Shown here piece by piece: positions 1 to 64,000 of a stretch of DNA of 64,000 nt. The notes under the pieces are model-generated. The model was given only the letters and a program-made list of their open reading frames with translations, did no database searches and was not told where the DNA came from. This DNA is from Hymenobacter siberiensis. Lineage in GTDB: Bacteria; Bacteroidota; Bacteroidia; Cytophagales; Hymenobacteraceae. Position 1 is the stretch's first letter, and each line of letters opens with the position of its first letter. A program made the translations under genes and the position numbers. Location: contig NZ_JAHLZY020000001.1 of NCBI RefSeq assembly GCF_018967865.2, positions 1,302,001-1,366,000 of the forward strand, read 5' to 3'.

Positions 1-1
1 C

Positions 2-532
2 GCCCACCTCACCGATGCCGAGCTGGAACAAACCATGACGCTTATCCAACCCTGCACTTTCCGTAAAGGCACCGAGCTGTTCCACCCCGGTCCGCCGCCC
101 GACCGGCTCTATTTCATCGAAACCGGGCTGGCCCGTGCCTACCGCCTTGTGCGCGGCGAAGACATCACCAGCGCCTTCTATGGGGCCGATTCCTTCTGTT
201 TCGATACCCTGAGCATTGTGGCTCAGGTACCCACCGAGCTGTATTTCGAATGCCTGACCGACGTGCAGGCCCACGAAATCCTCATTCCCGACCTCAACCG
301 CCTGTTCCGCCGGGTGCCGCCCATCGAGCGCCTGGGCCGCCGCATCAACGAAAACCTGGTGTGTGGCCTCACTGAGCGCCTCCGGGCCTTCCAGATGGAC
401 GACCTGCGCACCCGCTACCTCGCCCTGATGCGCCAGAACCCCGAGCTGATTCAGCAGGTGCCGCAGCGGCATATTGCTACGTACCTGGGTGTGAAGCCGG
501 AAAGCCTGAGCCGCATGCGGGCGCAGCTGTGA
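2..532 (+). CDS. Crp/Fnr-family transcriptional regulator, 5' end outside the window
   Basis: The reading frame is open back to base 2, and the residues before the first ATG (base 35) read LTDAELEQ, which fits the usual start of this family, so the true start is probably upstream of the window. The visible part has a cyclic-nucleotide-binding jelly roll (about the first 115 residues after the Met) with no obvious complete cAMP-contact motif, and a C-terminal helix-turn-helix ending YLGVKPESLSRMRAQL. Bacteroidota carry many such Crp-like regulators with unknown ligands. It may regulate the downstream acyl-CoA genes, but that is inferred only from its position. Confidence 0.88.
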   Translation, partial: AHLTDAELEQTMTLIQPCTFRKGTELFHPGPPPDRLYFIETGLARAYRLVRGEDITSAFYGADSFCFDTLSIVAQVPTELYFECLTDVQAHEILIPDLNRLFRRVPPIERLGRRINENLVCGLTERLRAFQMDDLRTRYLALMRQNPELIQQVPQRHIATYLGVKPESLSRMRAQL

Positions 533-564
533 GGGTGGCCTTGGCTTAGGACTGGGTATTGGTT

Positions 565-703
565 GGCGCGCGTCTGCGACGCGTGCCGGCTGGACTCGGG
601 TCTGTGACTCGTGCTGCGAACGACTCGCAATTACGCTGTTCTGCCGGCTCTGTACCCGAGCCGCAGGCTCGCACCCAGTCGGCACGCGTCGCAGACGCAC
701 GCC
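565..703. repeat. Long inverted repeat, GCGTCTGCGACGC family
   Basis: Left arm 565-593 and right arm 676-703 are near-perfect reverse complements built on GGCGNGCGTCTGCGACGC. Each arm also contains its own small hairpin (GCGTC-TGC-GACGC). The loop carries a second CGAG/CTCG-rich segment. The same family recurs at 9183-10333, where IS630 has split it. Short frames across this region look like repeat sequence, not genes. Confidence 0.8.
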
Positions 704-809
704 AGCGGCAGCCTGGGGATTGCGCATTTCTTAACCTAGGTCATTGGGGCCGCTGCCGGAACTGGGTACTTTTACCCGCGCTCCCTTCCCACGCAACTCC
801 TTAGTCCTA

Positions 810-2627
810 ATGGCCAAGCAAGCCTATTCCCGCCGCGACCTCGCGTTTCAGCTCCACGAAGTATTGCACGTTGAAAGCCTGAACCGCTTCCCGTACTTTC
901 AGGACCACGACCGCGGCTCCATCGACCTGGTGCTTGATACCGCCGGCCAGTTTGCCGACCAGCTCCTGCGCCCCCTGCTCACCGAGCTCGACCGCCAGGA
1001 GCCGCAGCTCGTGGATGGCACCATTCGGGTGCATCCCGGCGTGAAGAACATCGTGCACCGCTTCGGCCAGGATGGCTGGATAAACGCCCTGTTTTCGTAC
1101 GAGGAAGGTGGCCAGCAGCTGCCCGGCACCGTGTACAACGCGGCCGTGTTTGCCATGCAGGCCACCAACTATTCGGCCAGCGTGCCGCCCTTCCTCACAC
1201 TGGGCGCGGCCAATCTGCTCCGTAGCTTCGCTACGCCCGAGCTCACGGCTGCCTTCACGCCGCACATGTACGCCGGCCGCTGGCAGGGCACCATGGCCCT
1301 CACCGAGCCCGACGCCGGCAGCTCCCTCTCCGACATCAGTACCTCGGCCGAACCCACGGAGGATGGCTACTACCGGATTCGGGGGCAGAAAATCTATATT
1401 TCCTCCGGCGACCATGATGCCTGCGACAACGTGGTGCACCTCATGCTGGCTAAGATTAAAGGCGGACCAGCGGGGGCCAAGGGCATCTCGCTCTTTGCCG
1501 TACCGCGCCAGCGCGTGGCGGCCGGGCTGCCCAACGAGGCCACAAAACCCGACGAATTAGTTTCGAACGACGTGGTCACGGCCGGCATCTACCACAAGCT
1601 GGGCTGCAAGGGCGCGCCCATTGCCCACCTCCTGATTGGCGGCGACGGCGACACGCGCGGCTACCTTGTGGGCGAGCCCAACAAGGGCCTCAGCTACATG
1701 TTCCAGATGATGAACGAGGCTCGGCTGGCCGTGGGCGTGAGCGCGGCGGCCATCGGCACGGCCGCCTACTACGCGGCCCTCGAATACGCCCGCGCCCGGC
1801 CCCAGGGCCGCCCCATCGCCAACCGTGACGTGGCCCAGCCGCAGGTGCCCATCATCCGGCACGCCGATGTGAAGCGCATGCTGCTCTTCCAGAAAGCTAC
1901 CATGGAAGGCGCGCTGGGCCTGCTATTACAGTGCAGCTACTACATGGATGTGGCCCGGGTAGGCGATGGCGCAGAGAAGGAAAAAGCCGAGCTGCTGCTC
2001 GATTTGCTGATGCCCATCGCCAAAACCTACCCCTCGGAAATGGGCGTGCTGAGCACCAGCGCCGCCATCCAGGTGCACGGCGGGGCCGGCTACACCACCG
2101 ATTTTCCGGTGGAGCAGTTCTGGCGCGAGTCGCGCATTCACCCCATCCACGAAGGTACCACCGGTATTCAGGGGCTCGATTTGCTGGGCCGGAAAATTAC
2201 CCAGCACGGCGGCAGGGCCGTGGGCCTGCTGCTGGAAGAAATCCAGGCCACCATTGCCTCCGCCAATGCCGTGTCCGAGTTGGCTCCGCTGGCCGTCCAG
2301 CTCACCAAAAACGTGGGCATTTTGCAGCAAGTGACCGGCCATCTGCTGGGCGTAGCGGCCCAGGACCACGAGCTATTCCTGGCCGATGCCACCCTCTACC
2401 TGGAGCTGGCCGGCTTGGTGACGGTGGCCTGGCAGTGGCTGCGGCAGGCAGTAGTGGCCCAGGCCGCCCTGCCCGCCGCCCACCCCGACGACCAGAATTT
2501 CTACCACGGCAAGCTCATGGCCGCGCAGTATTTCTACGAATACGAGCTGGTACGCGCCCCCGGCCTGGCCAAGCGCCTGCAATCGGCCAATGCCGTGACG
2601 GTGGCCATGCAGGAGGCGTGGTTTTAG
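810..2627 (+). CDS. Acyl-CoA dehydrogenase, long form with C-terminal extension
   Basis: This 605-residue protein belongs to the long (about 600 aa) acyl-CoA dehydrogenases with an extra C-terminal helical domain, a group including FadE-like and DmdC-like enzymes. They oxidise acyl-CoA to enoyl-CoA using FAD and pass electrons to ETF. Visible motifs are ALTEPDAGSSLSD near residue 162 (FAD/substrate region) and IHEGTTGIQGLDLLG near 446. The ATG at 810 is preferred because the upstream in-frame extension runs back toward repeat sequence. It is the first gene of a co-directional fatty/hydroxy-acyl-CoA cluster running to about 6957. The substrate cannot be read from sequence. Confidence 0.92.
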   Translation: MAKQAYSRRDLAFQLHEVLHVESLNRFPYFQDHDRGSIDLVLDTAGQFADQLLRPLLTELDRQEPQLVDGTIRVHPGVKNIVHRFGQDGWINALFSYEEGGQQLPGTVYNAAVFAMQATNYSASVPPFLTLGAANLLRSFATPELTAAFTPHMYAGRWQGTMALTEPDAGSSLSDISTSAEPTEDGYYRIRGQKIYISSGDHDACDNVVHLMLAKIKGGPAGAKGISLFAVPRQRVAAGLPNEATKPDELVSNDVVTAGIYHKLGCKGAPIAHLLIGGDGDTRGYLVGEPNKGLSYMFQMMNEARLAVGVSAAAIGTAAYYAALEYARARPQGRPIANRDVAQPQVPIIRHADVKRMLLFQKATMEGALGLLLQCSYYMDVARVGDGAEKEKAELLLDLLMPIAKTYPSEMGVLSTSAAIQVHGGAGYTTDFPVEQFWRESRIHPIHEGTTGIQGLDLLGRKITQHGGRAVGLLLEEIQATIASANAVSELAPLAVQLTKNVGILQQVTGHLLGVAAQDHELFLADATLYLELAGLVTVAWQWLRQAVVAQAALPAAHPDDQNFYHGKLMAAQYFYEYELVRAPGLAKRLQSANAVTVAMQEAWF

Positions 2628-2649
2628 ATAGTCAATACGGCCGGAACTA

Positions 2650-2734
2650 TCATCCTGAGCGCAGCGAAGGACCTTATCACGGCTGAGTGGTACTCATTCA
2701 ATCGTGATAAGGTCCTTCGCTGCGCTCAGGATGA
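2650..2734. repeat. BIME-like palindrome, CATNNTGAGCGCAGC family
   Basis: Perfect 32-base arms (2650-2681 and 2703-2734) are separated by 21 bases. Each arm contains a small stem ATCCT...AGGAC around GAGCGCAGCGA. The element fills the gap between the acyl-CoA dehydrogenase and the SDR gene, within a co-directional cluster. Confidence 0.9.
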
Positions 2735-2756
2735 CAAACGATTTATTTCGCATTCC

Positions 2757-3503
2757 ATGAAAAAACTCGAAAACAAGGTTGTCTTCATCACCGGCGGCTC
2801 CTCGGGCCTTGGCCGCGCCGCTGCTGTGGCCGCCGCTGAAGAAGGCGCGAAACTCGTCATCGCCGACCTGCCCGGCTCCGACCACGCCGCCGCGCTGGCT
2901 GAAGTGCAGGCGGCCGGGGCCGAAGCCGTTTTTATTCCGCTCGACGTGACCGATTCGGCCAACATTCAGCAGGCCATTGCCGCCACGGTAGCGACATTCG
3001 GCCGGCTCGATGTGGCGCTGAACAACGCGGGCATCGGCGAGGGGTTCTTCAGTTTTCTCGAAACTAGTGAGGAATCGTTTCAGCGCATCATCAACGTGAA
3101 CCTGACCGGTGTGTTCACCTGCATGAAGTACGAGCTGGCGCAATTCATGGCGCAGGGCGGCGGCGTTATTGTGAACATGTCTTCGCTGGCCGGCCTCAAG
3201 GGCGCGCCGGGCCTGAGCGCCTACGTGGCTTCGAAGCACGGCGTGCTGGGCCTCACCCGCGTGGCGGCTCAGGAATTTGCCCGCCGCAACGTGCGCGTGA
3301 ATGCCCTCTGCCCGTACTATATCGATACGCCGCTCATTAAGGAAGTCCCCGAGGAGTTGCGCAACCAGATGATTTCGGCCAGCCCCATGAGGCGCCTCGG
3401 GCGGGCTGAGGAAGTAGCCAAAGCCTTCATCTACCTGGCTTCGGATGATTCGAGCTATACCAACGGCACCCAGCTGGTGATTGACAGCGGCGTGATTTCG
3501 TGA
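2757..3503 (+). CDS. SDR-family NAD(P)-dependent oxidoreductase
   Basis: A classical short-chain dehydrogenase of 248 residues. The cofactor motif TGGSSGLG is at 12-19, NNAG at 89-92, the catalytic Ser is at 142/143 (NMSSLAG), and Tyr156-x3-Lys160 is in YVASK. The acidic residue after beta-2 (IADLPG, Asp37) suggests NAD rather than NADP. It lies between two acyl-CoA dehydrogenase genes, so a 3-hydroxyacyl-CoA or similar hydroxyacyl dehydrogenase role is plausible but inferred. The ATG at 2757 directly follows the preceding palindrome. Confidence 0.92.
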   Translation: MKKLENKVVFITGGSSGLGRAAAVAAAEEGAKLVIADLPGSDHAAALAEVQAAGAEAVFIPLDVTDSANIQQAIAATVATFGRLDVALNNAGIGEGFFSFLETSEESFQRIINVNLTGVFTCMKYELAQFMAQGGGVIVNMSSLAGLKGAPGLSAYVASKHGVLGLTRVAAQEFARRNVRVNALCPYYIDTPLIKEVPEELRNQMISASPMRRLGRAEEVAKAFIYLASDDSSYTNGTQLVIDSGVIS

Positions 3504-3504
3504 T

Positions 3505-3572
3505 GTAGCGCGGACTTTTAGTCCGCGACTCATTCCGTAACCCTTTACTCGCGGACTAAAAGTCCACGCTAC
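3505..3572. repeat. Palindrome, GTAGCGYGGACTTTTAGTCC family
   Basis: 24-base arms (3505-3528, 3549-3572) with one mismatch. Each arm contains its own hairpin GCGGACTTTTAGTCCGC. The element occupies almost the whole intergenic gap, starting one base after the SDR stop and ending three bases before the next ATG. Shorter relatives with a GGACT/AGTCC core are at 13871 and 14522. Confidence 0.88.
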
Positions 3573-3575
3573 ACT

Positions 3576-4808
3576 ATGGATTTCGCCCCTAGCCCTAAAA
3601 CCCAGGACTACCTCGCCCGCGTGCAGGACTTCATGGCCGAGCACATCGCGCCCATCGAAGAGCAGTACCACCACGATAACCTCGCCGCCAACCCCGGCCC
3701 CGACTGGCAAAGCTGGCGGGTGCTGCCCGTCATCGAAGAGCTGAAAACGAAAGCCAAGGCCGCCGGCCTCTGGAATCTGTTCCTGCCCGATGCCGCGCAC
3801 GGAGCCGGCCTCAGCACCCTCGAGTACGCGCCCATTGCCGAAGAAACCGGCCGCAGCTTCCTCGCGCCCACCGTGTTCAACTGCAACGCGCCCGATACCG
3901 GCAACATGGAGGTGCTGCACTACTTCGGCAGCGAGGCGCAGAAAGCCGAGTGGCTTGCGCCGCTGCTGGCCGGCAAAATCCGCTCCGTGTTCTGCATGAC
4001 CGAGCCCGACGTGGCCTCGTCCGACGCCACCAACATGCAGGCCACCATCGGGGCCGAGGGCGACGAGCTGGTGCTCAATGGCCGCAAGTGGTGGGCCACT
4101 GGCCTGGGCCACCCCGATGCGAAGCTGGCCATTTTCATGGGCCTCTCAAACCCCGAAGCCGCGCCCCACGTCCGCCACAGCATGGTGCTGGTGCCGCTCG
4201 ATACGCCCGGCGTGAACATCCGGCGCATGCTGCCCGCCTTCAGCGACTACGACGCGCCCTATGGCCACGGCGAAGTGTGGTTTGAGAATGTGCGCGTGCC
4301 CCGCGCCAACCTGCTGCGCGGCCTGGGCGAGGGCTTCGCCATCGCGCAGGGCCGCCTTGGGCCGGGCCGCATTCACCACTGCATGCGCTGCATCGGGGCG
4401 GCCGAGCGGGCGCTGGAACTGCTGATAAAACGGGGCCTCTCGCGCACGGCTTTCGGCAAGCCGCTGCTGCACCTGGGCGGCAACCTGGAGCGCGTGGCCG
4501 ACCTGCGCATGGCTATCGACCAGGCCCGGCTATTGACTCTTTTTGCCGCCTGGAAAATTGACAATCAGGGCGTGAAAGCGGCCATGAGCGAGATTTCGGC
4601 CATTAAAGTAGTGGCCCCCAATGTGCTCCAACGCGTGGTAGACGAGGCCATCCAGATGCACGGCGGCGCGGGCGTGTCGCACGACGTGCCGCTGACGGCC
4701 CTCTTCACCGTGGCCCGCGCCCTGCGCCTGGCCGACGGGCCCGATGAGGTGCACCGCACCATGGTGGCCCGGGTGGAGCTGGCGAAGTATAAGGCGAAGC
4801 GGGAGTGA
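3576..4808 (+). CDS. Acyl-CoA dehydrogenase, ACAD10/11-like
   Basis: The 410-residue flavoprotein has MTEPDVASSD at 141-150 and the segment FNCNAPDTGNME at 101-112, which I recognise from the ACAD10/ACAD11 branch. In mammals that branch is fused to an aminoglycoside-phosphotransferase-like kinase and handles 4-hydroxyacyl-CoAs through a 4-phospho intermediate. In Pseudomonas LvaA and LvaC are the separate equivalents. Here the matching APH-type kinase is the next gene, which supports this subfamily call. Standard desaturation of branched or long acyl-CoA remains an alternative. The ATG lies three bases after a palindromic repeat. Confidence 0.9.
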   Translation: MDFAPSPKTQDYLARVQDFMAEHIAPIEEQYHHDNLAANPGPDWQSWRVLPVIEELKTKAKAAGLWNLFLPDAAHGAGLSTLEYAPIAEETGRSFLAPTVFNCNAPDTGNMEVLHYFGSEAQKAEWLAPLLAGKIRSVFCMTEPDVASSDATNMQATIGAEGDELVLNGRKWWATGLGHPDAKLAIFMGLSNPEAAPHVRHSMVLVPLDTPGVNIRRMLPAFSDYDAPYGHGEVWFENVRVPRANLLRGLGEGFAIAQGRLGPGRIHHCMRCIGAAERALELLIKRGLSRTAFGKPLLHLGGNLERVADLRMAIDQARLLTLFAAWKIDNQGVKAAMSEISAIKVVAPNVLQRVVDEAIQMHGGAGVSHDVPLTALFTVARALRLADGPDEVHRTMVARVELAKYKAKRE

Positions 4809-4819
4809 GTGAAGCTGAA

Positions 4820-4936
4820 ATTGGGGTGGTTGAACTCGTTGAACGACAACTGAACGAAGCCCCGGCTGACAGTTCAACGCCCACAACCACCCCTGTTTCC
4901 GCGCAGCGGAAACATCCCCTCCTTGGTAAGGAGGGG
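4820..4936. repeat. Composite inverted repeat between acyl-CoA dehydrogenase and kinase genes
   Basis: An imperfect inverted repeat pairs TTGGGGTGGTTGAAC (from 4821) with GTTCAACGCCCACAACCACCCC (4872-4893). It is followed by the tight hairpin CCCCTCCTT-GGT-AAGGAGGGG at 4916-4936. The second hairpin, with its trailing GAGTTTGA, recurs almost unchanged at the end of the window (63977-63998, opposite strand). Confidence 0.7.
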
Positions 4937-4965
4937 AGTTTGACGTTCCATCTTTTCCTGACTTT

Positions 4966-6045
4966 ATGACTCCTAATCCCGCCGCCCGCCTCCTCGATAC
5001 CGCTGGCCCACTGCGCCCCGGCGAGGAGCTGGACGCCACCGCCGTCGATGGCTGGCTGAAGCAGCAGCGCCCCGACCTGCGCGGGCTGCCGCGCGTGACG
5101 CAGTACGCCGGCGGGGCATCGAACTGGACCTACCGCCTCGAATACGACAACGCCGACCTTATCCTGCGCCGCCCACCAGCCGGAACCAAGGCCAAATCGG
5201 CCCACGACATGGGCCGCGAATACCGCGTGCAAAAGGCCCTGAAACCTGTTTTCGGCTACGTACCCGCAATGGTGGCTTACTGCGAGGACACCAGCATTAT
5301 CGGCGTCGATTTCTATGTGATGGAGCGCGTGGCCGGCATCATCCCGCGCAAGAACCTGCCGCGGGGGCTCGAGCTGCCACCCGCCACCGTGCGTCAATTG
5401 TGTCTGAACGTGCTCGATGCGCTGATTGAGCTGCACCAGGTGGATTATAAGGCGGCCGGCCTGGCGGGGCTGAGCAGCGGCACCGGCTACACCCAGCGCC
5501 AGATTTCGGGCTGGAGCAAGCGCTACACCCAGGCCCGCACCTGGAATGTGCCCAGCGGCCAACGTATCATGCAGTGGCTGGAGACGCACCAGCCAACGCA
5601 GGAGCGCATCTGCATCACGCACAACGATTTTCGGTTCGACAACGTGGTGCTTGATGCCGACGACCCCACGCGTATTCTGGGTATTCTGGATTGGGAGCTG
5701 GCCACTCTCGGCGACCCCCTCATGGACCTGGGCAACCTGCTGGCCTACTGGGTTCAGGCCGACGACGATTTCCTGGCCCAGGCCACCCGCCGCCAGCCCA
5801 CGCACCTGCCCGGCATGCTCACCCGCCAGGAAGTGGTGGCCTACTACTGCGAGAAAACCGGTTTTCAGCCCGAGAACTGGGCTTTTTATGAAGTGTATGG
5901 GCTGTTTCGGCTCTCGGCCATCGCCCAGCAGATTTACTACCGCTACCACCACAAGCAGACCCGCAATCCGGCATTTAAAAACTTCTGGATTTTCGTGCAT
6001 TACCTGCACTGGCGCTGCCGGCGGGCGATGCGTGGGAGTAGATAG
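4966..6045 (+). CDS. APH-type phosphotransferase (ACAD10/11 kinase-like)
   Basis: This 359-residue protein has the aminoglycoside-phosphotransferase/choline-kinase fold. The catalytic loop HNDFRFDN is at 219-226 (Asp221 the likely base), the Mg-binding segment LDWELATLGDPLMDLG starts at 241, and a nucleotide-loop-like YAGGASNWTY lies near 47-56. Members next to ACAD11-like dehydrogenases are hydroxyacyl-CoA kinases, not antibiotic-resistance enzymes. LvaA of Pseudomonas putida phosphorylates 4-hydroxyvaleryl-CoA. The location directly after an ACAD10/11-like gene argues for that role here, although the substrate is inferred. Confidence 0.88.
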   Translation: MTPNPAARLLDTAGPLRPGEELDATAVDGWLKQQRPDLRGLPRVTQYAGGASNWTYRLEYDNADLILRRPPAGTKAKSAHDMGREYRVQKALKPVFGYVPAMVAYCEDTSIIGVDFYVMERVAGIIPRKNLPRGLELPPATVRQLCLNVLDALIELHQVDYKAAGLAGLSSGTGYTQRQISGWSKRYTQARTWNVPSGQRIMQWLETHQPTQERICITHNDFRFDNVVLDADDPTRILGILDWELATLGDPLMDLGNLLAYWVQADDDFLAQATRRQPTHLPGMLTRQEVVAYYCEKTGFQPENWAFYEVYGLFRLSAIAQQIYYRYHHKQTRNPAFKNFWIFVHYLHWRCRRAMRGSR

Positions 6046-6059
6046 CGATACCAAAAGGG

Positions 6060-6169
6060 CGTCATGTCGAGCGCAGCCGAGACATCTCGCGTGCTCTCAC
6101 AAATCAATGACGTGGCAACGATTGGATTACTACCACACGCGAGATGTCTCGGCTGCGCTCGACATGACG
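6060..6169. repeat. BIME-like palindrome, CATNNTGAGCGCAGC family
   Basis: Perfect 34-base arms (6060-6093, 6136-6169) around a 42-base loop. Inside each arm a mini-stem ATGTC...GACAT encloses GAGCGCAGCCGA. This pair differs from other copies in a compensating way. Confidence 0.92.
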
Positions 6170-6201
6170 TTCAATACACATCTTCATTCCCACCCTAAAA
6201 C

Positions 6202-6957
6202 ATGACCACCACCCGCCACAACATCCTCATCACCGGGGCCAGCTCGGGCCTGGGCGAAGGCATGGCCCGCGAATACGCCCGCATGGGCCGCAACCTCGCC
6301 CTCTGCGCCCGCCGCACCGACCGCCTCGACGCCCTGAAAGCTGAGCTGGAAGCCGCACATCCGACCATAAAAATCTTCGTGCGTGCTCTCGATGTGAACA
6401 ACCACGACCAGGTTTTTGAAGTCTTCCGCGCCTTCCAGGCCGACCTAGGCACCATCGACCGCATCATTGTGAATGCCGGCATGGGCAAGGGCGCCTCGCT
6501 GGGTACCGGCTACTTCCACGCCAACCTGCAAACGGCCCAGACCAACTTCGTGGCCGCGCTGGCGCAGTGCGAGGCGGCGCTGGAGATTTTTCGGGCCCAG
6601 AACGCGGGGCACTTGGTCACTATTTCGTCGGTGGCGGCCATGCGCGGCATGCCCCGCGCCCAGACGACTTACGCCGCTACCAAGGCCGGCCTCTCGGCCC
6701 TCACCGAGGGAATTCGGGCCGATTTGCTGAACTCGCCCATCAAGGTCAGCATTATGTACCCCGGCTATATCCGCTCCGAAATCAACGCCAAGGTGAAAAG
6801 CACACCCTACATGGTGGACACCGAAACCGGCTGCCGGGCCCTCGTGAAAGCCATTGAGCGCGAGCCGGTGCAGGCCTTTGTGCCCGGCTGGCCCTGGGCC
6901 CTGATGGCCCGCGCCATGAAATGGCTGCCGCTGCGTTGGGTGCAAAAGCTATTGTAA
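6202..6957 (+). CDS. SDR-family oxidoreductase
   Basis: A 251-residue short-chain dehydrogenase with TGASSGLG at 11-18, VNAG at 90-93, Ser142/143 (ISS) and Tyr157-x3-Lys161 (YAATK). The CARRTDRL segment after beta-2 supplies Arg residues typical of NADP-preferring members. The C-terminus (WPWALMARAMKWLPLRW) is hydrophobic and basic, suggesting membrane association as in 'sadA/DltE-like' SDRs. It is the last gene of the co-directional acyl-CoA cluster, separated from the kinase gene by a palindrome. The substrate is unknown. Confidence 0.9.
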   Translation: MTTTRHNILITGASSGLGEGMAREYARMGRNLALCARRTDRLDALKAELEAAHPTIKIFVRALDVNNHDQVFEVFRAFQADLGTIDRIIVNAGMGKGASLGTGYFHANLQTAQTNFVAALAQCEAALEIFRAQNAGHLVTISSVAAMRGMPRAQTTYAATKAGLSALTEGIRADLLNSPIKVSIMYPGYIRSEINAKVKSTPYMVDTETGCRALVKAIEREPVQAFVPGWPWALMARAMKWLPLRWVQKLL

Positions 6958-7073
6958 TACAATGATTTAATTAAAAAATTGCGGCGGTTTGCTGAAAAAA
7001 TTGTTTCTTGCATGCCCAAATTCCTGACCCATCAGGAAAGGACGGTGACTGGCATCTCGGAGCAAGCCGCCGC

Positions 7074-8141
7074 ATGTTGTCTTTGCTACTTACTTCTATC
7101 TCTGTGAATCAAACGCTACGTAAGCTCTTGGTAGTGGCCTTGGTGGGCCTGCTCCCGGGTATGCCAGCCCCCGCTGGGGCGCAAGGGCGGCCCGTTCATA
7201 CTCCGGCCGCACCGGCACCCGTCAATACCATTCTATTCGTCGGTAATAGCTTTTTTCACGGCAAATACCAGCCCGTACTGGCTTACAACGCCGCCCACGT
7301 AACCGACGAGAACTACGGCCTGCCCGCTACCCACCCCCGTTGTGAAACCACCACCGGCGAGCCCGTGGTATGGGGCGGTATTCCCGGCATCTTCCAGAAA
7401 TTCACCGAAGAAGCCGGCCTGAAATACGAAGTCCACTTCGAGGAAATCAATGCCCGGCCGCTACAATATCACTACGAGCACGCCCTGCCCATCATTCAGC
7501 AGCCGCGCTGGCACACTGTGGTGCTACAGGAGCACAGCCAATGGGTGCTGCCCCCGCGCCACGGCGGCCACCCCGAGCTGTTCCGCGACTACGCTACCCG
7601 GCTGGAGCAGGCCGTGCACGCCGCCAACCCCGCCGCCAGCGTATTCCTCTTCCAGACTTGGCCCCGCGCCGACCTCTGCTACCCAGCCGGCACGCCCTTC
7701 AGCGGCCTTCCCATCGACTCGATGGCCCGCGAGCTGCACGCGGCCTACTACGGTTTGCTGGCGCAGAACCCGGGCTTCAAAAGCATTGCGCCGGCCGGCG
7801 ATGCCTGGCTGCGCGCCGTGCAAATCGGCCTGGCCCAGCGCAACCCCTACGCCCCCGAGCCCGGCAAAATCGACCTCTGGGCCGAAGACCACTACCACCC
7901 CAGCAATTGGGGGGCCTACCTCACGGCCTGCGTGCTGTTCGGCGAAATAACCGGCCGCGACCCCCGCGCCCTCGGCGCCGCCGAGCAGGCGGCCGTGGCG
8001 CTTGGCATCAGCCCGACCGAGGCCGTTTTCCTACAGCGCGTAGCCGCCGAGCAAGTACAGGCCGCCCGCCCCGGAGCGTTTGCCGACCAGCCGGTGAAAT
8101 CGGGAAAGGCTGCGCCTGGTAAAGTCAAGCTCAAATTGTGA
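7074..8141 (+). CDS. Secreted SGNH-fold hydrolase-like protein
   Basis: The protein begins with a hydrophobic segment (LLVVALVGLLPGM) ending PAPAGAQG, consistent with a signal peptide. SGNH hallmarks are visible: a block-I-like FVGNSF soon after the signal, and a block-V-like EDHYHPSNWGAYLTA near the C-terminus with the Asp-x-x-His pair. Such proteins are esterases or deacetylases of carbohydrates and lipids. The start is uncertain. I use the ATG at 7074, but a GTG at 7104 would give a shorter, more typical signal peptide. The gene converges on the ABC ATPase gene and overlaps its end by 11 bases. Confidence 0.75.
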   Translation: MLSLLLTSISVNQTLRKLLVVALVGLLPGMPAPAGAQGRPVHTPAAPAPVNTILFVGNSFFHGKYQPVLAYNAAHVTDENYGLPATHPRCETTTGEPVVWGGIPGIFQKFTEEAGLKYEVHFEEINARPLQYHYEHALPIIQQPRWHTVVLQEHSQWVLPPRHGGHPELFRDYATRLEQAVHAANPAASVFLFQTWPRADLCYPAGTPFSGLPIDSMARELHAAYYGLLAQNPGFKSIAPAGDAWLRAVQIGLAQRNPYAPEPGKIDLWAEDHYHPSNWGAYLTACVLFGEITGRDPRALGAAEQAAVALGISPTEAVFLQRVAAEQVQAARPGAFADQPVKSGKAAPGKVKLKL

Positions 8142-9144
8142 CCTGTGCGCCGGGCGGGGTTAGCGGGATACTCCAGCCCGCCTCCGCCATTATCGTAATG
8201 TTGGTTTCATCGCGTGGCTGGAGGGTAGTCGCGGCTACGCGTACGCGCACAAGCTGGTCTGCAATAGTTAATTCCACTTCCGAGTAGCTGCCCAAAAACC
8301 GCACGGCCTGCACCGTGCCCCGGGCCCCGCCGCTGCCCACTGGCCGCAGCTGTAGCTGCTCGGGTCGCACCAGCAGGGCCGTATCTTTTTTGAAGCGCCG
8401 CCCCGGCAGCAGCGCCCGCCGGGCCGCGCCGCGCACCAGGTTGTAGTCGCCAAACAGGGCCGCCGTGGCCTCGTCTACCGGCTGGCGGTAGAGTTGCCGG
8501 GGGGTGCCCTGCTGCACCAGTCGCCCCCGGTGCAGCACCAGAATCTCATCGGCCCATCCCAGCACGTCGGCCGCGTCGTGCGATACCAGCAGGCAGGTGA
8601 TGCCCAGGCGCGTGCCCAATTCCTCGATAATGCTCTGCAAAAGGCGCTTGTGCGTCCGGTCGAGGTTCGAGAACGGCTCATCGAGCAGCAGCAGGCGCGG
8701 CGCACCTAGCAGCAGCCGTGCCAGCGCCACCCGCTGCTGCTCGCCGCCGGAGAGCTGGTCGGTGCGGCGTAGCATCAGGTGGGCGATGCGGCACAGCTCG
8801 TACACGGCCTGCGCCTCAGCTTCGGGGCGCTTGTTGGCATAGCGCAGCACCTGCTCCACGCGCAGAAATTGCGGCAAATCGGATTTTTGGGAGAGGTAGG
8901 CTACGCCGGGGTGGCCGGGCACCAGTACATCCTGCGGCCCGCGCACCCGGCTGCCGTTAGCGTGCACCGTGCCAGTAGTGGGCTGAATAAGGCCGGCCAC
9001 CAGTTGCAGTAGCGTGCTTTTGCCGGCTCCGCTTTCGCCGGCCAGCGCCAGCTTTTGCCCTAGCTTTTGGCTGAAGCTGATGGGCTGGAGCGCGGTAAAG
9101 CCGTTTTCGGTGAGGCTGAGGTTGGTGACGGTAAGGATGTCCAT
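8131..9144 (-). CDS. ABC transporter ATP-binding protein, PotA/ModC-like, orphan
   Basis: 337 residues with every ATPase motif: Walker A GESGAGKST at 36-44, Q-loop Gln86, signature LSGGEQQ at 131-137, Walker B LLLLDEP at 151-157 and the switch His189. After about residue 250 a TOBE-like C-terminal domain follows, as in spermidine, molybdate, sulfate or iron importers. No permease or binding-protein gene is adjacent, so its partner must lie elsewhere. The start used (MDILTVTNLS) matches the family. A longer frame upstream would run into a palindromic repeat. Confidence 0.88.
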   Translation of the reverse strand: MDILTVTNLSLTENGFTALQPISFSQKLGQKLALAGESGAGKSTLLQLVAGLIQPTTGTVHANGSRVRGPQDVLVPGHPGVAYLSQKSDLPQFLRVEQVLRYANKRPEAEAQAVYELCRIAHLMLRRTDQLSGGEQQRVALARLLLGAPRLLLLDEPFSNLDRTHKRLLQSIIEELGTRLGITCLLVSHDAADVLGWADEILVLHRGRLVQQGTPRQLYRQPVDEATAALFGDYNLVRGAARRALLPGRRFKKDTALLVRPEQLQLRPVGSGGARGTVQAVRFLGSYSEVELTIADQLVRVRVAATTLQPRDETNITIMAEAGWSIPLTPPGAQVTI

Positions 9145-9182
9145 GCAGCCGCAAAGAACGGGCCTGGGCCGCTGCCCGCTGC

Positions 9183-9233
9183 TGGCGCGCATCTGCGACG
9201 CGTGCCGACGGGCTTCGAGCCTGCGGCTCGGGT
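9183..9233. repeat. Left half of a long palindrome split by IS630
   Basis: This 51-base arm is nearly the exact reverse complement of 10283-10333, on the far side of the IS630 element. It contains two mini-hairpins (GCGCATCTGCGACGCG and CGAGCC-TGC-GGCTCG) and belongs to the same family as 565-703. Confidence 0.88.
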
Positions 9234-9301
9234 ATTGAGCCGGTCGGTAATCACTAGAGCGGTTTCCAATTTAGTGTACAGAATCTGATGCACCTTGCGT
9301 T

Positions 9302-9712
9302 ATGAAAGCATATTCGATTGATTTGCGGGAACGGGTAGCGGCGGCATGTGCCGCACCGCAGGCCCGGATTTATCAGGTGGCGGCGCAATTTAGCGTCTCC
9401 ATCTCCTTCGTGGACAAGCTTTTGCGTCGGCAGCGCACGAGCGGTTCGCTGGCGGCCCTGCCCGCGAACGGCGGTCCGCTGCCGCGCCTGGACCCGGCGG
9501 GCCAGGACCTGTTGCGGGCCTGTCTGGTGGCGCAGCCCGACGCGACCCTGGCCGAACTGGCCACGGCCCTGCTCGCCGCCGACGGTCCGGCCCTGAGCCG
9601 CACGAGTACGTGGCGGGCGGTGGAGCGCCTGGGCTGGGGGCGCAAAAAAAAAGCGTCCACGCCGCCGAGCGTGACACCGAACGCGTCGTGGCCATGCGCC
9701 GCTTATTTTTAG
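9302..9712 (+). CDS. IS630 transposase, N-terminal frame
   Basis: 136 residues. The first part (MKAYSIDLRERVAAACAAP) is the helix-turn-helix DNA-binding region of IS630 transposases. After WGRKKKA the frame runs into unrelated sequence, and the correct continuation lies in the -1 frame. The junction is a run of nine A (9644-9652), a classic slippery site, so a -1 frameshift probably makes the full transposase. Alternatively the copy is mutated. A related fragment at 55 kb has eight A at the same place. Confidence 0.85.
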   Translation: MKAYSIDLRERVAAACAAPQARIYQVAAQFSVSISFVDKLLRRQRTSGSLAALPANGGPLPRLDPAGQDLLRACLVAQPDATLAELATALLAADGPALSRTSTWRAVERLGWGRKKKASTPPSVTPNASWPCAAYF

Positions 9713-10251
9713 AAGCCATTCAAGAAGAAGATGTGCGCCGTTTCGTGTTCGTGGACGAGACGAGCACCAACCTCACCTACTGCCGCCGTTACGGCCGGGC
9801 CCCAGCCGGCCAGCGCCTGGACCAGGCCGTGCCGTTGCACGGCGGCCCGAACGTGACGCTCATCGCCGCCCTGACCCCGGACGGGCTCGGCGCCTTGTTG
9901 AGCGTCAACGGGGCCGTTAATGGCGACGTGTTTGCCGCCTACCTCGACCAGGTGCTCGGCCCCAGCCTGCGGCCGGGCGACGTAGTAGTACTCGATAATC
10001 TGTCGGTACACAAGGTGGAAGGCTTGGACGAAATCGTGAAAAAGTACGGGGCTCGGCTGCGCTACCTGCCGCCTTATTCGCCGGACTTTAACCCCATTGA
10101 ACTCGCTTTTAGCAAACTCAAGACCTGGTTGCGCACCACGAAGGCCCGAACCCGCGACTTGCTGGAGGAAGCCATCCGGACCGCCGCCGAGTGGATAACC
10201 GAACAGGATGCCAAGAACTGGTTTGACCATTGCGGATATCATGTACAGTGA
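9610..10251 (+). CDS. IS630 transposase, C-terminal DDE frame
   Basis: This frame holds the catalytic core: the first Asp in FVFVDETSTNLTYCRR, the second in VVVLDNLSVHKV, and the Glu in LPPYSPDFNPIELAFSKLK, i.e. a complete DDE triad. It overlaps the upstream frame by about 100 bases in the -1 phase, and its own apparent start (MAGGGAPGLG) is an out-of-frame reading. The natural protein is therefore expected to be the fusion through the A run. Confidence 0.88.
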   Translation: MAGGGAPGLGAQKKSVHAAERDTERVVAMRRLFLEAIQEEDVRRFVFVDETSTNLTYCRRYGRAPAGQRLDQAVPLHGGPNVTLIAALTPDGLGALLSVNGAVNGDVFAAYLDQVLGPSLRPGDVVVLDNLSVHKVEGLDEIVKKYGARLRYLPPYSPDFNPIELAFSKLKTWLRTTKARTRDLLEEAIRTAAEWITEQDAKNWFDHCGYHVQ

Positions 10252-10282
10252 TTTGGAAACCGCTGTAATGCAAGTCTTTCTA

Positions 10283-10333
10283 ACCCGAGCCATAGGCTCG
10301 AACCCCGTCGGCACGCGTCGCAGATGCGCGTCA
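10283..10333. repeat. Right half of the palindrome split by IS630
   Basis: The reverse complement matches 9183-9233 with only about four differences over 51 bases. Removing the IS and one TA copy rebuilds a hairpin of 51-base arms with a loop of roughly 70 bases. Its last three bases (10331-10333, TCA) are the stop codon of the ABC-exporter remnant on the minus strand. Confidence 0.87.
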
Positions 10334-10478
10334 GCAGCGGAAGTCCAGCTGGCGTTTCATCATCTGGTGAAAAGCTCCTTTGGTATAGAGCTCGTCGTGG
10401 ATGCTGCTTTCTACTAGGTACCGTTTTTCATGACGTAGATATAGTCCGAGTCCATGATTTGGGTGAGGCTGTGCCTCA
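10331..10478 (-). pseudogene. 3' remnant of an ABC exporter ATPase domain
   Basis: On the minus strand the translation reads HSLTQIMDSDYIYVMKNG, then shifts frame and continues YLVESSIHDELYTKGAFHQM up to MKRQLDFRC and a stop. This is the end of an exporter-type ATPase (H-loop, D-loop, then the ..G.ivE.G.HdeLl..g.y pattern). The frameshift is near 10421 and nothing further upstream matches, so only the last 50 or so codons survive. The stop codon lies in the palindromic repeat next to IS630. Confidence 0.7.
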
Positions 10479-10929
10479 CAGCAGAACGATTTACGCCAGC
10501 GCAGATTATCCAAACCTCCCTTGCCGCTGGCGCGGCAGGAGAGGCTCCGCCTACCCGTTATGGCAAGTCACGAGTTACGCTGCGCTAATCTCGCGCCAGC
10601 AAGGCCAGCAAGGGCAGGATTGCCATGAAATATAAAGCGCTGAATATTAAATAAATAATTAAATGAGTGCTAATTGTTAGTGCTTAAGAATCGCTAATCA
10701 GTAGTTAACTGATAATTAATATTTGAAATGAGGAAAAATAATACGTGTGGTTAGCCACTCATTTTCAACTATTCAGGTACCTGTTTCGTCGATTGTAAGA
10801 AAGCAGTGGTCGATAAAAAGGACAACGCCGGCAATAATTCTTCCGTTTTCGGAGTTAGTGTTTCAGTAGCAAGCCGCTACACGCTGGCGCAAAACGCCAT
10901 GTGCACGTACCACCATTACCACCTTTTTT
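10479..10929. other. Non-coding stretch with a degenerate inverted repeat and an AT-rich segment
   Basis: No convincing gene is seen. Between about 10515 and 10620, CCTTGCCGCTGGCGCGG pairs loosely with CGCGCCAGCAAGGCCAGCAAGG, another repeat-like palindrome. From 10640 to 10800 base composition becomes strongly AT-rich, unlike the surroundings. That suits a promoter region for the small gene at 10930 or residue of transferred DNA. Confidence 0.5.
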
Positions 10930-11199
10930 ATGCTGCGTACCGCTCTGTTATTTTTCTGCATGTTGGGCTTTTTAGCCTCCGAATCCTACGCTGCGCCGGC
11001 CACGGCAGCCACGTCGCGACCCATCCATCGGCGCAAGCCCACAGCTGGCAACTACGTGCCGGTATACCGCTACTATCGCGGCCACAGCAACCAAAAAAGA
11101 GGCTTCTTTGGCCTGTTCAAGCACCGCTCCAAGGCGGCCAAGCGGCATAGCTCGGCACCACGCGTGGCTCGGGGTGGCCGGGCTCACCGCACGCTGTAG
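10930..11199 (+). CDS. Small basic secreted protein, unknown function
   Basis: 89 residues. An N-terminal signal peptide (MLRTALLFFCMLGFLASESY, cleavage near AAPA) is followed by a very basic, Arg/Lys/His-rich mature part containing YVPVYRYYRG and KRGFFGLFKHRSKAAK. I do not recognise the family. The composition resembles small exported proteins common in Hymenobacter-like genomes. A good terminator follows at 11229. An overlapping longer frame (from 10806) lacks these properties and is rejected. Confidence 0.7.
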   Translation: MLRTALLFFCMLGFLASESYAAPATAATSRPIHRRKPTAGNYVPVYRYYRGHSNQKRGFFGLFKHRSKAAKRHSSAPRVARGGRAHRTL

Positions 11200-11228
11200 C
11201 ATTGGAGCTTCCCCAAAAACGAATAATG

Positions 11229-11266
11229 AAAAGGCTACTCCTGCATCAGGAGTAGCCTTTTGCTTT
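11229..11266 (+). terminator. Rho-independent terminator
   Basis: Stem AAAAGGCTACTCCTG / CAGGAGTAGCCTTTT with a three-base loop, then TGCTTTT. It follows the small secreted protein gene. Confidence 0.85.
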
Positions 11267-11308
11267 TCAGGACTCCGGCCCCGGCCGCCCCACGGGACGC
11301 AATGCACC

Positions 11309-11356
11309 AAAACGCAACAACGCCCTGGCCAGCTGGCCGGGGCGTTGTTGCGTTTT
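11309..11356. terminator. Bidirectional terminator between convergent genes
   Basis: Long stem AAAACGCAACAACGCCCTGG... with its complement ending TTGTTGCGTTTT. It lies just past the stop of the minus-strand gene at 11374. Confidence 0.85.
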
Positions 11357-11373
11357 CAGCTGCCGAAGCCGCT

Positions 11374-11859
11374 CTATTTGTCGGTTTTTACTTTGATTTT
11401 GTCACCGTCGGCCGATTTGGCTTTCATCTTTTTAACGTCCGACCCGCCCATTCCAGGGCCGCCGCCGCGGTTCATGCGGTCGGCCTGCATGGTGGTGTAC
11501 TTGGTGTACTGCTCGGCGGTCAGCACTTCCTTGAATTGAGCGTCGTACTTGGCGCGGCCGGCCTGCATTTGCTCGCGCATCTGGTCGCGGTTGCCGGCAT
11601 CGCGGTCCTGGCCGCGCATGGTCTGCATTTCCTGGCCGCGCGCCAGCATAATCTGCTGCACTTTGCCCGTCTGGTCAGTATTAAGGCCGAGCTCTTTGGT
11701 CATCCGGTCGGCCTGGCGCTTGGCCATTTCATCGGGCGAGCCTTGCTGGCGGCCCCGGCCCTGCATGGCGCCGGCATCGTTGGGGGTGGTGGTTTGGGCG
11801 GCAGCAGTGCCAACGGTGAGGGCGAAAGCAGCCAGCAGGGGAAACAGAAACTTTTTCAT
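11374..11859 (-). CDS. Secreted Spy/CpxP-like protein
   Basis: 161 residues with a clear signal peptide (MKKFLFPLLAAFALTVGTAA, then AQ). The mature part is helical and charged, with MAKRQADRMTKELGLNTDQ followed by KVQQIMLARGQEMQTMR, the pattern of Bacteroidota periplasmic proteins related to the Spy/CpxP (LTXXQ) group. The second copy of the motif is LTAEQYTKYTTMQ. Such proteins are proposed periplasmic chaperones or metal/stress sensors. The specific role here is unknown. The start was chosen at the Met that begins the signal peptide. Confidence 0.8.
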   Translation of the reverse strand: MKKFLFPLLAAFALTVGTAAAQTTTPNDAGAMQGRGRQQGSPDEMAKRQADRMTKELGLNTDQTGKVQQIMLARGQEMQTMRGQDRDAGNRDQMREQMQAGRAKYDAQFKEVLTAEQYTKYTTMQADRMNRGGGPGMGGSDVKKMKAKSADGDKIKVKTDK

Positions 11860-11914
11860 GGATTGGGTTGGGGGAGAATTAGAAAAAAACGGGTGGTGGC
11901 AAAGAGGTGGCGCG

Positions 11915-11951
11915 AAAAGTCCCGTTCCCAAGGGCCGAACGGGACTTTTTA
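11915..11951 (-). terminator. Terminator downstream of the repeat-containing secreted protein
   Basis: Stem AAAAGTCCCGTTC / GAACGGGACTTTT with a nine-base loop. It is T-rich on both strands, so it may act in both directions. Confidence 0.75.
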
Positions 11952-11973
11952 GACGGCAGTTACTGGCTAAAGT

Positions 11974-12375
11974 TTAGCGGCGGCCGTCGTAGCGGTGGGC
12001 GGCTTTCCAACGGGCCCGCTCCTGGGGCGATACGCGGTGGTTGCGGTCGTAGCCGTAGTTGAAATAGTTGCTGTTGCGGTCGTCCTTGGCATCGTGGCGG
12101 GCGTCGCGGAGGTCGCCTTTGGCCTTGCGCAAATCAGCTTTAGCCTCGCGGATGTCGTTTTTGGCGTCGCGGCGGTCACCTTTGTTGTCGCGGTGAGCAG
12201 CTTCCCAACGGGCGCGCTCATAGTCGGTTACGCGGTGGTTGGGGTCGTAGCCGTAGTTAAAATCCCGGCTGTTGCGGTCATCGTAGCAGTGGTCGAATGG
12301 GCCGGCAGCGGCAAACGAGGCCGTTGAGGTGAAGAGGGCAGCGGCGGTGATAATGGAGAACAAGGAAGCTTTCAT
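11974..12375 (-). CDS. Secreted protein with duplicated end motifs and a charged central helix
   Basis: 133 residues. The signal peptide MKASLFSIITAAALFTSTAS is followed by FAAAGPFDH. The motif NYGYDPNHRVTDYERARW is repeated near the C-terminus as NYGYDRNHRVSPQERARW, each followed by xAAHR. Between them is a run of DLRKAKGDLRDAR-type units predicted to form a long charged helix. I know no function for this family. The signal-peptide region resembles that of the truncated gene at 54857. An alternative start further upstream lacks a signal peptide. Confidence 0.75.
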   Translation of the reverse strand: MKASLFSIITAAALFTSTASFAAAGPFDHCYDDRNSRDFNYGYDPNHRVTDYERARWEAAHRDNKGDRRDAKNDIREAKADLRKAKGDLRDARHDAKDDRNSNYFNYGYDRNHRVSPQERARWKAAHRYDGRR

Positions 12376-12628
12376 GGTTTCTGAAGGAAATGCAAGGGAG
12401 AAATGGTGGGGAAGCGCTGGGCTCGGCTGCTGCAGGCAGCGGGCTCCTGAATGTGGGAATCGACTCATCCTGTCAGGGTATTTGCAAACCATCGACCACA
12501 TCCCGCCCGGAAATAAAAAGGTGGACGGACGGGCCGGAAACCCCGACCAGACCGCCCACTTCCCGGACTTAAATACCTTTTGAACAGGTCGAAATTGTCA
12601 TTTCTCCCGCCTCGGAATGACAGCTTAT
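12376..12628. other. Non-coding stretch
   Basis: Between the start of the secreted protein gene and the tail of the next minus-strand gene I see no gene. The region should hold the promoter of the 11974-12375 gene. No palindromic repeat of the families seen elsewhere is present. Confidence 0.5.
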
Positions 12629-12688
12629 CTACTCCGCCAGCCCCAGCGTGCGGGTCAGCTTATTCTTCGCAATCGTGAAACGAAGGCT

Positions 12689-12922
12689 CTAGTCGCCTTT
12701 TTGCGACCGCTCACGGCGGCGGTCCACCAGCGCCTTTACCTTGTTCTCATCCTCGTTGCGCGAAAACAATATGCTGGCCGCGTCCACAATCAGCGACACG
12801 GTGCGCGGTGCCGGCACGCTTACCTGCTCATAGTCAGGGTCGGGCGTGGGCGGAGACTGGCTTTGGGCCCGCGCCCCGCCGGCGCGCAACAGCAGCAGAA
12901 TGGATAGTTTCCGGAGCGACAT
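12689..12922 (-). CDS. Small exported protein, possibly cut short by an in-frame TAG
   Basis: 77 residues beginning MSLRKLSILLLLRAGGARAQ, a short signal peptide with an ARAQ cleavage site. The mature part includes VSLIVDAASILFSRNEDENK and ends VDRRRERSQKGD at a TAG (12689-12691). The same frame then continues SLRFTIAKNKLTRTLGLAE to another TAG at 12629. That continuation looks protein-like, so the first TAG may be a nonsense mutation of a 97-residue gene or a readthrough site. Family unknown. Confidence 0.6.
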   Translation of the reverse strand: MSLRKLSILLLLRAGGARAQSQSPPTPDPDYEQVSVPAPRTVSLIVDAASILFSRNEDENKVKALVDRRRERSQKGD

Positions 12923-12975
12923 GGATAGCGGATGGACACCACAAAGATGCCGCAAATTGCTACGCCGTTGCCCGG

Positions 12976-13833
12976 CTACCCCACTTTTTCCTTGAATAAC
13001 CGCAGCGTGCGGTCCCAGGCCAGCCTGGCTGCCTCCGCATTGTAGCGGGCGGGCGAAGTGTCGTTGTTGAAGGCGTGGTTCACACCTTCGTACACGTAGA
13101 GCTCATACTTGGTGCCGGCCGCTTTCAGCGCCGCTTCGTAGGCCGGAATGCCAGCGTTGATGCGCTGGTCGAGGCCGCCGTAGTGCAGCATCAGGGCCGC
13201 TTTTATCGGGGGCACGTCCTCGGGCTTGGGCTGCTGGCCGTAGTAGGCCACGGCGGCGTTCAGCCTGGGGTCGTGCACGGCCAGCTGGTTGGCCAGGCCG
13301 CCGCCCCAGCAAAAGCCCACCGCGCCGGTGCGGCCGTTGCAGTCGGGCCGGGCGCGCAGGTATTCCAGCGCCCTGAGATAGTTATTGAGGTTTTTCACCG
13401 GGTCGAGCTGGCCGATGAGCTCGCGGCCCTTATCCTCATCGGCCGGCGTACCGCCCAAGGGTGAGAGCGCATCCACGCCCAGCGCCAGGTAGCCGGCCTG
13501 GGCCACGCGCCGCGTCACGTCCTTAATGTGCGGTGTCAGCCCCCGGTTTTCGTGAATGACAACGACCGCGCCGCGCATCTTCCGGCCCTTTGGGTGTACC
13601 AGATAGCCGCGCACGGGGCTGCCATCGCCAATCCAGGCCACTTCCTCGGCTTCCAAATCATCGGCTCCGGGCGCAATGGTGGCGGCCGCCGCATAGCCCG
13701 GTTCCAGCACCGATAGCGCCGTGAGGGCCAGCGCCGTGCCGCCGGCCAGCTTTATCAGCCGTTCCATAAACTCCTTGCGGGTGAGCGGAACGTGGGTGTA
13801 CTCGTCGAAAAGATTGATGATGCGCTGGTCCAT
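12976..13833 (-). CDS. Dienelactone hydrolase family protein
   Basis: An alpha/beta hydrolase of 285 residues. The nucleophile elbow GFCWGG contains Cys175, with the acid at Asp222 (YGGLDQRI) and the base at His253 (VNHAFNND), the Cys-Asp-His triad of dienelactone hydrolases. Residues 16-55 (TRKEFMERLIKLAGGTALAL) form a Tat/Sec-like hydrophobic segment common to YghX-type members, which suggests export. The natural substrate is unknown. Family members hydrolyse lactones or esters. A stress or detoxification role is often assumed but cannot be read here. Confidence 0.9.
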   Translation of the reverse strand: MDQRIINLFDEYTHVPLTRKEFMERLIKLAGGTALALTALSVLEPGYAAAATIAPGADDLEAEEVAWIGDGSPVRGYLVHPKGRKMRGAVVVIHENRGLTPHIKDVTRRVAQAGYLALGVDALSPLGGTPADEDKGRELIGQLDPVKNLNNYLRALEYLRARPDCNGRTGAVGFCWGGGLANQLAVHDPRLNAAVAYYGQQPKPEDVPPIKAALMLHYGGLDQRINAGIPAYEAALKAAGTKYELYVYEGVNHAFNNDTSPARYNAEAARLAWDRTLRLFKEKVG

Positions 13834-13870
13834 GAGGTTGATGGTGAAATGGTTTCAAGAGTTGTGAATA

Positions 13871-13901
13871 TGTACCGTGGACTCGCAGAGTCCACGGTAC
13901 A
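13871..13901. repeat. Short palindrome, GGACT/AGTCC core
   Basis: TGTACCGTGGACT / AGTCCACGGTACA with a five-base loop is a perfect 13-base stem. It shares the GTGGACT core with 3505-3572 and lies on the upstream side of the IS200-like tnpA. Confidence 0.8.
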
Positions 13902-14012
13902 TTCCAAATCCGCAGAAAGCCGCTCAGGAGCCGTTTTACTTTTTAAGCACGCTAGTTAAAGCTATGCCCTTTAGGGCAAGACTTTAGTTGCTACTCACTT
14001 CCAGGCGTCGGG

Positions 14013-14020
14013 TACCTTTG
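14013..14020 (+). promoter_or_regulatory. Bacteroidota -7 box for tnpA
   Basis: TACCTTTG matches the Bacteroidota -7 consensus TAnnTTTG exactly, with a TTG 22 bases upstream (13988-13990). Only four bases separate it from the ATG at 14025, so a transcript starting here would be essentially leaderless. Confidence 0.5.
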
Positions 14021-14024
14021 TGAG

Positions 14025-14453
14025 ATGAAGCAGCGAACAGGCAGCCATTCGGTTCACAAGCTGGAAGTGCATCTGGTGTGGAGCACAAAATATCGCTACC
14101 AGGTGCTGACGGGGGATGTGCAACTGCGCTGCCGGGACTTGCTGCGTCAGACGTGTAACACGCTGGATGTGGGCATCTTGAAAGGGGTAGTGAGCAAAGA
14201 CCATATCCATTTGCACGTCTCGTATCCGCCCGCCTTGGCTGTGATCGAATTAATGCGTCGCTTGAAGGGACGCAGCGCCAAGTTGCTCTTGCAAGAGTTT
14301 CCCGAGTTGAAGCGGCGGTATTGGGGCGGTCATTTCTGGGGCATTGGCTACGGGGCCTGGAGTGTCGGTAACATCACAGACGAGCTACTCGAAGCGTATT
14401 TGAATCATCACAAGGACCAGCCCAATGGGGACGAGAATTTCATTCTGGAATAG
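14025..14453 (+). CDS. tnpA: IS200/IS605-like Y1 transposase TnpA
   Basis: 142 residues, the normal size for single-domain HUH (Y1) transposases. The HUH motif is in SKDHIHLHVS (His62-Leu63-His64) and the nucleophile is probably Tyr125 in LLEAYLNHH. These enzymes cut single-stranded DNA at hairpins and insert without target duplication. Related RAYT proteins act on REP hairpins. The gene is flanked by GGACT-core palindromes and the window is rich in REP-like elements, so a RAYT-like relation is possible. The protein itself looks more like IS200 TnpA. Confidence 0.9.
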   Translation: MKQRTGSHSVHKLEVHLVWSTKYRYQVLTGDVQLRCRDLLRQTCNTLDVGILKGVVSKDHIHLHVSYPPALAVIELMRRLKGRSAKLLLQEFPELKRRYWGGHFWGIGYGAWSVGNITDELLEAYLNHHKDQPNGDENFILE

Positions 14454-14546
14454 CCCACTTACAGTGGTTGTCTTTCAGTCGGCTTGAGCCGAAACCCGCG
14501 AATTTCATTCGCAATCCAAACCTATGGACTTACAGTCCATAGTCGT

Positions 14547-14918
14547 TTAGTCTTCTTCGCGGTGCACGGTGTCGGGGCTGAACGCTGGTACGCAAATCGA
14601 CCAGTACTCGCATTCCGCCTCGAATGGGTTGGAGTAGCGTACCCGCGCGCCACCTTTAATAAGCAGTGCCTGGCCGGCTTGCAGCTCTACGATGTCGCCG
14701 TCGATTTCGAACTGCTTGCGGCCGCGCACCACAATCGTGATTTCGTCGAACGTGGGCGTCTGGTGGGGTTCGCTCCAGTGGGGCGGGGCCACCATGTGGG
14801 CCAGGCTATAGGCCGAAGTGCCGGTGCTGGCTCCGCCCACATGCTCTTCAATGAGCTTGCCGTCGGTGGTGGGAACTACAAAAGGAGCAGGATTGCGGAT
14901 GTAGCGTTTTTCGGACAT
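14547..14918 (-). CDS. Cupin domain protein
   Basis: 123 residues forming one cupin barrel. The first motif region runs around HWSEPHQTPTFDEITIVVRG, the second around LQAGQALLIKGGARVRYSNP. His47, His52 and Glu59 are candidate metal ligands. Small single cupins include isomerases, dioxygenases and sensors, and neither neighbour indicates a pathway. The Met at 14918 (MSEKRYIRNPAPF) gives the expected N-terminus. A longer upstream frame would extend into repeat DNA. Confidence 0.85.
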   Translation of the reverse strand: MSEKRYIRNPAPFVVPTTDGKLIEEHVGGASTGTSAYSLAHMVAPPHWSEPHQTPTFDEITIVVRGRKQFEIDGDIVELQAGQALLIKGGARVRYSNPFEAECEYWSICVPAFSPDTVHREED

Positions 14919-14968
14919 TGTTGGGGAGGATGGGATTGGGTAAATTGAGCTAAAAGAAAAAAAGACTA

Positions 14969-15220
14969 TCATGCTGAGCGGAGCCGAAGCATTTCTGCCG
15001 CAATGAAGTTGTTTAGAAAGTCCCCGAACGGTCATGCAGCGCGCAGCGAAGCATCTTGCTCGCATCGTCAGGCCCGTTCAACGATGCGAGCAAGATGCTG
15101 CGCTGCGCTCTGCATGACCGTTTGAGTACCTTTTGTGACTTTCTAAACAACTCCAACACTAAACCCCTTTCGATTGGATTACTCTTCGCGGTAAAGATGC
15201 TTCGACTGCGCTCAGCATGA
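14969..15220. repeat. Outer BIME-like palindrome, interrupted by a nested element
   Basis: Left arm 14969-15000 and right arm 15187-15220 (TCATGCTGAGCGNAGNCG...) belong to the common CATNNTGAGCGCAGC family, with a few mismatches. The loop holds a complete second element (15007-15152) with its own 16-base termini. Confidence 0.85.
15007..15152. mobile_element. MITE-like element, copy 1 (nested)
   Basis: Perfect 16-base terminal inverted repeats AGTTGTTTAGAAAGTC lie at 15007-15022 and 15137-15152. Inside are short unequal spacers and a large hairpin (15029-15120) of the CATGCAGAGCGCAGCG type. It carries no gene. A shorter, inverted copy is at 25211-25295. No clear target duplication is visible. 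Confidence 0.82.
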
Positions 15221-15251
15221 CCGTTCTGTACGATACCAAATAAATGCGCTT

Positions 15252-16190
15252 CTACGGCTTCAGCTTCTCCAGCAACTCAAAAAGCCGCGAATTGTATTTC
15301 CATACGAAGAAATACGGCGTTTGCACCGCGCCGAAGCGCACGCGAATCCGCTCCACGCCCGGCAGCATGCTGCCTTCAAAATCAAAGCAATTCAGGTTCA
15401 AAACCTCACTGGCGTAGCGAATGCACTCCCAGGCCAGCAGTACGCCCGCGCCGCTGGCCCGCAGCGCCGGGTCGTCGCCGGCCAGCAGAAAATACGCCGT
15501 GGTGGCATCCCAAATCAAATACGCCACCGAATGCACCCGGCCCTGCGCATCAACGGCAAAAAACAGCTGCCGGGAGTCCGCCGCCGCCAGCGCCGCATCG
15601 AGCCGCCTAAACTGCGCGGCCGAATACGGTGCGGGCAGGCCCTGCCGGGTGAAACTGAGTAGATTGACGCGGTAGAATTCCTCGAGTGGCAAGTTGTGTA
15701 CCACCCGCACTTGCTGGCGGGCCAGTCGGATATCGCGCCGGATGCCGGTGCCCAGGCCGGCTTCTACCCCCTTCAAATTGCGCAGCTGGTGCAGGCGGTA
15801 GGTATAAAAAGTGGTCTGGCGGTACTGCTCCCAGTAAAATGGCAGCCAGTTGGTGGCAGTAGGATAGAAGTTCTGCTTGAAGGCCGCAAACTCGGGCAAC
15901 TGTGCCAGCAGCGCCTTCAGCAGCTCATGCTCCTGGGGCAGCCGGCCCCGGAATTCGGGCAGCACATATGGCCCCAGCCATTTCACGAAGGGCGGCATGG
16001 TGACGTACCGAAATGGACCCTTCTGCTTGCAGAAATATGGCAGGGCGGCCACTACACGGCCTTTATCTTCGGCCAGTACCACGTCCCAGGTGCCGCCTTC
16101 GGCGCAGGCATCCAGGTACCATGGCTGGCCGAACACCGGCACATCGGGCGCGGTGCGGCAGAAGTCGTGGTAGCGGGCTTTGGCAGACAT
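15252..16190 (-). CDS. FemAB/GNAT-like acyltransferase-fold protein
   Basis: 312 residues. The N-terminal half (FGQPWYLDACAEGGTWDVV, then a PPFVKWLGPY segment) and the C-terminal half (RLDAALAAADSRQLFFAVDA followed by AYLIWDATTAYFLLAGDDP) show the duplicated GNAT-like layout of FemAB/CelD-type proteins. ASGAGVLLAWECIRYA and FDFEGSMLPGVERIRVRFGA resemble the cofactor-facing motifs of this group. In Bacteroidota such proteins often act in cell-surface polysaccharide or lipid modification, but none of that context is adjacent here. ATG at 16190 is preferred over an upstream GTG. Confidence 0.75.
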   Translation of the reverse strand: MSAKARYHDFCRTAPDVPVFGQPWYLDACAEGGTWDVVLAEDKGRVVAALPYFCKQKGPFRYVTMPPFVKWLGPYVLPEFRGRLPQEHELLKALLAQLPEFAAFKQNFYPTATNWLPFYWEQYRQTTFYTYRLHQLRNLKGVEAGLGTGIRRDIRLARQQVRVVHNLPLEEFYRVNLLSFTRQGLPAPYSAAQFRRLDAALAAADSRQLFFAVDAQGRVHSVAYLIWDATTAYFLLAGDDPALRASGAGVLLAWECIRYASEVLNLNCFDFEGSMLPGVERIRVRFGAVQTPYFFVWKYNSRLFELLEKLKP

Positions 16191-16202
16191 CAACACGAAG
16201 GA

Positions 16203-16454
16203 TTATTTGGCCGGAGCCGGGGCGCAGGGGCCGGGCGTGGTGGAGCGCACGCCCGCGTTGGTGGCCGCGCAGCGGTTGGGGTAGGTCTTGCCGTCGCAGC
16301 CGCACACGGGGTCGTAATTCATGGGGCAGATGCCCTGCGGGTTGATTTTGCTCGAATCGATGCAGGCGGCGGCCGTGGCCGTGGGCACGGCGTGGCGCTG
16401 GCACGAAGCTGCGCCCAGCAGCAGGGCCACACCCCAAATCCAATGCTTTTTCAT
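16203..16454 (-). CDS. Kazal-type protease-inhibitor-like lipoprotein
   Basis: 83 residues. A lipoprotein signal [18 protein letters not shown] has its lipid-attached Cys at 18. The mature part carries a compact domain with six cysteines (31, 43, 51, 53, 62, 77) and the segment [20 protein letters not shown], which is the signature of a Kazal domain. Eukaryotic Kazal domains inhibit serine proteases, and bacterial ones are less studied. A surface-anchored inhibitor is the direct inference. The start codon of the downstream FemAB-like gene is only 12 bases away, suggesting co-transcription. Confidence 0.88.
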
Positions 16455-16704
16455 GGTGCCAGAAAGTAGGAGAGGGGCGAAGCTACACTGCCCGCCCGGG
16501 ATTTGGCCCGGCCGTAAACCTGGATATTGAGGAATGCGGATGTCGCTACGGAAAATTTGCCCGTAAGCTCAACCCCGGGCGGAGCCTTTCGTATAGTCAG
16601 CCATAACCAAACGCCGCCGCAAACAAAACGCGTAGTTTTGAATTCGGGCCCGCGCTGCTCTAAACGAACTCTAACCCCCCATTCACCCTTCATTACCCTA
16701 CACC

Positions 16705-17142
16705 ATGTCGTACCAAGAAGAAGACAACAACGCTGGTAAAATCCTTTTAGCTGCTCTCGCCGGTGCCGGCGCTGGCATTATTGCCGGTATGCTGCTGGCT
16801 CCCGATAAAGGTTCGGCTACTCGTGAGAACTGGAAAGGCGCTGCTACCAAATACAGCGGCCAACTCGGCGAGCAAGCTACCAAGCTGGGCTCCGACCTCG
16901 AAAATAAATTCAAAGAATACGCCGGCAAGCTGGAAGATATGGGCGTGACCCTGTCCGGCAGCAGCCTGAAGATGAAAGGCACCTGGGACGAAGTTAAAGG
17001 CAAGCTGAAGCAGCAGTATGCGCAGCTGACCGACGAGGACCTGACCTATGCCGAAGGCAAAGGTGACGAGCTGGTGGGCAAGCTGCAGGACAAGCTCGGC
17101 AAAGGCAAAGCCGAAATCACCAAAATGCTGAACGATATGTAA
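16705..17142 (+). CDS. YtxH/CsbD-like stress protein
   Basis: 145 residues. A hydrophobic glycine-rich helix (AALAGAGAGIIAGMLLAPDK, residues about 16-35) matches the YtxH N-terminus. The C-terminal half (LKMKGTWDEVKGKLKQQYAQ followed by LTDEDLTYAEGKGDEL) matches the CsbD fold. So it looks like a YtxH-CsbD fusion. Both families are tied to general stress responses in other bacteria. A terminator follows at 17166, and a second YtxH-type gene lies just downstream. Confidence 0.88.
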   Translation: MSYQEEDNNAGKILLAALAGAGAGIIAGMLLAPDKGSATRENWKGAATKYSGQLGEQATKLGSDLENKFKEYAGKLEDMGVTLSGSSLKMKGTWDEVKGKLKQQYAQLTDEDLTYAEGKGDELVGKLQDKLGKGKAEITKMLNDM

Positions 17143-17165
17143 TCCGGCTTTTAGCTAGCTTACTT

Positions 17166-17197
17166 AAAGCTCCGCGCCGCAAGGTGCGGAGCTTTTT
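17166..17197 (+). terminator. Rho-independent terminator
   Basis: AAAGCTCCGC / GCGGAGCTTTTTT with a GCC-GCAA-GGT top. It follows the YtxH/CsbD gene. Confidence 0.9.
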
Positions 17198-17266
17198 TGT
17201 GGTCCAACCAGCCGCCCCGCTTTCCCGTTAAGAAATAATCAGATTTCTCCATTTTCCTGCAAACCC

Positions 17267-17629
17267 ATGAAAGACGACAAAGGCAAAGTCATTTTCTCGC
17301 TCATCGCCGGAGCTACCGCCGGCATCGTGGCCGGCCTGCTGCTGGCCCCCGAAACCGGCGACGACGCCCGCTCTAACCTGCGCAAGTCGGCCACCAAGTT
17401 TGGCGGCGACCTCAGCAAGCTGGTAAAGGATGCCCTGGCCAAAGCACAGGGCCAGGCCCCTTCCGCCCACACCAACCCCGACGCTGCCGTGAGCGAAGAC
17501 AAACAGGCCGCCGACCGCCTCCTGCAAAACCTGGGCACCGGCACGCCTTCCACGGTCCACACCCAAAACGAGGATAATACCGACTACGATGGTTTCGGCG
17601 ACGATACCCGCCACCAGCCCAACCTGTAG
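17267..17629 (+). CDS. YtxH domain protein
   Basis: 120 residues. The N-terminal region KVIFSLIAGATAGIVAGLLL followed by APETGDDARSNLRKSATKF is the typical YtxH membrane helix plus amphipathic segment. The C-terminal half is hydrophilic, rich in Asp, Asn and Gln, and probably disordered. Unlike the preceding paralogue there is no CsbD part. Its position after that gene, behind an intervening terminator, suggests a duplicated stress gene with its own promoter. Confidence 0.85.
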   Translation: MKDDKGKVIFSLIAGATAGIVAGLLLAPETGDDARSNLRKSATKFGGDLSKLVKDALAKAQGQAPSAHTNPDAAVSEDKQAADRLLQNLGTGTPSTVHTQNEDNTDYDGFGDDTRHQPNL

Positions 17630-17854
17630 GGCCGGCAGTCAGGAAATATTTTCTTCACTACTGTAACCCAGCGTGGTACCGCTGCGTAAAACTCCTTACA
17701 ATCGCCTTGAAAGAAGGCCGAAAATATTGCCAGCAAAATTGCCGGACGTAGGAGCTTCTACCGAAATTGGTTAAACAACTCGGTAGCAAAATCAGACATC
17801 CCATCGCAAGCTTCTGCCAAGAAAAGCGGTTTGAAGGGTAGGGCGATTGTAAAA

Positions 17855-17890
17855 GAAAAGCCCCGCATGATATTTCGTGTGGGGCTTTTC
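17855..17890. terminator. Terminator hairpin
   Basis: GAAAAGCCCC...GGGGCTTTTC with a loop of about sixteen bases. It can serve the YtxH gene, lysS or both. Confidence 0.7.
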
Positions 17891-17906
17891 CGATTTTAGG
17901 GCTGTC

Positions 17907-17978
17907 CTGTCATCCTGAGCTTGCGAACCGAAGGTCGGCGTAGCCAAGGACCTTCGGTTCGCAAGCTCAGGATGACAG
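17907..17978. repeat. BIME-like palindrome, CATCCTGAGC variant
   Basis: Perfect 30-base arms (17907-17936, 17949-17978) start CTGTCATCCTGAGCTTGCG. The variant shares TCATCCTGAGC with 2650-2734, but the inner part of the arm is different. Confidence 0.9.
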
Positions 17979-17983
17979 CCGGC

Positions 17984-19534
17984 TTACTTCTCCTCGTGCT
18001 TCTCCTTCTGCACGTTCTCCGGCTTCATCTGCGGGAAGAACAGCACGTCCTGAATCGACGGGGAGTTGGTCATAATCATGCTCAGACGGTCGATGCCGAT
18101 GCCCAGGCCGGCCGTGGGCGGCATGCCGTACTCCAGGGCGCGGAGGAAATCCTCGTCGAGCACCATGGCTTCGGTGTCGCCGCGCTTGCCCAGCTCCAGC
18201 TGGTCCTCGAAGCGTTGGCGCTGGTCGATGGGGTCGTTGAGCTCCGAGAAAGCGTTGCAGATTTCCTTGCCGTTGCAAACCGCCTCGAAGCGCTCTACCA
18301 GACCGGGGCGGTCGCGGTGCTTCTTGGCCAGTGGCGACATTTCCACCGGGTAATCGGTGATGAAGGTGGGCTGGATGAGCTTGGGCTCGACGTGCTCACC
18401 AAAAATCTCATCAATGAGCTTCGATTTGCCCATGCTGGGGTCCACGTGCACGTTCAGCTCCTGGGCGGTGGCACGCAGGGCCGCTTCGTCCATCTCGCCG
18501 ATGGCCTTGCCGGTGTACTTCTCGATGGCCTCGAACATGGTGTAGCGCTGCCAGGGCCGCTGGAAGTTGATGACGTTCGCGCCCACCTGCACTTCGGTTT
18601 TGCCGTGCAGGGCCATGGCTACGCGCTCCACCATTTCCTCCACCAGGTCCATCATCCAGGCGTAGTCCTTGTAGGCCACGTAGAGCTCCATCTGGGTGAA
18701 CTCGGGGTTGTGGAAGCGCGACATGCCCTCGTTGCGGAAGTCCTTGCTGAACTCGTACACGCCATCGAACCCGCCCACAATCAGGCGCTTGAGATACAAC
18801 TCGTTGGCAATGCGCAGGTACAGCGTCATGTCCAGCGTGTTGTGGTGCGTGGTGAAAGGGCGAGCCGCCGCGCCGCCGTACAGTGGCTGCAGAATCGGGG
18901 TTTCCACTTCCAGGTAACCCTTGTCGTTCAGGAAATTACGCATCGACTGCACCAGCTGGGTGCGCTTGATGAAGGTGTCGCGCACGGCGGGGTTCACGGC
19001 CAGGTCCACGTAGCGCTGGCGGTAGCGCTGCTCGGGGTCGGTGAAGGCGTCGTAAGTCACGATTTCGCCGGTGGCTTCGTCCTTCTGGGTTTTCACCACG
19101 GGCAGGGGGCGCAGGGCTTTCGAAAGCAATTTCAGCTCCGTGACATGCACGGAGGTTTCGCCCACCTGCGTCTTGAATACGTGGCCTTTCACGCTGATGA
19201 AGTCGCCCAAATCGAGCAGCTTCTTGAACACCACGTTGTACAGCGTCTTGTCCTCGCCGGGGCAGATTTCGTCCCGGTTGATATAGAGCTGAATGCGGCC
19301 CGTGGTGTCCATCAGCTCGGCGAACGAGGCCTTGCCCATCACCCGCGACGACATCAGCCGCCCGGCCAGCGTCACGTCCTGGAAGTTATTCAGCTCAACG
19401 TGATAGTTGTCGTGGATTTCCTTGGCGTAAAACGTCACGTCCACCAGGGCCGATGGGTATGCTTCAATGCCCAGCTTTTCCAGCTCTTCGAGTTTCTGAC
19501 GGCGCAGGATTTCTTGTTCGCTAAGGTGTTGCAT
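17984..19534 (-). CDS. lysS: Lysine--tRNA ligase
   Basis: 516 residues, a class II lysyl-tRNA synthetase that charges tRNA-Lys. The N-terminal OB-fold anticodon-binding domain covers [20 protein letters not shown] and the following 80 residues. Motif 2 ([18 protein letters not shown]) is near residue 268 and motif 3 ([12 protein letters not shown]) near 480. The start [18 protein letters not shown] is the expected N-terminus. The gene lies between inverted repeats on both sides and is not obviously in an operon. Confidence 0.97.
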
Positions 19535-19540
19535 AAATTA

Positions 19541-19777
19541 TCTGAACCACGGATTCACTCGGATTTTTCGAATTCCACGGATTTTGTGGACGATTCAGGC
19601 GAGCCAATCGGAACACCTAGAAGCCAAGTGCTCAGACGCGGTAAGTAAAAAGTGAACCACAAAAGTACGGCACGAAAAAGCCGCTCCGAAACCGGAGCGG
19701 CTTTCCGTTCACAAAATCTGTGGAATCCGAAAATTCCGGGCGAATCAAGGGATGGCGCAGCCAATCCGTGGTTGATA
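19541..19777. repeat. Imperfect long inverted repeat, TGAACCNCGGATT family
   Basis: The left part 19541-19590 (TCTGAACCACGGATTCACTC, then CCACGGATTTTGTGG) pairs imperfectly with 19710-19777. A terminator lies between the arms. The same family encloses 31571-31754. Confidence 0.7.
19674..19704 (-). terminator. Terminator
   Basis: AAAAAGCCGCTCC / GGAGCGGCTTT with a short GAAACC-type loop, downstream of the minus-strand gene ending at 19780. Confidence 0.85.
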
Positions 19778-19779
19778 CA

Positions 19780-20880
19780 CTAAGCGGCCATGCGGTAGTG
19801 CGGGGCCTCTGTAGCCAGCGCTGGGGCGCTCGGCGGGGCGCTCGGCGGGGTAGGGGCCAGCACCGGCTCTACGCGGGTGCGCAGCCGCTCCTGCACGAAG
19901 CCCGCCTGCAGGTGCAGCGGCAACTCGGCCACCAGCTGGCGGTAGCGCTCCAGACCTAGGGCCTTGGCCACGTAGGTTTCGTGCACGCCGTTGAGGTAAC
20001 TCACGATGTTGAGCAGCGAGGCGTGGAAGAGGCGGAAGTCAATATCGGCCTCCACGTAGCGCTCAATCTCGCGGCTGGTTTGCGAGATGCGCAGGCGGCC
20101 CAGCAAATCGAAAATGGTGGTGTAGCCCAGTCGCCAGGTAATCTGCTGCCAGTGCGCGGCCGTCCATTTATCCAGCGGCCGGCCGGTTTTCTGGCTGCGG
20201 ATGGCCGTGTTGGGATTGGTCTGCACTTGGGCGCGGGTCCACTGCGCCTGCATCTTGCGGGTGGTGCGCAGGAACTGGCCTACCTGCGCCTGCGCGTCAA
20301 TCTCCTGGCTGGCGATGTGCAGCCCGGCCTTGTAGCCCGCTAGCGGCATGCGGTGAATGCTGAAATCGCCGTAAGCTCCGGCCGCACAGAACGAAACCGG
20401 GCGCGGATAGGTATTCTTTACCACCAGCCGGCCCACCTCGCGGCGCATGAGCTGACCGTTGTTCGAGCGCACACCGGTGGTGTACAAAAAAGCCTGCAGA
20501 CCCGACCAGATGGCGTGGTATGCTTGCGGGAACGTCCAGTGCAGGGCATTGCGCAGGAAGTTCTCGTCGCCCAGCTCGGCCGTGGCGCGCAGGGCGTACT
20601 CGGTGCTCCAGCTGGTATGTAGCATCTTGGTAAGCGCGGTCACGTCGGCCTCGCTCAGCTGGGCTTGGTGGCTGCGGAAAAACGGCAGGTTCTGCAAGCC
20701 ACCGAGGGCATCGTCGTTTTTCCGAATGTGATAGTTGATAGCAAAGAAATAGTTGAGGAAAACCTGCGCCGGAATAGACCTGCGCCAGGTTTTGTCAGCT
20801 AGCTTCTGCTGTTGCTCATCGGCGATAGCGGCTACCGGCGGATTGAGCGGGATAATGCGGGTTTCCTCTTGAGTCGTCAT
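19780..20880 (-). CDS. Unknown 366-residue protein
   Basis: I do not recognise this protein. It has no signal peptide or membrane segment. It is rich in aromatic residues and Arg, with segments such as IPAQVFLNYFFAINYHIRKN, DENFLRNALHWTFPQAYHAI and WRLGYTTIFDLLGRLRISQT, and looks largely alpha-helical. The C-terminal 40 residues are Pro/Ala-rich and probably disordered. A well-formed terminator follows, and an AT-rich region precedes it, so it is an independent transcription unit. Confidence 0.75.
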   Translation of the reverse strand: MTTQEETRIIPLNPPVAAIADEQQQKLADKTWRRSIPAQVFLNYFFAINYHIRKNDDALGGLQNLPFFRSHQAQLSEADVTALTKMLHTSWSTEYALRATAELGDENFLRNALHWTFPQAYHAIWSGLQAFLYTTGVRSNNGQLMRREVGRLVVKNTYPRPVSFCAAGAYGDFSIHRMPLAGYKAGLHIASQEIDAQAQVGQFLRTTRKMQAQWTRAQVQTNPNTAIRSQKTGRPLDKWTAAHWQQITWRLGYTTIFDLLGRLRISQTSREIERYVEADIDFRLFHASLLNIVSYLNGVHETYVAKALGLERYRQLVAELPLHLQAGFVQERLRTRVEPVLAPTPPSAPPSAPALATEAPHYRMAA

Positions 20881-21058
20881 GCTAAGTAAATAGCATAGGA
20901 CAGGTTTTTAGTTGTCTGATTACTAATTTTTTTGACAAATTTACTAATAAAATAAGTGTTGTTAATCAAGTGTTTATGTTGCAATATTAACGGTTAGTGG
21001 CATTAGTAATAGAAGGGAAATTTACTAATGAGATGAAAGGCTGCGAAAGCCAATGAAA

Positions 21059-21089
21059 AATGCCCCGACTCAACCAGAGCCGGGGCATT
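21059..21089 (-). terminator. Terminator downstream of the tail-specific protease
   Basis: AATGCCCCG / CGGGGCATT stem with an ACTCAACCAGAGC loop. It lies 35 bases past the protease stop. Confidence 0.7.
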
Positions 21090-21123
21090 CTCAATCAGCG
21101 AAATCAAGGTTAATCCGCGAAAA

Positions 21124-23292
21124 TCAGTGATTTATTTCGTCCTGAATCACCGCCACGGCTTCGCCGATGGTGATGTCCTTCTTCAGGCTCTTGGTGAAGC
21201 GGGCGGCCCGGTTCACCTTCACCGTGTCGCCACCCACGGCGCGCACGTCGGCGGCCAGGGGCGAGAAGGCCAGGGCGGTGTTGGTCTTTTGGGCGGTCTC
21301 GTAGCGGTCCGAAATGGCTTTCGACTGCTGCTGTTCGGCGCGGTAGGTGCTTAGCTTGAGCGAAACCGTAGTTTCGTCCTTGCGTTTACGCATGCTCTTC
21401 ACCATCTCATCCATCACCTTAAAGCTGGAATTGGTTGCCACGCGGGCCTTGCTGCTGGCACGGAGCTTATCGAGTGCGGGCGGGGCATCCCAGGTGCGGT
21501 AGCGGGCGGGCTGAATCTCATCCCATTTCAGCGGGTAGTCCGACTCTTTTTCGCCCTCATCGAGGTAGGAGTACAGGTCCGGCACCACAATATCGGAGGC
21601 CACGCCTTTAAACTGGGTTGAGCCCCCGTTCACGCGGTAGAATTTCTGGGTAGTGAGCTTGAGCGAGCCAATCGGCTTCACGCTGTTCAGCTCCGAAGGC
21701 AGGGCCTCGTCCAGGTCGAAGATGCGCTGCACCGTGCCCTTGCCATACGTGCTGGTCGAGCCCATAATCACGCCCCGGTGGTAGTCCTGAATGGCAGCGG
21801 CCAGAATTTCGGAAGCCGAGGCGCTGTACTTGTTCACCAGCAGCACCAGTGGGCCACTGTACTGCACGCGTGGGTCGTTATCGGTCAGCACCTGGGTGTG
21901 GCCCTGGCCGTCGCGCACCTGTACCATGGGGCCGCTGGGCATAAACAGGCCGGCCATCGAAACTGCGTCGCTCAGCGAGCCGCCGCCGTTAAAGCGCAGG
22001 TCCATCACAATGCCTTTCACGCCTTCGGCGTTCAGCTTGGCCAGCTCCTTTTTCACGTCATCCGACGAGCTGCGGCCGCCGTTGTCGTTGAAATCGGCAT
22101 AGAAGCCGGGCAGGCGCAGGTAGCCAATTTTCTGGCCCTTCTCAGTTATGATAGAAGACTGCGCGTACTTTTCATCCACCACCACTACGTCGCGGATAAT
22201 TGGGATAATCTTGGTGCTGCCATCCGGCTTTTTCACCGTCATGCGCACTTCCGAGCCTTTTTTGCCCCGAATCAGGGTCACCGCTTTCGCTGTGTGCCAG
22301 CCCTCGATGCTCACCGGCTCGGCCGCGCCCTGGGCCACGCGCAGAATAGCGTCGCCCTTTTTCAAGTCGCCCTGTCGGGCCGAAGCCGAACCGGGAATGA
22401 TTTCCTCGATGTAAATAAGGCCGTCCTTCTCGCGCAGCGTAGCGCCGATGCCTTCAAAGCGGCCGGTCATTTCGTAGTCGAAATCCTCCTTGGCTTTGGG
22501 GGCGAAGTATTCGGTGTGCGGGTCGTAGGTATTGGCAATGGTGTTGGCGTAGGTCGCGAGGCGCTCGTTGGCGTCGGTATCGTTGATTTCCTCGAACTGG
22601 TCGTCGTAGTATTTCAGCACGCGCTTGCGGGCTTCGGCCTCCATCTGAGCGGGCGTGCGCACGGGCTCGGCGGCGGTGGGGGCCGAGGCATCGGCGGCGG
22701 CAGGCGCGGCGGTAGCAGCGCTGGGCTTGGCCTCCTTGGCCTTGTCCTGGGCTTCCATCATTTCCGAAACGCGGCTCAGGGTTTCGTACTTCAGCAGCTT
22801 GCGCCACAGCTCGCGCTGGGCCGCCTTATCGGCGGGGAAGGCGGCTTTCTCGAAATCGGTCTGGAACGTTTCGTCCGTGGTAAAGTCAAACGGCTTGGCC
22901 AGAATGTCGCGGTACAGGCCCTGCATCTCCTTGGTGCGCTCGGTCATCAGCTTGGTGCTGAGGTCGAGAAACTCATGAGTGCCGCTTTTTACCTCATCAT
23001 CAATCCGGGTCTGGTAGGGGCGCAGCTGCTCTATGTCGGTCGCGAGCAGGAACTGCTTGCGGTAGTCCAGGTGCTTCAGATACAGGTCGAAAACGCGTTT
23101 CGAAAAATTGTCGTCAACTTTTTCGGGCTGGTAATGCTGCGACGAAAGGCCACTCAGCATGAGGCCAATCAGCACCTGGTCCTTGCTCGGTACTGCCGAG
23201 TCGGACCGGCGGAACAGCCGGTAGGATGCCAGAACAAACACGGCTGCCACCAAAAAGGCATACAGGCCGACCTTCAAGCGAGGAAAAGACAT
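21124..23292 (-). CDS. prc: Carboxy-terminal (tail-specific) processing protease, Prc-like
   Basis: 722 residues. A single N-terminal membrane anchor (LKVGLYAFLVAAVFVLASY) leads to a periplasmic enzyme with an N-terminal helical domain, a PDZ domain (DGLIYIEEIIPGSASARQGD) and an S41 protease core. The catalytic Ser is in NKYSASASEI (about 487) and the Lys in TYGKGTVQ (about 516). Prc trims and degrades periplasmic proteins from their C-termini. An Ala/Pro/Thr-rich insert (residues about 195-225) is low complexity. The Met beginning MSFPRLKVG is preferred to an upstream frame. Confidence 0.93.
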   Translation of the reverse strand: MSFPRLKVGLYAFLVAAVFVLASYRLFRRSDSAVPSKDQVLIGLMLSGLSSQHYQPEKVDDNFSKRVFDLYLKHLDYRKQFLLATDIEQLRPYQTRIDDEVKSGTHEFLDLSTKLMTERTKEMQGLYRDILAKPFDFTTDETFQTDFEKAAFPADKAAQRELWRKLLKYETLSRVSEMMEAQDKAKEAKPSAATAAPAAADASAPTAAEPVRTPAQMEAEARKRVLKYYDDQFEEINDTDANERLATYANTIANTYDPHTEYFAPKAKEDFDYEMTGRFEGIGATLREKDGLIYIEEIIPGSASARQGDLKKGDAILRVAQGAAEPVSIEGWHTAKAVTLIRGKKGSEVRMTVKKPDGSTKIIPIIRDVVVVDEKYAQSSIITEKGQKIGYLRLPGFYADFNDNGGRSSSDDVKKELAKLNAEGVKGIVMDLRFNGGGSLSDAVSMAGLFMPSGPMVQVRDGQGHTQVLTDNDPRVQYSGPLVLLVNKYSASASEILAAAIQDYHRGVIMGSTSTYGKGTVQRIFDLDEALPSELNSVKPIGSLKLTTQKFYRVNGGSTQFKGVASDIVVPDLYSYLDEGEKESDYPLKWDEIQPARYRTWDAPPALDKLRASSKARVATNSSFKVMDEMVKSMRKRKDETTVSLKLSTYRAEQQQSKAISDRYETAQKTNTALAFSPLAADVRAVGGDTVKVNRAARFTKSLKKDITIGEAVAVIQDEINH

Positions 23293-23321
23293 TGGCAAGA
23301 AAATAAAACGAGGATGAAAAT

Positions 23322-23329
23322 CAAATATA
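23322..23329 (-). promoter_or_regulatory. -7 box upstream of prc
   Basis: On the minus strand TATATTTG matches TAnnTTTG, 29 bases before the ATG. No clear -33 TTTG at the standard spacing is seen. Confidence 0.4.
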
Positions 23330-23470
23330 CAGAGATTGCCAGGCAACGCGGGCATCAAATCCCTGCCGCAAAAACGCCTTTGCTGTGGGAATAAGTGCCC
23401 GGTTTTACAAATGGCTGCCAATAAGCAACTACTATTCTACAAACCCCTCAAATTGACTGAAGGTTGCAAT

Positions 23471-23504
23471 AAAAAAGCCTTTCCCAGACGGGAAAGGCTT
23501 TTTT
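23471..23504 (-). terminator. Terminator
   Basis: AAAAAAGCCTTTCCC / GGGAAAGGCTTTTTT with a four-base loop, 30 bases past the stop of the gene at 23536. It can work in both directions. Confidence 0.92.
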
Positions 23505-23535
23505 GATGACTAACAGGCCGGAATCTGCGACGAGA

Positions 23536-24387
23536 CTAGTACTTGTAAATCTTGTCGCCGTTGTTGCGGCGGAACTCGTCTTCGAAGTATTTGGCATCAT
23601 CGGCGTTGCGGGGCTTCACACCTATCACAATACTACCATTTTTGATGCCGCTCTCGTACTCGGCAGCGTGCTCCTCGGGAATGCCCGAGCCCACCAGGGC
23701 ACCTACCAGGCCACCCGTGAGGCCACCGGCACCAGCGCCGGCCAGCGCAGCGGCCAGCGGGCCGGCAATAATCAGGCCTAGGCCGGGCAGGGCTACCGAA
23801 GTACCAATGGCAGCAATAGCGCCAATGATAGCACCAGCCGTGCCACCAATGGCCGAGCCTACGCCGGCACCTTCCATGGCTTTGTCGCCGAGGTCGGTGT
23901 GCACAGTGTCATCACCGAAGTGAGTTTTGCGGGTTTCGTCCGACATGAGCAGGTTCACGTCGTCTTTGCCATAGCCACGCGAATGCAGGGCGCTGTACGC
24001 CTTTTCGGCGCTGGTACGGTCGCGGAACATACCGCTCATCGAAGTGCCATCGCGGTAAGGCTCGCCGGTTACGGCGTGGGCGGCGCTGTCGGCCGTGTTC
24101 TGCACGCCATCAACGGAGCGGCCTACTGCGGCACCAACCGTGCCGGCCATCGCTCCACCTTTGGCAGTGGCGCTGAAATCGGCGCCATCAACAGCGTTGG
24201 AAAGGCTGGCTCCCGAAGAAGAAGAAACGCCCGTGCCCGAAGTAGAGCCAGTGCCCGCGTTGTAGCTGGTGCCTTCGTTGCTGAGGCCGGTGCTGTTGCC
24301 CATACCGGTACCGGTATTTTGGGTGCCGTAGTTAGAGCCTGCACCGGTGCCAGTGTTCTGCGGGTTGTTCGAATCGTTAGTATTCAT
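23536..24387 (-). CDS. Glycine-rich stress protein, YflT/GsiB-like region
   Basis: 283 residues in three parts. Residues 1-65 are low complexity, with Asn/Gly/Thr/Ser repeats such as NTGTGAGSNYGTQNTGTGMG. The middle (MFRDRTSAEKAYSALHSRGY, then GKDDVNLLMSDETR) resembles the YflT heat-stress domain found in general stress proteins. The rest is a glycine-alanine hydrophobic stretch (GSAIGGTAGAIIGAIAAIGT onward) like glycine-zipper proteins, then a repeat of the YflT-type end (EEHAAEYESGIKNGSIVIGV). Membrane insertion is likely. A role in stress tolerance is inferred. Confidence 0.8.
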   Translation of the reverse strand: MNTNDSNNPQNTGTGAGSNYGTQNTGTGMGNSTGLSNEGTSYNAGTGSTSGTGVSSSSGASLSNAVDGADFSATAKGGAMAGTVGAAVGRSVDGVQNTADSAAHAVTGEPYRDGTSMSGMFRDRTSAEKAYSALHSRGYGKDDVNLLMSDETRKTHFGDDTVHTDLGDKAMEGAGVGSAIGGTAGAIIGAIAAIGTSVALPGLGLIIAGPLAAALAGAGAGGLTGGLVGALVGSGIPEEHAAEYESGIKNGSIVIGVKPRNADDAKYFEDEFRRNNGDKIYKY

Positions 24388-24597
24388 AGGAAGGGAATAG
24401 AATGTGAGAGATAAGTCCAGTCATAGCGAGCTGGATATATACCTTCAACGGGGCTGCCTCAATGGGGGTTACAGCAGGCCTTGATTCTATTCGTTCCGCT
24501 TTATATACTAACTGGCAGGCGCAAAAAAACAGTGCATTCATATGGCAAGCTGCTCATTATGAATGCACTATTATGAAATTGCTTTCCTTGAAACAAA

Positions 24598-24966
24598 TCA
24601 AGAAAATTTCTGAAAATTTTCTTCGTCGCCCCAGAAATCGCGGCAGTCGCGGATGAGTCTTTTCAGGAAATCCTCATCCTGCTTAAGGGTGCGCCACTCG
24701 CCCATTTCCATTTTTTCGCACAGCTTATAAAAGTTGTCGCCCTGGCCTTTTGAGCCCTGCACTTTCACCAGCGCACTAAGAGGGGGGCGGCCAGCCTCGT
24801 GTTCGGCGGTGGATATTTCGGCCAACATTTCGTTGAGCCGGGATTTCTCGTGCGAGATTTCCAGGTTGAGTCCCAATTCGGCTTCCTGCACTAGCGTGAG
24901 GTAGCTAACGGTACCGGTTTGAACCCGGGAATAGCGAATTAAATACTTGCGAATACGACCAATCAT
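24598..24966 (-). CDS. Conserved-looking small protein, unknown function
   Basis: 122 residues starting MIGRIRKYLIRYSRVQTGTV. It is helical with a segment SALVKVQGSKGQGDNFYKLC and an acidic C-terminus (DCRDFWGDEENFQKFS). I have a faint memory of similar solitary proteins in Bacteroidota annotated as hypothetical, but no function. It stands alone. The local base composition is more AT-rich than in neighbouring genes, compatible with transfer. Confidence 0.65.
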   Translation of the reverse strand: MIGRIRKYLIRYSRVQTGTVSYLTLVQEAELGLNLEISHEKSRLNEMLAEISTAEHEAGRPPLSALVKVQGSKGQGDNFYKLCEKMEMGEWRTLKQDEDFLKRLIRDCRDFWGDEENFQKFS

Positions 24967-25318
24967 GGCAGGGTTACAAATGAGCAAAAAACCGTTTGGG
25001 GGGCTGAAAATTAGTAATTTTTAAATGCCGAACGCCATGTGTCGGGCACAGCTTGGTCAATAATCCTCAGTCTTGCGGCTTTGTGCATGCCACAATCGTT
25101 CCTAAAATTCTATGGTGCCCCTTTTTAATGCCAGAAATGATGTTTTACCCATCTGAATTTTGTGTAAAATTCAGATGGGTAACTTGCAGAATTATTGCTT
25201 TTTATATTGGAGTTGTTTAGAAAGTCACAAAAGGTACTCAAACGGTCATGCAGAGCGCAGCGAAGCATGACCGTTCGGGGACTTTCTAAACAGCGTCATC
25301 TTCAGATTTCCTTCAGCG
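24967..25318. other. Non-coding stretch with a perfect hairpin and MITE copy 2
   Basis: No gene seen. A perfect 16-base stem (TTACCCATCTGAATTT and its complement) lies at 25145-25182 without a T tract, so it is not an obvious terminator. The MITE-like copy follows at 25211-25295, immediately downstream of the proline dehydrogenase gene. Confidence 0.7.
25211..25295. mobile_element. MITE-like element, copy 2 (internally deleted)
   Basis: AGTTGTTTAGAAAGTC opens the element, and GACTTTCTAAACAGC closes it. The first 50 or so bases match the reverse complement of copy 1 (15007-15152) exactly, as does the closing 30 bases. The inner hairpin has been lost, leaving CGGTCATGCAGAGCGCAGCG followed by AAGCATGACCG. 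Confidence 0.82.
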
Positions 25319-26518
25319 CTAGTGCCTTTTGCGGCGGCGAATTTCTTTTTGAATCAACAGAAACTCCCGGCTGCTCTGGCCGGCAATGGCGGTGTTTTCA
25401 TCGGCGCGGCGCAGCAGATAGGGCATTACGGCGGCTACGGGGCCATAGGGCAGGTATTTGGCCGTGTTGTAGCCGGCGTTGGCGAGGTTGTAGGTCAAGT
25501 TGTCGCTCATGCCGTAGAGCTGGGCAAACCACACGCGCGGGTCGTTGGGAGCCAGGTGGGCCTGCTGCATGAGCTGGGTGAGCAGCAGCGAACTGGCCTC
25601 GTTGTGCGTGCCAGCGCAGATGCTGATGCGGTCAAGGTGCGCGATGCAATAGCGCAGGGACTCGTCGTAGAGGTCGTCGGTGGCCTGCTTGGTGGGGTTG
25701 ATGGGATTCTGCTGGCCGCGCTGTTTGGCGACGCGGGCCTCCTTTTCCATGTAGGCGCCGCGCACCAGCTTAGCCCCGATGTAGTAGCCGGCTTCGGCCG
25801 CCGCATCGTGGGTGGCTTGCAGGGCTTCGAGGCGGTCGTGCCGGTAGAGCTGGTACGTATTCCACACAATGGCCGTCGAGCGGTTATACTTGGCCATCAT
25901 GTCATAGGCCAGCAGGTCGATGGTGTGCTGAAACCAGCTTTCCTCGGCATCCACAAACAGGCGCACGCCGTGCTGGTGGGCGCGGGCACACAGGGCTTCT
26001 ACGCGGGCCACGGCGCGGGCATGGGCCGCTTCCTCGGTGGCGGTGAGAAGCTTGCCGGCCTGGATTTTTTCGAGAATGGCCACGTTAGCCACGCCGGTTA
26101 CTTTGAAGACTGAAAACGGGATGTGGGCCGAGCGATGGGCCTCGTCGATGGTGGCCAGAATTTCGTCGCGGGTGCGGTCGTAGCTCTGGTCGCTGCCTTC
26201 GCCTTCCACCGAGTAGTCGAGGATGGTGCCGATGTTGTATTTGCCCAGCTCGGCCGTCACGGGGCGGCATTCGGCAATGGTTTCGCCGCCGCAAAACTGC
26301 TCGAAAATACTGTGCTTGATGAGAAACTTGGTGCCGGGTAGATTCCACTTCAGGGCCGCTTTCATGAGGCCGCTACCGGTTTTTATGAGGCTGCCGTTGT
26401 TCATGGCCGCGAACAGGGCATACACCTTGCGCAGCTGTGCATCGGACTTGGACGCGAAGGCTACCCGGGTGTCTTCGAAGGAAACGGGCGGGGCCTGGGC
26501 AGGAGGGGCAATAGACAT
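25319..26518 (-). CDS. Proline dehydrogenase
   Basis: 399 residues of the PutA-type FAD TIM-barrel family, which oxidises proline to pyrroline-5-carboxylate and feeds electrons to the quinone pool. Recognisable barrel segments are FSVFKVTGVANVAILEKIQA, GVRLFVDAEESWFQHTIDLL, GAKLVRGAYMEKEARVAKQR (typical ProDH active-site strand) and ISICAGTHNE. No aldehyde dehydrogenase domain is attached, as usual for the monofunctional Bacteroidota enzyme. An ATG at 26518 is preferred over the TTG nine bases upstream. It is transcribed divergently from the DAHP synthase gene. Confidence 0.93.
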   Translation of the reverse strand: MSIAPPAQAPPVSFEDTRVAFASKSDAQLRKVYALFAAMNNGSLIKTGSGLMKAALKWNLPGTKFLIKHSIFEQFCGGETIAECRPVTAELGKYNIGTILDYSVEGEGSDQSYDRTRDEILATIDEAHRSAHIPFSVFKVTGVANVAILEKIQAGKLLTATEEAAHARAVARVEALCARAHQHGVRLFVDAEESWFQHTIDLLAYDMMAKYNRSTAIVWNTYQLYRHDRLEALQATHDAAAEAGYYIGAKLVRGAYMEKEARVAKQRGQQNPINPTKQATDDLYDESLRYCIAHLDRISICAGTHNEASSLLLTQLMQQAHLAPNDPRVWFAQLYGMSDNLTYNLANAGYNTAKYLPYGPVAAVMPYLLRRADENTAIAGQSSREFLLIQKEIRRRKRH

Positions 26519-26604
26519 AAGCTGCAACTAAAACACGTGGGAATTGGGCCGGATGGGAACAGGGCGCGAAGGTAGAAGGTAAACAACGTTTCGGGGAAAC
26601 GAGT

Positions 26605-26612
26605 TACGTTTG
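26605..26612 (+). promoter_or_regulatory. -7 box upstream of the DAHP synthase gene
   Basis: TACGTTTG matches TAnnTTTG exactly, 54 bases before the ATG. No -33 box of the standard spacing is obvious. Confidence 0.4.
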
Positions 26613-26666
26613 CCGGGCTTTTCGGCGGCTGGTTGGCCGTTGGCTATTATTTGTCCCTTTCGCAGA

Positions 26667-27794
26667 ATGCTCCCCGCTACTGATACGTATTTCACCCGCT
26701 TGCTGGCCCAGAAAGGCCAGCCTATTATCATCGCCGGCCCCTGCTCGGCCGAAACCGAGGAACAGGTGCTGGCTACGGCCCACGGCCTAAAGGCGTTGGG
26801 GAAGATTGATTTGTTCCGGGCCGGCATCTGGAAGCCGCGCACGCGGCCGGGCTCGTTTGAGGGCATGGGCGTGGTGGGGCTGCCCTGGCTGCAGCGCGTG
26901 AAGGCCGAAACCGGCATCCCGACGGCCATTGAAGTGGCCACCCCGCGCCATGTAGAAGACGCCCTGCGCCATGGTATCGACGTGCTCTGGATTGGGGCCC
27001 GCACTACCGTGAACCCCTTTGCCGTGCAGGAGCTGGCCGATGCGCTGGCCGGCACCGGCGTGCCCGTGATGGTGAAAAACCCGGTGAATCCCGACGTGGC
27101 CCTATGGGCTGGTGCGCTGGAGCGCCTGGAACGGGCCGGAATTACGGATTTGGCGGCTATCCACCGGGGTTTCAGCACGTTTGCGCCCAGCCGCTACCGC
27201 AACGCCCCCACCTGGATTTTGCCCATTGAGCTGAAAACGCGGTTTCCCCACATCCCGCTCATCTGCGACCCCAGCCATATTGGCGGCCGGCGCGACCTGC
27301 TGCTGCCCATCTCCCAGAAGGCCCTCGACCTTGATTACGATGGCCTTATCATCGAAACCCACCCCGACCCCGACCACGCCCTGAGCGACGCCGAGCAGCA
27401 GGTGACCCCCCAGCGCCTGGGCGAAATCCTCAGCGAGCTGAAGTATCGCTACCGCTCCAGCGACAATGCCGAATACCTGAACAAAGCCGAAGAGCTGCGC
27501 CAGAAAATGGACGAAGCCGACCGCGAAATAGTGGAAGCCCTGGCCCGCCGCATGGCTCTGGTAGAAGAATTGGCCGAATACAAGAAGGAAAACAACGTGA
27601 AAATCCTGCAGTTCGACCGCTGGCAGGAGATTTTCCTCACCCGCACCGACTGGGCCGGCAAGCTGAACGTGAACGACAAGTTTGTGGCCGAGCTCTACAA
27701 GCTCATTCACATCGAAAGCATCCGCAAGCAAACCGAAGTGCTCAACGGCCGCCCGCAGGTGGACGGCGTGCAGCATCTCGGGCCGGGACTGTAG
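26667..27794 (+). CDS. Bifunctional DAHP synthase / chorismate mutase type II
   Basis: 375 residues. The N-terminal domain (from IIIAGPCSAETEEQVL at residue 20 to about 260) is a DAHP synthase of the KDO8PS-like type, joining erythrose 4-phosphate and PEP as the first step of the shikimate pathway. GIWKPRTRPGSFEGMG and CDPSHIGGRRDLLLPI are substrate and metal motifs. From about 270 an AroQ-type chorismate mutase (LRQKMDEADREIVEALARRM followed by ALVEELAEYK) follows, probably providing feedback sensing and flux toward prephenate. The fusion is common in Bacteroidota. aroB and aroA are close downstream on the same strand. Confidence 0.95.
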   Translation: MLPATDTYFTRLLAQKGQPIIIAGPCSAETEEQVLATAHGLKALGKIDLFRAGIWKPRTRPGSFEGMGVVGLPWLQRVKAETGIPTAIEVATPRHVEDALRHGIDVLWIGARTTVNPFAVQELADALAGTGVPVMVKNPVNPDVALWAGALERLERAGITDLAAIHRGFSTFAPSRYRNAPTWILPIELKTRFPHIPLICDPSHIGGRRDLLLPISQKALDLDYDGLIIETHPDPDHALSDAEQQVTPQRLGEILSELKYRYRSSDNAEYLNKAEELRQKMDEADREIVEALARRMALVEELAEYKKENNVKILQFDRWQEIFLTRTDWAGKLNVNDKFVAELYKLIHIESIRKQTEVLNGRPQVDGVQHLGPGL

Positions 27795-27858
27795 CGCACC
27801 CGGCCACTGTGCTTTCAACAGCTACCAAATGCATGCTGGCCATCCGCTGGCCGCTGAG

Positions 27859-28308
27859 CTAAAGGCTGCGCCGAGTATATGTTTGGCTGCCGCCGTCGGC
27901 CGCGTCGATGGCAATAGTTAGGGTAGAGGACGAAAGTGCAGCGATAAATTGCAGGGTTGACCCGTTGACGGCACCATAAACGACAAACATTTCGGGCTGG
28001 CGGGTTATGTAAGACGGGGCCTGGCGCAAAGAAAAAGGTGCAGTGCTTTGCACGGTACCATTGAGAAACATTCGGGCTTGTCCGGATGCATCAAAAACAA
28101 TTTCATGGCGCTGAACGGGGTCGGCAGGGTAGGTGCGGCCGTTCATTCCATTGGTGATTTCGGTGAGTTCCCACCGGCCCAGGAGCTGCGTCGTCGTATC
28201 GGGTGGATAGCTGATGCAAATTTCGTTGGGGTCAACCGATGTTTTTTGGCAGGCCCCAAGATTAGCGATGGCCAAAGCAAACGTGGCAAAGCGTATTGGA
28301 TGCAACAT
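27859..28308 (-). CDS. Lipoprotein with lipocalin-like features
   Basis: 149 residues. A lipoprotein signal ends LGAC at Cys20. The mature part has TTQLLGRWELTEITNGMNGR and then alternating hydrophobic strands (HEIVFDASGQARMFLNGTV, EMFVVYGAVNGS, LTIAIDAADGGSQTYTRR), similar to the lipocalin-like/'GxW' lipoproteins frequent in Bacteroidota. Ligand and function are unknown. It is inserted between two shikimate genes on the opposite strand, so it interrupts any continuous aro transcript. Confidence 0.75.
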   Translation of the reverse strand: MLHPIRFATFALAIANLGACQKTSVDPNEICISYPPDTTTQLLGRWELTEITNGMNGRTYPADPVQRHEIVFDASGQARMFLNGTVQSTAPFSLRQAPSYITRQPEMFVVYGAVNGSTLQFIAALSSSTLTIAIDAADGGSQTYTRRSL

Positions 28309-28428
28309 GTTGAAAAAGAGGTGTTTGAGAAATAAAAAAGATGCTATATAACTCCTGACCAGTGGGCTGCCCGAAAGGTTGCTTGGGCAGCTGCCCGGCC
28401 TGCAATTTTTTGTGCCGACTTTTGCCCC

Positions 28429-29469
28429 ATGGATAATTCCGTCATCATTGGCCCCGGGGCCCTGCCCGCACTGGCCGAACTACTGTATCGCCCGGCCGTG
28501 AGCCAGGTATTTGTGCTGGCCGACAGCAACACCGCCCGCCTGTGCCTGCCGCTACTGGAACCGCATCTGCCGGTCGATTATAAGCTCGTCGAAATTCCGG
28601 CCGGCGAAGAGTATAAAACCCTGGCCAGCTGCGATACCGTGTGGAGCATGCTCACGGAGCAGCGCGCCGACCGCTTCGCCGTACTGGTGAACCTGGGCGG
28701 TGGCGTGGTCACCGATTTGGGCGGCTTCGCGGCGGCGCTGTATAAGCGCGGCATTCGGTTTGTGCAGGTGCCCACCACGCTGCTGGCGCAGGTCGATGCC
28801 AGCGTGGGCGGCAAAACCGGCGTCGATTTCCAGGGCTACAAGAACCAGTTGGGCGTGTTTCAGGCCCCGGCCGGCGTTTTCGTCGAGCCAAAGTTTCTGC
28901 AAACCCTCGACCCGCGCCAGCTTAAATCCGGCTATGCCGAAGTGCTCAAGCACTGGCTCATTGCCGATGCCGAAGCCTTCGACACCAACCGCCGCCTGGG
29001 CTGGCTGACCGATGACTGGACCGCCATCATCCGCGAGTCGGTGGCGCTCAAGCAGCGCATCGTGGCTCAGGACCCGCTCGAAGCCGGCCCGCGCAAGCTG
29101 CTCAACTTCGGCCACACCGTGGGCCACGCCCTCGAAAGCTACCTGCTCACGCAGCCCGGCCGCGAGGCCCTGCACGGCGAGGCGGTAGCCGCCGGCATTG
29201 TCTGCGAAAGCTGGCTATCGATGCAGCACGGCCTGCTGAGTGCGGATGCGCTGGACAAAATAGAAACCTTCGTGTTCTCAGTATTCGATAAAATTGATTT
29301 CGTGAGCCTCGAAACCGAAGCCATTGCCGACTTTGCCCGGCAGGATAAGAAAAACACCGGGGCCACCATCAACTGCACGCTGCTCGAAGGCATCGGCCAT
29401 GGCGTGTACGACCAGCCCGTGACGGTGGCCGAAATCGCCGAGTCGCTGCGCTACTACAACCGACTATGA
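28429..29469 (+). CDS. aroB: 3-dehydroquinate synthase
   Basis: 346 residues, the second shikimate step converting DAHP to 3-dehydroquinate with NAD and a divalent metal. Signatures are the NAD-binding GGGVVTDLGGFAAALYKRGI (from about residue 89) and the metal ligands in YAEVLKHWLI, NFGHTVGHALES and LHGEAVAAGI. The ATG is preceded at four bases by GACTTTTG, one base off the -7 consensus, so the mRNA may be leaderless. The TGA stop touches the first base of a palindromic repeat. Confidence 0.96.
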   Translation: MDNSVIIGPGALPALAELLYRPAVSQVFVLADSNTARLCLPLLEPHLPVDYKLVEIPAGEEYKTLASCDTVWSMLTEQRADRFAVLVNLGGGVVTDLGGFAAALYKRGIRFVQVPTTLLAQVDASVGGKTGVDFQGYKNQLGVFQAPAGVFVEPKFLQTLDPRQLKSGYAEVLKHWLIADAEAFDTNRRLGWLTDDWTAIIRESVALKQRIVAQDPLEAGPRKLLNFGHTVGHALESYLLTQPGREALHGEAVAAGIVCESWLSMQHGLLSADALDKIETFVFSVFDKIDFVSLETEAIADFARQDKKNTGATINCTLLEGIGHGVYDQPVTVAEIAESLRYYNRL

Positions 29470-29546
29470 TTGTGCGGTAAGCTTTAGCTTGCCATCTTAT
29501 CATATTACCAATACTACCCACGGCAAGCTAAAGCTTACCGCACAAT
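29469..29546. repeat. Palindrome, TGTGCGGTAAGCTTTAGCTT family
   Basis: Perfect 25-base arms (29469-29493, 29522-29546). Each arm contains AAGCT-TT-AGCTT. It fills the gap between aroB and aroA and begins within the aroB stop. A sister copy lies at 40518-40604. Confidence 0.92.
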
Positions 29547-29550
29547 CCTT

Positions 29551-30795
29551 ATGCACCTATCCTGGCCCGGCGGCCCGCTGCGCGGCACTGCCCAACTTCC
29601 GGCTTCCAAGAGTGAAGCCAACCGCGCCCTCATCCTGCAAGCGCTGGCGGGTGGCGGCACTCTCGGCAACCTCTCCGATGCCAACGACACCCAGCTGATG
29701 CTGCGCCTGCTGGCCGCCGCGCCCGGCACCGCCGAGCTCAGCGCCGAAGATGCCGGCACGGTCATGCGTTTCCTCACGGCATACCTCACGGTCACGAACT
29801 GGCGCGGCCGCCTCACCGGCACTGCCCGCATGCAGCAGCGGCCCATTGCCGTGCTCGTGGATGCGCTGCGCCAAGCCGGAGCCAGCATCAGTTACCTGGG
29901 TAATGACGGCTACCCGCCGCTGGAAATCGTCGGCTTCGCAGCCGCTCCCGAAACGACGGAACCTACTGAATTATCCGTGCGCGGTGACATCAGCAGCCAG
30001 TACATTTCGGCGCTGCTGATGGTGGGGCCGCGCCTGCCCGGCGGCCTGCGCCTCACGCTCACTGGCCACATTGGCTCGCGTCCCTACATCAACATGACGG
30101 TGGCGCTGATGCAGCGTTTCGGGGCCGATTATTCGGCCGCCGGCGACGTGCTCACGGTGCGCCCCGGGCAGTACCGCCCCACCGATTATACAATTGAGTC
30201 GGACTGGTCGGCGGCCAGCTACTGGTATTCGTTTGTGGCGCTGGCCCCGGCGGGCTCCGAAATCACGCTGCCCGGCCTGCGCCGCGAATCGCTGCAGGGC
30301 GACCAGGCCATTGCCGGGATGATGACCGATTTCGGGGTCGAAACCACTTTCCTGCCCGATGGCGTGCACCTGCGCCAGGTGCCCCTCGCCCCCCAGACCG
30401 AAATCCAGACCTTCGATTTCACCGACTGCCCTGACCTCGCCCAGACCGTGGCCGTGGTAGCCGCCGCCCTCAACCGGCCCGTCGACCTGACTGGCCTCGA
30501 AAGCCTGCGCATTAAGGAAACCGACCGCATTGCGGCCCTGCAAACCGAGCTGGCCAAATTCGGCGGCGACCTGCGCGACCTCGGCGAAGGCCACTTTCGG
30601 GCCGAATCGAGGGAATTTGGTGTGAGCGGCCAGTTGGTGGCTACTTACCACGACCATCGCATGGCCATGGCCTTCGCGCCGCTGGCCATGCGCGGGGGCC
30701 TCCGCGTGGAAGCCCCCACGGTGGTGCGCAAGTCCTACCCGCAATTCTGGAAAGAGCTGGCTAAAAGCGGCTTCGCTGTTACGGAAGCTGATTGA
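29551..30795 (+). CDS. aroA: 3-phosphoshikimate 1-carboxyvinyltransferase (EPSP synthase)
   Basis: 414 residues. The enzyme transfers enolpyruvate from PEP to shikimate 3-phosphate. Visible are the N-terminal ASKSEANRALIL (substrate-binding Lys-Ser), LSAEDAGTVMRFLTAY (about 63), the second-domain start GDISSQYISALLM, and SLRIKETDRIAALQTEL (about 320). Asn-Gly replaced by Asp-Ala in the DAGT segment is seen in many Bacteroidota enzymes. The gene overlaps the end of the convergent receptor gene by 17 bases. Confidence 0.95.
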   Translation: MHLSWPGGPLRGTAQLPASKSEANRALILQALAGGGTLGNLSDANDTQLMLRLLAAAPGTAELSAEDAGTVMRFLTAYLTVTNWRGRLTGTARMQQRPIAVLVDALRQAGASISYLGNDGYPPLEIVGFAAAPETTEPTELSVRGDISSQYISALLMVGPRLPGGLRLTLTGHIGSRPYINMTVALMQRFGADYSAAGDVLTVRPGQYRPTDYTIESDWSAASYWYSFVALAPAGSEITLPGLRRESLQGDQAIAGMMTDFGVETTFLPDGVHLRQVPLAPQTEIQTFDFTDCPDLAQTVAVVAAALNRPVDLTGLESLRIKETDRIAALQTELAKFGGDLRDLGEGHFRAESREFGVSGQLVATYHDHRMAMAFAPLAMRGGLRVEAPTVVRKSYPQFWKELAKSGFAVTEAD

Positions 30796-31639
30796 AATAG
30801 GCGGCCGATTTCAGCAAGCGGCTGCCGTACCAGCTGAACAATTCGCCGTCGACAATTTCAATTTTCGCGGCGGGGCATAGCTGCTGAAATTCAGCCACAT
30901 GCTTCGCCGCGAACGGATAGGGTTCCGACGAGAGGAAAATACGCTGCGGCGCTACTTGCGCCAGCTGCTCCGCGCTGACTTCGGGGTAGCGCCCTAGCCC
31001 GGCGAAGGCATTGGCAAAGCCCGCCCGGTGCAGCATGTCGTCGATAAAAGTGCCCGTGGCGGCCACCATGTAGGGTTTGCGCCAAATGAAATAGGCAACG
31101 GAAACAGGCGCCGCCGCGGAAGCGTCGGGAGTAGCCAAAGCAGCAAAAGATGCTGCAATGGTTTCGGCCAGCGTTGCGGCCTTTTCCTTCGCGCCGACAA
31201 TAAGCCCGACGCGCCGAATCATCTCCAGCGCCTCGGCCAGATTGCTGATATCGCTCAGCCAGACCGGGTAACTGGCAGCCAATTGCTCAATCCCCTCCTG
31301 GTAGTTCTCTTCTTTGTTTCCGATAATTAAATCGGGTTTCAGCGCGGCTATTTTCTCGAAATCAAAATTCTTGGTGCCGCCAATAACGCTGGCGTTCATG
31401 CGTGCCTCGGCCGGATGAATGCAGAACTTAGTTACGCCCATCACCTTCGCGCCCAGCCCCAAATCAAAGAGCAGTTCCGTTTGCGAAGGCACCAGCGACA
31501 CAATGCGCTGCGGCGGAAACGGCACCGCCACGCGCCGGTGCATCTGGTCGGTCACGTTGAGGGGAAGGTGTCTGAACCGCGGATTTATCGGATTGGTCGG
31601 ATTCATCGGATTTTGTGGCTGACTGTTAGTGGATGCCAT
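30779..31639 (-). CDS. Helical-backbone (BtuF/FhuD-like) substrate receptor without signal peptide
   Basis: 286 residues. Core features are RIVSLVPSQTELLFDLGLGA, then VGVTKFCIHP-like and LKPDLIIGNKEENYQEGIEQ, the first-lobe pattern of periplasmic cobalamin/heme/siderophore receptors, with SYPVWLSDI and RYPEVSAEQLAQVAPQRIFL in the second lobe. No signal peptide or lipobox is present. The first 28 residues (NPMNPTNPINPRF) are translated from an inverted repeat, so a start at the Met of MHRRVAVPFPP is likely. The cytosolic form may be a cobinamide or corrinoid-binding homologue. That role is uncertain. Confidence 0.8.
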   Translation of the reverse strand: MASTNSQPQNPMNPTNPINPRFRHLPLNVTDQMHRRVAVPFPPQRIVSLVPSQTELLFDLGLGAKVMGVTKFCIHPAEARMNASVIGGTKNFDFEKIAALKPDLIIGNKEENYQEGIEQLAASYPVWLSDISNLAEALEMIRRVGLIVGAKEKAATLAETIAASFAALATPDASAAAPVSVAYFIWRKPYMVAATGTFIDDMLHRAGFANAFAGLGRYPEVSAEQLAQVAPQRIFLSSEPYPFAAKHVAEFQQLCPAAKIEIVDGELFSWYGSRLLKSAAYFNQLP

Positions 31640-31754
31640 ACGCTATTAGCGAACATAAAAAGAAAAAGCCCGCGTCTGCGGGCTTTTTCTAGCTGATTTG
31701 TACCGGTGGATACTGAAAAATCGGCCACAAAATCCGATGAATCCGCGGTTCAGA
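31571..31754. repeat. Inverted repeat pair, TCTGAACCGCGGATT family
   Basis: The left arm (31571-31619) starts TCTGAACCGCGGATTTATCG and ends ATCGGATTTTGTGGC. The right arm (31724-31754) is its complement without an 18-base internal duplication. The right arm contributes the TGA stop (31750-31752) of the M42 peptidase gene, and the left arm codes the start of the receptor gene. A terminator lies between. Confidence 0.82.
31661..31690 (-). terminator. Terminator of the M42 peptidase gene
   Basis: AGAAAAAGCCCGC / GCGGGCTTTTTCT with a four-base loop, about 60 bases past the stop. Confidence 0.88.
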
Positions 31755-32820
31755 CAAAATACCGGAAGTCCTGCCCGTCCTCGATGCGCAGCAGCGTTTC
31801 GTAAATCAGGCGCGTCACGCTGTTCACGTCGTCCTTGTGCACGGTTTCGACGGTGGTGTGCATATACTTGAGGGGCAGCGAAATCAGGGCCGAAGCCACG
31901 CCCGAGCCGGAGTAGGCGAAGGCATCCGTATCGGTGCCGGTGGCGCGGGTGGCGGCGGCGCGCTGGAAGGGAATATCCGAGGCCTTGGCGGTGTCGATGA
32001 TGAGGTCGCGCAGGTTATTTTGCACGGCCGGGCCGTAGGTAATCACCGGGCCCTTGCCGCAGCTAATGTCGCCGGCCGTCTTTTTCTCATACATCGGCGA
32101 CTGGCTGTCGTGCGTCACGTCGGTGATGATGGCCACGTCGGGCTGGATGCGGTGGGCTACCATTTCGGCCCCGCGCAATCCGATTTCTTCCTGCACTGCA
32201 TTCACGATGTAGAGGCCGAAGGGCAGCGTTTTGTTGTTTTCCTTCAGCATGCGGGCCACCTCGGCAATCATGAAGCCGCCCACGCGGTTGTCGAGGGCGC
32301 GGCCCACGTAAAACTTGTCGTTCAGCACCGTGAATTCGTCCTCAAACGTCACCACGCAACCCACGTGGATGCCCATTTCGGCTACCTCGTCGGCACTGCT
32401 CGCGCCGCAGTCCAGAAACACCGTTTCGATGGTTGGGGCCTTGTCCTGCTCCACCTTGCGCACGTGGATGGCGGGCCAGCCGAAAATGCCCTTCACGATG
32501 CCCTTTTCGCCGAAGATATTGACGCGCTTGCTCGGGGCCACCAACGGGTCCGAGCCGCCGTTACGGCGCAGGTAGAGGTAGCCTTCCTTGGTGATGTAAT
32601 TCACGAAGTAGGAAATCTCATCGGCGTGCGCTTCGATAACGACTTTATACTTCGCATCGGGGTTAATCACGCCCACCACCGTGCCGTACGTATCCACGAA
32701 ATACTCGTCGATATACGGCTTGATGTACTCCAGCCACAGTTTCTGGCCTTCTTTTTCGAAGCCGGTGGGGGAGGGGTTGTTGAGGTAGCTTTGGAGGAAT
32801 TCGAACGACTCGGGACGCAT
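31750..32820 (-). CDS. M42-family metallopeptidase
   Basis: 356 residues, a cobalt/zinc aminopeptidase of the tetrahedral-complex type (glutamyl aminopeptidase/endoglucanase-like). Metal and catalytic residues are visible: His65 (EAHADE), Asp178 (ALDNRVGG), Glu211/212 (VQEEIGLRG), Asp234 (TDVTHDS) and a late His in YMHTTVETVH. Cytosolic peptide breakdown is the usual role. The ATG at 32820 is preferred because upstream residues derive from a palindromic repeat region. Confidence 0.93.
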   Translation of the reverse strand: MRPESFEFLQSYLNNPSPTGFEKEGQKLWLEYIKPYIDEYFVDTYGTVVGVINPDAKYKVVIEAHADEISYFVNYITKEGYLYLRRNGGSDPLVAPSKRVNIFGEKGIVKGIFGWPAIHVRKVEQDKAPTIETVFLDCGASSADEVAEMGIHVGCVVTFEDEFTVLNDKFYVGRALDNRVGGFMIAEVARMLKENNKTLPFGLYIVNAVQEEIGLRGAEMVAHRIQPDVAIITDVTHDSQSPMYEKKTAGDISCGKGPVITYGPAVQNNLRDLIIDTAKASDIPFQRAAATRATGTDTDAFAYSGSGVASALISLPLKYMHTTVETVHKDDVNSVTRLIYETLLRIEDGQDFRYFV

Positions 32821-32848
32821 TATGTAGGGAGTGTTATTAGGATTATAG

Positions 32849-32940
32849 AACGCCATGCAGAGCGCAGCGAAGCATCTTTACTGCAATAGTAATTAAATAG
32901 TATCGCAGTAAAGATGCTTCGCTGCGCTTTGCATGACGTT
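32849..32940. repeat. BIME-like palindrome, CATGCAGAGCGCAGC variant
   Basis: 36-base arms (32849-32884, 32905-32940) with two mismatches and a 20-base loop, lying between the M42 peptidase start and the carboxylase stop. Confidence 0.88.
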
Positions 32941-32954
32941 CAAAGAAGGGGATT

Positions 32955-34523
32955 CTACAGCGGAATGTTGCCATGCTTCTTACGTGGCATGGTATCAACT
33001 TTGTTTTCCAGCATCTTGAAGGCGCGAATCAGCTTCTGGCGCGTCTGCGAGGGCAGAATTACTTCGTCCACAAAGCCGCGGTGGGCGGCGCGGTAGGGCG
33101 TGGCAAACTTTTCCTGATACTCGTCTACCTTTTCCTGAAGCTTGGCTTCGGGGTTTTCGGCAGCCGCGATTTCGCGCTTGAAGATGATTTCGGCCGCGCC
33201 TTTCGCGCCCATTACGGCGATTTCGGCCGTGGGCCAGGCGTAGTTCATGTCGGCCCCAATGTGCTTGCTGTTCATCACGTCATAGGCGCCGCCGTAGGCT
33301 TTGCGGGTAATCACGGTGATGCGCGGCACGGTGGCCTCGCAGAAGGCGTAGAGCAGCTTGGCGCCGTTGGTGATGATGCCACGCCACTCCTGGTCGGTGC
33401 CGGGCAGAAAGCCGGGCACGTCTTCCAGCACCAGCAGCGGAATGTTGAACGCATCGCAGAAGCGCACGAAGCGGGCGGCCTTGGTGCTGGCATTAATGTC
33501 GAGCACGCCGGCCAGCACGGCCGGCTGGTTGCCCACAATGCCGATGCTGCGGCCCGCCAGCCGCGCAAAGCCCACCACAATATTCTCGGCAAAATTCTGA
33601 TGGACTTCGAGGAAGGAATTCGCGTCGATAATACCCTCAATCACCTCGCGCATGTCGTAGGGCTGGTTGGCATTGTCGGGAATCAGCTTGTCGAGCACGG
33701 GGCGGCTTTCGTCGCCGTTAGCCTCATAAGGCTGCGCGGGGGCAGTTTCCTCGCAGTTCTGCGGCATGTAGCTCAGCAGCTGCTTGATATGCGTGATAGC
33801 CGCTACCTCGTTGGCGCACGAAAAATGCGTGACGCCGCTCTTGGCCGAGTGGGTACTGGCGCCGCCCAACTCCTCGCTGGTCACGGTTTCGTGGGTCACC
33901 GTTTTCACCACGTTGGGGCCGGTCACAAACATGTAGCTCGTGTGCTCCACCATCAGAATAAAGTCGGTAATGGCCGGCGAGTACACCGCGCCGCCCGCGC
34001 AGGGCCCCATAATGGCCGAAAGCTGCGGCACCACGCCGCTGGCCAACGTATTCTTGTAGAAGATGTCGGCGTAGCCACCGAGGCTCACCACGCCCTCCTG
34101 AATGCGCGCCCCGCCCGAGTCGTTGAGGCCAATCACGGGCGCACCATTCTTCATGGCGAGGTCCATGATTTTCACGATTTTTTCGGCGTGCGTTTCGCTC
34201 AGCGAGCCACCAAATACCGTGAAATCCTGCGAGAAAACGTACACCAGGCGGCCGTTCACGGTGCCGTAGCCCGTTATCACGCCATCGCCGAGGTAGTGCT
34301 CCTTATCCAGCCCAAAGTCCTTGGAGCGGTGCATGACGAACTTGCCGATTTCCTCGAAGGAGCCCTCGTCCATCAGCAAATCAACCCGTTCGCGGGCGGT
34401 CAGCTTGCCTTTTTTATGTTGAGCATCGATGCGGGCCTGGCCGCCGCCGAGGAGGGCTTCTTCGTTTTTGCGGGCCAGCAATTCGGTTTTGGAGAGGTGG
34501 GCGTGGGCGTGCGGGTCGGGCAT
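32955..34523 (-). CDS. Acyl-CoA carboxylase carboxyltransferase (beta) subunit
   Basis: 522 residues with two crotonase-like halves, matching propionyl-/methylmalonyl-CoA carboxyltransferase subunits (PccB). Recognisable are [20 protein letters not shown], then [19 protein letters not shown], the CoA-site [20 protein letters not shown], and [12 protein letters not shown] near the C-terminus. It transfers carboxyl from carboxybiotin to acyl-CoA, feeding propionyl-CoA into methylmalonyl-CoA. No biotin carboxylase gene is adjacent. The start carries a His-rich MPDPHAHAH tag-like stretch. Confidence 0.94.
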
Positions 34524-34571
34524 GAGCAGGGGTTAGCGCGCGGGTGGGATGATTGCGCGGGAGTTGGGTCC

Positions 34572-34579
34572 CAAAGGTA
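34572..34579 (-). promoter_or_regulatory. -7 box upstream of the carboxylase gene
   Basis: The minus strand reads TACCTTTG, an exact TAnnTTTG, about 49 bases before the ATG. Confidence 0.42.
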
Positions 34580-34606
34580 GGTTATGGCTAGATTACGGAA
34601 CTCACA

Positions 34607-34650
34607 AAAAGAACGTCATGCCTCGGCTGCGCTCGGCATGACGTTCTTTT
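34607..34650. repeat. Shortened palindrome of the CATGCC family
   Basis: AAAAGAACGTCATGCC / GGCATGACGTTCTTTT with a TCGGCTGCGCTC loop. It looks like an element that has lost its centre and now has terminator-like T runs just after the S9 peptidase stop. Confidence 0.78.
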
Positions 34651-34662
34651 ACTTCAGCAGGT

Positions 34663-36807
34663 CTACAAATTCTTCCCCAGCAACATCATCATAAATGCGT
34701 ATTGCCGCGCCGTGTCGTCAATCGACTTGAAGCGGCCCGACGCCCCGCCGTGGCCTGCCGCCATGTCGGTGTGCAGCAGCAGCAGGTTCTTGTCGGTTTT
34801 CATGGCGCGGAGCTTGGCTACCCACTTAGCCGGCTCGTAATACTGCACCTGCGAATCGTGCAAGCCGGTGGTTACAAGGATATTGGGATAGGCCTGGCGC
34901 TTCACGTTGTCGTAGGGCGAGTACGAGAGCATGTATTTAAAATAATCCTCTTCGGCGGGGTTGCCCCACTGGTCGTACTCGCCGGTAGTGAGCGGGATGC
35001 TGGGGTCCGACATCGTCGTGACCACATCCACGAATGGCACGGCCGCGATGACGCCCTTGTAGAGGTCAGGCCGCATGTTCAGCACTGCGCCCATGAGCAG
35101 GCCGCCAGCGCTGCCGCCCATGGCAAAAAGCTTGTCGGTGGCGGTGAATTGCTGCTTGCCTTTGGCCGTTCCTGTGGTAGCAACCTGCGGCGTAGTGAGG
35201 TAGAGCGAGCAGTCGATAAAATCGGTGAAGCTGTTGATTTTGTGGAGCATGCGGCCATCCTCAAACCACTGCCGGCCCATTTCCTGGCCCCCGCGAATGT
35301 TGCACAGCGCGTACACGAAGCCCCGGTTCAGCAAGCTCAGCCGGGCGGCGCTGAAGGTGGGGTCCTGCGAGATGCCGTAGGAGCCGTAGGCGTACTGCAG
35401 TAGTGGCGCGGTCCCGTCCAGCTTCGTGCCCTTCTTGTACACGATAGACATGGGAATGAACTTGTTATCGCGCGATTTTACGAATATGCGCTCAGTCACG
35501 TAGTCGAACTTATTGTAGTTGCCCAGCACCGGCTGCTCCTTAAGTAGTGTGCTGGTGCGAGTGCCCATGTCGTACTCAAAAATGGACGGCGGCGTGGTGA
35601 ACGAGGTATAATTGTAGCGCAGCACGGGCGTGTCCAGCTCCCGGTTCACACCAATGGTGGCGGTGTAGGCGGGCTCCTCAAACGGCAGATAATGCTCCTG
35701 CTTGTCTTTCAGGCTCACTACGCGCAGCTGGCGCAGGCCGCCCTTGCGCTCATTGAGCACCAGATACTCCTTGAATAGCTCGAAATTATCGAGAAAGATT
35801 TCGGGGTGCCGGGTCAGCGCATCGGTCCAGGTGGCTTTGCCGGTGGTGGCCACGGGCGTGGTCATCAGGCGGTAGTTGGGGGCCTGCCAGTTGGTGCGAA
35901 TGTAGAACTTATCTCCCAAGTGCTCAACCTGGTAGAGGTGGTCTTTCTCGCGGCGCTGAAATACCTTGGGCTGTTCGGTAGGCAAGTTGGCGTCTACGTA
36001 GCGGAATTCCGACGACAGCGAGCTGGCCAGCTCAATGCCGATGTATTTCCGCGATTTTGAGCGGTTTACGTGTACGTTAAACGTGTTGTCGCGCTCCTCA
36101 TAAACCAGCGCATCGGCCTTGGGGTCGGTACCCAACACGTGCCGGTACACCTGATAGGGCAGCAGCGTGGTCACGTTCTTTTTGGTGTAAAAAACCGTCT
36201 TGTTATCGGCCGCCCACACTACCTCGCCGCCGGTGTTGGCAATGCGCTCGGGGTAGTTTTTGCCAGTGGCGAGGTTCTTAAACCGCAGCGTATAGAGGCG
36301 GCGGCTCACGGTATCCACCGAAAAGGCCAGCAACTGGTTGTTGTCGCTCACGGCCCAGTCGCCAATCTGGAAGTAGGTCTGGCCAGTGCCCATCTCATCC
36401 CCATTCAGCAGAATTTCCTCCGGATTGATAACGCTGCCTTTCTTGCGGCAGTACACCGGGTATTCCGACGCAAACTCGTAGCGCGAGTAATAGTAGTAGC
36501 CGTTGTCGCGGTACGGTTCCGAGGCGTCTTCCTGCTTAATGCGGTTTTTAATTTCCAGGGCCAGCTTCTTCTGGTTTCCCTTGGTACCAGCCATTTGCTG
36601 GTCGTAGTAGCTATTCTCCGCGCCCAGGTATTTGAGGACGGCCGGGTCGGTGGGCTGGTTCAGCCAGTAGTAGTTATCGGTGCGGTTAATACCGAAATCG
36701 GTAAATACCTTGGGCTTAATGGGGGCCACCGGGGCCGATTGCGCCATTGCGCCGCTGGTAAGGGCAATGCCAGCCCCAGCTAGCGCAGCACGTTGTACAA
36801 AATTCAT
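34663..36807 (-). CDS. S9 family peptidase (oligopeptidase B/prolyl oligopeptidase-like), exported
   Basis: 714 residues with a short signal (MNFVQRAALAGAGIALTSGA, MAQ) and an N-terminal beta-propeller followed by an alpha/beta hydrolase. The triad is in GGSAGG (Ser about 565), HDSQV (Asp about 652) and HGGASGRF (His about 687). The lengthened propeller and YFKYMLSYSPYDNVKRQAYP segment fit oligopeptidase B-like enzymes that cut short peptides after basic residues. Upstream extension to 37038 lacks a signal and is rejected. An imperfect -7 box (TACTTTCG) lies near 36848. Confidence 0.92.
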   Translation of the reverse strand: MNFVQRAALAGAGIALTSGAMAQSAPVAPIKPKVFTDFGINRTDNYYWLNQPTDPAVLKYLGAENSYYDQQMAGTKGNQKKLALEIKNRIKQEDASEPYRDNGYYYYSRYEFASEYPVYCRKKGSVINPEEILLNGDEMGTGQTYFQIGDWAVSDNNQLLAFSVDTVSRRLYTLRFKNLATGKNYPERIANTGGEVVWAADNKTVFYTKKNVTTLLPYQVYRHVLGTDPKADALVYEERDNTFNVHVNRSKSRKYIGIELASSLSSEFRYVDANLPTEQPKVFQRREKDHLYQVEHLGDKFYIRTNWQAPNYRLMTTPVATTGKATWTDALTRHPEIFLDNFELFKEYLVLNERKGGLRQLRVVSLKDKQEHYLPFEEPAYTATIGVNRELDTPVLRYNYTSFTTPPSIFEYDMGTRTSTLLKEQPVLGNYNKFDYVTERIFVKSRDNKFIPMSIVYKKGTKLDGTAPLLQYAYGSYGISQDPTFSAARLSLLNRGFVYALCNIRGGQEMGRQWFEDGRMLHKINSFTDFIDCSLYLTTPQVATTGTAKGKQQFTATDKLFAMGGSAGGLLMGAVLNMRPDLYKGVIAAVPFVDVVTTMSDPSIPLTTGEYDQWGNPAEEDYFKYMLSYSPYDNVKRQAYPNILVTTGLHDSQVQYYEPAKWVAKLRAMKTDKNLLLLHTDMAAGHGGASGRFKSIDDTARQYAFMMMLLGKNL

Positions 36808-37027
36808 CACAGAAAGAAAGATTAATTGAAAAAGAGGGCCCGAAAGTAACTTGTATACTACGATATTTTTACATGAATTATGCATGTGGGAGTTGTCGTA
36901 TGCGAGTAGGGCCTTTCGGTCCGACCGGGGCGTACAATTATTGCTGCACGAATATTTAAAGATGTCTTGCTGAGAAATGAGTTGGCCCAAACAACTGCTG
37001 CTGGACCCAAGCCGCCGGCAGTGGCTA

Positions 37028-37684
37028 CTACGCTGCAACTGTCGGCAACAGCCCGGCGTAAAGTTCGGCCAGAGCCAGGGTGCAACCTACGCTGGCCAGC
37101 GTCAGCTTTTCCTGTAAATCATTGGCTGGCGAGTAGTTCCAGCCGCCTGATTCCTGGCGCGTAAACAACTCCACGGTCACCGTGCGCGGGTCAATCAGCA
37201 CGTATTCCTGCAGCGACTCAATACTGCGGTAGCGCATAAATTTGTCAATCCGGTCATAATCGGCAGTAGAATCGGAGAGAATTTCAATGAGCACCCTTGG
37301 GTTTAGCAGCGACGGCAGGGCCGCATCCGGGTCGTGATATTCCGGCTTGCCGCATACGATAACGACATCAGGGTATGCGTAGGCGCGGGTGATGGGAATA
37401 TACACGCGGGCATCGCTGGAATACGCCCGGCAGGAAGCCGGCAGACGATTGAATAGTAAGCCACTCACTACGCGCGATAATTCATAATGCGCGGGGCTTG
37501 CCCCCGCCCGAAAAGTCGGGTCGAGCACGTTGACTATCTCCGGCGCGCCGACGGGCGTAATCCGGCCATCGGCGTACTCAAACCGGCCCTCAGCGGCGTT
37601 ATCGAAGGCGAGGTACTCTTCCGGGCTGTACCAGGTTTTGGGAGGAACAACGGGTGGTTCAGGTTGCGAACGGGCAGCAGACAT
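37028..37684 (-). CDS. Uma2-family (DUF820) endonuclease-fold protein
   Basis: 218 residues. The core is a PD-(D/E)XK-like fold: WYSPEEYLAFDNAAEGRFEY then DGRI, the Asp in AYPDVVIVCG, and the ExK-like LIEILSDSTADYDRIDKFMR, followed by LQEYVLIDP. These match Uma2 proteins, which are very abundant in Cyanobacteria and Cytophagales and whose role (nuclease in mobile or regulatory contexts) is unproven. It stands alone between the S9 peptidase and clpC, with no partner genes. Confidence 0.9.
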   Translation of the reverse strand: MSAARSQPEPPVVPPKTWYSPEEYLAFDNAAEGRFEYADGRITPVGAPEIVNVLDPTFRAGASPAHYELSRVVSGLLFNRLPASCRAYSSDARVYIPITRAYAYPDVVIVCGKPEYHDPDAALPSLLNPRVLIEILSDSTADYDRIDKFMRYRSIESLQEYVLIDPRTVTVELFTRQESGGWNYSPANDLQEKLTLASVGCTLALAELYAGLLPTVAA

Positions 37685-37720
37685 GAATACTATGCTAGAG
37701 GATGTGTGGTAAAAATAAGC

Positions 37721-37755
37721 GAAAAAAGCCGGCCCCATTACTGGAACCGGCTTCT
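37721..37755 (-). terminator. Terminator of clpC
   Basis: GAAAAAAGCCGG...CCGGCTTC stem with T-run on the minus strand, about 36 bases past the clpC stop. Confidence 0.72.
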
Positions 37756-37790
37756 GCTAACGGGCACAGGCTAAGGCATGTGCTACTGGC

Positions 37791-40406
37791 TTACTTCTTC
37801 GCGTCCGCGTCGGGCGTTTCCGGCTTGTCGGCCGGGCGCTCGTCGCTGGCGAGGTTCTGGACCTCGCCGCTCTTGGTAACGGAGAAAACCAGCTCTTCGG
37901 CACCTTCGGTGTAGTCGGCGGTGATAACATCGCCGTGTACCACCTGAGCCTTGAGGATTTCCTCGGCAATCGGGTCTTCGATGTACTTCTGGATGGCACG
38001 GTTCAGCGGACGAGCACCGTATTTCGGATCGTAGCCTTTATCCGATACAAAATCCTTGGCCGCTTCGGTCAATTCGACACGGTAGCCCAGGGACTGCACC
38101 CGCGAGAGGAGCTTGGCCAGGCTGATATCGATGATTTTGTGGATATCCTTTTTGTCCAGTGAATTGAAGACGATGACGTCATCCAAACGGTTGAGGAATT
38201 CGGGCGAGAACGTCTTCTTCAGAGCGTTGGTGATGGTGCCCTTGGTCAGCTCGTCCATGTTGTCCTGACGAGCTTTCGTGCCGAAGCCGATGCCGGCACC
38301 GAAGTCCTGCAAGTCACGCGCCCCAATGTTCGAGGTCATGATGATGATGGTGTTGCGGAAGTCCACCTTGCGGCCGAGGCCGTCGGTCAGAATACCGTCG
38401 TCCAGCACCTGCAGGAGTAGGTTATACACGTCCGGGTGGGCCTTTTCGATTTCATCGAGCAGGATAACCGAGTACGGCTTTCGGCGGATTTTTTCCGTCA
38501 GCTGGCCGCCCTCTTCGTAGCCCACGTAGCCGGGAGGCGCGCCCACCAGGCGCGATACGCTGAATTTCTCCATGTACTCCGACATATCCACGCGCACCAG
38601 CGCATCTTCTTTGTCGAAGAGGTAAGTAGCCAGCACCTTGGCCAGCTCCGTCTTACCTACGCCCGTCGGGCCGAGGAACACGAATGAGCCGATGGGCTTC
38701 TTGGGGTCCTTCAAGCCAACGCGGGTGCGCTGGATGGCTTTCACCAACTGCTTGATGGCTTTGTCCTGACCGATTACTTTGCCCTGCAGCTCCTCGTTCA
38801 TATTGAGGAGCTTCTGGCTCTCGTTCTGGGCCACGCGCGAAACGGGGATGCCGGTCATCATGGCGATAACCTCGGCCACGTTCTCCTCTTTCACCGTGTA
38901 GCGCGTCTTCTTGGTTTCCTCTTCCCACGACTTTTTGGCCGTTTCGAGTTGGTCCAGAAGTTTCTTCTCGGTGTCGCGGAGCTTGGCGGCTTCCTCGTAT
39001 TTCTGCGATTTCACCACGCGGTTTTTCTCGCCTTTGATGTTCTCAATCTGCTCTTCGAGCGTGAGAATATCCTCAGGCACCACAATGTTGTTGATGTGCA
39101 CACGGGCGCCGGCTTCATCGAGAATGTCAATGGCCTTGTCCGGCAGGAAACGGTCGGACATGTAGCGGTCCGACAAAAGCACGCACTGCTCAATGGCCTT
39201 ATCGGTGTACACCACGTGGTGGTGGTCCTGATATTTGTCCTTGATGTTGTGCAGGATTTCGATGGTTTCCTCGGGCGTGGTGGGGTCCACCATCACCATC
39301 TGGAAACGACGGGCCAGGGCACCATCCTTCTCGATGTACTGGCGGTACTCGTCCAGCGTGGTAGCGCCAATGCATTGAATCTCGCCCCGAGCCAGGGCTG
39401 GCTTGAACATGTTAGAAGCATCGAGCGAGCCCGAAGCACCGCCGGCCCCCACGATGGTGTGGAGCTCGTCAATGAACAGAATCACGTCGGGCGACTTCTC
39501 CAACTCGTTCATCACGGCCTTCATGCGCTCTTCGAACTGGCCACGGTACTTGGTGCCGGCCACCAGCGAAGCCAAATCGAGGGTCACTACGCGCTTGTTG
39601 AAAAGCACACGGCTTACCTTTTTCTGGATGATGCGCAGGGCGAGGCCTTCGGCAATGGCCGTTTTGCCCACGCCGGGCTCACCAATGAGGATGGGGTTGT
39701 TCTTTTTGCGGCGGCTCAGGATTTGGGCTACGCGCTCAATTTCCTTTTCGCGGCCCACAATGGGGTCGAGTTTGTCGTCCTCGGCCATCTTGGTGAGGTC
39801 GCGGCCGAAGTTATCGAGCACCGGAGTGCGCGATTTTTCGCCGGGCTTTTTGGCTCCTGCGCCAGCGCCGGTACCGGCACCACGTCCGCCGGGACCCGAC
39901 GAGCCAAAGAGTTTGTCGTTATCGTCGTCGTCCGTATCGGGCGTGCGGTTTTGCGGGGCAGCGCCGGCGTTACCATGGTAATCCAGCGAGTCGCGCACAG
40001 TTTCGTAGTTCACGTTGAATTTGCTGAGAATTTGGGAAGAAATGTTGTCTTCGTCCCGTAGGATGGACAACAGGAGGTGTTCAGTGCCAATGATTTCCGA
40101 CTTGAAAATCTTGGCTTCCAGGTAGGTGATTTTCAGCACCTTCTCGGTCTGCTTGGTGAGCGGAATCGAGCCGGTGATGCTGGTGCCCTGCGTAGCAGTG
40201 TTGCGCGTAGCCTGTTCGAGCGAGAATTTTAGCTCGTCGATGCTTACGCCCAGCTTGCGCAGCAGGCCGAGGGCGGTACCTTCGGCCTCGCGAATCATGC
40301 CGAGCAGTAGGTGCTCGGTGCCGATGTAATCGTGGCCGAGACGGATGGCTTCCTCCCGGCTGAGGGAAATCACCTCCTTGACGCGGTTTGAGAATTTAGC
40401 TTCCAT
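37791..40406 (-). CDS. clpC: Clp protease ATP-binding subunit ClpC
   Basis: 871 residues, a two-ring AAA+ unfoldase. The Clp N-domain covers residues 1-145 ([20 protein letters not shown]) and is followed by a Gly/Pro-rich linker ([17 protein letters not shown]). The first ATPase has Walker A GEPGVGKT near 242, then a UVR-like coiled region ([20 protein letters not shown]), and the second ATPase has GPTGVGKT near 577. A hydrophobic tail ends [20 protein letters not shown]. It would deliver substrates to ClpP. No clpP or mcs genes are in the window. Confidence 0.96.
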
Positions 40407-40517
40407 GCCAATAAACGTAGTGAAAAATCAAATAAGCCCCGCGTCGGGTGAGTAACACGATGTACGGGTTGGGCCGGTATGGCTTACAAACAAGCCGGTT
40501 CGGGCGAAGGTTCGGGC

Positions 40518-40604
40518 AATGTGCGGTAAGCTTTAACTTGCCGTGGAAAATAAGGGCGTCGATGCGTCTTACGTCGGCCGACAAGCTAAAGCTTACCGCA
40601 CATT
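40518..40604. repeat. Palindrome, TGTGCGGTAAGCTTTARCTT family
   Basis: 23-base arms (40518-40540, 40582-40604) with one mismatch around a 41-base loop. This is the sister of 29469-29546. The right arm contains the last codons (NVR) and TAA stop of the WbqC gene. Confidence 0.9.
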
Positions 40605-41270
40605 AAAAAAACTGCCGGCGGCCGGGCCCTGCGAAAACAGCAAGTCCAGCACACTCAGGTTGGGCTCAAAACCTGGGCCAAACACCTGCGGATAGGGCTG
40701 CACCAGCCCGGAGACTGCCGGAGTGTCAGGTTCGGGTGTTTTGATGGCGGCTTTGGGTGTCAGCCAGTCGCGCCGGTCGGCGATAAGCGAAGGAGTAGCA
40801 AGCGCAGCATTCTCGGAAGAAAGCTGCGCAGGGTAGTAGGCGTGGTACTCAGTGGTGAGGTGCAGGGGTAGGGTAATGCGGAAGCACTTCAGCAATAAAC
40901 GCAAAAACCGCTGGTTTAAGTCGAAAAGCAACGCTGGTTTGCTTACGTAAATATCGTGCAGATAGTCGGCGTAATATTCAAAATACGGGCTGTTGCCGTA
41001 AGCGGTTTGGAGTGTGCGCCAGTGCTGGTGAATCCAGTTCTGGCGGTAGTCGATTTCGATGGCCGAAACGCTGACCTTTTCGGCCCGGTTGCCGTCGAGC
41101 ACGGGCACGGTAAGGGGCTTCACTCCCTGCGCCGTGCGAATAAGGCAGCGGTTGCGGTAGGTTTGCTTGCGGTAGTGCTCGTGGGCTTCGATGAGGATGC
41201 CATCGGCGTGCATGAGGGCCGCGAAAAGGGCGGCGGGCGGGTGGTAGTGGAGCTCGGTGAGGAATATCAT
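40593..41270 (-). CDS. WbqC-like protein
   Basis: 225 residues with the WbqC start MIFLTELHYHPPAALFAALM, an Arg/Tyr-rich segment HEHYRKQTYRNRCLIRTAQG and VLDGNRAEKVSVSAIEIDYR, followed by NWIHQHWRTLQTAYGNSPYFEYY. WbqC proteins lie in surface polysaccharide loci or beside lipid A/peptidoglycan genes and are suggested to help transfer sugars or amino acids, but the activity is not proven. Here it is isolated. Its stop codon is supplied by the adjacent palindrome. Confidence 0.9.
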   Translation of the reverse strand: MIFLTELHYHPPAALFAALMHADGILIEAHEHYRKQTYRNRCLIRTAQGVKPLTVPVLDGNRAEKVSVSAIEIDYRQNWIHQHWRTLQTAYGNSPYFEYYADYLHDIYVSKPALLFDLNQRFLRLLLKCFRITLPLHLTTEYHAYYPAQLSSENAALATPSLIADRRDWLTPKAAIKTPEPDTPAVSGLVQPYPQVFGPGFEPNLSVLDLLFSQGPAAGSFFNVR

Positions 41271-41311
41271 GGGGCGTTCGGGCGGCGGCAGGAGGGCTTG
41301 GATAATGTAAA

Positions 41312-41418
41312 AGAACGTCATGCCGAGCGTAGCTGAGGCATCTCGCAGGGGGGAGAAATCCATCGATTGAGTTACTGCTGCCCGCGAGATGCCTCGGCTA
41401 CGCTCGGCATGACGTTCT
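41312..41418. repeat. BIME-like palindrome, CATGCCGAGCGTAGC variant
   Basis: 35-base arms (41312-41346, 41384-41418) with one mismatch. Mini-stem ATGCC...GGCAT inside each arm, again compensating relative to ATGCT...AGCAT and ATGTC...GACAT copies. It lies between the divergent-ended wbqC-like gene and the efflux adaptor gene. Confidence 0.9.
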
Positions 41419-41435
41419 ATTTGCTGACGTTGCTT

Positions 41436-42620
41436 TTACTCGTCGCCGCTTTGGCCTTTGCTCCGTTCAGCATCCAAAAAATAAGCACCCTTAACTACCA
41501 GGTGCGTAGTATCGGCCAGCTTATCCAGCGGGCGCACGGCTACCTGGCCCTGGTCGGTGGCGCCGGGCCGGAGGCTGAAGCGGCGGAACGTGCTGCCCTT
41601 GGTATCGGATTTTACCTGGTAATAAGCGTAGCTGACTTCGCCGCCGGGCACGAGGGCATCTTCGGGCAGGGTGCGCTGGGGCGTGCGGCCGGTGATGATG
41701 CGGGCACTGACGTATTGGCCGGGCAGCAGGGTGGCGGCGGCGGCGGCATCGGGGCCGGTGTCGTGCAGGTGGGCGTGCACGCTCACCGTGTGGCCATCGT
41801 CGTCGAAGGCTTTGCCCACGAGGAAGACGGTGGCGGGCAGGGGCCGGGTTCCCGCGCCCTGGGCCGGCACGGTGAAGAGAATGTCCTGGTTCACTTTCAC
41901 TTTGGCGATATCGCGCTCAAAAACTTTCAGCTCAAGGTGCAAATCGGAGCGGTCGACCAACTCAATCAGCACATCCTGTGGGTTGACGAACTGGCCGGGG
42001 TTCACCAGTACGGCCTTCACATAGCCGCCAATGGGCGCGATGAGCGGCACGCTAGGCCGGATGTTGCCCGGGGTGATGCGCCCCGGGTTCAGACCAATGA
42101 GGCGGAGCTGGGCGGCAAGGCTGCCAGCGGCGGCCTGCTCGGTGCGCAGCTCGGAAGCAGCCTGCTGCAGCTTGCGCCGCGCGCCCACATCCTCGTCGTT
42201 GAGGATTTGTTGGCGGCTGGTTTCCTGTTGGAGAAATACGATGCGGGCCTGGCTCTGGAGGTAGTCCTGCTGTAGCTTGAGGTAGTCGGGGCTGCGCAGG
42301 GTGGCGAGCACGCTGCCGCGCTTCACAAACTGGCCGGGCAGCACGGGCAACTGCTGCACGTAGCCGCCCATAATGGCCGTGACGGATACGCGGTGGCTGG
42401 GCGGCACGTCAATCTGGCCCGTGGCCTGCACCTCGGTGCCGAGGTCGCGCCGGGTGAAGGTGCCGAGCTCAATACCGGCCGCCTGCATCTGGATTTTGCT
42501 GAGGAAAACTTCGTTGGGGGCCCGGGAGGGGGGCGGGGCGGGCTTGTCGGCGGCTTCGTCGGCTTTGCTGCCGCAGGCGATGAGGAAGGGGAGGAGGGCG
42601 GCGTAGGGGAGGAATTTCAT
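41436..42620 (-). CDS. RND efflux periplasmic adaptor (CusB/CzcB-like)
   Basis: 394 residues. A lipoprotein signal ends LIAC at Cys16. The membrane-fusion core shows GTEVQATGQIDVPPSHRVSV (beta-barrel), AIMGGYVQQLPVLPGQFVKR (lipoyl half), a coiled-coil hairpin near YLQSQARIVFLQQETSRQQI, and LIAPIGGYVKAVLVNPGQFV (second lipoyl half). It bridges the inner-membrane pump and the outer-membrane channel. The gene is directly downstream of the cusA-tolC fusion, separated only by a palindrome, forming a metal-efflux operon. Confidence 0.93.
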   Translation of the reverse strand: MKFLPYAALLPFLIACGSKADEAADKPAPPPSRAPNEVFLSKIQMQAAGIELGTFTRRDLGTEVQATGQIDVPPSHRVSVTAIMGGYVQQLPVLPGQFVKRGSVLATLRSPDYLKLQQDYLQSQARIVFLQQETSRQQILNDEDVGARRKLQQAASELRTEQAAAGSLAAQLRLIGLNPGRITPGNIRPSVPLIAPIGGYVKAVLVNPGQFVNPQDVLIELVDRSDLHLELKVFERDIAKVKVNQDILFTVPAQGAGTRPLPATVFLVGKAFDDDGHTVSVHAHLHDTGPDAAAAATLLPGQYVSARIITGRTPQRTLPEDALVPGGEVSYAYYQVKSDTKGSTFRRFSLRPGATDQGQVAVRPLDKLADTTHLVVKGAYFLDAERSKGQSGDE

Positions 42621-42652
42621 GGGAGGGGTTTCTTTATGAGTTTATCGGAACA

Positions 42653-42747
42653 GTCATGCTGAGCGCAGCCGAAGCATCTCGCTCGCATCGTTGCCATAAT
42701 CTTGATTGCTGCTGCACGCGAGATGCTTCGGCTGCGCTCAGCATGAC
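42653..42747. repeat. BIME-like palindrome, CATGCTGAGCGCAGCC variant
   Basis: Perfect 30-base arms (42653-42682, 42718-42747) around a 35-base loop, with mini-stem ATGCT...AGCAT. It lies inside the efflux operon between the fused pump and the adaptor. Confidence 0.92.
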
Positions 42748-42770
42748 GTTCTTTTTGTCTGTCAACTAAA

Positions 42771-45700
42771 TCAAGGCGCATCAGTCCCGGCCAGGGCCTG
42801 AATGTTGGCCACCAGCTCATTATATTGGCGCAACTGCTCGAAATAGGCCTCCTGAATCTGCCAGGCGGGCTGGGTGTTCACCACGTATTCCACGTACTCG
42901 ATATCGCCGGCGCGGAAGCTCTTTTCGGCCGTGTCGAGGATAAGGCGGGCTTGTGGCAGCCCGTAGTTCTCGTAATAAAGCAGTGAGGCCTGGGCGCGGG
43001 CCAGCTGCTGGCGTAGGGTGCTGAGCTGGGTGCTGAATTGCGTGTTGGCATAAGCCAGCTGCACCTGGGCGGCTTCCTCGCCGATTTTAGCGGCGGCGAT
43101 GCGGGCACGTTGGGCTCCGCCCAGCAGCGGCACCGCAATGCCGGCCTGAGCCACGCTGAAGCCCCGCTCTTTATTAATGGTCTGGTTGAAGTAGCCGGCG
43201 CGCAGGTCGGGCAGGCGGCGGAGCTTTTCGAGGTGGCTTTGCTGCTGGCTGAGGGTGAGCTGCTGCTGATAAAGGGCCAGCGTGGGGTTGACGGCGGGCG
43301 TGAGAGAGGCCGTGTCGGCGGCCAGCAGCACGGCGCGGGGGCTGGCGGTGGTGTCGATGCTGGCCAGATTGGGCTGGCCCAGCAGCAGGGCTAGCTGGCG
43401 GCGCTGCACCAGCAGCTCGGAGCGCAGGGTGGCGAGGCGGTTTTGCAGCTCGCGGGCGCGGGCCTCGGCCGACACCTGCGCCAGCCGGTTGGTTTCGCCC
43501 ACCTGGTAGCGGATGCGGGCGGCGCGGGCGGCGCGTTGGTACAGGCTGTCCTGCCGGCGTAGCAGGGCCGCGAGGCGGTAGGTCACCAGCAGGTTATAGT
43601 AGCCCGAGCGGATGCTGCGGCTCAGCTCCCGGCGCTGGGCGCGGGCACGGATGGTGCCGACCTCGGCCGTGGTTTGCAGCACCTGGCGCTGGGCTCCGTA
43701 AATGGTAGGGAAAGCCGACTGCTGCAGCACGTTGAAGCTATGGTCGTTGAGCGGGCCCGAAATCTGGCCGAACTGGTAGTCGAACACCAGGCGGGGCAGG
43801 TCGTAGCCGGTGCGGGTCAGCGCCGCCTGCTGCTGGGCCTGTAGGTTGGTCGACTGCACCAGCGGGTTCTGCGCCAGGCCGGTATTCAGCGCTTGCGAGA
43901 TGCTGAGCGGCGCATCGGTCGGCGCTTTTTGGGCGCGGGCAGTAGCGGGCAGCAGGGCGGTCAGGGCTACCAGCAGCAAGACCACTGCCGAAACACCTGT
44001 TGCTCCTGCCGTGCCAGCATCTTTGGAATCAGGGTTAGCTGGTTTTGAGGCTTCGGCTTTTTTCTTTTCCAGTTCTGCTTTTTCTTGGGCCACGCGCTCA
44101 GCTTCGGTTTTGGGTTGGTTGGCCGGCTTCGATTTGCCTTCCGGCGAATCCGACTTTTCATCAGTTGCAGCGGCGGGCTCGCCGCCGGTTTCTTCTTTGA
44201 TTTTTGCCTCCTCCGCTTCTTCAGCGGCTACTTCGGGGCTGGGCTCCTCGTCTTTCATAAAAAAGGTGTAGAGCACCGGCAGCACTACCAGTGTGAGCAA
44301 CGTGGCTGTAATCAGCCCGCCGATAACTACGGTGGCCAATGGCTTTTGCACTTCCGCGCCGGCCGAGCCGGACAGTGCCATGGGCAGGAAGCCCAGCGAG
44401 GCTACCGCCGCCGTGAGCAGCACCGGCCGGAACCGCTCCTCAGTGGCGCGCAGCACCCGCTCGCGTACTTTGTGCACGCCGGCCGTGGCCAGCTCGTTGA
44501 GGCTGGCTACCAGTACGATGCCGTTCAAAACAGCTACGCCAAACAGGGCGATAAAGCCCACGCCGGCCGAGATACTGAACGGCATTCCCCGAATGCCCAG
44601 CGCCAGCACGCCGCCAATGGCCGCCAGCGGAATACCCGTAAAAATCAGCAACGCCTCCTTCACCGAGCGGAAAGCCAGGAATAAGAGCATGAAAATCAGG
44701 ACTAGTGACACCGGCACGGCCACGGCCAGGCGGGCCTTGGCGTGGTTCAGGTTCTCAAACTGGCCCCCGTACACAATGCTGTAGCCGGCGGGCAGGCGCA
44801 GGCCACTTTTCAGCTTGCCCTGGATGTCCTGCACCAGGCTCTGCACGTCGCGGCCCCGCACGTTCACGCCGATGTTGACGCGGCGGCGGGCGTCGTCGCG
44901 GGAGATTTGGGCCGGGGCTGGTTTCAGGGCCACGGTGGCCACGGCGCTGAGGGGAATCTGGCTGCCGCCGGGCAGCGACACCAGGAGTTGGTTGAGGTCG
45001 TCGGGGCCGCGGCGGTGCAGCGAATCGAGGCGCAGCACGAGGTCGAAGCGGCGCTCGCCTTCGTATACCTGGCCGGTGGTCTGGCCCGCAAAAGCAGTTT
45101 GCAGCAGCGTGTTCAGGTCCCGCACGCGCAGGCCGTACTGGGCCAGCTTGGCGCGGTCGTAGGTCACGCGCAGCTGGGGCAGGCCGATGATTTGCTCCAC
45201 CTTAATGTCGCCCACTCCTTGCAGCGGGGCAATGAGCGCGGCAGCCTCGTCGGCCTTGGCTTTCAGGATGTCGAGGTCGTCGCCGTAAATCTTTACCGAC
45301 ACGTCCGACTTCACGCCCGAAATCAACTCGTTGAATCGCATCTGAATGGGCTGCTGAAACTCCAGGCTCACGCCCGGCACGCCGGCCAGGGCGGCCTGCA
45401 TCTTGTTGGCCAGCTCCTCGCGGGTGCTGGCGCTGGTCCAGTCGGCGTGGTCTTTCAGGATAATCATCTGGTCGGAGTCTTCCAGCGACATGGGGTCGGT
45501 AGGGATTTCCGAGGTACCGATTTTGCCCACAATCTGAATGACTTCCGGGAATTTGCTCTTCAGAATGCGCTGAATCCGGCTTGTGAGCAGGATGCTTTCT
45601 TCCAGAGATGAGCCCGGGGCCAGCGTCACGTTCATCGCAAAATCGCCCTCGTCGAGCTGCGGAATAAACTCACCGCCCAACCGCGAAAAAACGAAGCCGC

Positions 45701-47357
45701 CCAGCATCAGCAGCCCCAGGGCCACGCCCACCACCAGCCAGCGCACCCCCAGCGCCGCCCGAATAATAGGGTCGTACAGCTTGTGCAGAAAGCCCACAAT
45801 GCGGTCGGCCAGGTTGGGTTTTTCGCTGATATTCTTCTTTAGGGCCCAGGCCGTGACGGCCGGCACGTAGGTCAGGCACATAATCATGGCGCCCAGAATG
45901 GCGAAGCTCACAGTGAGCGCCATGGGGCGGAACATCTTGCCCTCCACGCCCGTGAGCGAGAGGATGGGCAGGTACACAATCAGGATGATGAGCTGGCCAA
46001 ACAGGGCCGAGCGCATGAGCCTGTTGGTCACGCCCTCGGTGATGTCGTCCATGGTTTCGTGGGCGGCTTTGAGGCGCTCGTGCAACAGGTGAGCAATGAC
46101 GGCTTCCACGATAATCACGGCCCCGTCCACGATGAGACCAAAGTCCAAGGCCCCCAGGCTCATTAAATTAGCCGATACGCCGAAGGTCCGCATCATGCCC
46201 AGCGCGAAGAGCATACAGAGCGGAATCATGCCCGCCACCACCAGCCCGGCCCGCAGGTTGCCGAGCAGCAGCAGCAGCACCAGCACCACAATCACGCCGC
46301 CCTCAATCAGGTTCTTCACCACGGTGTGAATGGCCTTGTCCACCAGCTTGGTGCGGTCGAGGAAGGGCTCTATTTCGAGGCCTTTGGGCATTGATTGCTG
46401 AATTTCAGCCACCCGTGCCTTCACGTTTTTAATGGTCACTTCGGAGCTGGCGCCTTTCAGCATGAGCACCACGCCACCCACGGTTTCGCCCAGGCCGTCG
46501 CGGTCCATGGCCCCGTAGCGCACGGCGTGGCCGAAGCGCACGGCCGCTACGTCGCGCACCAGCAACGGCGCGCCCCCTTTACCAGCAGTAGCCACGGGCT
46601 TCACCACAATGTTGCCGATGTCCTGCAACGACGTGGCCCGCCCCTCGCCCCGAATGAAAAACGCCCGGGGGCCGCGCTCCAGGTAGCTGCCGCCGGCGTT
46701 GCCATTGTTGGCCTGCAGGGCTTCGTAGAGTTCGGCCATGCTCACCCCCGCTCCGGCCAGGCGGGCCGGGTCCACGCTCACCTCGTACTGCCGCACGTAG
46801 CCGCCGAAGCTGCTCACGTCCACCACGCCGTTCACGCCGGCCAGGCGGCGCTTAACCAGCCAGTCCTGCACCTCGCGCAGCTGGGCCAGGCCATACTGTT
46901 TCTCGTAGCCTTTTTTAACTTTGATGGTGTACTGATAAATCTCGCCCAGGCCGGTGGTGATGGGGGCCATGCCCGGCGAGCCAATGCCCTGCCCGAGGTC
47001 GGCCTCGGCCACTTTGAGCTTCTCGGCTACCAGCTGCCGGGTGTGGTAGGTGTCCACGTCTTCCTCAAACACCACGGTAATCACCGACAGCCCGAAGCGG
47101 GAAATAGACCGGATTTCCGTGACGCCCGGGATGGTGCGCAGCTGTAGTTCGAGCGGCACGGTGATGAGCTGCTCCACTTCCTGCGCCGCCAGCGCGGGGC
47201 TTTGAGTGATAACCTGGACTTGGTTGTTGGTAACATCCGGAATGGCATCGAGCGGCAGGCTAGCCGCCGAAAACACGCCCCAGGCTACCAGCCCAGCCAG
47301 CATGAGGGCCACCAGCAGCTTATTACGAATGCTGAAATTAACAATTGCCGAAATCAT
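42771..47357 (-). CDS. CusA/CzcA heavy-metal RND pump fused to a TolC-type outer-membrane factor
   Basis: 1528 residues. Residues 1 to about 1033 are a complete heavy-metal RND permease: MISAIVNFSIRNKLLVALML, the GQII/D-type helix 4 (SLGALDFGLIVDGAVIIVEA with the proton-relay Asp) and the final helices up to VLPVLYTFFMKDEEPSPEVA. An 85-residue Glu/Lys/Pro/Ala-rich linker follows. A new hydrophobic segment (GVSAVVLLLVALTALLPATA, about 1121-1140) with an ARAQ cleavage-like site precedes a TolC-family domain of about 385 residues (SISQALNTGLAQNPLVQS onward). Fusion of these parts is known in Bacteroidota. It pumps divalent or monovalent metal ions, but which ion is not readable. Confidence 0.93.
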   Translation of the reverse strand: MISAIVNFSIRNKLLVALMLAGLVAWGVFSAASLPLDAIPDVTNNQVQVITQSPALAAQEVEQLITVPLELQLRTIPGVTEIRSISRFGLSVITVVFEEDVDTYHTRQLVAEKLKVAEADLGQGIGSPGMAPITTGLGEIYQYTIKVKKGYEKQYGLAQLREVQDWLVKRRLAGVNGVVDVSSFGGYVRQYEVSVDPARLAGAGVSMAELYEALQANNGNAGGSYLERGPRAFFIRGEGRATSLQDIGNIVVKPVATAGKGGAPLLVRDVAAVRFGHAVRYGAMDRDGLGETVGGVVLMLKGASSEVTIKNVKARVAEIQQSMPKGLEIEPFLDRTKLVDKAIHTVVKNLIEGGVIVVLVLLLLLGNLRAGLVVAGMIPLCMLFALGMMRTFGVSANLMSLGALDFGLIVDGAVIIVEAVIAHLLHERLKAAHETMDDITEGVTNRLMRSALFGQLIILIVYLPILSLTGVEGKMFRPMALTVSFAILGAMIMCLTYVPAVTAWALKKNISEKPNLADRIVGFLHKLYDPIIRAALGVRWLVVGVALGLLMLGGFVFSRLGGEFIPQLDEGDFAMNVTLAPGSSLEESILLTSRIQRILKSKFPEVIQIVGKIGTSEIPTDPMSLEDSDQMIILKDHADWTSASTREELANKMQAALAGVPGVSLEFQQPIQMRFNELISGVKSDVSVKIYGDDLDILKAKADEAAALIAPLQGVGDIKVEQIIGLPQLRVTYDRAKLAQYGLRVRDLNTLLQTAFAGQTTGQVYEGERRFDLVLRLDSLHRRGPDDLNQLLVSLPGGSQIPLSAVATVALKPAPAQISRDDARRRVNIGVNVRGRDVQSLVQDIQGKLKSGLRLPAGYSIVYGGQFENLNHAKARLAVAVPVSLVLIFMLLFLAFRSVKEALLIFTGIPLAAIGGVLALGIRGMPFSISAGVGFIALFGVAVLNGIVLVASLNELATAGVHKVRERVLRATEERFRPVLLTAAVASLGFLPMALSGSAGAEVQKPLATVVIGGLITATLLTLVVLPVLYTFFMKDEEPSPEVAAEEAEEAKIKEETGGEPAAATDEKSDSPEGKSKPANQPKTEAERVAQEKAELEKKKAEASKPANPDSKDAGTAGATGVSAVVLLLVALTALLPATARAQKAPTDAPLSISQALNTGLAQNPLVQSTNLQAQQQAALTRTGYDLPRLVFDYQFGQISGPLNDHSFNVLQQSAFPTIYGAQRQVLQTTAEVGTIRARAQRRELSRSIRSGYYNLLVTYRLAALLRRQDSLYQRAARAARIRYQVGETNRLAQVSAEARARELQNRLATLRSELLVQRRQLALLLGQPNLASIDTTASPRAVLLAADTASLTPAVNPTLALYQQQLTLSQQQSHLEKLRRLPDLRAGYFNQTINKERGFSVAQAGIAVPLLGGAQRARIAAAKIGEEAAQVQLAYANTQFSTQLSTLRQQLARAQASLLYYENYGLPQARLILDTAEKSFRAGDIEYVEYVVNTQPAWQIQEAYFEQLRQYNELVANIQALAGTDAP

Positions 47358-47505
47358 GCGATACGGTGCAAGGTCGCGTCGTCCAGACGCAGCCAGTGGC
47401 CGGCCCGGAAGGCGCTAAAAATCCAATAAGAGAGGGGAGGGGACCGAAATTCGGAGCCGGAGCCGATTTAGGCACGGGCACACTGCGTCCGGGGGCGCGG
47501 CTGGG

Positions 47506-47922
47506 CTAGGCTCGGGGCGGCTGGCCCAGCAAGCTGCCGAAAGTGAAGGCGTAGCGCGGCGCGGCTGCAGCGCGATAGGCCGGCGCAACGGCCGTTTCGG
47601 GCCGGGTCGCAAATACCAGCCGGGTAACGGGAGCTACCACAAAACTGAGCGTGACGCAGCCGTGGTGGCAGCGCAGGGGCAGATTGTGGTGGTCCTGCTG
47701 GTGGCGCGGCGAGAGCGTACAGCCGGCATAATGCTTGGTGCCCGCGCCGTAATGCTCGGCAATGAACTGGCCGAAATTCAGCCCGCCGCCCGCCGCCGAG
47801 TGGTGGTATTGGTAATGCTCGACCAGCTGCGGCAGCTTGGCCAGCTCGCCCAAATCATTCTCGGGCACGAAGCTGCCCAGCAGCATCAGTATTCCCAGAA
47901 AGAAGGCAAGTGGTGCGCGCAT
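47506..47922 (-). CDS. Histidine-rich small exported protein upstream of cusA
   Basis: 138 residues. A hydrophobic start (MRAPLAFFLGILMLLGSF) leads to ELAKLPQLVEHYQYHHSAAG, LNFGQFIAEHYGAGTKHYAG and a cluster CTLSPRHQQDHHNLPLRCHH followed by GC. The many His and Cys suggest metal binding in the periplasm. Small genes of this pattern (LPxLxxHYxxH) often precede CzcA-like pumps in Bacteroidota and have no settled name. A role in metal capture or signalling is inferred. It shares direction with the pump and is about 150 bases upstream of it. Confidence 0.75.
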   Translation of the reverse strand: MRAPLAFFLGILMLLGSFVPENDLGELAKLPQLVEHYQYHHSAAGGGLNFGQFIAEHYGAGTKHYAGCTLSPRHQQDHHNLPLRCHHGCVTLSFVVAPVTRLVFATRPETAVAPAYRAAAAPRYAFTFGSLLGQPPRA

Positions 47923-48077
47923 ATCGGGGGAGAAACGGCCGGACCGGGCGAAAGTTTGCCGCAACCGGCAAATTAAGTTAATCTTAAGTCGTGGCAGCTA
48001 ATGGGAGGAACGTACAAAGAACGGCACGGTTCTGCAGATGTCTTGGCACATTCCGGATACCCTCCCATCTCCCACCG

Positions 48078-48085
48078 TACTTTTG
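48078..48085 (+). promoter_or_regulatory. -7 box four bases before an ATG
   Basis: TACTTTTG, exact TAnnTTTG, then CTCC and the ATG at 48090. If used, the mRNA would start at or next to the start codon. Confidence 0.5.
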
Positions 48086-48089
48086 CTCC

Positions 48090-48959
48090 ATGCGCTACCT
48101 GCTGACCTGCCTTATTGTCCTCGCCGCGCTGGCCGCCCAGGCCGGCCCGCCGCTGCTGCTGCTCGACGTGGCCCGCTTTCGCAACCTGAATAAGGTGGAG
48201 AAAGGGGCTGAAGTGGAAATCTACGTAACCGTGCCCACGCAGTCGCTCATGTACCGGCAGCGGGCTCCCAAGGCGTTTCAGTCGTCGGCTCTCGTCACGC
48301 TCGATATTTTGAAAGCCGACGGCTCCTCCGCCTATCACGAAGTCATCACCCTGAAGCCGCCGGTGCTCACCGATACTACTATTGCCATCAAAAACCCGCA
48401 GAGCTTCCTCAAGCGCATCCTGCTGCCCGATGGCAAATACACCCTGCGCGGCACCTTGAAAGACCAATACCGCAGCACCGGTAGCGAAACCGTCGTGGAA
48501 AAGCCGCTGGTGCTGGAAGCGCCCACCGGTCCGTTTCTGACTGATGTGGTGCTGCTCTCGCGCCCCGCCGCCCGCAGCGGGGGCGATGATAATTTCGCCC
48601 GGGGCGGCTACCGCCTCACTCGTGCGCCTGGTGGCAGCTACGGCCGGGGGGCTGATAACGTGTTCTTCTACACCGAATTGCATAATGCGCCCGTGGGCCA
48701 GGCCCTGCGCGTGCACTACCACCTCACCACCCCCGACGGCTCAGCCGCCGACGCCGACGCCACCCTCACGCCCCAATCAGGCCGCCCCACCAGCGTCGCC
48801 GGGCAGTTGCCCATGGGGCCGCTGCCCGATGGCCCGTTCACCCTGTTTGTGGAAGTGTACGGCGGCCCCGGCAACAAAAAGCTGCTGGCCGGCCACCGCG
48901 TCATCGGCGAGCACTCCGCCGCCGAATTCGCGCCCGCCGGGGCCGCCGTGCCCCGTTAA
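48090..48959 (+). CDS. Exported protein, unknown function, in operon with an acyltransferase
   Basis: 289 residues with a signal peptide MRYLLTCLIVLAALAAQAG. The mature part is rich in beta strands: VARFRNLNKVEKGAEVEIYV, LDILKADGSSAYHEVITLKP, DGKYTLRGTLKDQYRSTGSE, NVFFYTELHNAPVGQALRVH. It looks like two or three immunoglobulin-like beta domains. A similar GWxTD-type or gliding-associated protein is possible, but I see no decisive motif. The stop is two bases before the acyltransferase ATG, so the two are probably co-transcribed. Confidence 0.75.
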   Translation: MRYLLTCLIVLAALAAQAGPPLLLLDVARFRNLNKVEKGAEVEIYVTVPTQSLMYRQRAPKAFQSSALVTLDILKADGSSAYHEVITLKPPVLTDTTIAIKNPQSFLKRILLPDGKYTLRGTLKDQYRSTGSETVVEKPLVLEAPTGPFLTDVVLLSRPAARSGGDDNFARGGYRLTRAPGGSYGRGADNVFFYTELHNAPVGQALRVHYHLTTPDGSAADADATLTPQSGRPTSVAGQLPMGPLPDGPFTLFVEVYGGPGNKKLLAGHRVIGEHSAAEFAPAGAAVPR

Positions 48960-48961
48960 GC

Positions 48962-49888
48962 ATGGCCACCAAAGGAACTCCCGCCACCACCGGCCGGCCC
49001 TACGCCTGGTACTTCGAGCCGCTGTGGTGGCTGCTGCTGGGTCTGGCGCACCTGCCGCTGGCGGTGCTGTACGTATTTGCCGAAGCTATTTATTTCCTGC
49101 TGGCTTACGTGGTGCGCTACCGCTGGCGCGTGGTCACGGAAAACCTGCGCAACTCGTTCCCGGAGAAAAGCCCGGCCGAAATTGAGCGCACCGGCAAGGC
49201 ATTTTACCGGCATTTTGCGCAGGTGGTGGTCGAGATTCTGAAGCTGGCCGCCATTTCACGGGAGGAACTGGCCCGGCGCATGCGCTTCACCAACCCGGAG
49301 CTGATGACGAATCATTTTGCCGAAAACCGGCTGGTGCTTTCGTTGGGCTCGCACATGGGCAACTGGGAGTGGATTCTGAACGGCGCGGCGCTGGAGTTTC
49401 CCGGCCGGGCTGCCGGCGTGTATAAGCCGCTCAACAACCTGTTTTTCGAAACGCTGATGCGTCGCCTGCGCACCCGTTTCGGGGCCGATGCCGTGCCCAT
49501 GCTGGCCACGCTGCGCTACCTGGTGGCGCACCGGAGCGAGGGCCGCACCCTTAGCCTGCTCACTGACCAGGCCGCTGGCCCCGAAGACCGGCCCTACTGG
49601 ACCCAGTTCCTGAACCAGGACACCAGCTTCTACACCAGCGCCGACCGCCTGGCCGTGCAGCTCGACTGCGCCGTGCTCTACGTGGGCATCCGCCGCGTGC
49701 GGCGCGGATATTACGAAGTCACCTTCACCGAGCTGCCTGATGGTCGGGCCGTAAAGGAGGCACCCGTCGGCACGTTTCCCGTCACCGAAGCCTTCGCCCG
49801 GCAACTGGAAACGGATATGCGGGCTTCGCCCGAGCAGTATCTGTGGACGCACCGGCGCTGGAAGCATAAGCGAAACCTCACCCCCTGA
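48962..49888 (+). CDS. Lysophospholipid/lipid A acyltransferase family protein (LpxL/HtrB-like)
   Basis: 308 residues. One N-terminal membrane helix (WWLLLGLAHLPLAVLYVFAE) is followed by the acyltransferase core, with the catalytic motif H-x4-E in GSHMGNWEW (His131, Glu136) and the binding motif GVYKPLNNLFFE. TDQAAGPEDRPYWTQFLNQD is the typical LpxL DQ..P segment. Family members add acyl chains to lipid A. In Bacteroidota some attach to other lipids such as aminolipids. The last codons (NLTP) and TGA stop are supplied by a palindromic repeat. Confidence 0.9.
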   Translation: MATKGTPATTGRPYAWYFEPLWWLLLGLAHLPLAVLYVFAEAIYFLLAYVVRYRWRVVTENLRNSFPEKSPAEIERTGKAFYRHFAQVVVEILKLAAISREELARRMRFTNPELMTNHFAENRLVLSLGSHMGNWEWILNGAALEFPGRAAGVYKPLNNLFFETLMRRLRTRFGADAVPMLATLRYLVAHRSEGRTLSLLTDQAAGPEDRPYWTQFLNQDTSFYTSADRLAVQLDCAVLYVGIRRVRRGYYEVTFTELPDGRAVKEAPVGTFPVTEAFARQLETDMRASPEQYLWTHRRWKHKRNLTP

Positions 49889-50039
49889 CCCCTGCCGGGC
49901 TGCGGAGAGGGGACACCGGTTCGGGTAGACAAAAACAAAAAGGGTCCAACGCACTGCGTTGGACCCTTTTTTTGGAAAAATTTGTCAGAAGCCAATCCGG
50001 TTCCTCCTCTCCGCAGGAGAGCGGGGCAGGGGGTGAGGT
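49875..50039. repeat. Imperfect inverted repeat, ACCTCACCCCCTG family, enclosing a terminator
   Basis: ACCTCACCCCCTGACCCC at 49875 pairs with GGGGCAGGGGGTGAGGT at 50023-50039, and inner parts (GCGGAGAGG and CCTCTCCGC) also pair. A strong hairpin terminator occupies the centre. The same outer sequence forms the perfect palindrome at 62514-62569. Confidence 0.78.
49937..49973. terminator. Bidirectional terminator
   Basis: AAAAGGGTCCAACGCA / TGCGTTGGACCCTTTT with a tight loop and T runs on both strands. It serves the convergent acyltransferase and tsaC genes. Confidence 0.93.
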
Positions 50040-50064
50040 GAACGTCGGGCGGTGAGGTTGACGC

Positions 50065-50697
50065 CTACAAATACTGCTCAATATCGCCCGCGCCCTGGCG
50101 GATGAGCTCGAAGTCGTCGTTGGTGCAGTCGATGATGGTGCTGGGCACGTTGTTGCCGAAGCCGCCGTCGATGACGAGGTCGACCAGGTTTCGGTATTTC
50201 TCGAAAATCAGGTCCGGGTCGGTTACGTACTCGTCGATGGTGTTTTCGTCCTCGCGCACCGAGGTACTCACGATGGGGTTGCCGAGCTCCTTCACCAGCT
50301 GGCGGATAATCTGATTGTCCGGCACGCGGATGCCCACGGTTTTGCGCTTGGTGCCGCCGAAGCGGGGGGCGTTGGCGCTGGCCTCAAAAATGAAGGTGAA
50401 CGGGCCGGGCAGGGCTTTTTTAATGACTTTGTACGTCTCCGTGGTGATGCCGTGGGCGTAGTCAGAAATGTGCGACAGGTCGTAGCAGATGAAGCTCAGG
50501 TTGGCCTTTTCGGGGAAGAGCTTTTTGATGCGGCAAACTTTTTCTACAGCTTTGGCATTGGTCACGTCGCAACCGATTCCATAGACCGTATCGGTGGGGT
50601 AAATAATGACTCCCCCTTTGCGCAATACGTCAACGGCTTGCTGAATGCGGCTTTGCGGCGGATTGTCGGGGTGGATGCGGAGAAGGGTGGCGGGCAT
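50065..50697 (-). CDS. L-threonylcarbamoyladenylate synthase (TsaC/Sua5/YrdC)
   Basis: 210 residues of the YrdC fold. The signature KGGVIIYPTDTVYGIGCDVT starts about residue 27, followed by LFPEKANLSFICYDLSHISD, ALPGPFTFIFEASANAPRFG and TVGIRVPDNQIIRQLVKELG with STSVRE. It makes threonylcarbamoyl-AMP from threonine, bicarbonate and ATP for the t6A modification of tRNAs. The start at 50697 (MPATLLRIHPDN) is preferred; an upstream frame would cross the divergent mltG promoter region. Confidence 0.93.
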   Translation of the reverse strand: MPATLLRIHPDNPPQSRIQQAVDVLRKGGVIIYPTDTVYGIGCDVTNAKAVEKVCRIKKLFPEKANLSFICYDLSHISDYAHGITTETYKVIKKALPGPFTFIFEASANAPRFGGTKRKTVGIRVPDNQIIRQLVKELGNPIVSTSVREDENTIDEYVTDPDLIFEKYRNLVDLVIDGGFGNNVPSTIIDCTNDDFELIRQGAGDIEQYL

Positions 50698-50862
50698 GGA
50701 TACGGCTGATGAGTAATAAATTAGAGACGTAATGCGGCGGCGTAGCGGCCGCGGCCTTCGGCGGTGGGCAACCTGCCAGACCAAAGGCGCGGGCAAGGTA
50801 CTACGCCTAGCCGAAATGAAACAACTCAACCACCGCCCGTGCCTTCCGGTTGCGGGGCTTCG

Positions 50863-50870
50863 TACTTTTG
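50863..50870 (+). promoter_or_regulatory. -7 box upstream of mltG
   Basis: TACTTTTG, exact TAnnTTTG, 32 bases before the ATG. Confidence 0.45.
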
Positions 50871-50902
50871 GCGCCGCTCCCCCGATTCTCTTTTCAACTC
50901 CC

Positions 50903-51985
50903 ATGGCCCAACCCGCTCAAAAGTCCATCCTCGAACGCCGCGACGACGCCCTCAAACGCCGCAAGCGCTGGGGCGCCGTGAGTGTTGTTTTCACGCTCGC
51001 GCTGGTCTGCTTCTCTTATTATTTCTACCAGGTGTTCTTCACCGCCAACATCGAAACCAGGGGTAAACCCACCTACGTCATCGTGCATCGCGGCGACGAC
51101 TGGCAGGCAGCCCTGAAGACAATCGACGCCACCGGCACCGTGGTCGATAAGCTCTCGCTGCACTTCGTAGCCAAGCTCATGAAATACCCGCAGCACGTGA
51201 AGCCCGGCCGCTACGAGCTCAAGGATGGTTTCACCAACCGGCAGCTCATCAATGTACTGAAAGCCGGAATTCAGTCGCCGCTCAAGCTCACGTTCACTAA
51301 CGTGCGCCTGCGCCGTGAGCTGGCCGACAAGCTCTCGACCCAGATTGACGCTCGTCCCGCCACCATCGACTCGCTGCTGGCCAGCCCGAGCTACACCCGC
51401 AGCCTGGGTTTCGACACCACCACGGTGCTCAGTATGTTCATCCCCAACACCTACGAGCTGTATTGGAACACTTCGGCTACCAATCTCATGCAGCGCATGA
51501 AGAAGGAGTACGAGAAGTTCTGGACCCCCGCCCGCGACGCCGAACGCGAAAAGCTCCATCTCACCCGCGCCCAGGTGAGCATCCTGGCCAGCATCGTGGA
51601 GGCCGAGCAGCAGCAGCACGCCGACGAGCGCCCCCGCATTGCCGGCGTGTACCTCAACCGCCTGAAAAAAGGCATAAAGCTGCAGGCCGACCCCACCGTG
51701 GTGTATGCCAACCGCGACTTCACCATTAAGCGCGTGCTCAACGTGCACCTACAAAAGGACTCGCCCTACAACACCTACAAGTACGCTGGCCTGCCGCCCG
51801 GCCCCATCAACCTGCCCAGCATCGCCAGCATCGACGCCGTGCTGAAGCCGGAGAGCAACAACTACTTGTATTTCTGCGCCAAGGAGGATTTCAGCGGCTA
51901 CCACGCTTTTGCGCCGAATGAAACGGAGCACATTGCCAACGCCCGGAGATACCAGGCGGCGCTGAATCGGGCGGGTATCAAATAG
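50903..51985 (+). CDS. mltG: Endolytic transglycosylase MltG
   Basis: 360 residues. A single membrane anchor at 24-43 (GAVSVVFTLALVCFSYYFY) follows a basic cytosolic tail. The periplasmic part has a LysM-like region and the YceG/MltG catalytic core: ILASIVEAEQQ (catalytic Glu233), IAGVYLNRLKKGIKLQADPT and YNTYKYAGLPPGPINLPSIA. MltG cuts nascent peptidoglycan strands and sets their length. It is the first gene of an operon-like series with a thioesterase and a BrkB protein, and is transcribed divergently from tsaC. Confidence 0.94.
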   Translation: MAQPAQKSILERRDDALKRRKRWGAVSVVFTLALVCFSYYFYQVFFTANIETRGKPTYVIVHRGDDWQAALKTIDATGTVVDKLSLHFVAKLMKYPQHVKPGRYELKDGFTNRQLINVLKAGIQSPLKLTFTNVRLRRELADKLSTQIDARPATIDSLLASPSYTRSLGFDTTTVLSMFIPNTYELYWNTSATNLMQRMKKEYEKFWTPARDAEREKLHLTRAQVSILASIVEAEQQQHADERPRIAGVYLNRLKKGIKLQADPTVVYANRDFTIKRVLNVHLQKDSPYNTYKYAGLPPGPINLPSIASIDAVLKPESNNYLYFCAKEDFSGYHAFAPNETEHIANARRYQAALNRAGIK

Positions 51986-51992
51986 TTGCCAT

Positions 51993-52103
51993 AGAACGTC
52001 ATGCAGAGCTTAGCATCTTGCCCGCAGTTACTAATCCATGACGCTTTTACGATTTATTAGTGGTGGCGGGCAAGATGCTTCGCTGCGCTCTGCATGACGT
52101 TCT
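51993..52103. repeat. BIME-like palindrome, CATGCAGAGC variant with a deletion in one arm
   Basis: The right arm 52066-52103 reads in reverse AGAACGTCATGCAGAGCGCA and onward. The left arm 51993-52025 matches except that about five bases (around GCGAA) are missing. The asymmetry breaks the inner mini-stem on one side only, useful as evidence of decay. Confidence 0.85.
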
Positions 52104-52115
52104 GATTCTTTCCGT

Positions 52116-52607
52116 ATGTACACCTCCGATATCCAAATCCGCGTGCGCTACGCCGAAACCGACCAGATGGGCTACGTCTATCACGGCAACTACGCGGCGT
52201 ATTTTGAAGTGGCCCGCACCGAGGCATTCCGCAAGCTTGGCATTAATTACAAAGACATGGAGGCCGATGGCGTGGGCATGCCGGTGGGGGAGCTGCGTAC
52301 CAAATTCCGCCGCCCCGCCCGCTACGACGACCTCCTGACCGTGCGCCTGCTGCTGCGCCAGCCGCCCGAAGGTGCCCGCGTGCTGTTCGAGTATGAAATT
52401 TACAACGAGGCCGGCCAACTGCTCACCGAGGGTCACACGCTCATGGTATTTGTGAAAACCACTACCGGCCGGCCCGTGGCCATGCCCGCCAACATTCAGG
52501 AACGCCTGCTGCCGTACTTTAGCGAAGATGAGTTCGATAGCCCCGTGCTGCCCACGCCCGGGGCCATTCCGCCCGATGCGCCTGCCCCGGCGGCGTTTCG
52601 TAAATGA
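52116..52607 (+). CDS. YbgC/4HBT-type acyl-CoA thioesterase
   Basis: 163 residues, a single hot-dog fold. The catalytic segment RYAETDQMGYVYHGNYAAYF holds Asp16 and His23, as in 4-hydroxybenzoyl-CoA thioesterases, followed by GVGMPVGELRTKFRRPARYD and LLRQPPEGARVLFEYEIYNE. Members hydrolyse short or medium acyl-CoAs. In Gram-negative bacteria some act in envelope (Tol-Pal) loci. Here it follows mltG on the same strand. The C-terminal tail is Pro/Ala-rich. Confidence 0.92.
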   Translation: MYTSDIQIRVRYAETDQMGYVYHGNYAAYFEVARTEAFRKLGINYKDMEADGVGMPVGELRTKFRRPARYDDLLTVRLLLRQPPEGARVLFEYEIYNEAGQLLTEGHTLMVFVKTTTGRPVAMPANIQERLLPYFSEDEFDSPVLPTPGAIPPDAPAPAAFRK

Positions 52608-52623
52608 AAGGGTTGAGCTTTGA

Positions 52624-53673
52624 ATGTTAAGGGTTAAATTTCTCAACCCGCCGAGCCACTCAAACCTCAACTCTCAAAATTTAACCCTGCCTTTGAAAGC
52701 CCCCGCCGCCATTCGTCGTGCCCGCTTCCCCGATGTGCGCCAGCAACGGCCCTACCGGCGGATGATTGTGGGCCTGAAGCGGCTGCGGCTGCCCGGCGGC
52801 CAGGCCTCCCTCTACGACTTGCTCGACCGCATCCTGCACGAGCTGCGGCTCGACTCGCTGGAGAAGCGCGCCGCCTACATGGCCTTCAACCTCACGGTGG
52901 CCTTATTCCCCACTATCATCTTCCTGTTCACGCTCATTCCGTACATTCCCGTGCCGAACCTGAGCGTGGACATCCTCCAGTTTCTGGCCGATTTCATGCC
53001 CCGCGAGCTGTACGCGGCCACGGCCAGCACCATCGAGGACATCGTGAACATCCCGCACGGCGGCCTGCTCTCCTTCGGCTTCGGCACGGCGCTGGTGCTC
53101 AGCTCCAACGGCATCATGGCCCTGCTCGATGCCTTCGAGAAAAAATACCCGTGGTTTAAGCACCGCAGCTACCTGCGCAAGCGCATGATTGCCACCGCCC
53201 TGACGTTTGGGCTGGCCCTGATACTGCTGCTTTCTATTGCGGGCATCTTCTTTGGTACCTATCTCATCGATGGGCTGGTGTTCTATGAAGTCGTGCCCGA
53301 GCGATTCACCGATTTGGTGCTCACCCTCATCCGCTACGGCTCGCTGCTGGGGCTGTTTCTGAGCACTACCTGCGTGATTTACTACTTCGTGCCGCCCGTG
53401 CACGACAAGTGGCCGCTGGTGTCGGCCGGGGCCATTGTGGCCACGCTGCTCATCTTTCTGGTGTCTTTTTTATTCACGCTCTACGTTCGCATTTTCGACT
53501 CCTACAACCATTTCTACGGTTCCATCGGGGCGTTGGTGGGCTTCATGGTCTGGCTCGAATTTGTATGCATGACCCTGATTATCGGGTTTGAAGTGAACGT
53601 GAGTATGGATGCTGTGACCGGTCGCCGCCGCAAGATGCTGGAAGAGCAATTGAAAATGAAAAACGAAAAATGA
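52624..53673 (+). CDS. YihY/BrkB-family membrane protein
   Basis: An integral membrane protein of about 330-350 residues. Hydrophobic helices are visible at AFNLTVALFPTIIFLFTLIP, FGFGTALVLSSNGIMALLDA, ALTFGLALILLLSIAGIFFG, LGLFLSTTCVIYYFVPPV, AGAIVATLLIFLVSFLFTLY and ALVGFMVWLEFVCMTLIIGF, six in all, the YihY layout. Function is unproven despite the old 'ribonuclease BN' name. The first 23 codons cross an inverted repeat (GGGTTAAATTT...AAATTTAACCC), so translation may start at the TTG at 52693 (LKAPAAIRRARF) instead of the ATG used here. Confidence 0.88.
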   Translation: MLRVKFLNPPSHSNLNSQNLTLPLKAPAAIRRARFPDVRQQRPYRRMIVGLKRLRLPGGQASLYDLLDRILHELRLDSLEKRAAYMAFNLTVALFPTIIFLFTLIPYIPVPNLSVDILQFLADFMPRELYAATASTIEDIVNIPHGGLLSFGFGTALVLSSNGIMALLDAFEKKYPWFKHRSYLRKRMIATALTFGLALILLLSIAGIFFGTYLIDGLVFYEVVPERFTDLVLTLIRYGSLLGLFLSTTCVIYYFVPPVHDKWPLVSAGAIVATLLIFLVSFLFTLYVRIFDSYNHFYGSIGALVGFMVWLEFVCMTLIIGFEVNVSMDAVTGRRRKMLEEQLKMKNEK

Positions 53674-53750
53674 GGAATTGGTTTTGAGGATGATAGCAGA
53701 AATTTTAAGAAAAATTCTTCAATCCTACTTCTCCATTCCGCATTCCTTTC

Positions 53751-53758
53751 TACTTTTG
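53751..53758 (+). promoter_or_regulatory. -7 box upstream of tRNA-Ser
   Basis: TACTTTTG, exact TAnnTTTG, 27 bases before the tRNA. No clear -33 box. Confidence 0.45.
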
Positions 53759-53785
53759 CACTCCCCAATCACTCGGGGTCCTTAT

Positions 53786-53872
53786 AGAGAGGTGGCAGAG
53801 TGGTCGAATGCGACGGTTTCGAAAACCGTTATACCGGCAACGGTATCGGGGGTTCGAATCCCCCCTTCTCTA
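53786..53872 (+). tRNA. tRNA-Ser (anticodon CGA)
   Basis: Acceptor AGAGAGG pairs with CTTCTCT (one G-U). The D-arm GGCAGAGTGGTCGAATGC, anticodon stem ACGGT/ACCGT with loop TTCGAAA (anticodon CGA), a long variable arm typical of serine (TATACCG...CGGTATC) and T-arm GGGGGTTCGAATCCCCC are all present. CCA is not encoded. Confidence 0.95.
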
Positions 53873-53873
53873 C

Positions 53874-53911
53874 AAAAAGGCTTTTTCTACGCTGGAAAAA
53901 GCCTTTTTTGT
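53874..53911 (+). terminator. Terminator after tRNA-Ser(CGA)
   Basis: AAAAAGGCTTTTTC...GAAAAAGCCTTTTTT hairpin immediately after the tRNA. Confidence 0.9.
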
Positions 53912-53946
53912 TGCTTTACCAACCACAGCGCACGAGTAACTGACCC

Positions 53947-54031
53947 AGAGAGCTGGCAGAGTGGTCGATTGCGGCGGTCTTGAAAACCGCTGACTGTAAC
54001 AGGTCCGGGGGTTCGAATCCCTCGCTCTCTA
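53947..54031 (+). tRNA. tRNA-Ser (anticodon TGA)
   Basis: Acceptor AGAGAGC/GCTCTCT is perfect. The anticodon stem is GCGGT/ACCGC with loop CTTGAAA (anticodon TGA), a long variable arm (TGACTGTAACAGGTC) and T-arm GGGGGTTCGAATCCCTC. No CCA is encoded. Each of the two tRNA genes has its own terminator, so they can be separate transcripts. Confidence 0.95.
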
Positions 54032-54040
54032 CATCCTATA

Positions 54041-54073
54041 AACCCCGTTTCCAAGCTGGAAACGGGGTTTTTG
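54041..54073 (+). terminator. Terminator after tRNA-Ser(TGA)
   Basis: AACCCCGTTTCC / GGAAACGGGGTTTTT with a four-base loop. Confidence 0.92.
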
Positions 54074-54135
54074 ATTTTTTGCCTTAGCGGTGGCCGCGCC
54101 CGTTGCGCCGTAGCCACCAGCCCGGCAGGCCGGAG

Positions 54136-54143
54136 TACCTTTG
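54136..54143 (+). promoter_or_regulatory. -7 box upstream of the 54174 gene
   Basis: TACCTTTG, exact TAnnTTTG, 30 bases before the ATG. Confidence 0.42.
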
Positions 54144-54173
54144 CCGCTCCTTACTATTCCCGCAACCCTCCCG

Positions 54174-54656
54174 ATGAACGGTACCGAACCGGCCAGCCCC
54201 AGCGCTTTCGACAAAGCCCGCACCGGGCTATGGACCAGCCTCCAGAAGCACCTGGCCACGGTGTACGCGGCCGAAACCGCGTTTGCCAGGGCCGTGGCTT
54301 TCACCGATACGTTCCCCTTTGCCACCTCGGCGGCCAGCGAGGAGCAGCTACAGGAGTACGAGCAGCAGCGCCGCGCCCTGCGCGACCTGTTCACCGACGA
54401 AACCACGCAGCTCGATACCCTCGTCAAAGCCATTCGCCTCAAGGGCTACGCCGAGGATGAGAAGAAGCAGCTCTACCTGCTGCTGCTGGGCTACATGGAC
54501 ATTGCCACGAGCATTTTTGAACGGCTGCACACGCAGGTGCTCACGCGCCAGCCCGCCGACGAGGACCTGGCGCAGACCACCGACCGGTTTGGGCGGGTTC
54601 AGAAGTTTGCCCGGCTCAACATTAAAGGAATCGCGGGCCTGTTGGGCGGGTTCTGA
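54174..54656 (+). CDS. Unknown cytosolic helical protein
   Basis: 160 residues, no signal peptide. It is all-helical by composition: KARTGLWTSLQKHLATVYAA, EEQLQEYEQQRRALRDLFTD, TQLDTLVKAIRLKGYAEDEK and YLLLLGYMDIATSIFERLHT. The C-terminus (RLNIKGIAGLLGGF) is glycine-rich. I recognise no family. The ATG at 54174 is chosen over an in-frame CTG-region start. It stands alone after the tRNA genes, with a consensus-like -7 box upstream. Confidence 0.72.
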   Translation: MNGTEPASPSAFDKARTGLWTSLQKHLATVYAAETAFARAVAFTDTFPFATSAASEEQLQEYEQQRRALRDLFTDETTQLDTLVKAIRLKGYAEDEKKQLYLLLLGYMDIATSIFERLHTQVLTRQPADEDLAQTTDRFGRVQKFARLNIKGIAGLLGGF

Positions 54657-54856
54657 GGCGAGGCGCCGGGGAAGTTGGTCGGGAGAGTTGGCGGCTTGGT
54701 CGACGGTTTCGCAGCGTATTTTAGGGGTAAGATATTGGAGGGTAATTGATTGGTGAAAAAAGAGGTTTTGGGTGATTTCCGGCACTGGCACAGGCCTTGC
54801 ATTTGGAGATACAGATGCGTCACAATCTCCATTCACTCTTCAACTTCCTCTTCGTT

Positions 54857-54963
54857 ATGAAATCCTACCTGCTTTCGCTCCTCGCCACCGGCCTGCTATT
54901 CGTTTCAACTGCTGCCTCGGCCGCTCCTGCTTTCGACCACGACCACGATAAATACCCGCGCCC
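54857..54963 (+). pseudogene. 5' remnant of a secreted protein gene cut by an IS630 fragment
   Basis: The remaining codons are MKSYLLSLLATGLLFVSTAA then SAAPAFDHDHDKYPRP, i.e. a signal peptide and a few mature residues. The same pattern (signal, A-A-x-x-FDH) opens the gene at 11974-12375, so this was probably its paralogue. At about 54963 the sequence switches to IS630 DNA in reverse, and the frame then runs about 48 foreign codons to 55108. Confidence 0.75.
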
Positions 54964-55647
54964 AAACACGTCGCCATTAACGGTTCCCTCGACGGTGAGC
55001 AGCGCCCCGAGGCCCTCAGGGGTGAGGGTGGCGATGAGCGTCCCGTTCGGACCGCCGTGCAGCGGCACGGCCTGGCCCAGACGCTGGCCGGTTGGGGCCC
55101 GGCCGTAGCGGCGGCAATAGGTCAGGTTCGTGCTCGTCTCATCCACGAAGACAAAACGAGTCACCTCTTCTTCCTGGATGGCTTCGATAAACAAGCGGCG
55201 CAAGGCGACGACGCGCGCGGTATCGCGTTCAGCGGCGTGGACGCTTTTTTTTGCGTCCCCAGCCCAGGCGTTCCACGGCCTGCCACACGGCCGTGCGCTG
55301 CAACGAGGGGCCGCCGGCCGCCACCAGCGCCTGCCCGATTTCGGCCAGCGTGGCATCGGGTTGCGCCCGCAGGCAGGCCAGCAAGGCGCTCGTCGTCCGC
55401 CGCGTCCAGGCGCGGGACCGGGCCGGGATGACGGGGCAACTCGGCCACCGAGCCGCTCGTGCGTTGGCGGCGCAAGAGCTTGTCGGTGAACGATAGGGAC
55501 ACGTAAAAACGAGCCGCGACCTGGTCTGTTTTGGCCCCCGGCTCGGCGCATGCCGCCGCCACGCGTTCCCGCAAATCTTGTGAATATGCTTTCATTTCCG
55601 AATATATGCCTAAAGCTAAAGCACGTACAATATCTTCGAAACTGCTC
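54963..55647 (-). mobile_element. Truncated IS630 element, decayed
   Basis: The right boundary has the IS630-like terminal sequence GAGCAGTTTCGAA (minus strand) next to TA at 55648-55649. The other end breaks off in the transposase after NGDVF, losing the DNA with the last two catalytic residues. About 685 bases remain. The sequence is related to, but clearly diverged from, the complete copy at 9257-10265. Confidence 0.85.
54965..55595 (-). pseudogene. IS630 transposase fragment, frameshifted and 3'-truncated
   Basis: Translation begins MKAYSQDLRERVAAACAEPG, very like the complete copy. A one-base insertion near DDERL moves the frame; the correct continuation (LACLRAQPDATLAEIGQALV) is out of phase. 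At the A run there are eight A (55242-55249 on the plus strand as T) instead of nine. The second frame keeps FVFVDETSTNLTYCRR, then stops matching after TVNGDVF. Not functional. Confidence 0.85.
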
Positions 55648-55660
55648 TAAGTAAGATAGT

Positions 55661-55727
55661 TGCGAAGCGGTGCTTCGCAAATCTACTGAATGCAATGATG
55701 CGAACGTTTGCGAAGCACCGCTTCGCA
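55661..55727. repeat. Palindrome, TGCGAAGCGGTGCTTCGCA family
   Basis: Perfect 21-base arms (55661-55681, 55707-55727). Each arm is itself a hairpin TTGCGAAGC-GGT-GCTTCGCAA. It lies just outside the IS630 fragment. No second copy was seen in the window. Confidence 0.88.
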
Positions 55728-55740
55728 GCTACTGCTCACA

Positions 55741-55774
55741 AAAAAATCCCCGCCGGACAGGCGGGGATTTTTTT
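55741..55774 (-). terminator. Terminator of icd
   Basis: AAAAAATCCCCGCC / GGCGGGGATTTTTTT with a six-base loop, about 20 bases past the icd stop. Confidence 0.93.
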
Positions 55775-55792
55775 GTGAAGTATCCGGAAAAA

Positions 55793-57025
55793 CTACTTAG
55801 CCAGCTTCACTTTCAGGTTTTCGTCCAGCGCGGCCAGGAATTCCTCGGTGTAGAGGTAGTCGCGGCCGTGCTCCACCTTGTTGCCGTGGATGCAGACGGC
55901 GAGGTCCTTGGTCATCTTGCCGCTTTCCACGGTTTCGATGCACACGGCTTCCAGGGCGTGGCAGAAGTCGATGAGCTCCTGGTTGCCGTCGAGTTTGCCG
56001 CGGAACTCCAGGCCGCGCGTCCAGGCGAAGATGCTGGCGATGGGGTTGGTGCTGGTGGGCTTGCCCTTCTGGTGGTCGCGGTAGTGGCGCGTCACGGTGC
56101 CGTGGGCAGCTTCGGCCTCCATCACGGTACCATCGGGGGTGATGAGCACGGAGGTCATCAGGCCGAGCGAGCCGAAGCCCTGGGCCACGGTGTCGCTCTG
56201 CACGTCGCCGTCGTAGTTTTTGCAGGCCCACACAAAGTTGCCGTGCCATTTCAGGGCCGAGGCCACCATGTCGTCAATCAGGCGGTGCTCATAGGTGATG
56301 CCGGCTTCCTTAAACTTAGCGAGATAGTCCTGCTCGTAAATCTCCTGGAAAATGTCCTTGAAGCGGCCATCGTACTTCTTCAGGATGGTGTTTTTGGTGC
56401 TCAGGTACAGCGGCCAGCCCTTGCTCAGGGCCTGGTTGAAGCAGGCGTGGGCAAAGCCCCGGATGCTTTCGTCGGTGTTGTACATGGCCAGGGCCACGCC
56501 GTCGCCCTTGAAGTTGTACACTTCAAACGACTGGGTTTCGCCGCCATCCTCGGGCTGGAAGGTGACGGTGAGCTTGCCCTTGCCCTTGGTTACGAAATCG
56601 GTGGCGCGGTACTGGTCGCCGAAAGCGTGGCGGCCAATGCAGATGGGGGCCGTCCAGTTGGGTACCAGGCGGGGCACGTTGCTCATTACAATTGGCTCGC
56701 GGAAAACGGTGCCGTCCAGGATGTTGCGAATGGTGCCGTTGGGCGATTTCCACATCTGCGTCAGGCCGAACTCGGCCACGCGCTCCTCGTCGGGGGTGAT
56801 GGTGGCGCACTTGATGCCCACGCCGTACTGCTTGATGGCATTGGCCGAGTCGATGGTGACTTGGTCGTTGGTTTCGTCGCGGTACTCAATGCCAAGGTCG
56901 TAGTACTTGATGTCGAGCTCCAGGTAGGGCAGAATCAGCTTGTCTTTGATGAATTTCCAGATGATGCGCGTCATCTCGTCGCCGTCGAGCTCTACTATGG
57001 GGTTGGCTACTTTAATTTTGGTCAT
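55793..57025 (-). CDS. icd: NADP-dependent isocitrate dehydrogenase
   Basis: 410 residues, closest in style to eukaryote-like homodimeric IDH (the IDH1/2 type): [60 protein letters not shown], and [20 protein letters not shown] with the metal-binding Asp residues. It oxidises isocitrate to 2-oxoglutarate with NADP in the TCA cycle. The NADP-site segment [20 protein letters not shown] is present. A longer upstream start (MFINISPF) is rejected as lacking family support. Confidence 0.96.
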
Positions 57026-57675
57026 TCCGCTACGGGATAAAGGTGGAAATGGTGAAATGTTGATAAACAATGGGTTACGATAGGTGTGGAATGCCGGGTA
57101 ACAACTTTGGCGTTGCGCAGAGGCAGCACCAGCGGTGCCAGCTATTCAGATAATCTTAACCAATAGGAGGCTAAAAATAGGCAGCCCAGGCAGAAACCAG
57201 GTTACAGGCCGGAAGCAATTTTTTGCCGGGTAGCACCAGGTGGCCGGATTACTGTTGCCTTGCCCGGCGCAACATGCTGGCTAACTGGGTGTATGGTAGC
57301 CGACTGGCTGGGCAAGGCCCCTGCCAGAAGCCCGGGAGAATCGGTTGCGCAGGGAATGGTGGCGCAGGGAATGGTGGCGCAGCCCTGGTACGCCGCGCCG
57401 AGTCAGCGAATCTTCCAGCATATTTGCGAATATTTCTCACAAACGATTGTGCAGGCTTGCAAAATGCCCGCCGGCTGTTGCGCTTGCACAAGCATGCACC
57501 CGCAAGCCTACCCGGCCAGTGGGGGACAGGCGCGCTGAGGCCGCGGCTTTTTTAGCCCTGCCGACTCGTGTTTCCTATTCCGCGGCTGAAATCCATGGTT
57601 CCCGGCCGCTGGCCGTAATATTACCTGCCCCGCCGATTGGCTTCGGCCACTGCCATCATCCTTCCAACCAAAGCT
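57026..57675. other. 650-base region without a convincing gene
   Basis: The span between the divergent icd and galM genes holds no gene I can support. A 15-base unit GCGCAGGGAATGGTG is repeated in tandem at 57347-57376, followed by a partial third copy. Short frames here (Cys-rich, Arg-rich) look accidental. The region must include the promoters of both genes. Confidence 0.55.
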
Positions 57676-58734
57676 ATGTCTATGCCTGCCTCCGCCTCTT
57701 TCGGTACCGCCCTCGACGGCACCGAAGTCCAGCTCTTCACCCTCACCAATAAGCAGGGGGCCGCCGCCGCCATCACCAACTACGGCGGCACCCTCGTGGG
57801 CCTGCTGATGCCCGACCGGCACGGCAAGCTGGGCGATATGGTGCTCGGTTTCGATGGCGTGCGCGATTACCAGAGCCCGGCGTTCCATGCGGCCAATCCT
57901 TACATTGGCGCGCTCATCGGCCGCTACGGCAACCGCATTGCGGGCGGCAAATTCACCATTGCCGGCCAAGCCTACCAGGTGAGCGTGAACAACGGCCCCA
58001 ACTCGCTGCACGGCGGCCAGGTGGGCTACGACCAGAAAATATGGGACGCCACTCCCGGCACCTCGCCCGATGGCCCCACTCTGACCCTGCACTACCTGAG
58101 CAAAGCCGGCGAAGAAGGCTACCCCGGCAACCTCCGCATTACCGTGGTTTATACCCTCACCGATACCAATGCCCTGCGCATTGCCTACACCGCCACCACC
58201 GACCACGCCACGCCCATCAACCTCACCAATCACGCTTATTTCAACCTGAGCGCGGGCGTGAGCCCGGACATTATGCAGCACGAGCTGACCCTGCCCGCCA
58301 ACCGCTACACCGTGGTAGATGCCGACCTGATACCGACCGGCGAGCTGCGCCCGGTGCAGGGCACGCCCTTCGATTTTACCACGCCCCACGCCATTGGGGG
58401 GCGCATTGCGCAGGTGCCCGGCGGCTACGACCACAACTGGGTGCTGAACGCTGAAACCGGCCAGCACCCCGCCGCCACCGTGTACGAGCCCGCCTCGGGC
58501 CGCACCCTGGCGGTGACCACCGACCAGCCCGGTGTGCAGCTCTACACCGGCAACTTCCTCGATGGCAGCCTGACCGGCAAGGGCGGCACCGTGTACGGCC
58601 TGCACGCGGGCTTCTGTCTCGAAACCCAGCACTTCCCCGATTCGCCCAACCAGCCCGGTTTCCCGAACACCATACTGAAGCCGGGCGAAACTTACCGCAC
58701 CACCAGCACCTATACGTTTGGGGTGCGGGGGTAA
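57676..58734 (+). CDS. galM: Aldose 1-epimerase (mutarotase)
   Basis: 352 residues. It interconverts the anomers of galactose and glucose. Key parts are ITNYGGTLVGLLMPDRHGKL, IGRYGNRIAGGKFTIAGQAY, SLHGG, the catalytic His in PINLTNHAYFNLS, and the catalytic Glu in CLETQHFPDSPNQ. The family's typical C-terminal YRTTSTYTFGV end is present. There is no signal peptide, so it is probably cytosolic. The ATG at 57676 (MSMPASASF) is preferred; an upstream TTG would add a non-family extension. Confidence 0.93.
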   Translation: MSMPASASFGTALDGTEVQLFTLTNKQGAAAAITNYGGTLVGLLMPDRHGKLGDMVLGFDGVRDYQSPAFHAANPYIGALIGRYGNRIAGGKFTIAGQAYQVSVNNGPNSLHGGQVGYDQKIWDATPGTSPDGPTLTLHYLSKAGEEGYPGNLRITVVYTLTDTNALRIAYTATTDHATPINLTNHAYFNLSAGVSPDIMQHELTLPANRYTVVDADLIPTGELRPVQGTPFDFTTPHAIGGRIAQVPGGYDHNWVLNAETGQHPAATVYEPASGRTLAVTTDQPGVQLYTGNFLDGSLTGKGGTVYGLHAGFCLETQHFPDSPNQPGFPNTILKPGETYRTTSTYTFGVRG

Positions 58735-58755
58735 TGCTGGCTGGCTTGATTGCCG

Positions 58756-58801
58756 GCAACGGTAAAGGGGCCGGCAACGCGGCCGGCCCCTTTACCGTTG
58801 C
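58756..58801 (+). terminator. Strong hairpin after galM
   Basis: GCAACGGTAAAGGGGCCGGC pairs with its complement ending ACCGTTGC, a stem of about 21 bases. It lacks a long T run, so intrinsic termination may be partial. Confidence 0.7.
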
Positions 58802-58838
58802 AAGTACCCAACGTTGTGCTTACCCCCGCGCTTACTTC

Positions 58839-60101
58839 ATGCTTCGTATTTATTCATTTTTGCTGGTTTTACTGCTGGCACTGAGCAGCCGGCCAGCCGC
58901 CGGCTATTCCGTGCTGACGCACCAGGCCAACATCGACTCGACCTGGGAGCGCTGCTTGGTGCCGGCCATTCTGAAGCGCTATCCGGGTTCCACGGACGAA
59001 CAACTGATTGATGCCAAGGCATATGCCTATGGTGGAGCCATTATTCAGGACATGGGCTATTATCCCTTCGGCTCGGTACTGTTCACGAACCTGACGCACT
59101 ACGTGCGCTCCGGCGATTTCATTCGCAACCTCATTCTCGAATCCCGGGACCTCAACGACTATGCCTTTGCGCTGGGGGCGCTGGCCCACTACTCGGCCGA
59201 CCTCGATGGGCATGCGGAGGGAACCAACCGGGCCGTGCCGATGGTGTACCCCGAGCTGAAAGCGAAATATGGTAACGTGGTGACCTATGAGCAGGGACCC
59301 CAGCAGCACGGGCAGTTGGAGTTTTCGTTTGATGTGGTGCAGCTGGCCAGCGGCAAGTACCACAGCCAGGACTACCACCAGAAAATCGGCTTCAAGGTGA
59401 GCAAATCGCCGCTGGAGCGAGCCTTCCTGAAAACCTACGGCCTGGAGTTGGGCCAGGTGATTGTGAACGTGGACTTGAGCATTGCCAGCTACCGTTTTGC
59501 CGTGAGCCAGCTTATTCCGACGGCGGCCCGCGCCGCCTGGCACTACAAGCGCAAGGACATTATGAAGCTGAGCCCCAGTGCGCGGCGGCGCGACTACATG
59601 GCGCGCAACCACCCCAAGGCGTTCCGCAAGGAATACGGCAAGGAGTACAAGAAGCCCGGTTTTGGGGCGCGCATTATCTCGTATTTCATTCGGGTGCTGC
59701 CCAAAATTGGCCCGCTGAAGCCCTTTGCCTTCAAGCTGCCCACGCCGGAAGCGGAGAAAGTTTTCCGGGCCAGCTTCCGCAAGGTGATGGCCAGCTACTG
59801 CGTGAACGTGGCCCGCCAGCCCGCCGATACGGCCGCTGCGCCCCTCTCCTTATCCAATGCCGATTTCGATACCGGTAAGCCCACTCACGCCGGCGAGTAC
59901 GGCAAGGCCGACGAAACCTACGGCGAGTGGCTGCGCAAGCTGGCCGACAAGAAATTCGAAAACCTCAACCCGTTGGCTCGGCAAAACATCCTCGCTTTTT
60001 ACGGCACCCAGCCCAAAACCCCGGCCTCGGAAGAAGAAAAAGAGGGCAGTAAGCAAAAGGAAACCCACGCCGCCCTGGAAAAGCTTCGGACGCTACACTA
60101 A
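58839..60101 (+). CDS. Zinc-dependent phospholipase C-like exported protein
   Basis: 420 residues with a signal peptide (MLRIYSFLLVLLLALSSRPA, AG). The mature part fits the zinc-dependent phospholipase C/S1-P1-like helical fold: YSVLTHQANIDSTWERCLVP (N-terminal His near a Trp), YAFALGALAHYSADLDGHAE (HxxxD metal cluster) and NRAVPMVYP. The C-terminal third is Lys/Glu-rich and probably extended or disordered. Proteins of this type are common in Bacteroidota as predicted surface hydrolases. The substrate is unknown. Confidence 0.82.
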   Translation: MLRIYSFLLVLLLALSSRPAAGYSVLTHQANIDSTWERCLVPAILKRYPGSTDEQLIDAKAYAYGGAIIQDMGYYPFGSVLFTNLTHYVRSGDFIRNLILESRDLNDYAFALGALAHYSADLDGHAEGTNRAVPMVYPELKAKYGNVVTYEQGPQQHGQLEFSFDVVQLASGKYHSQDYHQKIGFKVSKSPLERAFLKTYGLELGQVIVNVDLSIASYRFAVSQLIPTAARAAWHYKRKDIMKLSPSARRRDYMARNHPKAFRKEYGKEYKKPGFGARIISYFIRVLPKIGPLKPFAFKLPTPEAEKVFRASFRKVMASYCVNVARQPADTAAAPLSLSNADFDTGKPTHAGEYGKADETYGEWLRKLADKKFENLNPLARQNILAFYGTQPKTPASEEEKEGSKQKETHAALEKLRTLH

Positions 60102-60159
60102 ACAGGTTTCGCACTCCCGGATATTGTAGTTCGCGCTACTGGCCGCCGCGCAGCAGCAA

Positions 60160-60370
60160 CTAGTCAAGCAGCAAACCCGACTCATCCTTCAATCCCACGC
60201 CCGACAGCTGCCGCCGCAGCGCCTCCCGCAGCAGGTGCAGCAGCCGCGCCGCCGCTGCCGGATAGGCCAGGCCCGCCGGCCGGATATTTGGCACGCAGTT
60301 GTGGGCTTCATCGGTAAGGCCTGGCCGGGGCTCGTAGGTGAAGTAGGCCCCGAGGCTATCGGGCGTGCTG
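60160..60370 (-). pseudogene. 3' remnant of an unidentified gene, cut by the IS5-type element
   Basis: On the minus strand the frame reads [20 protein letters not shown], then [20 protein letters not shown], and ends KDESGLLLD with a TAG at 60160-60162. It is clearly coding-like, and the upstream part stops at the IS left end (60371). I cannot name the family. Its missing 5' part is not found on the other side of the IS. Confidence 0.7.
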
Positions 60371-60397
60371 AGAAGCTGTCTGAGTTAATTTTGCAAG

Positions 60398-61201
60398 ATG
60401 GATACCTCCGCTATTTTGACCCGAAAGCTATATAGCTCAGACCTTTGCGCCGCTTGACCACCAGCAGCGGCTGGAGCCGCTGCTGGTGGTCAAGCGGCGC
60501 AGCAAATGGCCGCTGGTGGAAATCGTCAATGCCATTTTGTACGTGCTCAAAAACGGGTGCGTCTGGCGGGACGTACCGGGCGATTTACCGCCCTGGAGCA
60601 CGGCGTACTGGTACTTTGACAAGTGGGAAGCCGATGGCACCTGGGCGCGGGTAAGCGCCTGTTTGACGGTGAGCAGCCGGGAACACGCCCAAAAAAAGCC
60701 TGCCCCACAGCCGTAATACTCGACACGCAAAGCGTCAAAAATACGGCCACGGCCACCGGAGCCACCGTGGGCTTTGACGCGGGCAAGTTGGTCAAGGGGC
60801 GTAAACGCCTGGTGCTCACCGACACGCTGGGCCATGTGCTGGCCAGTCGGGTGCTGCCCGCCGATATGGTGGACGGTGCCGCGGCCATTGCTTTTTGGGA
60901 CGAGGTGGCCGCCACGCACGAACTGCTGGGGGCCGTCCAGGTCGTTTTCGTGGACAGTTCCTTTCACGGCGTTTTCCGCCGGCACCTGGCCCGGCGCTAC
61001 GGCATCCGGGTCGAGAAACCGGTGCACGTACTGGTGCGGAAAACCAATTTCTGCATCCACGCCTGGCGCTGGATTGTCGAGCGCACGTTCGCGTGGCTCG
61101 ACATGAACCGGCGCTTGTCCAAAGAATACGACCGAACGTTGCGTCATGCAAATGCCTGGATTGCAATAGTTAACATTCGCAGAACCCTGAAGTTCTGCTA
61201 A
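60398..61201 (+). pseudogene. IS5-type transposase, reading frame interrupted
   Basis: The ATG at 60398 gives MDTSAILTRKLYSSDLCAA and then a stop. The correct continuation (RLEPLLVVKRRSKWPLVEIV, NAILYVLKNGCVWRDVPGDL) lies in another frame from about 60460 to 60716. The last part (PTAVILDTQSVKNT, VFVDSSFHGVF, FAWLDMNRRLSKEYDR) is in a third phase to 61201. DDE-type residues are in ILDTQSVK, FVDSS and ERTFAW. The first break coincides with a perfect palindrome at 60446-60501; the second lies at a run of seven A (60690s) and could be programmed. Confidence 0.82.
60446..60501. repeat. Perfect 27-base-arm palindrome inside the transposase gene
   Basis: TGCGCCGCTTGACCACCAGC and onward (60446-60472) is the exact reverse complement of 60475-60501, with only GG between. 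It occurs where the reading frame is lost, and looks like an inverted copy of the adjacent coding sequence. Confidence 0.92.
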
Positions 61202-61215
61202 CTCAAACAGCTTCT

Positions 61216-61424
61216 AAGCGTTGTTTTTCGTTCCTACTATCGTGCGACCCCTGCTGCGCCTGTTCAACAACATGGGCCAGCAGGTGCTCACGCGCAGCCT
61301 GCCCGCCACCGCCGGCCGCGCCGTGGAAACTGAGGTTGACGTGCACGGCCTGGCCCCCGGTATCTACAACCTGCGCCTCGACGTGGCGGGCACGCCCATC
61401 ACGCGCAAGGTGGTGTTTGAATAG
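61216..61424 (+). pseudogene. 3' remnant of a T9SS cargo gene (type A sorting domain)
   Basis: The frame after the IS reads RPLLRLFNNMGQQVLTRSLP, then VETEVDVHGLAPGIYNLRLD and GTPITRKVVFE-stop. This is a type IX secretion C-terminal sorting domain (NxxGQxV...LxxGxYxLxxxxxxxxxxxKxxxx). The 5' part of the protein is gone at the right end of the IS, so only the sorting tail is left. The stop is followed by a weak terminator at 61448-61482. Confidence 0.88.
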
Positions 61425-61447
61425 CTCGATTGCCTGCTTTGAAACCG

Positions 61448-61482
61448 GAAAAGAGCCGGCCCGATTGAGTTGGCTCTTTTTG
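61448..61482 (+). terminator. Weak terminator after the T9SS remnant
   Basis: AAAAGAGCC ... GGCTCTTTTTGTTT stem with a long loop. Confidence 0.6.
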
Positions 61483-61619
61483 TTTGGTTGGGGAATGGCT
61501 GCGGTGTGGCTGGTGCGTAACAGCCGTTTGTAAGAAAGTTAGTGTGTACTTAAACTCCTTCATCATCACGCAGTCTATTGAGTATGAAACCTGTTAACGC
61601 ATCATTCTTCTACAGCATT

Positions 61620-62084
61620 ATGAAATCAAACGCACCCAAAATTCTGACCTTGCTGCTGCTGGTTGTTCTCTCCGCAACGGTAGTGGGTGTGGCCCGGGGC
61701 GGGCGGCACCGCCAGCACGAAGACCGGCCCATTCGCCGCGAAGTCCGGGCCTACTTCCAGGCCAATGTGCTGCCCGTGCTGCAACAGCAGCGCCAGAAGC
61801 TGGAACCCCAGCTTACCGCCTCCGACCGCATCCAGCTCGCCACCTACCGTACCCAGCTCAAAGCGCTGAAGGACCAGGGCCAGGCCCTGCGCCGCAGCGT
61901 AGCGCCTGCGGGCACGGCTACTCCCGCCACTCGCCCAACCCTCACCGAGGCCCAGCAGAAGCAGGCCCACGACCTGCGCTTCCAGGCCCGGGGCATCATG
62001 CTGAACGTGGCCCAGATGGCCCAGAAATACGACGCACCCATAGCTCAGCTCACCCAGGAAGTAGCCCCGCAGAAAGAGAAATAG
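61620..62084 (+). CDS. N-terminal half of a T9SS cargo protein, ending at an in-frame TAG
   Basis: 154 residues starting MKSNAPKILTLLLLVVLSAT, a signal peptide ending near ARGG. The rest is helical and charged (EVRAYFQANVLPVLQQQRQK, TEAQQKQAHDLRFQARGIML). It stops at a TAG (62082-62084) in EVAPQKEK-TAG-ATDIKAIVAK, and the same frame continues without a break into the T9SS-domain gene below. A nonsense mutation or readthrough are the two readings. Confidence 0.78.
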   Translation: MKSNAPKILTLLLLVVLSATVVGVARGGRHRQHEDRPIRREVRAYFQANVLPVLQQQRQKLEPQLTASDRIQLATYRTQLKALKDQGQALRRSVAPAGTATPATRPTLTEAQQKQAHDLRFQARGIMLNVAQMAQKYDAPIAQLTQEVAPQKEK

Positions 62085-62105
62085 GCCACTGATATCAAGG
62101 CCATC

Positions 62106-62516
62106 GTGGCCAAAACTGCCACGCCCGAGCAGCAGCAGCGAATGGCTGCCATGCAGGGCCGGAAGCATGAGCGCGGCGGCCTGCGCCGCTTCTTCAAGCC
62201 CGCCGCGTTCCTGCTGCTGGACCCCAATGCCCCCGCTGCCAACAAAAATGAACAGGGCGTAGGCAATACCAGCTTCTACCCCAACCCCGCCGCGCCCACC
62301 AGCCAGCTCGACTACGACGTGCGCAAAACCGGCCCCGTAACCATCGACCTGCTCGATAAGGACGGCAATAAGCTGCGCACCCTGGTATCGGAAGCCAGCC
62401 AGGAAAAGGGCCCGCAAACCCAGCAGCTTGATTTGCACGACGTGCCGGCCGGTACGTATTTCTACAAAATCACCACCAAAGGCGGTACCCAGACCAAGCG
62501 CTTTTTAAAGGAATAA
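62106..62516 (+). CDS. C-terminal half with a type A T9SS sorting domain, same frame as the upstream half
   Basis: 136 residues from a GTG (62106). Most of it is linker (KHERGGLRRFFKPAAFLLLD) followed by a full sorting domain: FYPNPAAPTSQLDYDVRKTG, VTIDLLDKDGNKLRTLVSEA, LHDVPAGTYFYKITTKGGTQ and KRFLKE. Without a signal peptide of its own it cannot reach the T9SS, so it makes sense only joined to the preceding frame. The TAA stop is the first three bases of the palindrome at 62514. Confidence 0.8.
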   Translation: MAKTATPEQQQRMAAMQGRKHERGGLRRFFKPAAFLLLDPNAPAANKNEQGVGNTSFYPNPAAPTSQLDYDVRKTGPVTIDLLDKDGNKLRTLVSEASQEKGPQTQQLDLHDVPAGTYFYKITTKGGTQTKRFLKE

Positions 62517-62569
62517 CCTCACCCCCCGGCCCCCTCTCCCCAAGGAGAGGGGGCCGGGGGGTGAGGTTA
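62514..62569. repeat. Perfect palindrome that supplies both neighbouring stop codons
   Basis: 26-base arms (62514-62539, 62544-62569) are perfect, with loop CCAA. The first three bases (TAA) are the stop of the plus-strand T9SS gene. The last three, read on the minus strand (TAA), are the stop of the minus-strand tolC-like gene. Confidence 0.95.
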
Positions 62570-63952
62570 CGGTGCCTGTACCAGCCCGCCGCTCAGCCGT
62601 TGCAGTGCAATTTCGGCCTGCTTGGCCGAGTAGCGGATATCGAGCAGGCGGGTTTCGGCGGCCAACTGGTTGCGTTGGGCTTCGCGCAGGGCCAGGGGCG
62701 TGAGCAGGCCCAGGCGGTAGCGCTCCAGGGCAATGCCCACGTTCTGGCGGGCCAGCTGGATGTTGGTTTCCTCTAGTTCGAGCAGTTGGATAAAGTTTTG
62801 GTACTGCGCGAAGGCCGTGGCTGCATCGGCATCGAGCTGCAGGTCGGTTTGGGCCAGGCTGAGCTTGCTTTGCTCTTCTACCACGCGGGCGTTCTGCTCC
62901 TGCCGGCGGGTATTAAACCCGTTAAAAATTGGCATCGAGGCCGTGATGCCGTAGTTGAGACCCCGCACATTGTTGATGCTGGTGGTGAGGACGGGGCCGG
63001 TGGGCAGGTTGATAAACTGTGCATTGTTGATGTTGCGGGTAAGGCCGTAGCCCGTCACCAATCCGATTTGGGGGAAGCGCGAAGCCGTCACCAGCTTGCG
63101 GTCGTAGGTGGCCACGTCGGTGCCCAGGCGGGCCTGGGCCAGGCGTGGGTTGTTGGCCTTGATGCTGGCCGTAATCACGTCCTCGCGCAGGTTGCGGGTC
63201 ACGGTCAGGCTGTCGCCGGGCTCAAAATCGAAGCGCGATGAGCGGCCCAGCAGGTTGTTGAGCGTGATTTTAGCGGCCGTCAGGGCCTGCTGCTGCTGCA
63301 GAAACAGGCTGCGGTCGGCGTTGTAGTCCACGCGGGCGGTCAGCACCTCCACTTTGGCGCTCACGCCCACGTCTACCTGCGCCTGGGTGAGGTCGATGCG
63401 GGCCTGGCCGACTTTCAGGGCCTCTTCGAGCGAGGTGATTTTGCCGGCCTGCCGCACCACGTCGTAGTAGGCGTTGGCCACGTTTTCCACGGTTTCCTCC
63501 ACCGTGGCACGGGTTATTTGCTGCTGCTGCTGGCGTAGGGTTTTCAGCCGGTCGTAGGCAACAAACATCCCGAAGCCGTCGAACAGCGTCCAGCCCAGCG
63601 TCACGTTCGAGTTCAGCAGGTTCGACGTGCCGCCGTTGATGACGCGGGGCGCATTGTCGCCAATGGTCGAGGTGATGTTGTTTCGGTTGAACGTCCGGGT
63701 CAGGTTGCCGTTGATGTTGGGCAGCTGGCCGGCATTGCCCCGGGTCACGTTGTTCTCCGCAATCTGCACATCCTGCCGCGATAGCAGGATGCCGTAGTTG
63801 TGCTGCAACGCCTCGGCAATGGCCTGCTGAAGCGACAGCGCGGGGGCCGGAGCCACCGTGGCCGGCCGCGCCAGCTGGTTGGGCCGGGCCGTGGGCACCT
63901 GCGCCAGCGCGGAGAAGGGGAGGAGGAGAAGAAGGAATCGAAAAAGTTTCAT
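62567..63952 (-). CDS. TolC-family outer-membrane efflux protein
   Basis: 461 residues with a signal peptide (MKLFRFLLLLLPFSALAQ). The mature part shows two TolC repeats: LSLQQAIAEALQHNYGILLS then LTRTFNRNN, and YNADRSLFLQQQQALTAAKI with LARQNVGIALERYRLGLLTP. Long coiled-coil helices and beta-strand patches are evident. It forms a trimeric outer-membrane channel with an inner-membrane pump and an adaptor. Those partner genes are not visible, since the window ends 48 bases upstream of the start. Confidence 0.93.
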   Translation of the reverse strand: MKLFRFLLLLLPFSALAQVPTARPNQLARPATVAPAPALSLQQAIAEALQHNYGILLSRQDVQIAENNVTRGNAGQLPNINGNLTRTFNRNNITSTIGDNAPRVINGGTSNLLNSNVTLGWTLFDGFGMFVAYDRLKTLRQQQQQITRATVEETVENVANAYYDVVRQAGKITSLEEALKVGQARIDLTQAQVDVGVSAKVEVLTARVDYNADRSLFLQQQQALTAAKITLNNLLGRSSRFDFEPGDSLTVTRNLREDVITASIKANNPRLAQARLGTDVATYDRKLVTASRFPQIGLVTGYGLTRNINNAQFINLPTGPVLTTSINNVRGLNYGITASMPIFNGFNTRRQEQNARVVEEQSKLSLAQTDLQLDADAATAFAQYQNFIQLLELEETNIQLARQNVGIALERYRLGLLTPLALREAQRNQLAAETRLLDIRYSAKQAEIALQRLSGGLVQAP

Positions 63953-63976
63953 GCAGGAAATTCAGAACTTCAAACT

Positions 63977-63998
63977 CCCCTCCTTTTTTAAGGAGGGG
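63977..63998. repeat. Hairpin CCCCTCCTT...AAGGAGGGG at the window end
   Basis: A nine-base stem around TTTT. Read on the minus strand, the flank AAGGAGGGGAGTTTGA matches the repeat at 4916-4940 in sequence and order, so it is a second copy of that family. Confidence 0.72.
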
Positions 63999-64000
63999 AT

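Follow-up and report, generated by a model that had tools for sequence, protein, structure and literature searches.

The window analyzed here (64,000 nucleotides; bases 1302001–1366000 of contig 1 of a 4.83-Mb Hymenobacter genome, referred to as G000) contains a family of scattered short DNA hairpins that are mostly arranged as mirror pairs between genes and occur far above chance. They are a new Hymenobacter version of the known CGTC-tagged REP superfamily, with a stem, loop and tail of their own. Each arm consists of a (C/T)GTC tag, a five-pair stem that starts with AT and may have any sequence that leaves most positions paired, a core, and a CT tail. The family most likely consists of CGTC-superfamily REPs in the form of head-to-head dimers that spread as units, probably through a trans-acting HUH/Y1 enzyme, with a minor route through MITEs.

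The pattern CATNNTGAGCGCAGC matched the window 17 times when up to two mismatches were allowed (shuffled sequence: mean 2.94, maximum 8) and, at no more than one mismatch, matched the whole genome 399 times, compared with 4 for the reversed pattern. A previous sequence-only reading of the window had proposed that at least ten elements share a core. The family is indeed abundant, but no more than 4 of the 17 window matches (arms at 2651, 2719, 42655 and 42731) carry the 15-mer core unchanged, the remaining matches having one or two changes; core matching also recovered a copy at 25247 that was absent from the earlier list. A single-arm detector, defined as TCA[TC], a 5-bp stem with at most one mismatch and a GAG...GA loop, found 82 arms in 864 kb of the genome. 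A looser form with a GA...GA loop, to which the reversed-sequence control was applied, found 96 arms in the same 864 kb and 2 in the reversed sequence. The loop motif is present in 61/61 Hymenobacter genomes at 13 to 437 matches each (reversed pattern, 0 to 19). The REP pattern occurs in 53 of 198 Bacteroidota genomes, a count that includes G000 and two other Hymenobacter genomes, with zero control matches in each.

Nine arm pairs in the window were also recovered independently as inverted repeats of 82–100% complementarity. Head-to-head dimers, none assigned to a strand, are located at 2650–2734 (CGTC-type REP arms; stem ATCCT/AGGAC, loop GAGCGCAGCGA), 6060–6169 (stem ATGTC/GACAT; arms of 34 nt, 100% complementary), 32848–32941 (stem ATGC/GCAT, A-A at the position adjoining the loop), 41309–41421 (stem ATGCC/GGCAT), 42653–42747 (stem ATGCT/AGCAT) and 51993–52103 (stem ATGC/GCAT, one arm shortened). 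The earlier description of each element as two arms does not fit the element listed at 34607, which is a single double-foot REP (34618–34641, minus strand; AACGTCATGCC...GGCATGACGTT), a hairpin with its 5′ flank mirrored 3′. The elements at 14969 and 15029 had been taken as separate and turn out to be one nested structure (unstranded throughout): an inner REP pair with degenerate loops (15033–15116; core matches, inverted repeat at 15017–15132) lies within a MITE-like element (15005–15154; inverted ends GAAGTTGTTTAGAAAGTC and GACTTTCTAAACAACTCC), which itself sits in the spacer of an outer head-to-head dimer (14969–15220; stem ATGCT/AGCAT). A second MITE-like element of 89 bp (25209–25297, unstranded), identified by arm and MITE-end detection, carries a double-foot REP at 25246–25268. 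The perfect inverted pair of 30 nt at 17907–17978 (unstranded), previously listed as an ordinary family member, is only related; its TGTC tag is followed by ATCCT and its loop differs from those of the other elements.

Repeats of other kinds are also found in the window. Palindromes of CCTCACCCCC type lie at 49900–50016 and 62514–62569. Inverted repeats at 19552–19746 and 31569–31756 have CGGATT-type arms around a hairpin resembling an intrinsic terminator.

The mini-stem inside the arm had been noted to change in concert on its two sides, and the stems ATGTC/GACAT, ATGCC/GGCAT, ATGCT/AGCAT and ATCCT/AGGAC are all seen as claimed in window arms. Pairing is incomplete in some arms; ATGCA...AGCAT places A against A beside the loop, and ATCCT/AGGAC is without the outermost pair. 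A search by the loop alone gave 62 sites in the 864 kb, with the stem types GCA/AGC (18), GCT/AGC (11), GCC/GGC (7), CCT/AGG (6), GTC/GAC (4) and TCC/GGA (4), plus rarer ones. Among these sites, whole-stem pairing is high in register 0 only, single positions being high in other registers as well. In loop-found arms the two outer AT pairs form in 93% and 73% of the 30 whose loop is 11 nt long and in 87% each of the 31 whose loop is 12 nt long; the TCAT-anchored arms described below are not independent for the AT start of the stem because TCAT served as the anchor.

Covariation of the three inner positions was evaluated on arms anchored by TCAT and the loop, the 3′ half of the stem being unused in choosing them. 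This set of 98 copies, which drew on 129 loci of relatives with near-duplicates of the own genome left out, contains 31 distinct arms; of the 93 cells formed by their 5′ and 3′ triplets, 80 are paired (1000 shuffles: mean 65.4, maximum 73). The own genome alone gives 59 of 66 paired cells (shuffle maximum 57), and the relatives alone give 38 of 45, a value also reached by the best of 1000 shuffles. Mutual information is 0.99 bit at the outermost free pair, 0.52 at the loop-closing pair and 0.14 at the little-varying middle pair, the highest off-pair value in the same set being 0.54. A second set from other Bacteroidota, taken from the matches listed with Hymenobacter genomes left out, comprises 63 arm rows from 28 genomes and pairs in 165 of 189 cells (5000 shuffles: mean 121, maximum 137). 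Its outer free pair is TA in 37 rows, AT in 9, CG in 7, GC in 6 and other in 4, and full three-position pairing is found in 9 of 24 distinct stem types among those matches. The compensated changes separate subfamilies, and the shuffles used as a control ignore the tree, so that subfamily structure contributes to the signal. Triplet pairing exceeds every shuffle both in the pooled arms and in the 28 Bacteroidota genomes, which bears out the proposal that the small hairpin itself is conserved; covariation is thus not confined to the two arms of the large palindrome.

The arm loop reads GA-GC-GNA-GC-(C)GA and includes GCGNAGC, a DNA mini-hairpin of very high stability. According to PMC4686876, DNA hairpins in which two or more G-C pairs close a GNA loop, for instance GCGAAGC, are extraordinarily stable. 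In the chosen arms the core GAGCGNAGC(N)GA was fixed by the search design, and its free base is C in 64, G in 19, T in 8 and A in 7 of the 98 Hymenobacter copies, whereas outside Hymenobacter it is A in 37, G in 12, C in 7 and T in 7 of the 63 rows among the matches listed. When arms were picked by the outer stem and GA...GA only, GC/GC surrounds three bases in 52 of 84, the commonest triloops being GCA (23), GAA (16), GGA (9) and GTA (8). Other inner pairings in these 84 arms are GC/GT (9) and AC/GT (5), and GGC/GCC forms that keep the inner pairing occur elsewhere; inner pairs form in 139 of 168 cases, little more often than in shuffles (mean 129, maximum 139). Other loops, such as GAGCTTGCGA, are also found among arms. 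The 98 arms carry the tag CGTC (54), TGTC (28), GGTC (10) or another (6), and 79 of them have the tail CTC (45) or CTT (34). Folding energies are not above those of shuffles for single arms as DNA (five sequences, z −1.15 to 0.22) or as RNA (four sequences, z −0.61 to 0.63), and the energy model predicts an alternative hairpin for two of the five DNA arms. The core would form G-A pairs beneath two G-C pairs capped by a GNA triloop, and presumably folds this way in the cell. That the GCGNAGC core is nearly invariant and the stem free to vary suggests that the arm is recognized as folded single-stranded DNA.

The arms are combined in a single orientation. The 864 kb contain 23 head-to-head dimers, no tail-to-tail or head-to-tail dimers and 36 unpaired arms, with 37–59 nt between the detected arms of a dimer. 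The suggestion that two mini-hairpins in mirror order represent the REP/BIME layout is borne out by all 23 detected dimers. Both arms have the same stem type in 19 of the 23 (chance 0.19), and a double-foot form, in which the foot is mirrored on the 3′ side, accounts for 9 of the 82 arms. Elements resembling whole window dimers together with their spacers recur across the genus among the matches listed, including those resembling 41309–41421 over ∼113 bp and those resembling 42653–42747 over ∼107 bp, the latter at 78–91% identity. Direct motif clusters in two other Bacteroidota genomes were read as repeated copies. In another Bacteroidota genome a region (L292, 3576–3995) has three tandem 140-nt units with a REP of this family beside a hairpin that has a longer CGTC-type stem.

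The arms lie predominantly outside genes, with 77 of 82 in gaps between predicted genes. According to the gene predictions made in this analysis, arms are held by 43 of 455 tandem, 4 of 123 convergent and 8 of 104 divergent gaps. Among non-divergent gaps of at least 80 nt, an intrinsic terminator is present in 6 of 42 REP-bearing and 82 of 357 other gaps, indicating no significant exclusion (p = 0.24). At gathering scores Rfam gives no match for the REPs and only two tRNAs in the window.

A second genome of the same species, G029, aligns with G000 in blocks that are mostly ∼99% identical. Starting from G000 sites only, 10 of 17 orthologous REP elements differ between the two strains, mostly by single changes and in one case in the flank only; no free REP dimer among the 17 changes between presence and absence in the compared stretches. 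Three of the changes, as read by eye from the alignments, fall in the mini-stems of detected arms. Two break a pair and one converts G-C to G-T, and none of the three is accompanied by a matching change; a fourth change lies in the shortened arm at 51993. From these comparisons we conclude that pairing is needed in the copies that spread and is not kept copy by copy later. In a dimer adjacent to a RAYT gene, the G000 3′ flank GACCGT complements its own 5′ flank, and G029 has normal dimer sequence; this one case fits copying from the other side of the hairpin rather than a central deletion. The two strains also differ at other repeats. At one site each strain has a long palindrome of its own, neither of them from the CGTC REP family (L048 14226–14314 versus L095 8617–8485), a 116-bp insertion with inverted ends (TAGGACTTACGCA...) is present in G000 and absent from G029 (L047 11339–11456), and a 10-bp tandem repeat at window position 713 (AGCGGCAGCC) differs by five units.

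The genome G019, from a related species, aligns with the window over 11.4–54 kb with a block identity of 74–91%. Inspection by eye of 18 block breaks, a few of which lie inside genes (4 breaks longer than 420 nt were skipped), found a palindromic element in both genomes at 9, in the window only at 2, in G019 only at 2 and in neither at 5. At 7 of the 9 doubly occupied breaks the element of one genome is from another family or REP subfamily than that of the other genome. The sites are shared and their occupants turn over, which is most simply explained if those gaps are tolerant. The G019 spacers are too diverged for the target sites of the REPs to be read. At one shared site a CCTCACCCCC-type palindrome replaces a REP dimer.

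These placements also bear on the possibility that the hairpins act as RNA, being terminators or mRNA-end stabilizers selected at each site between genes. The intergenic location of most arms, the co-oriented genes around most REP-bearing gaps, and the palindromes of other families that hold several of the same sites in G019 would all agree with such a role. It is nevertheless unlikely, given the few occupied convergent gaps relative to divergent ones, the lack of significant exclusion between REPs and intrinsic terminators, the uncompensated strain differences in the mini-stem and the lack of an Rfam match. The spread of head-to-head dimers as DNA units is the better reading.

Nine Y1-type matches are listed in the own genome, comprising four IS200 copies (L001–L004), the RAYT-like L006, L007 and L009, and another two; an additional RAYT copy, interrupted by a stop codon, is located at C1:4147047. 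L006, L007 and L009 score 99.4, 77.5 and 51.8 bits, respectively, against the NCBIfam model REP_Tyr_transpos, and L006 alone passes because the cut-off is 80 bits. One of the four IS200-type transposase genes lies in the window (13959–14453, Y1 domain 14049–14408) and was rejected as the source of the REPs, since the other three IS200-type copies are without an adjacent REP. No flanking hairpin of the CGTC REP kind was found at L001, L002, L004, L005 or L008. L006 is flanked by CTTTCGGAGT-type hairpins and L007 on both sides by GTAG-type hairpins of another family. The copy at C1:4147047 is surrounded by a GTAGTTGCGAAGC-type (GTAG-type) hairpin family, with no CGTC arm in 4 kb. The window itself contains a GTAG-type REP dimer at 3504–3573 (TGTAGCGCGGACTTTTAGTCCGCGA and its mirror), of the family that flanks L007, and at 55657–55731 a hairpin pair, TAGTTGCGAAGCGGTGCTTCGCA, that resembles the family around the broken RAYT copy.

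The search was extended to 17 genomes picked mostly for REPs, three of them Hymenobacter, and 15 of these gave 38 Y1 matches. Thirty were fetched with 1.5-kb flanks (three flanks shorter; 8 of the 38 left out), and none of the 30 has a REP arm within 400 nt, one arm-like match at L270 being 400 nt away. Two genomes (G126 and G152) have 5 and 6 REP pattern matches and no Y1 match. Among the Y1/RAYT genes of the own genome and those fetched from REP-bearing genomes, none has CGTC REPs on both sides. No resident transposase gene could be linked to the REPs.

A candidate for a dedicated enzyme of the CGTC REPs is the L009-type RAYT. In the species of the window a REP dimer begins a few nucleotides past the L009 stop codon. 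L009-type proteins keep HUH and Tyr in 13 aligned members, and their records come from Hymenobacter, one Hymenobacteraceae MAG and one Solirubrum. Loci of this type hold 25 arms in 103 kb (reversed control, 0), compared with 7 in 107 kb at L007-type loci (reversed control, 3), and the ten genomes with the closest relatives (at least 77% identity) have 88 to 437 loop matches. The excess of arms within 200 nt of the 3′ end is only nominal, however (12 of 60 loci versus 26 of 220 other genes; Fisher p = 0.08), and arms at the 5′ end are found at 2 of 60 versus 22 of 152 other genes. Seven genomes with relatives of 69–73% identity contain 13 to 159 loop matches, the copy-number trend is confounded by the closeness of the relatives, and two genomes without L007- or L009-type relatives at E 1e-5 (G003 and G057) still have 82 and 145 loop matches. 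The L009-type RAYT was rejected as the dedicated enzyme in view of the non-significant 3′ excess, and we regard that role as rather improbable.

Some REPs are carried by small elements whose ends are shared with an insertion sequence. The element at 15005–15154 has its ends in common with an insertion sequence of the IS5 family, 915 bp long, in G029. This long form contains an ORF of 276 aa that matches Pfam DDE_Tnp_1 and scores 134.7 bits against the NCBIfam IS5 model NF033580 (cut-off 110). A loose detector for the ends GAAGCTGTTTAGAAAGTC and GACTTTCTAAACAACTCC returned 16 elements in the own sample and 14 in the G029 sample, a few of which overlap, with identical 3-bp flanks in 6 and 7 of them (13 of 30). 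In a stricter scan, 12 of 13 own-sample elements hold TCATGC or GCATGA. G029 has an 89-bp copy whose REP core is degenerate, and the corresponding site at window position 36875 is without it. Elsewhere in G029 (L089 16848–16936), a hairpin belonging to the L006-flanking family contains a REP-bearing MITE. A 1.2-kb insertion sequence considered as favouring REPs was dismissed, a REP being near only 1 of its 8 copies. A reading of the family as mainly a DDE-transposon MITE that an IS5-family transposase moves, with the REP only as cargo, would account for the matching inverted ends, the identical flanks, the internal motif and the insertion that differs between strains, but is very improbable, given that 5 of 82 detected arms lie inside such elements (degenerate-loop cores there being uncounted) and that the REP is found in other families of the phylum.

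The BIME-like interpretation in the sequence-only reading was right, and the kind is one already described. The CGTC-tagged REP superfamily was defined by Di Nocera, De Gregorio and Rocco in 2013 and reported in Bacteroidetes, with a terminal tag that may be CGTC, TGTC or CCTC and apparently without a dedicated transposase (PMC3733652); Hymenobacter is absent from the main text of that paper. The repeats as described there resemble the Hymenobacter family in the unpaired CGTC/TGTC tag, the stem starting with AT, the dominance of head-to-head dimers with tail-to-tail ones rare, the complementary stem changes between subfamilies, the intergenic location and the absence of a linked transposase. 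They differ in having stems of 8–9 bp with loops of 4–5, compared with 5 bp, a GA/(C)GA mismatch, 2 bp and mostly a GNA triloop here; in a 3-nt tail that is mostly CCA, where Hymenobacter arms have CTC/CTT; and in lying mainly in unidirectional and convergent gaps, few convergent ones being occupied here.

The GTAG-tagged REPs and BIMEs associated with TnpA-REP/RAYT genes (REPtrons) share with these repeats a tagged imperfect hairpin, a stem mismatch, mirror pairs and a CT beside the hairpin; they have another tag, and their RAYT is flanked by the REP on both sides, whereas none of the examined RAYT genes here is flanked on both sides by CGTC REPs. The E. coli BIME consists of pairs of GTAG-tagged PU units with IHF or gyrase sites. 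Its mirror pairs are shared with Hymenobacter, in which the tag is not GTAG. IS5-family MITEs are alike in the short inverted ends in common with the 915-bp insertion sequence and in the 3-bp flank repeats of some copies, and differ in that the Hymenobacter ones carry a REP or REP dimer inside. TnpA-REP classes and their recognition are described in PMC6006769 and PMC8266576, and the E. coli enzyme is described in the latter as cleaving at the CT adjoining the REP and requiring the stem mismatch. The double-foot REPs described as subclass 2.4 in PMC6006769 have a mirrored 3′ foot as some Hymenobacter arms do, but that foot is GT[AG]G rather than GTCA/TGAC. Hymenobacter is also absent from the main text of a survey of REPs (PMC12306157), and a literature search of partial coverage found no paper on Hymenobacter REPs.

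The likely course of events is as follows. By analogy with TnpA-REP and GTAG REPs, an HUH/Y1 enzyme acting in trans would recognize the arm as single-stranded DNA, and the element of ∼85–115 bp would spread between genes as a unit, the recurrence of whole dimers being consistent with transposition of this kind. In a minor second route, suggested by the composite element and by one strain-specific insertion, the REP may be carried in a small element with ends common to an IS5-family insertion sequence and probably mobilized by the IS5-family transposase. Copies would drift once inserted.

A wider generalization is offered tentatively. The repeats could belong to a REP class that extends across the phylum and conserves, instead of the stem, a DNA-specific GNA mini-hairpin over sheared G-A pairs in tandem. 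This unit would be read by a single-stranded DNA enzyme that acts in trans and does not accompany the repeat as it moves; members of the class might also be captured as cargo by DDE-type MITEs. The 2013 survey left the movement of CGTC REPs open because no transposase gene was linked to them. In Hymenobacter these REPs are abundant and are found alongside several RAYT types, the majority of which have other hairpins of their own. With such an abundant family, coexisting RAYT types and two strains of one species, the candidate movers become directly testable.
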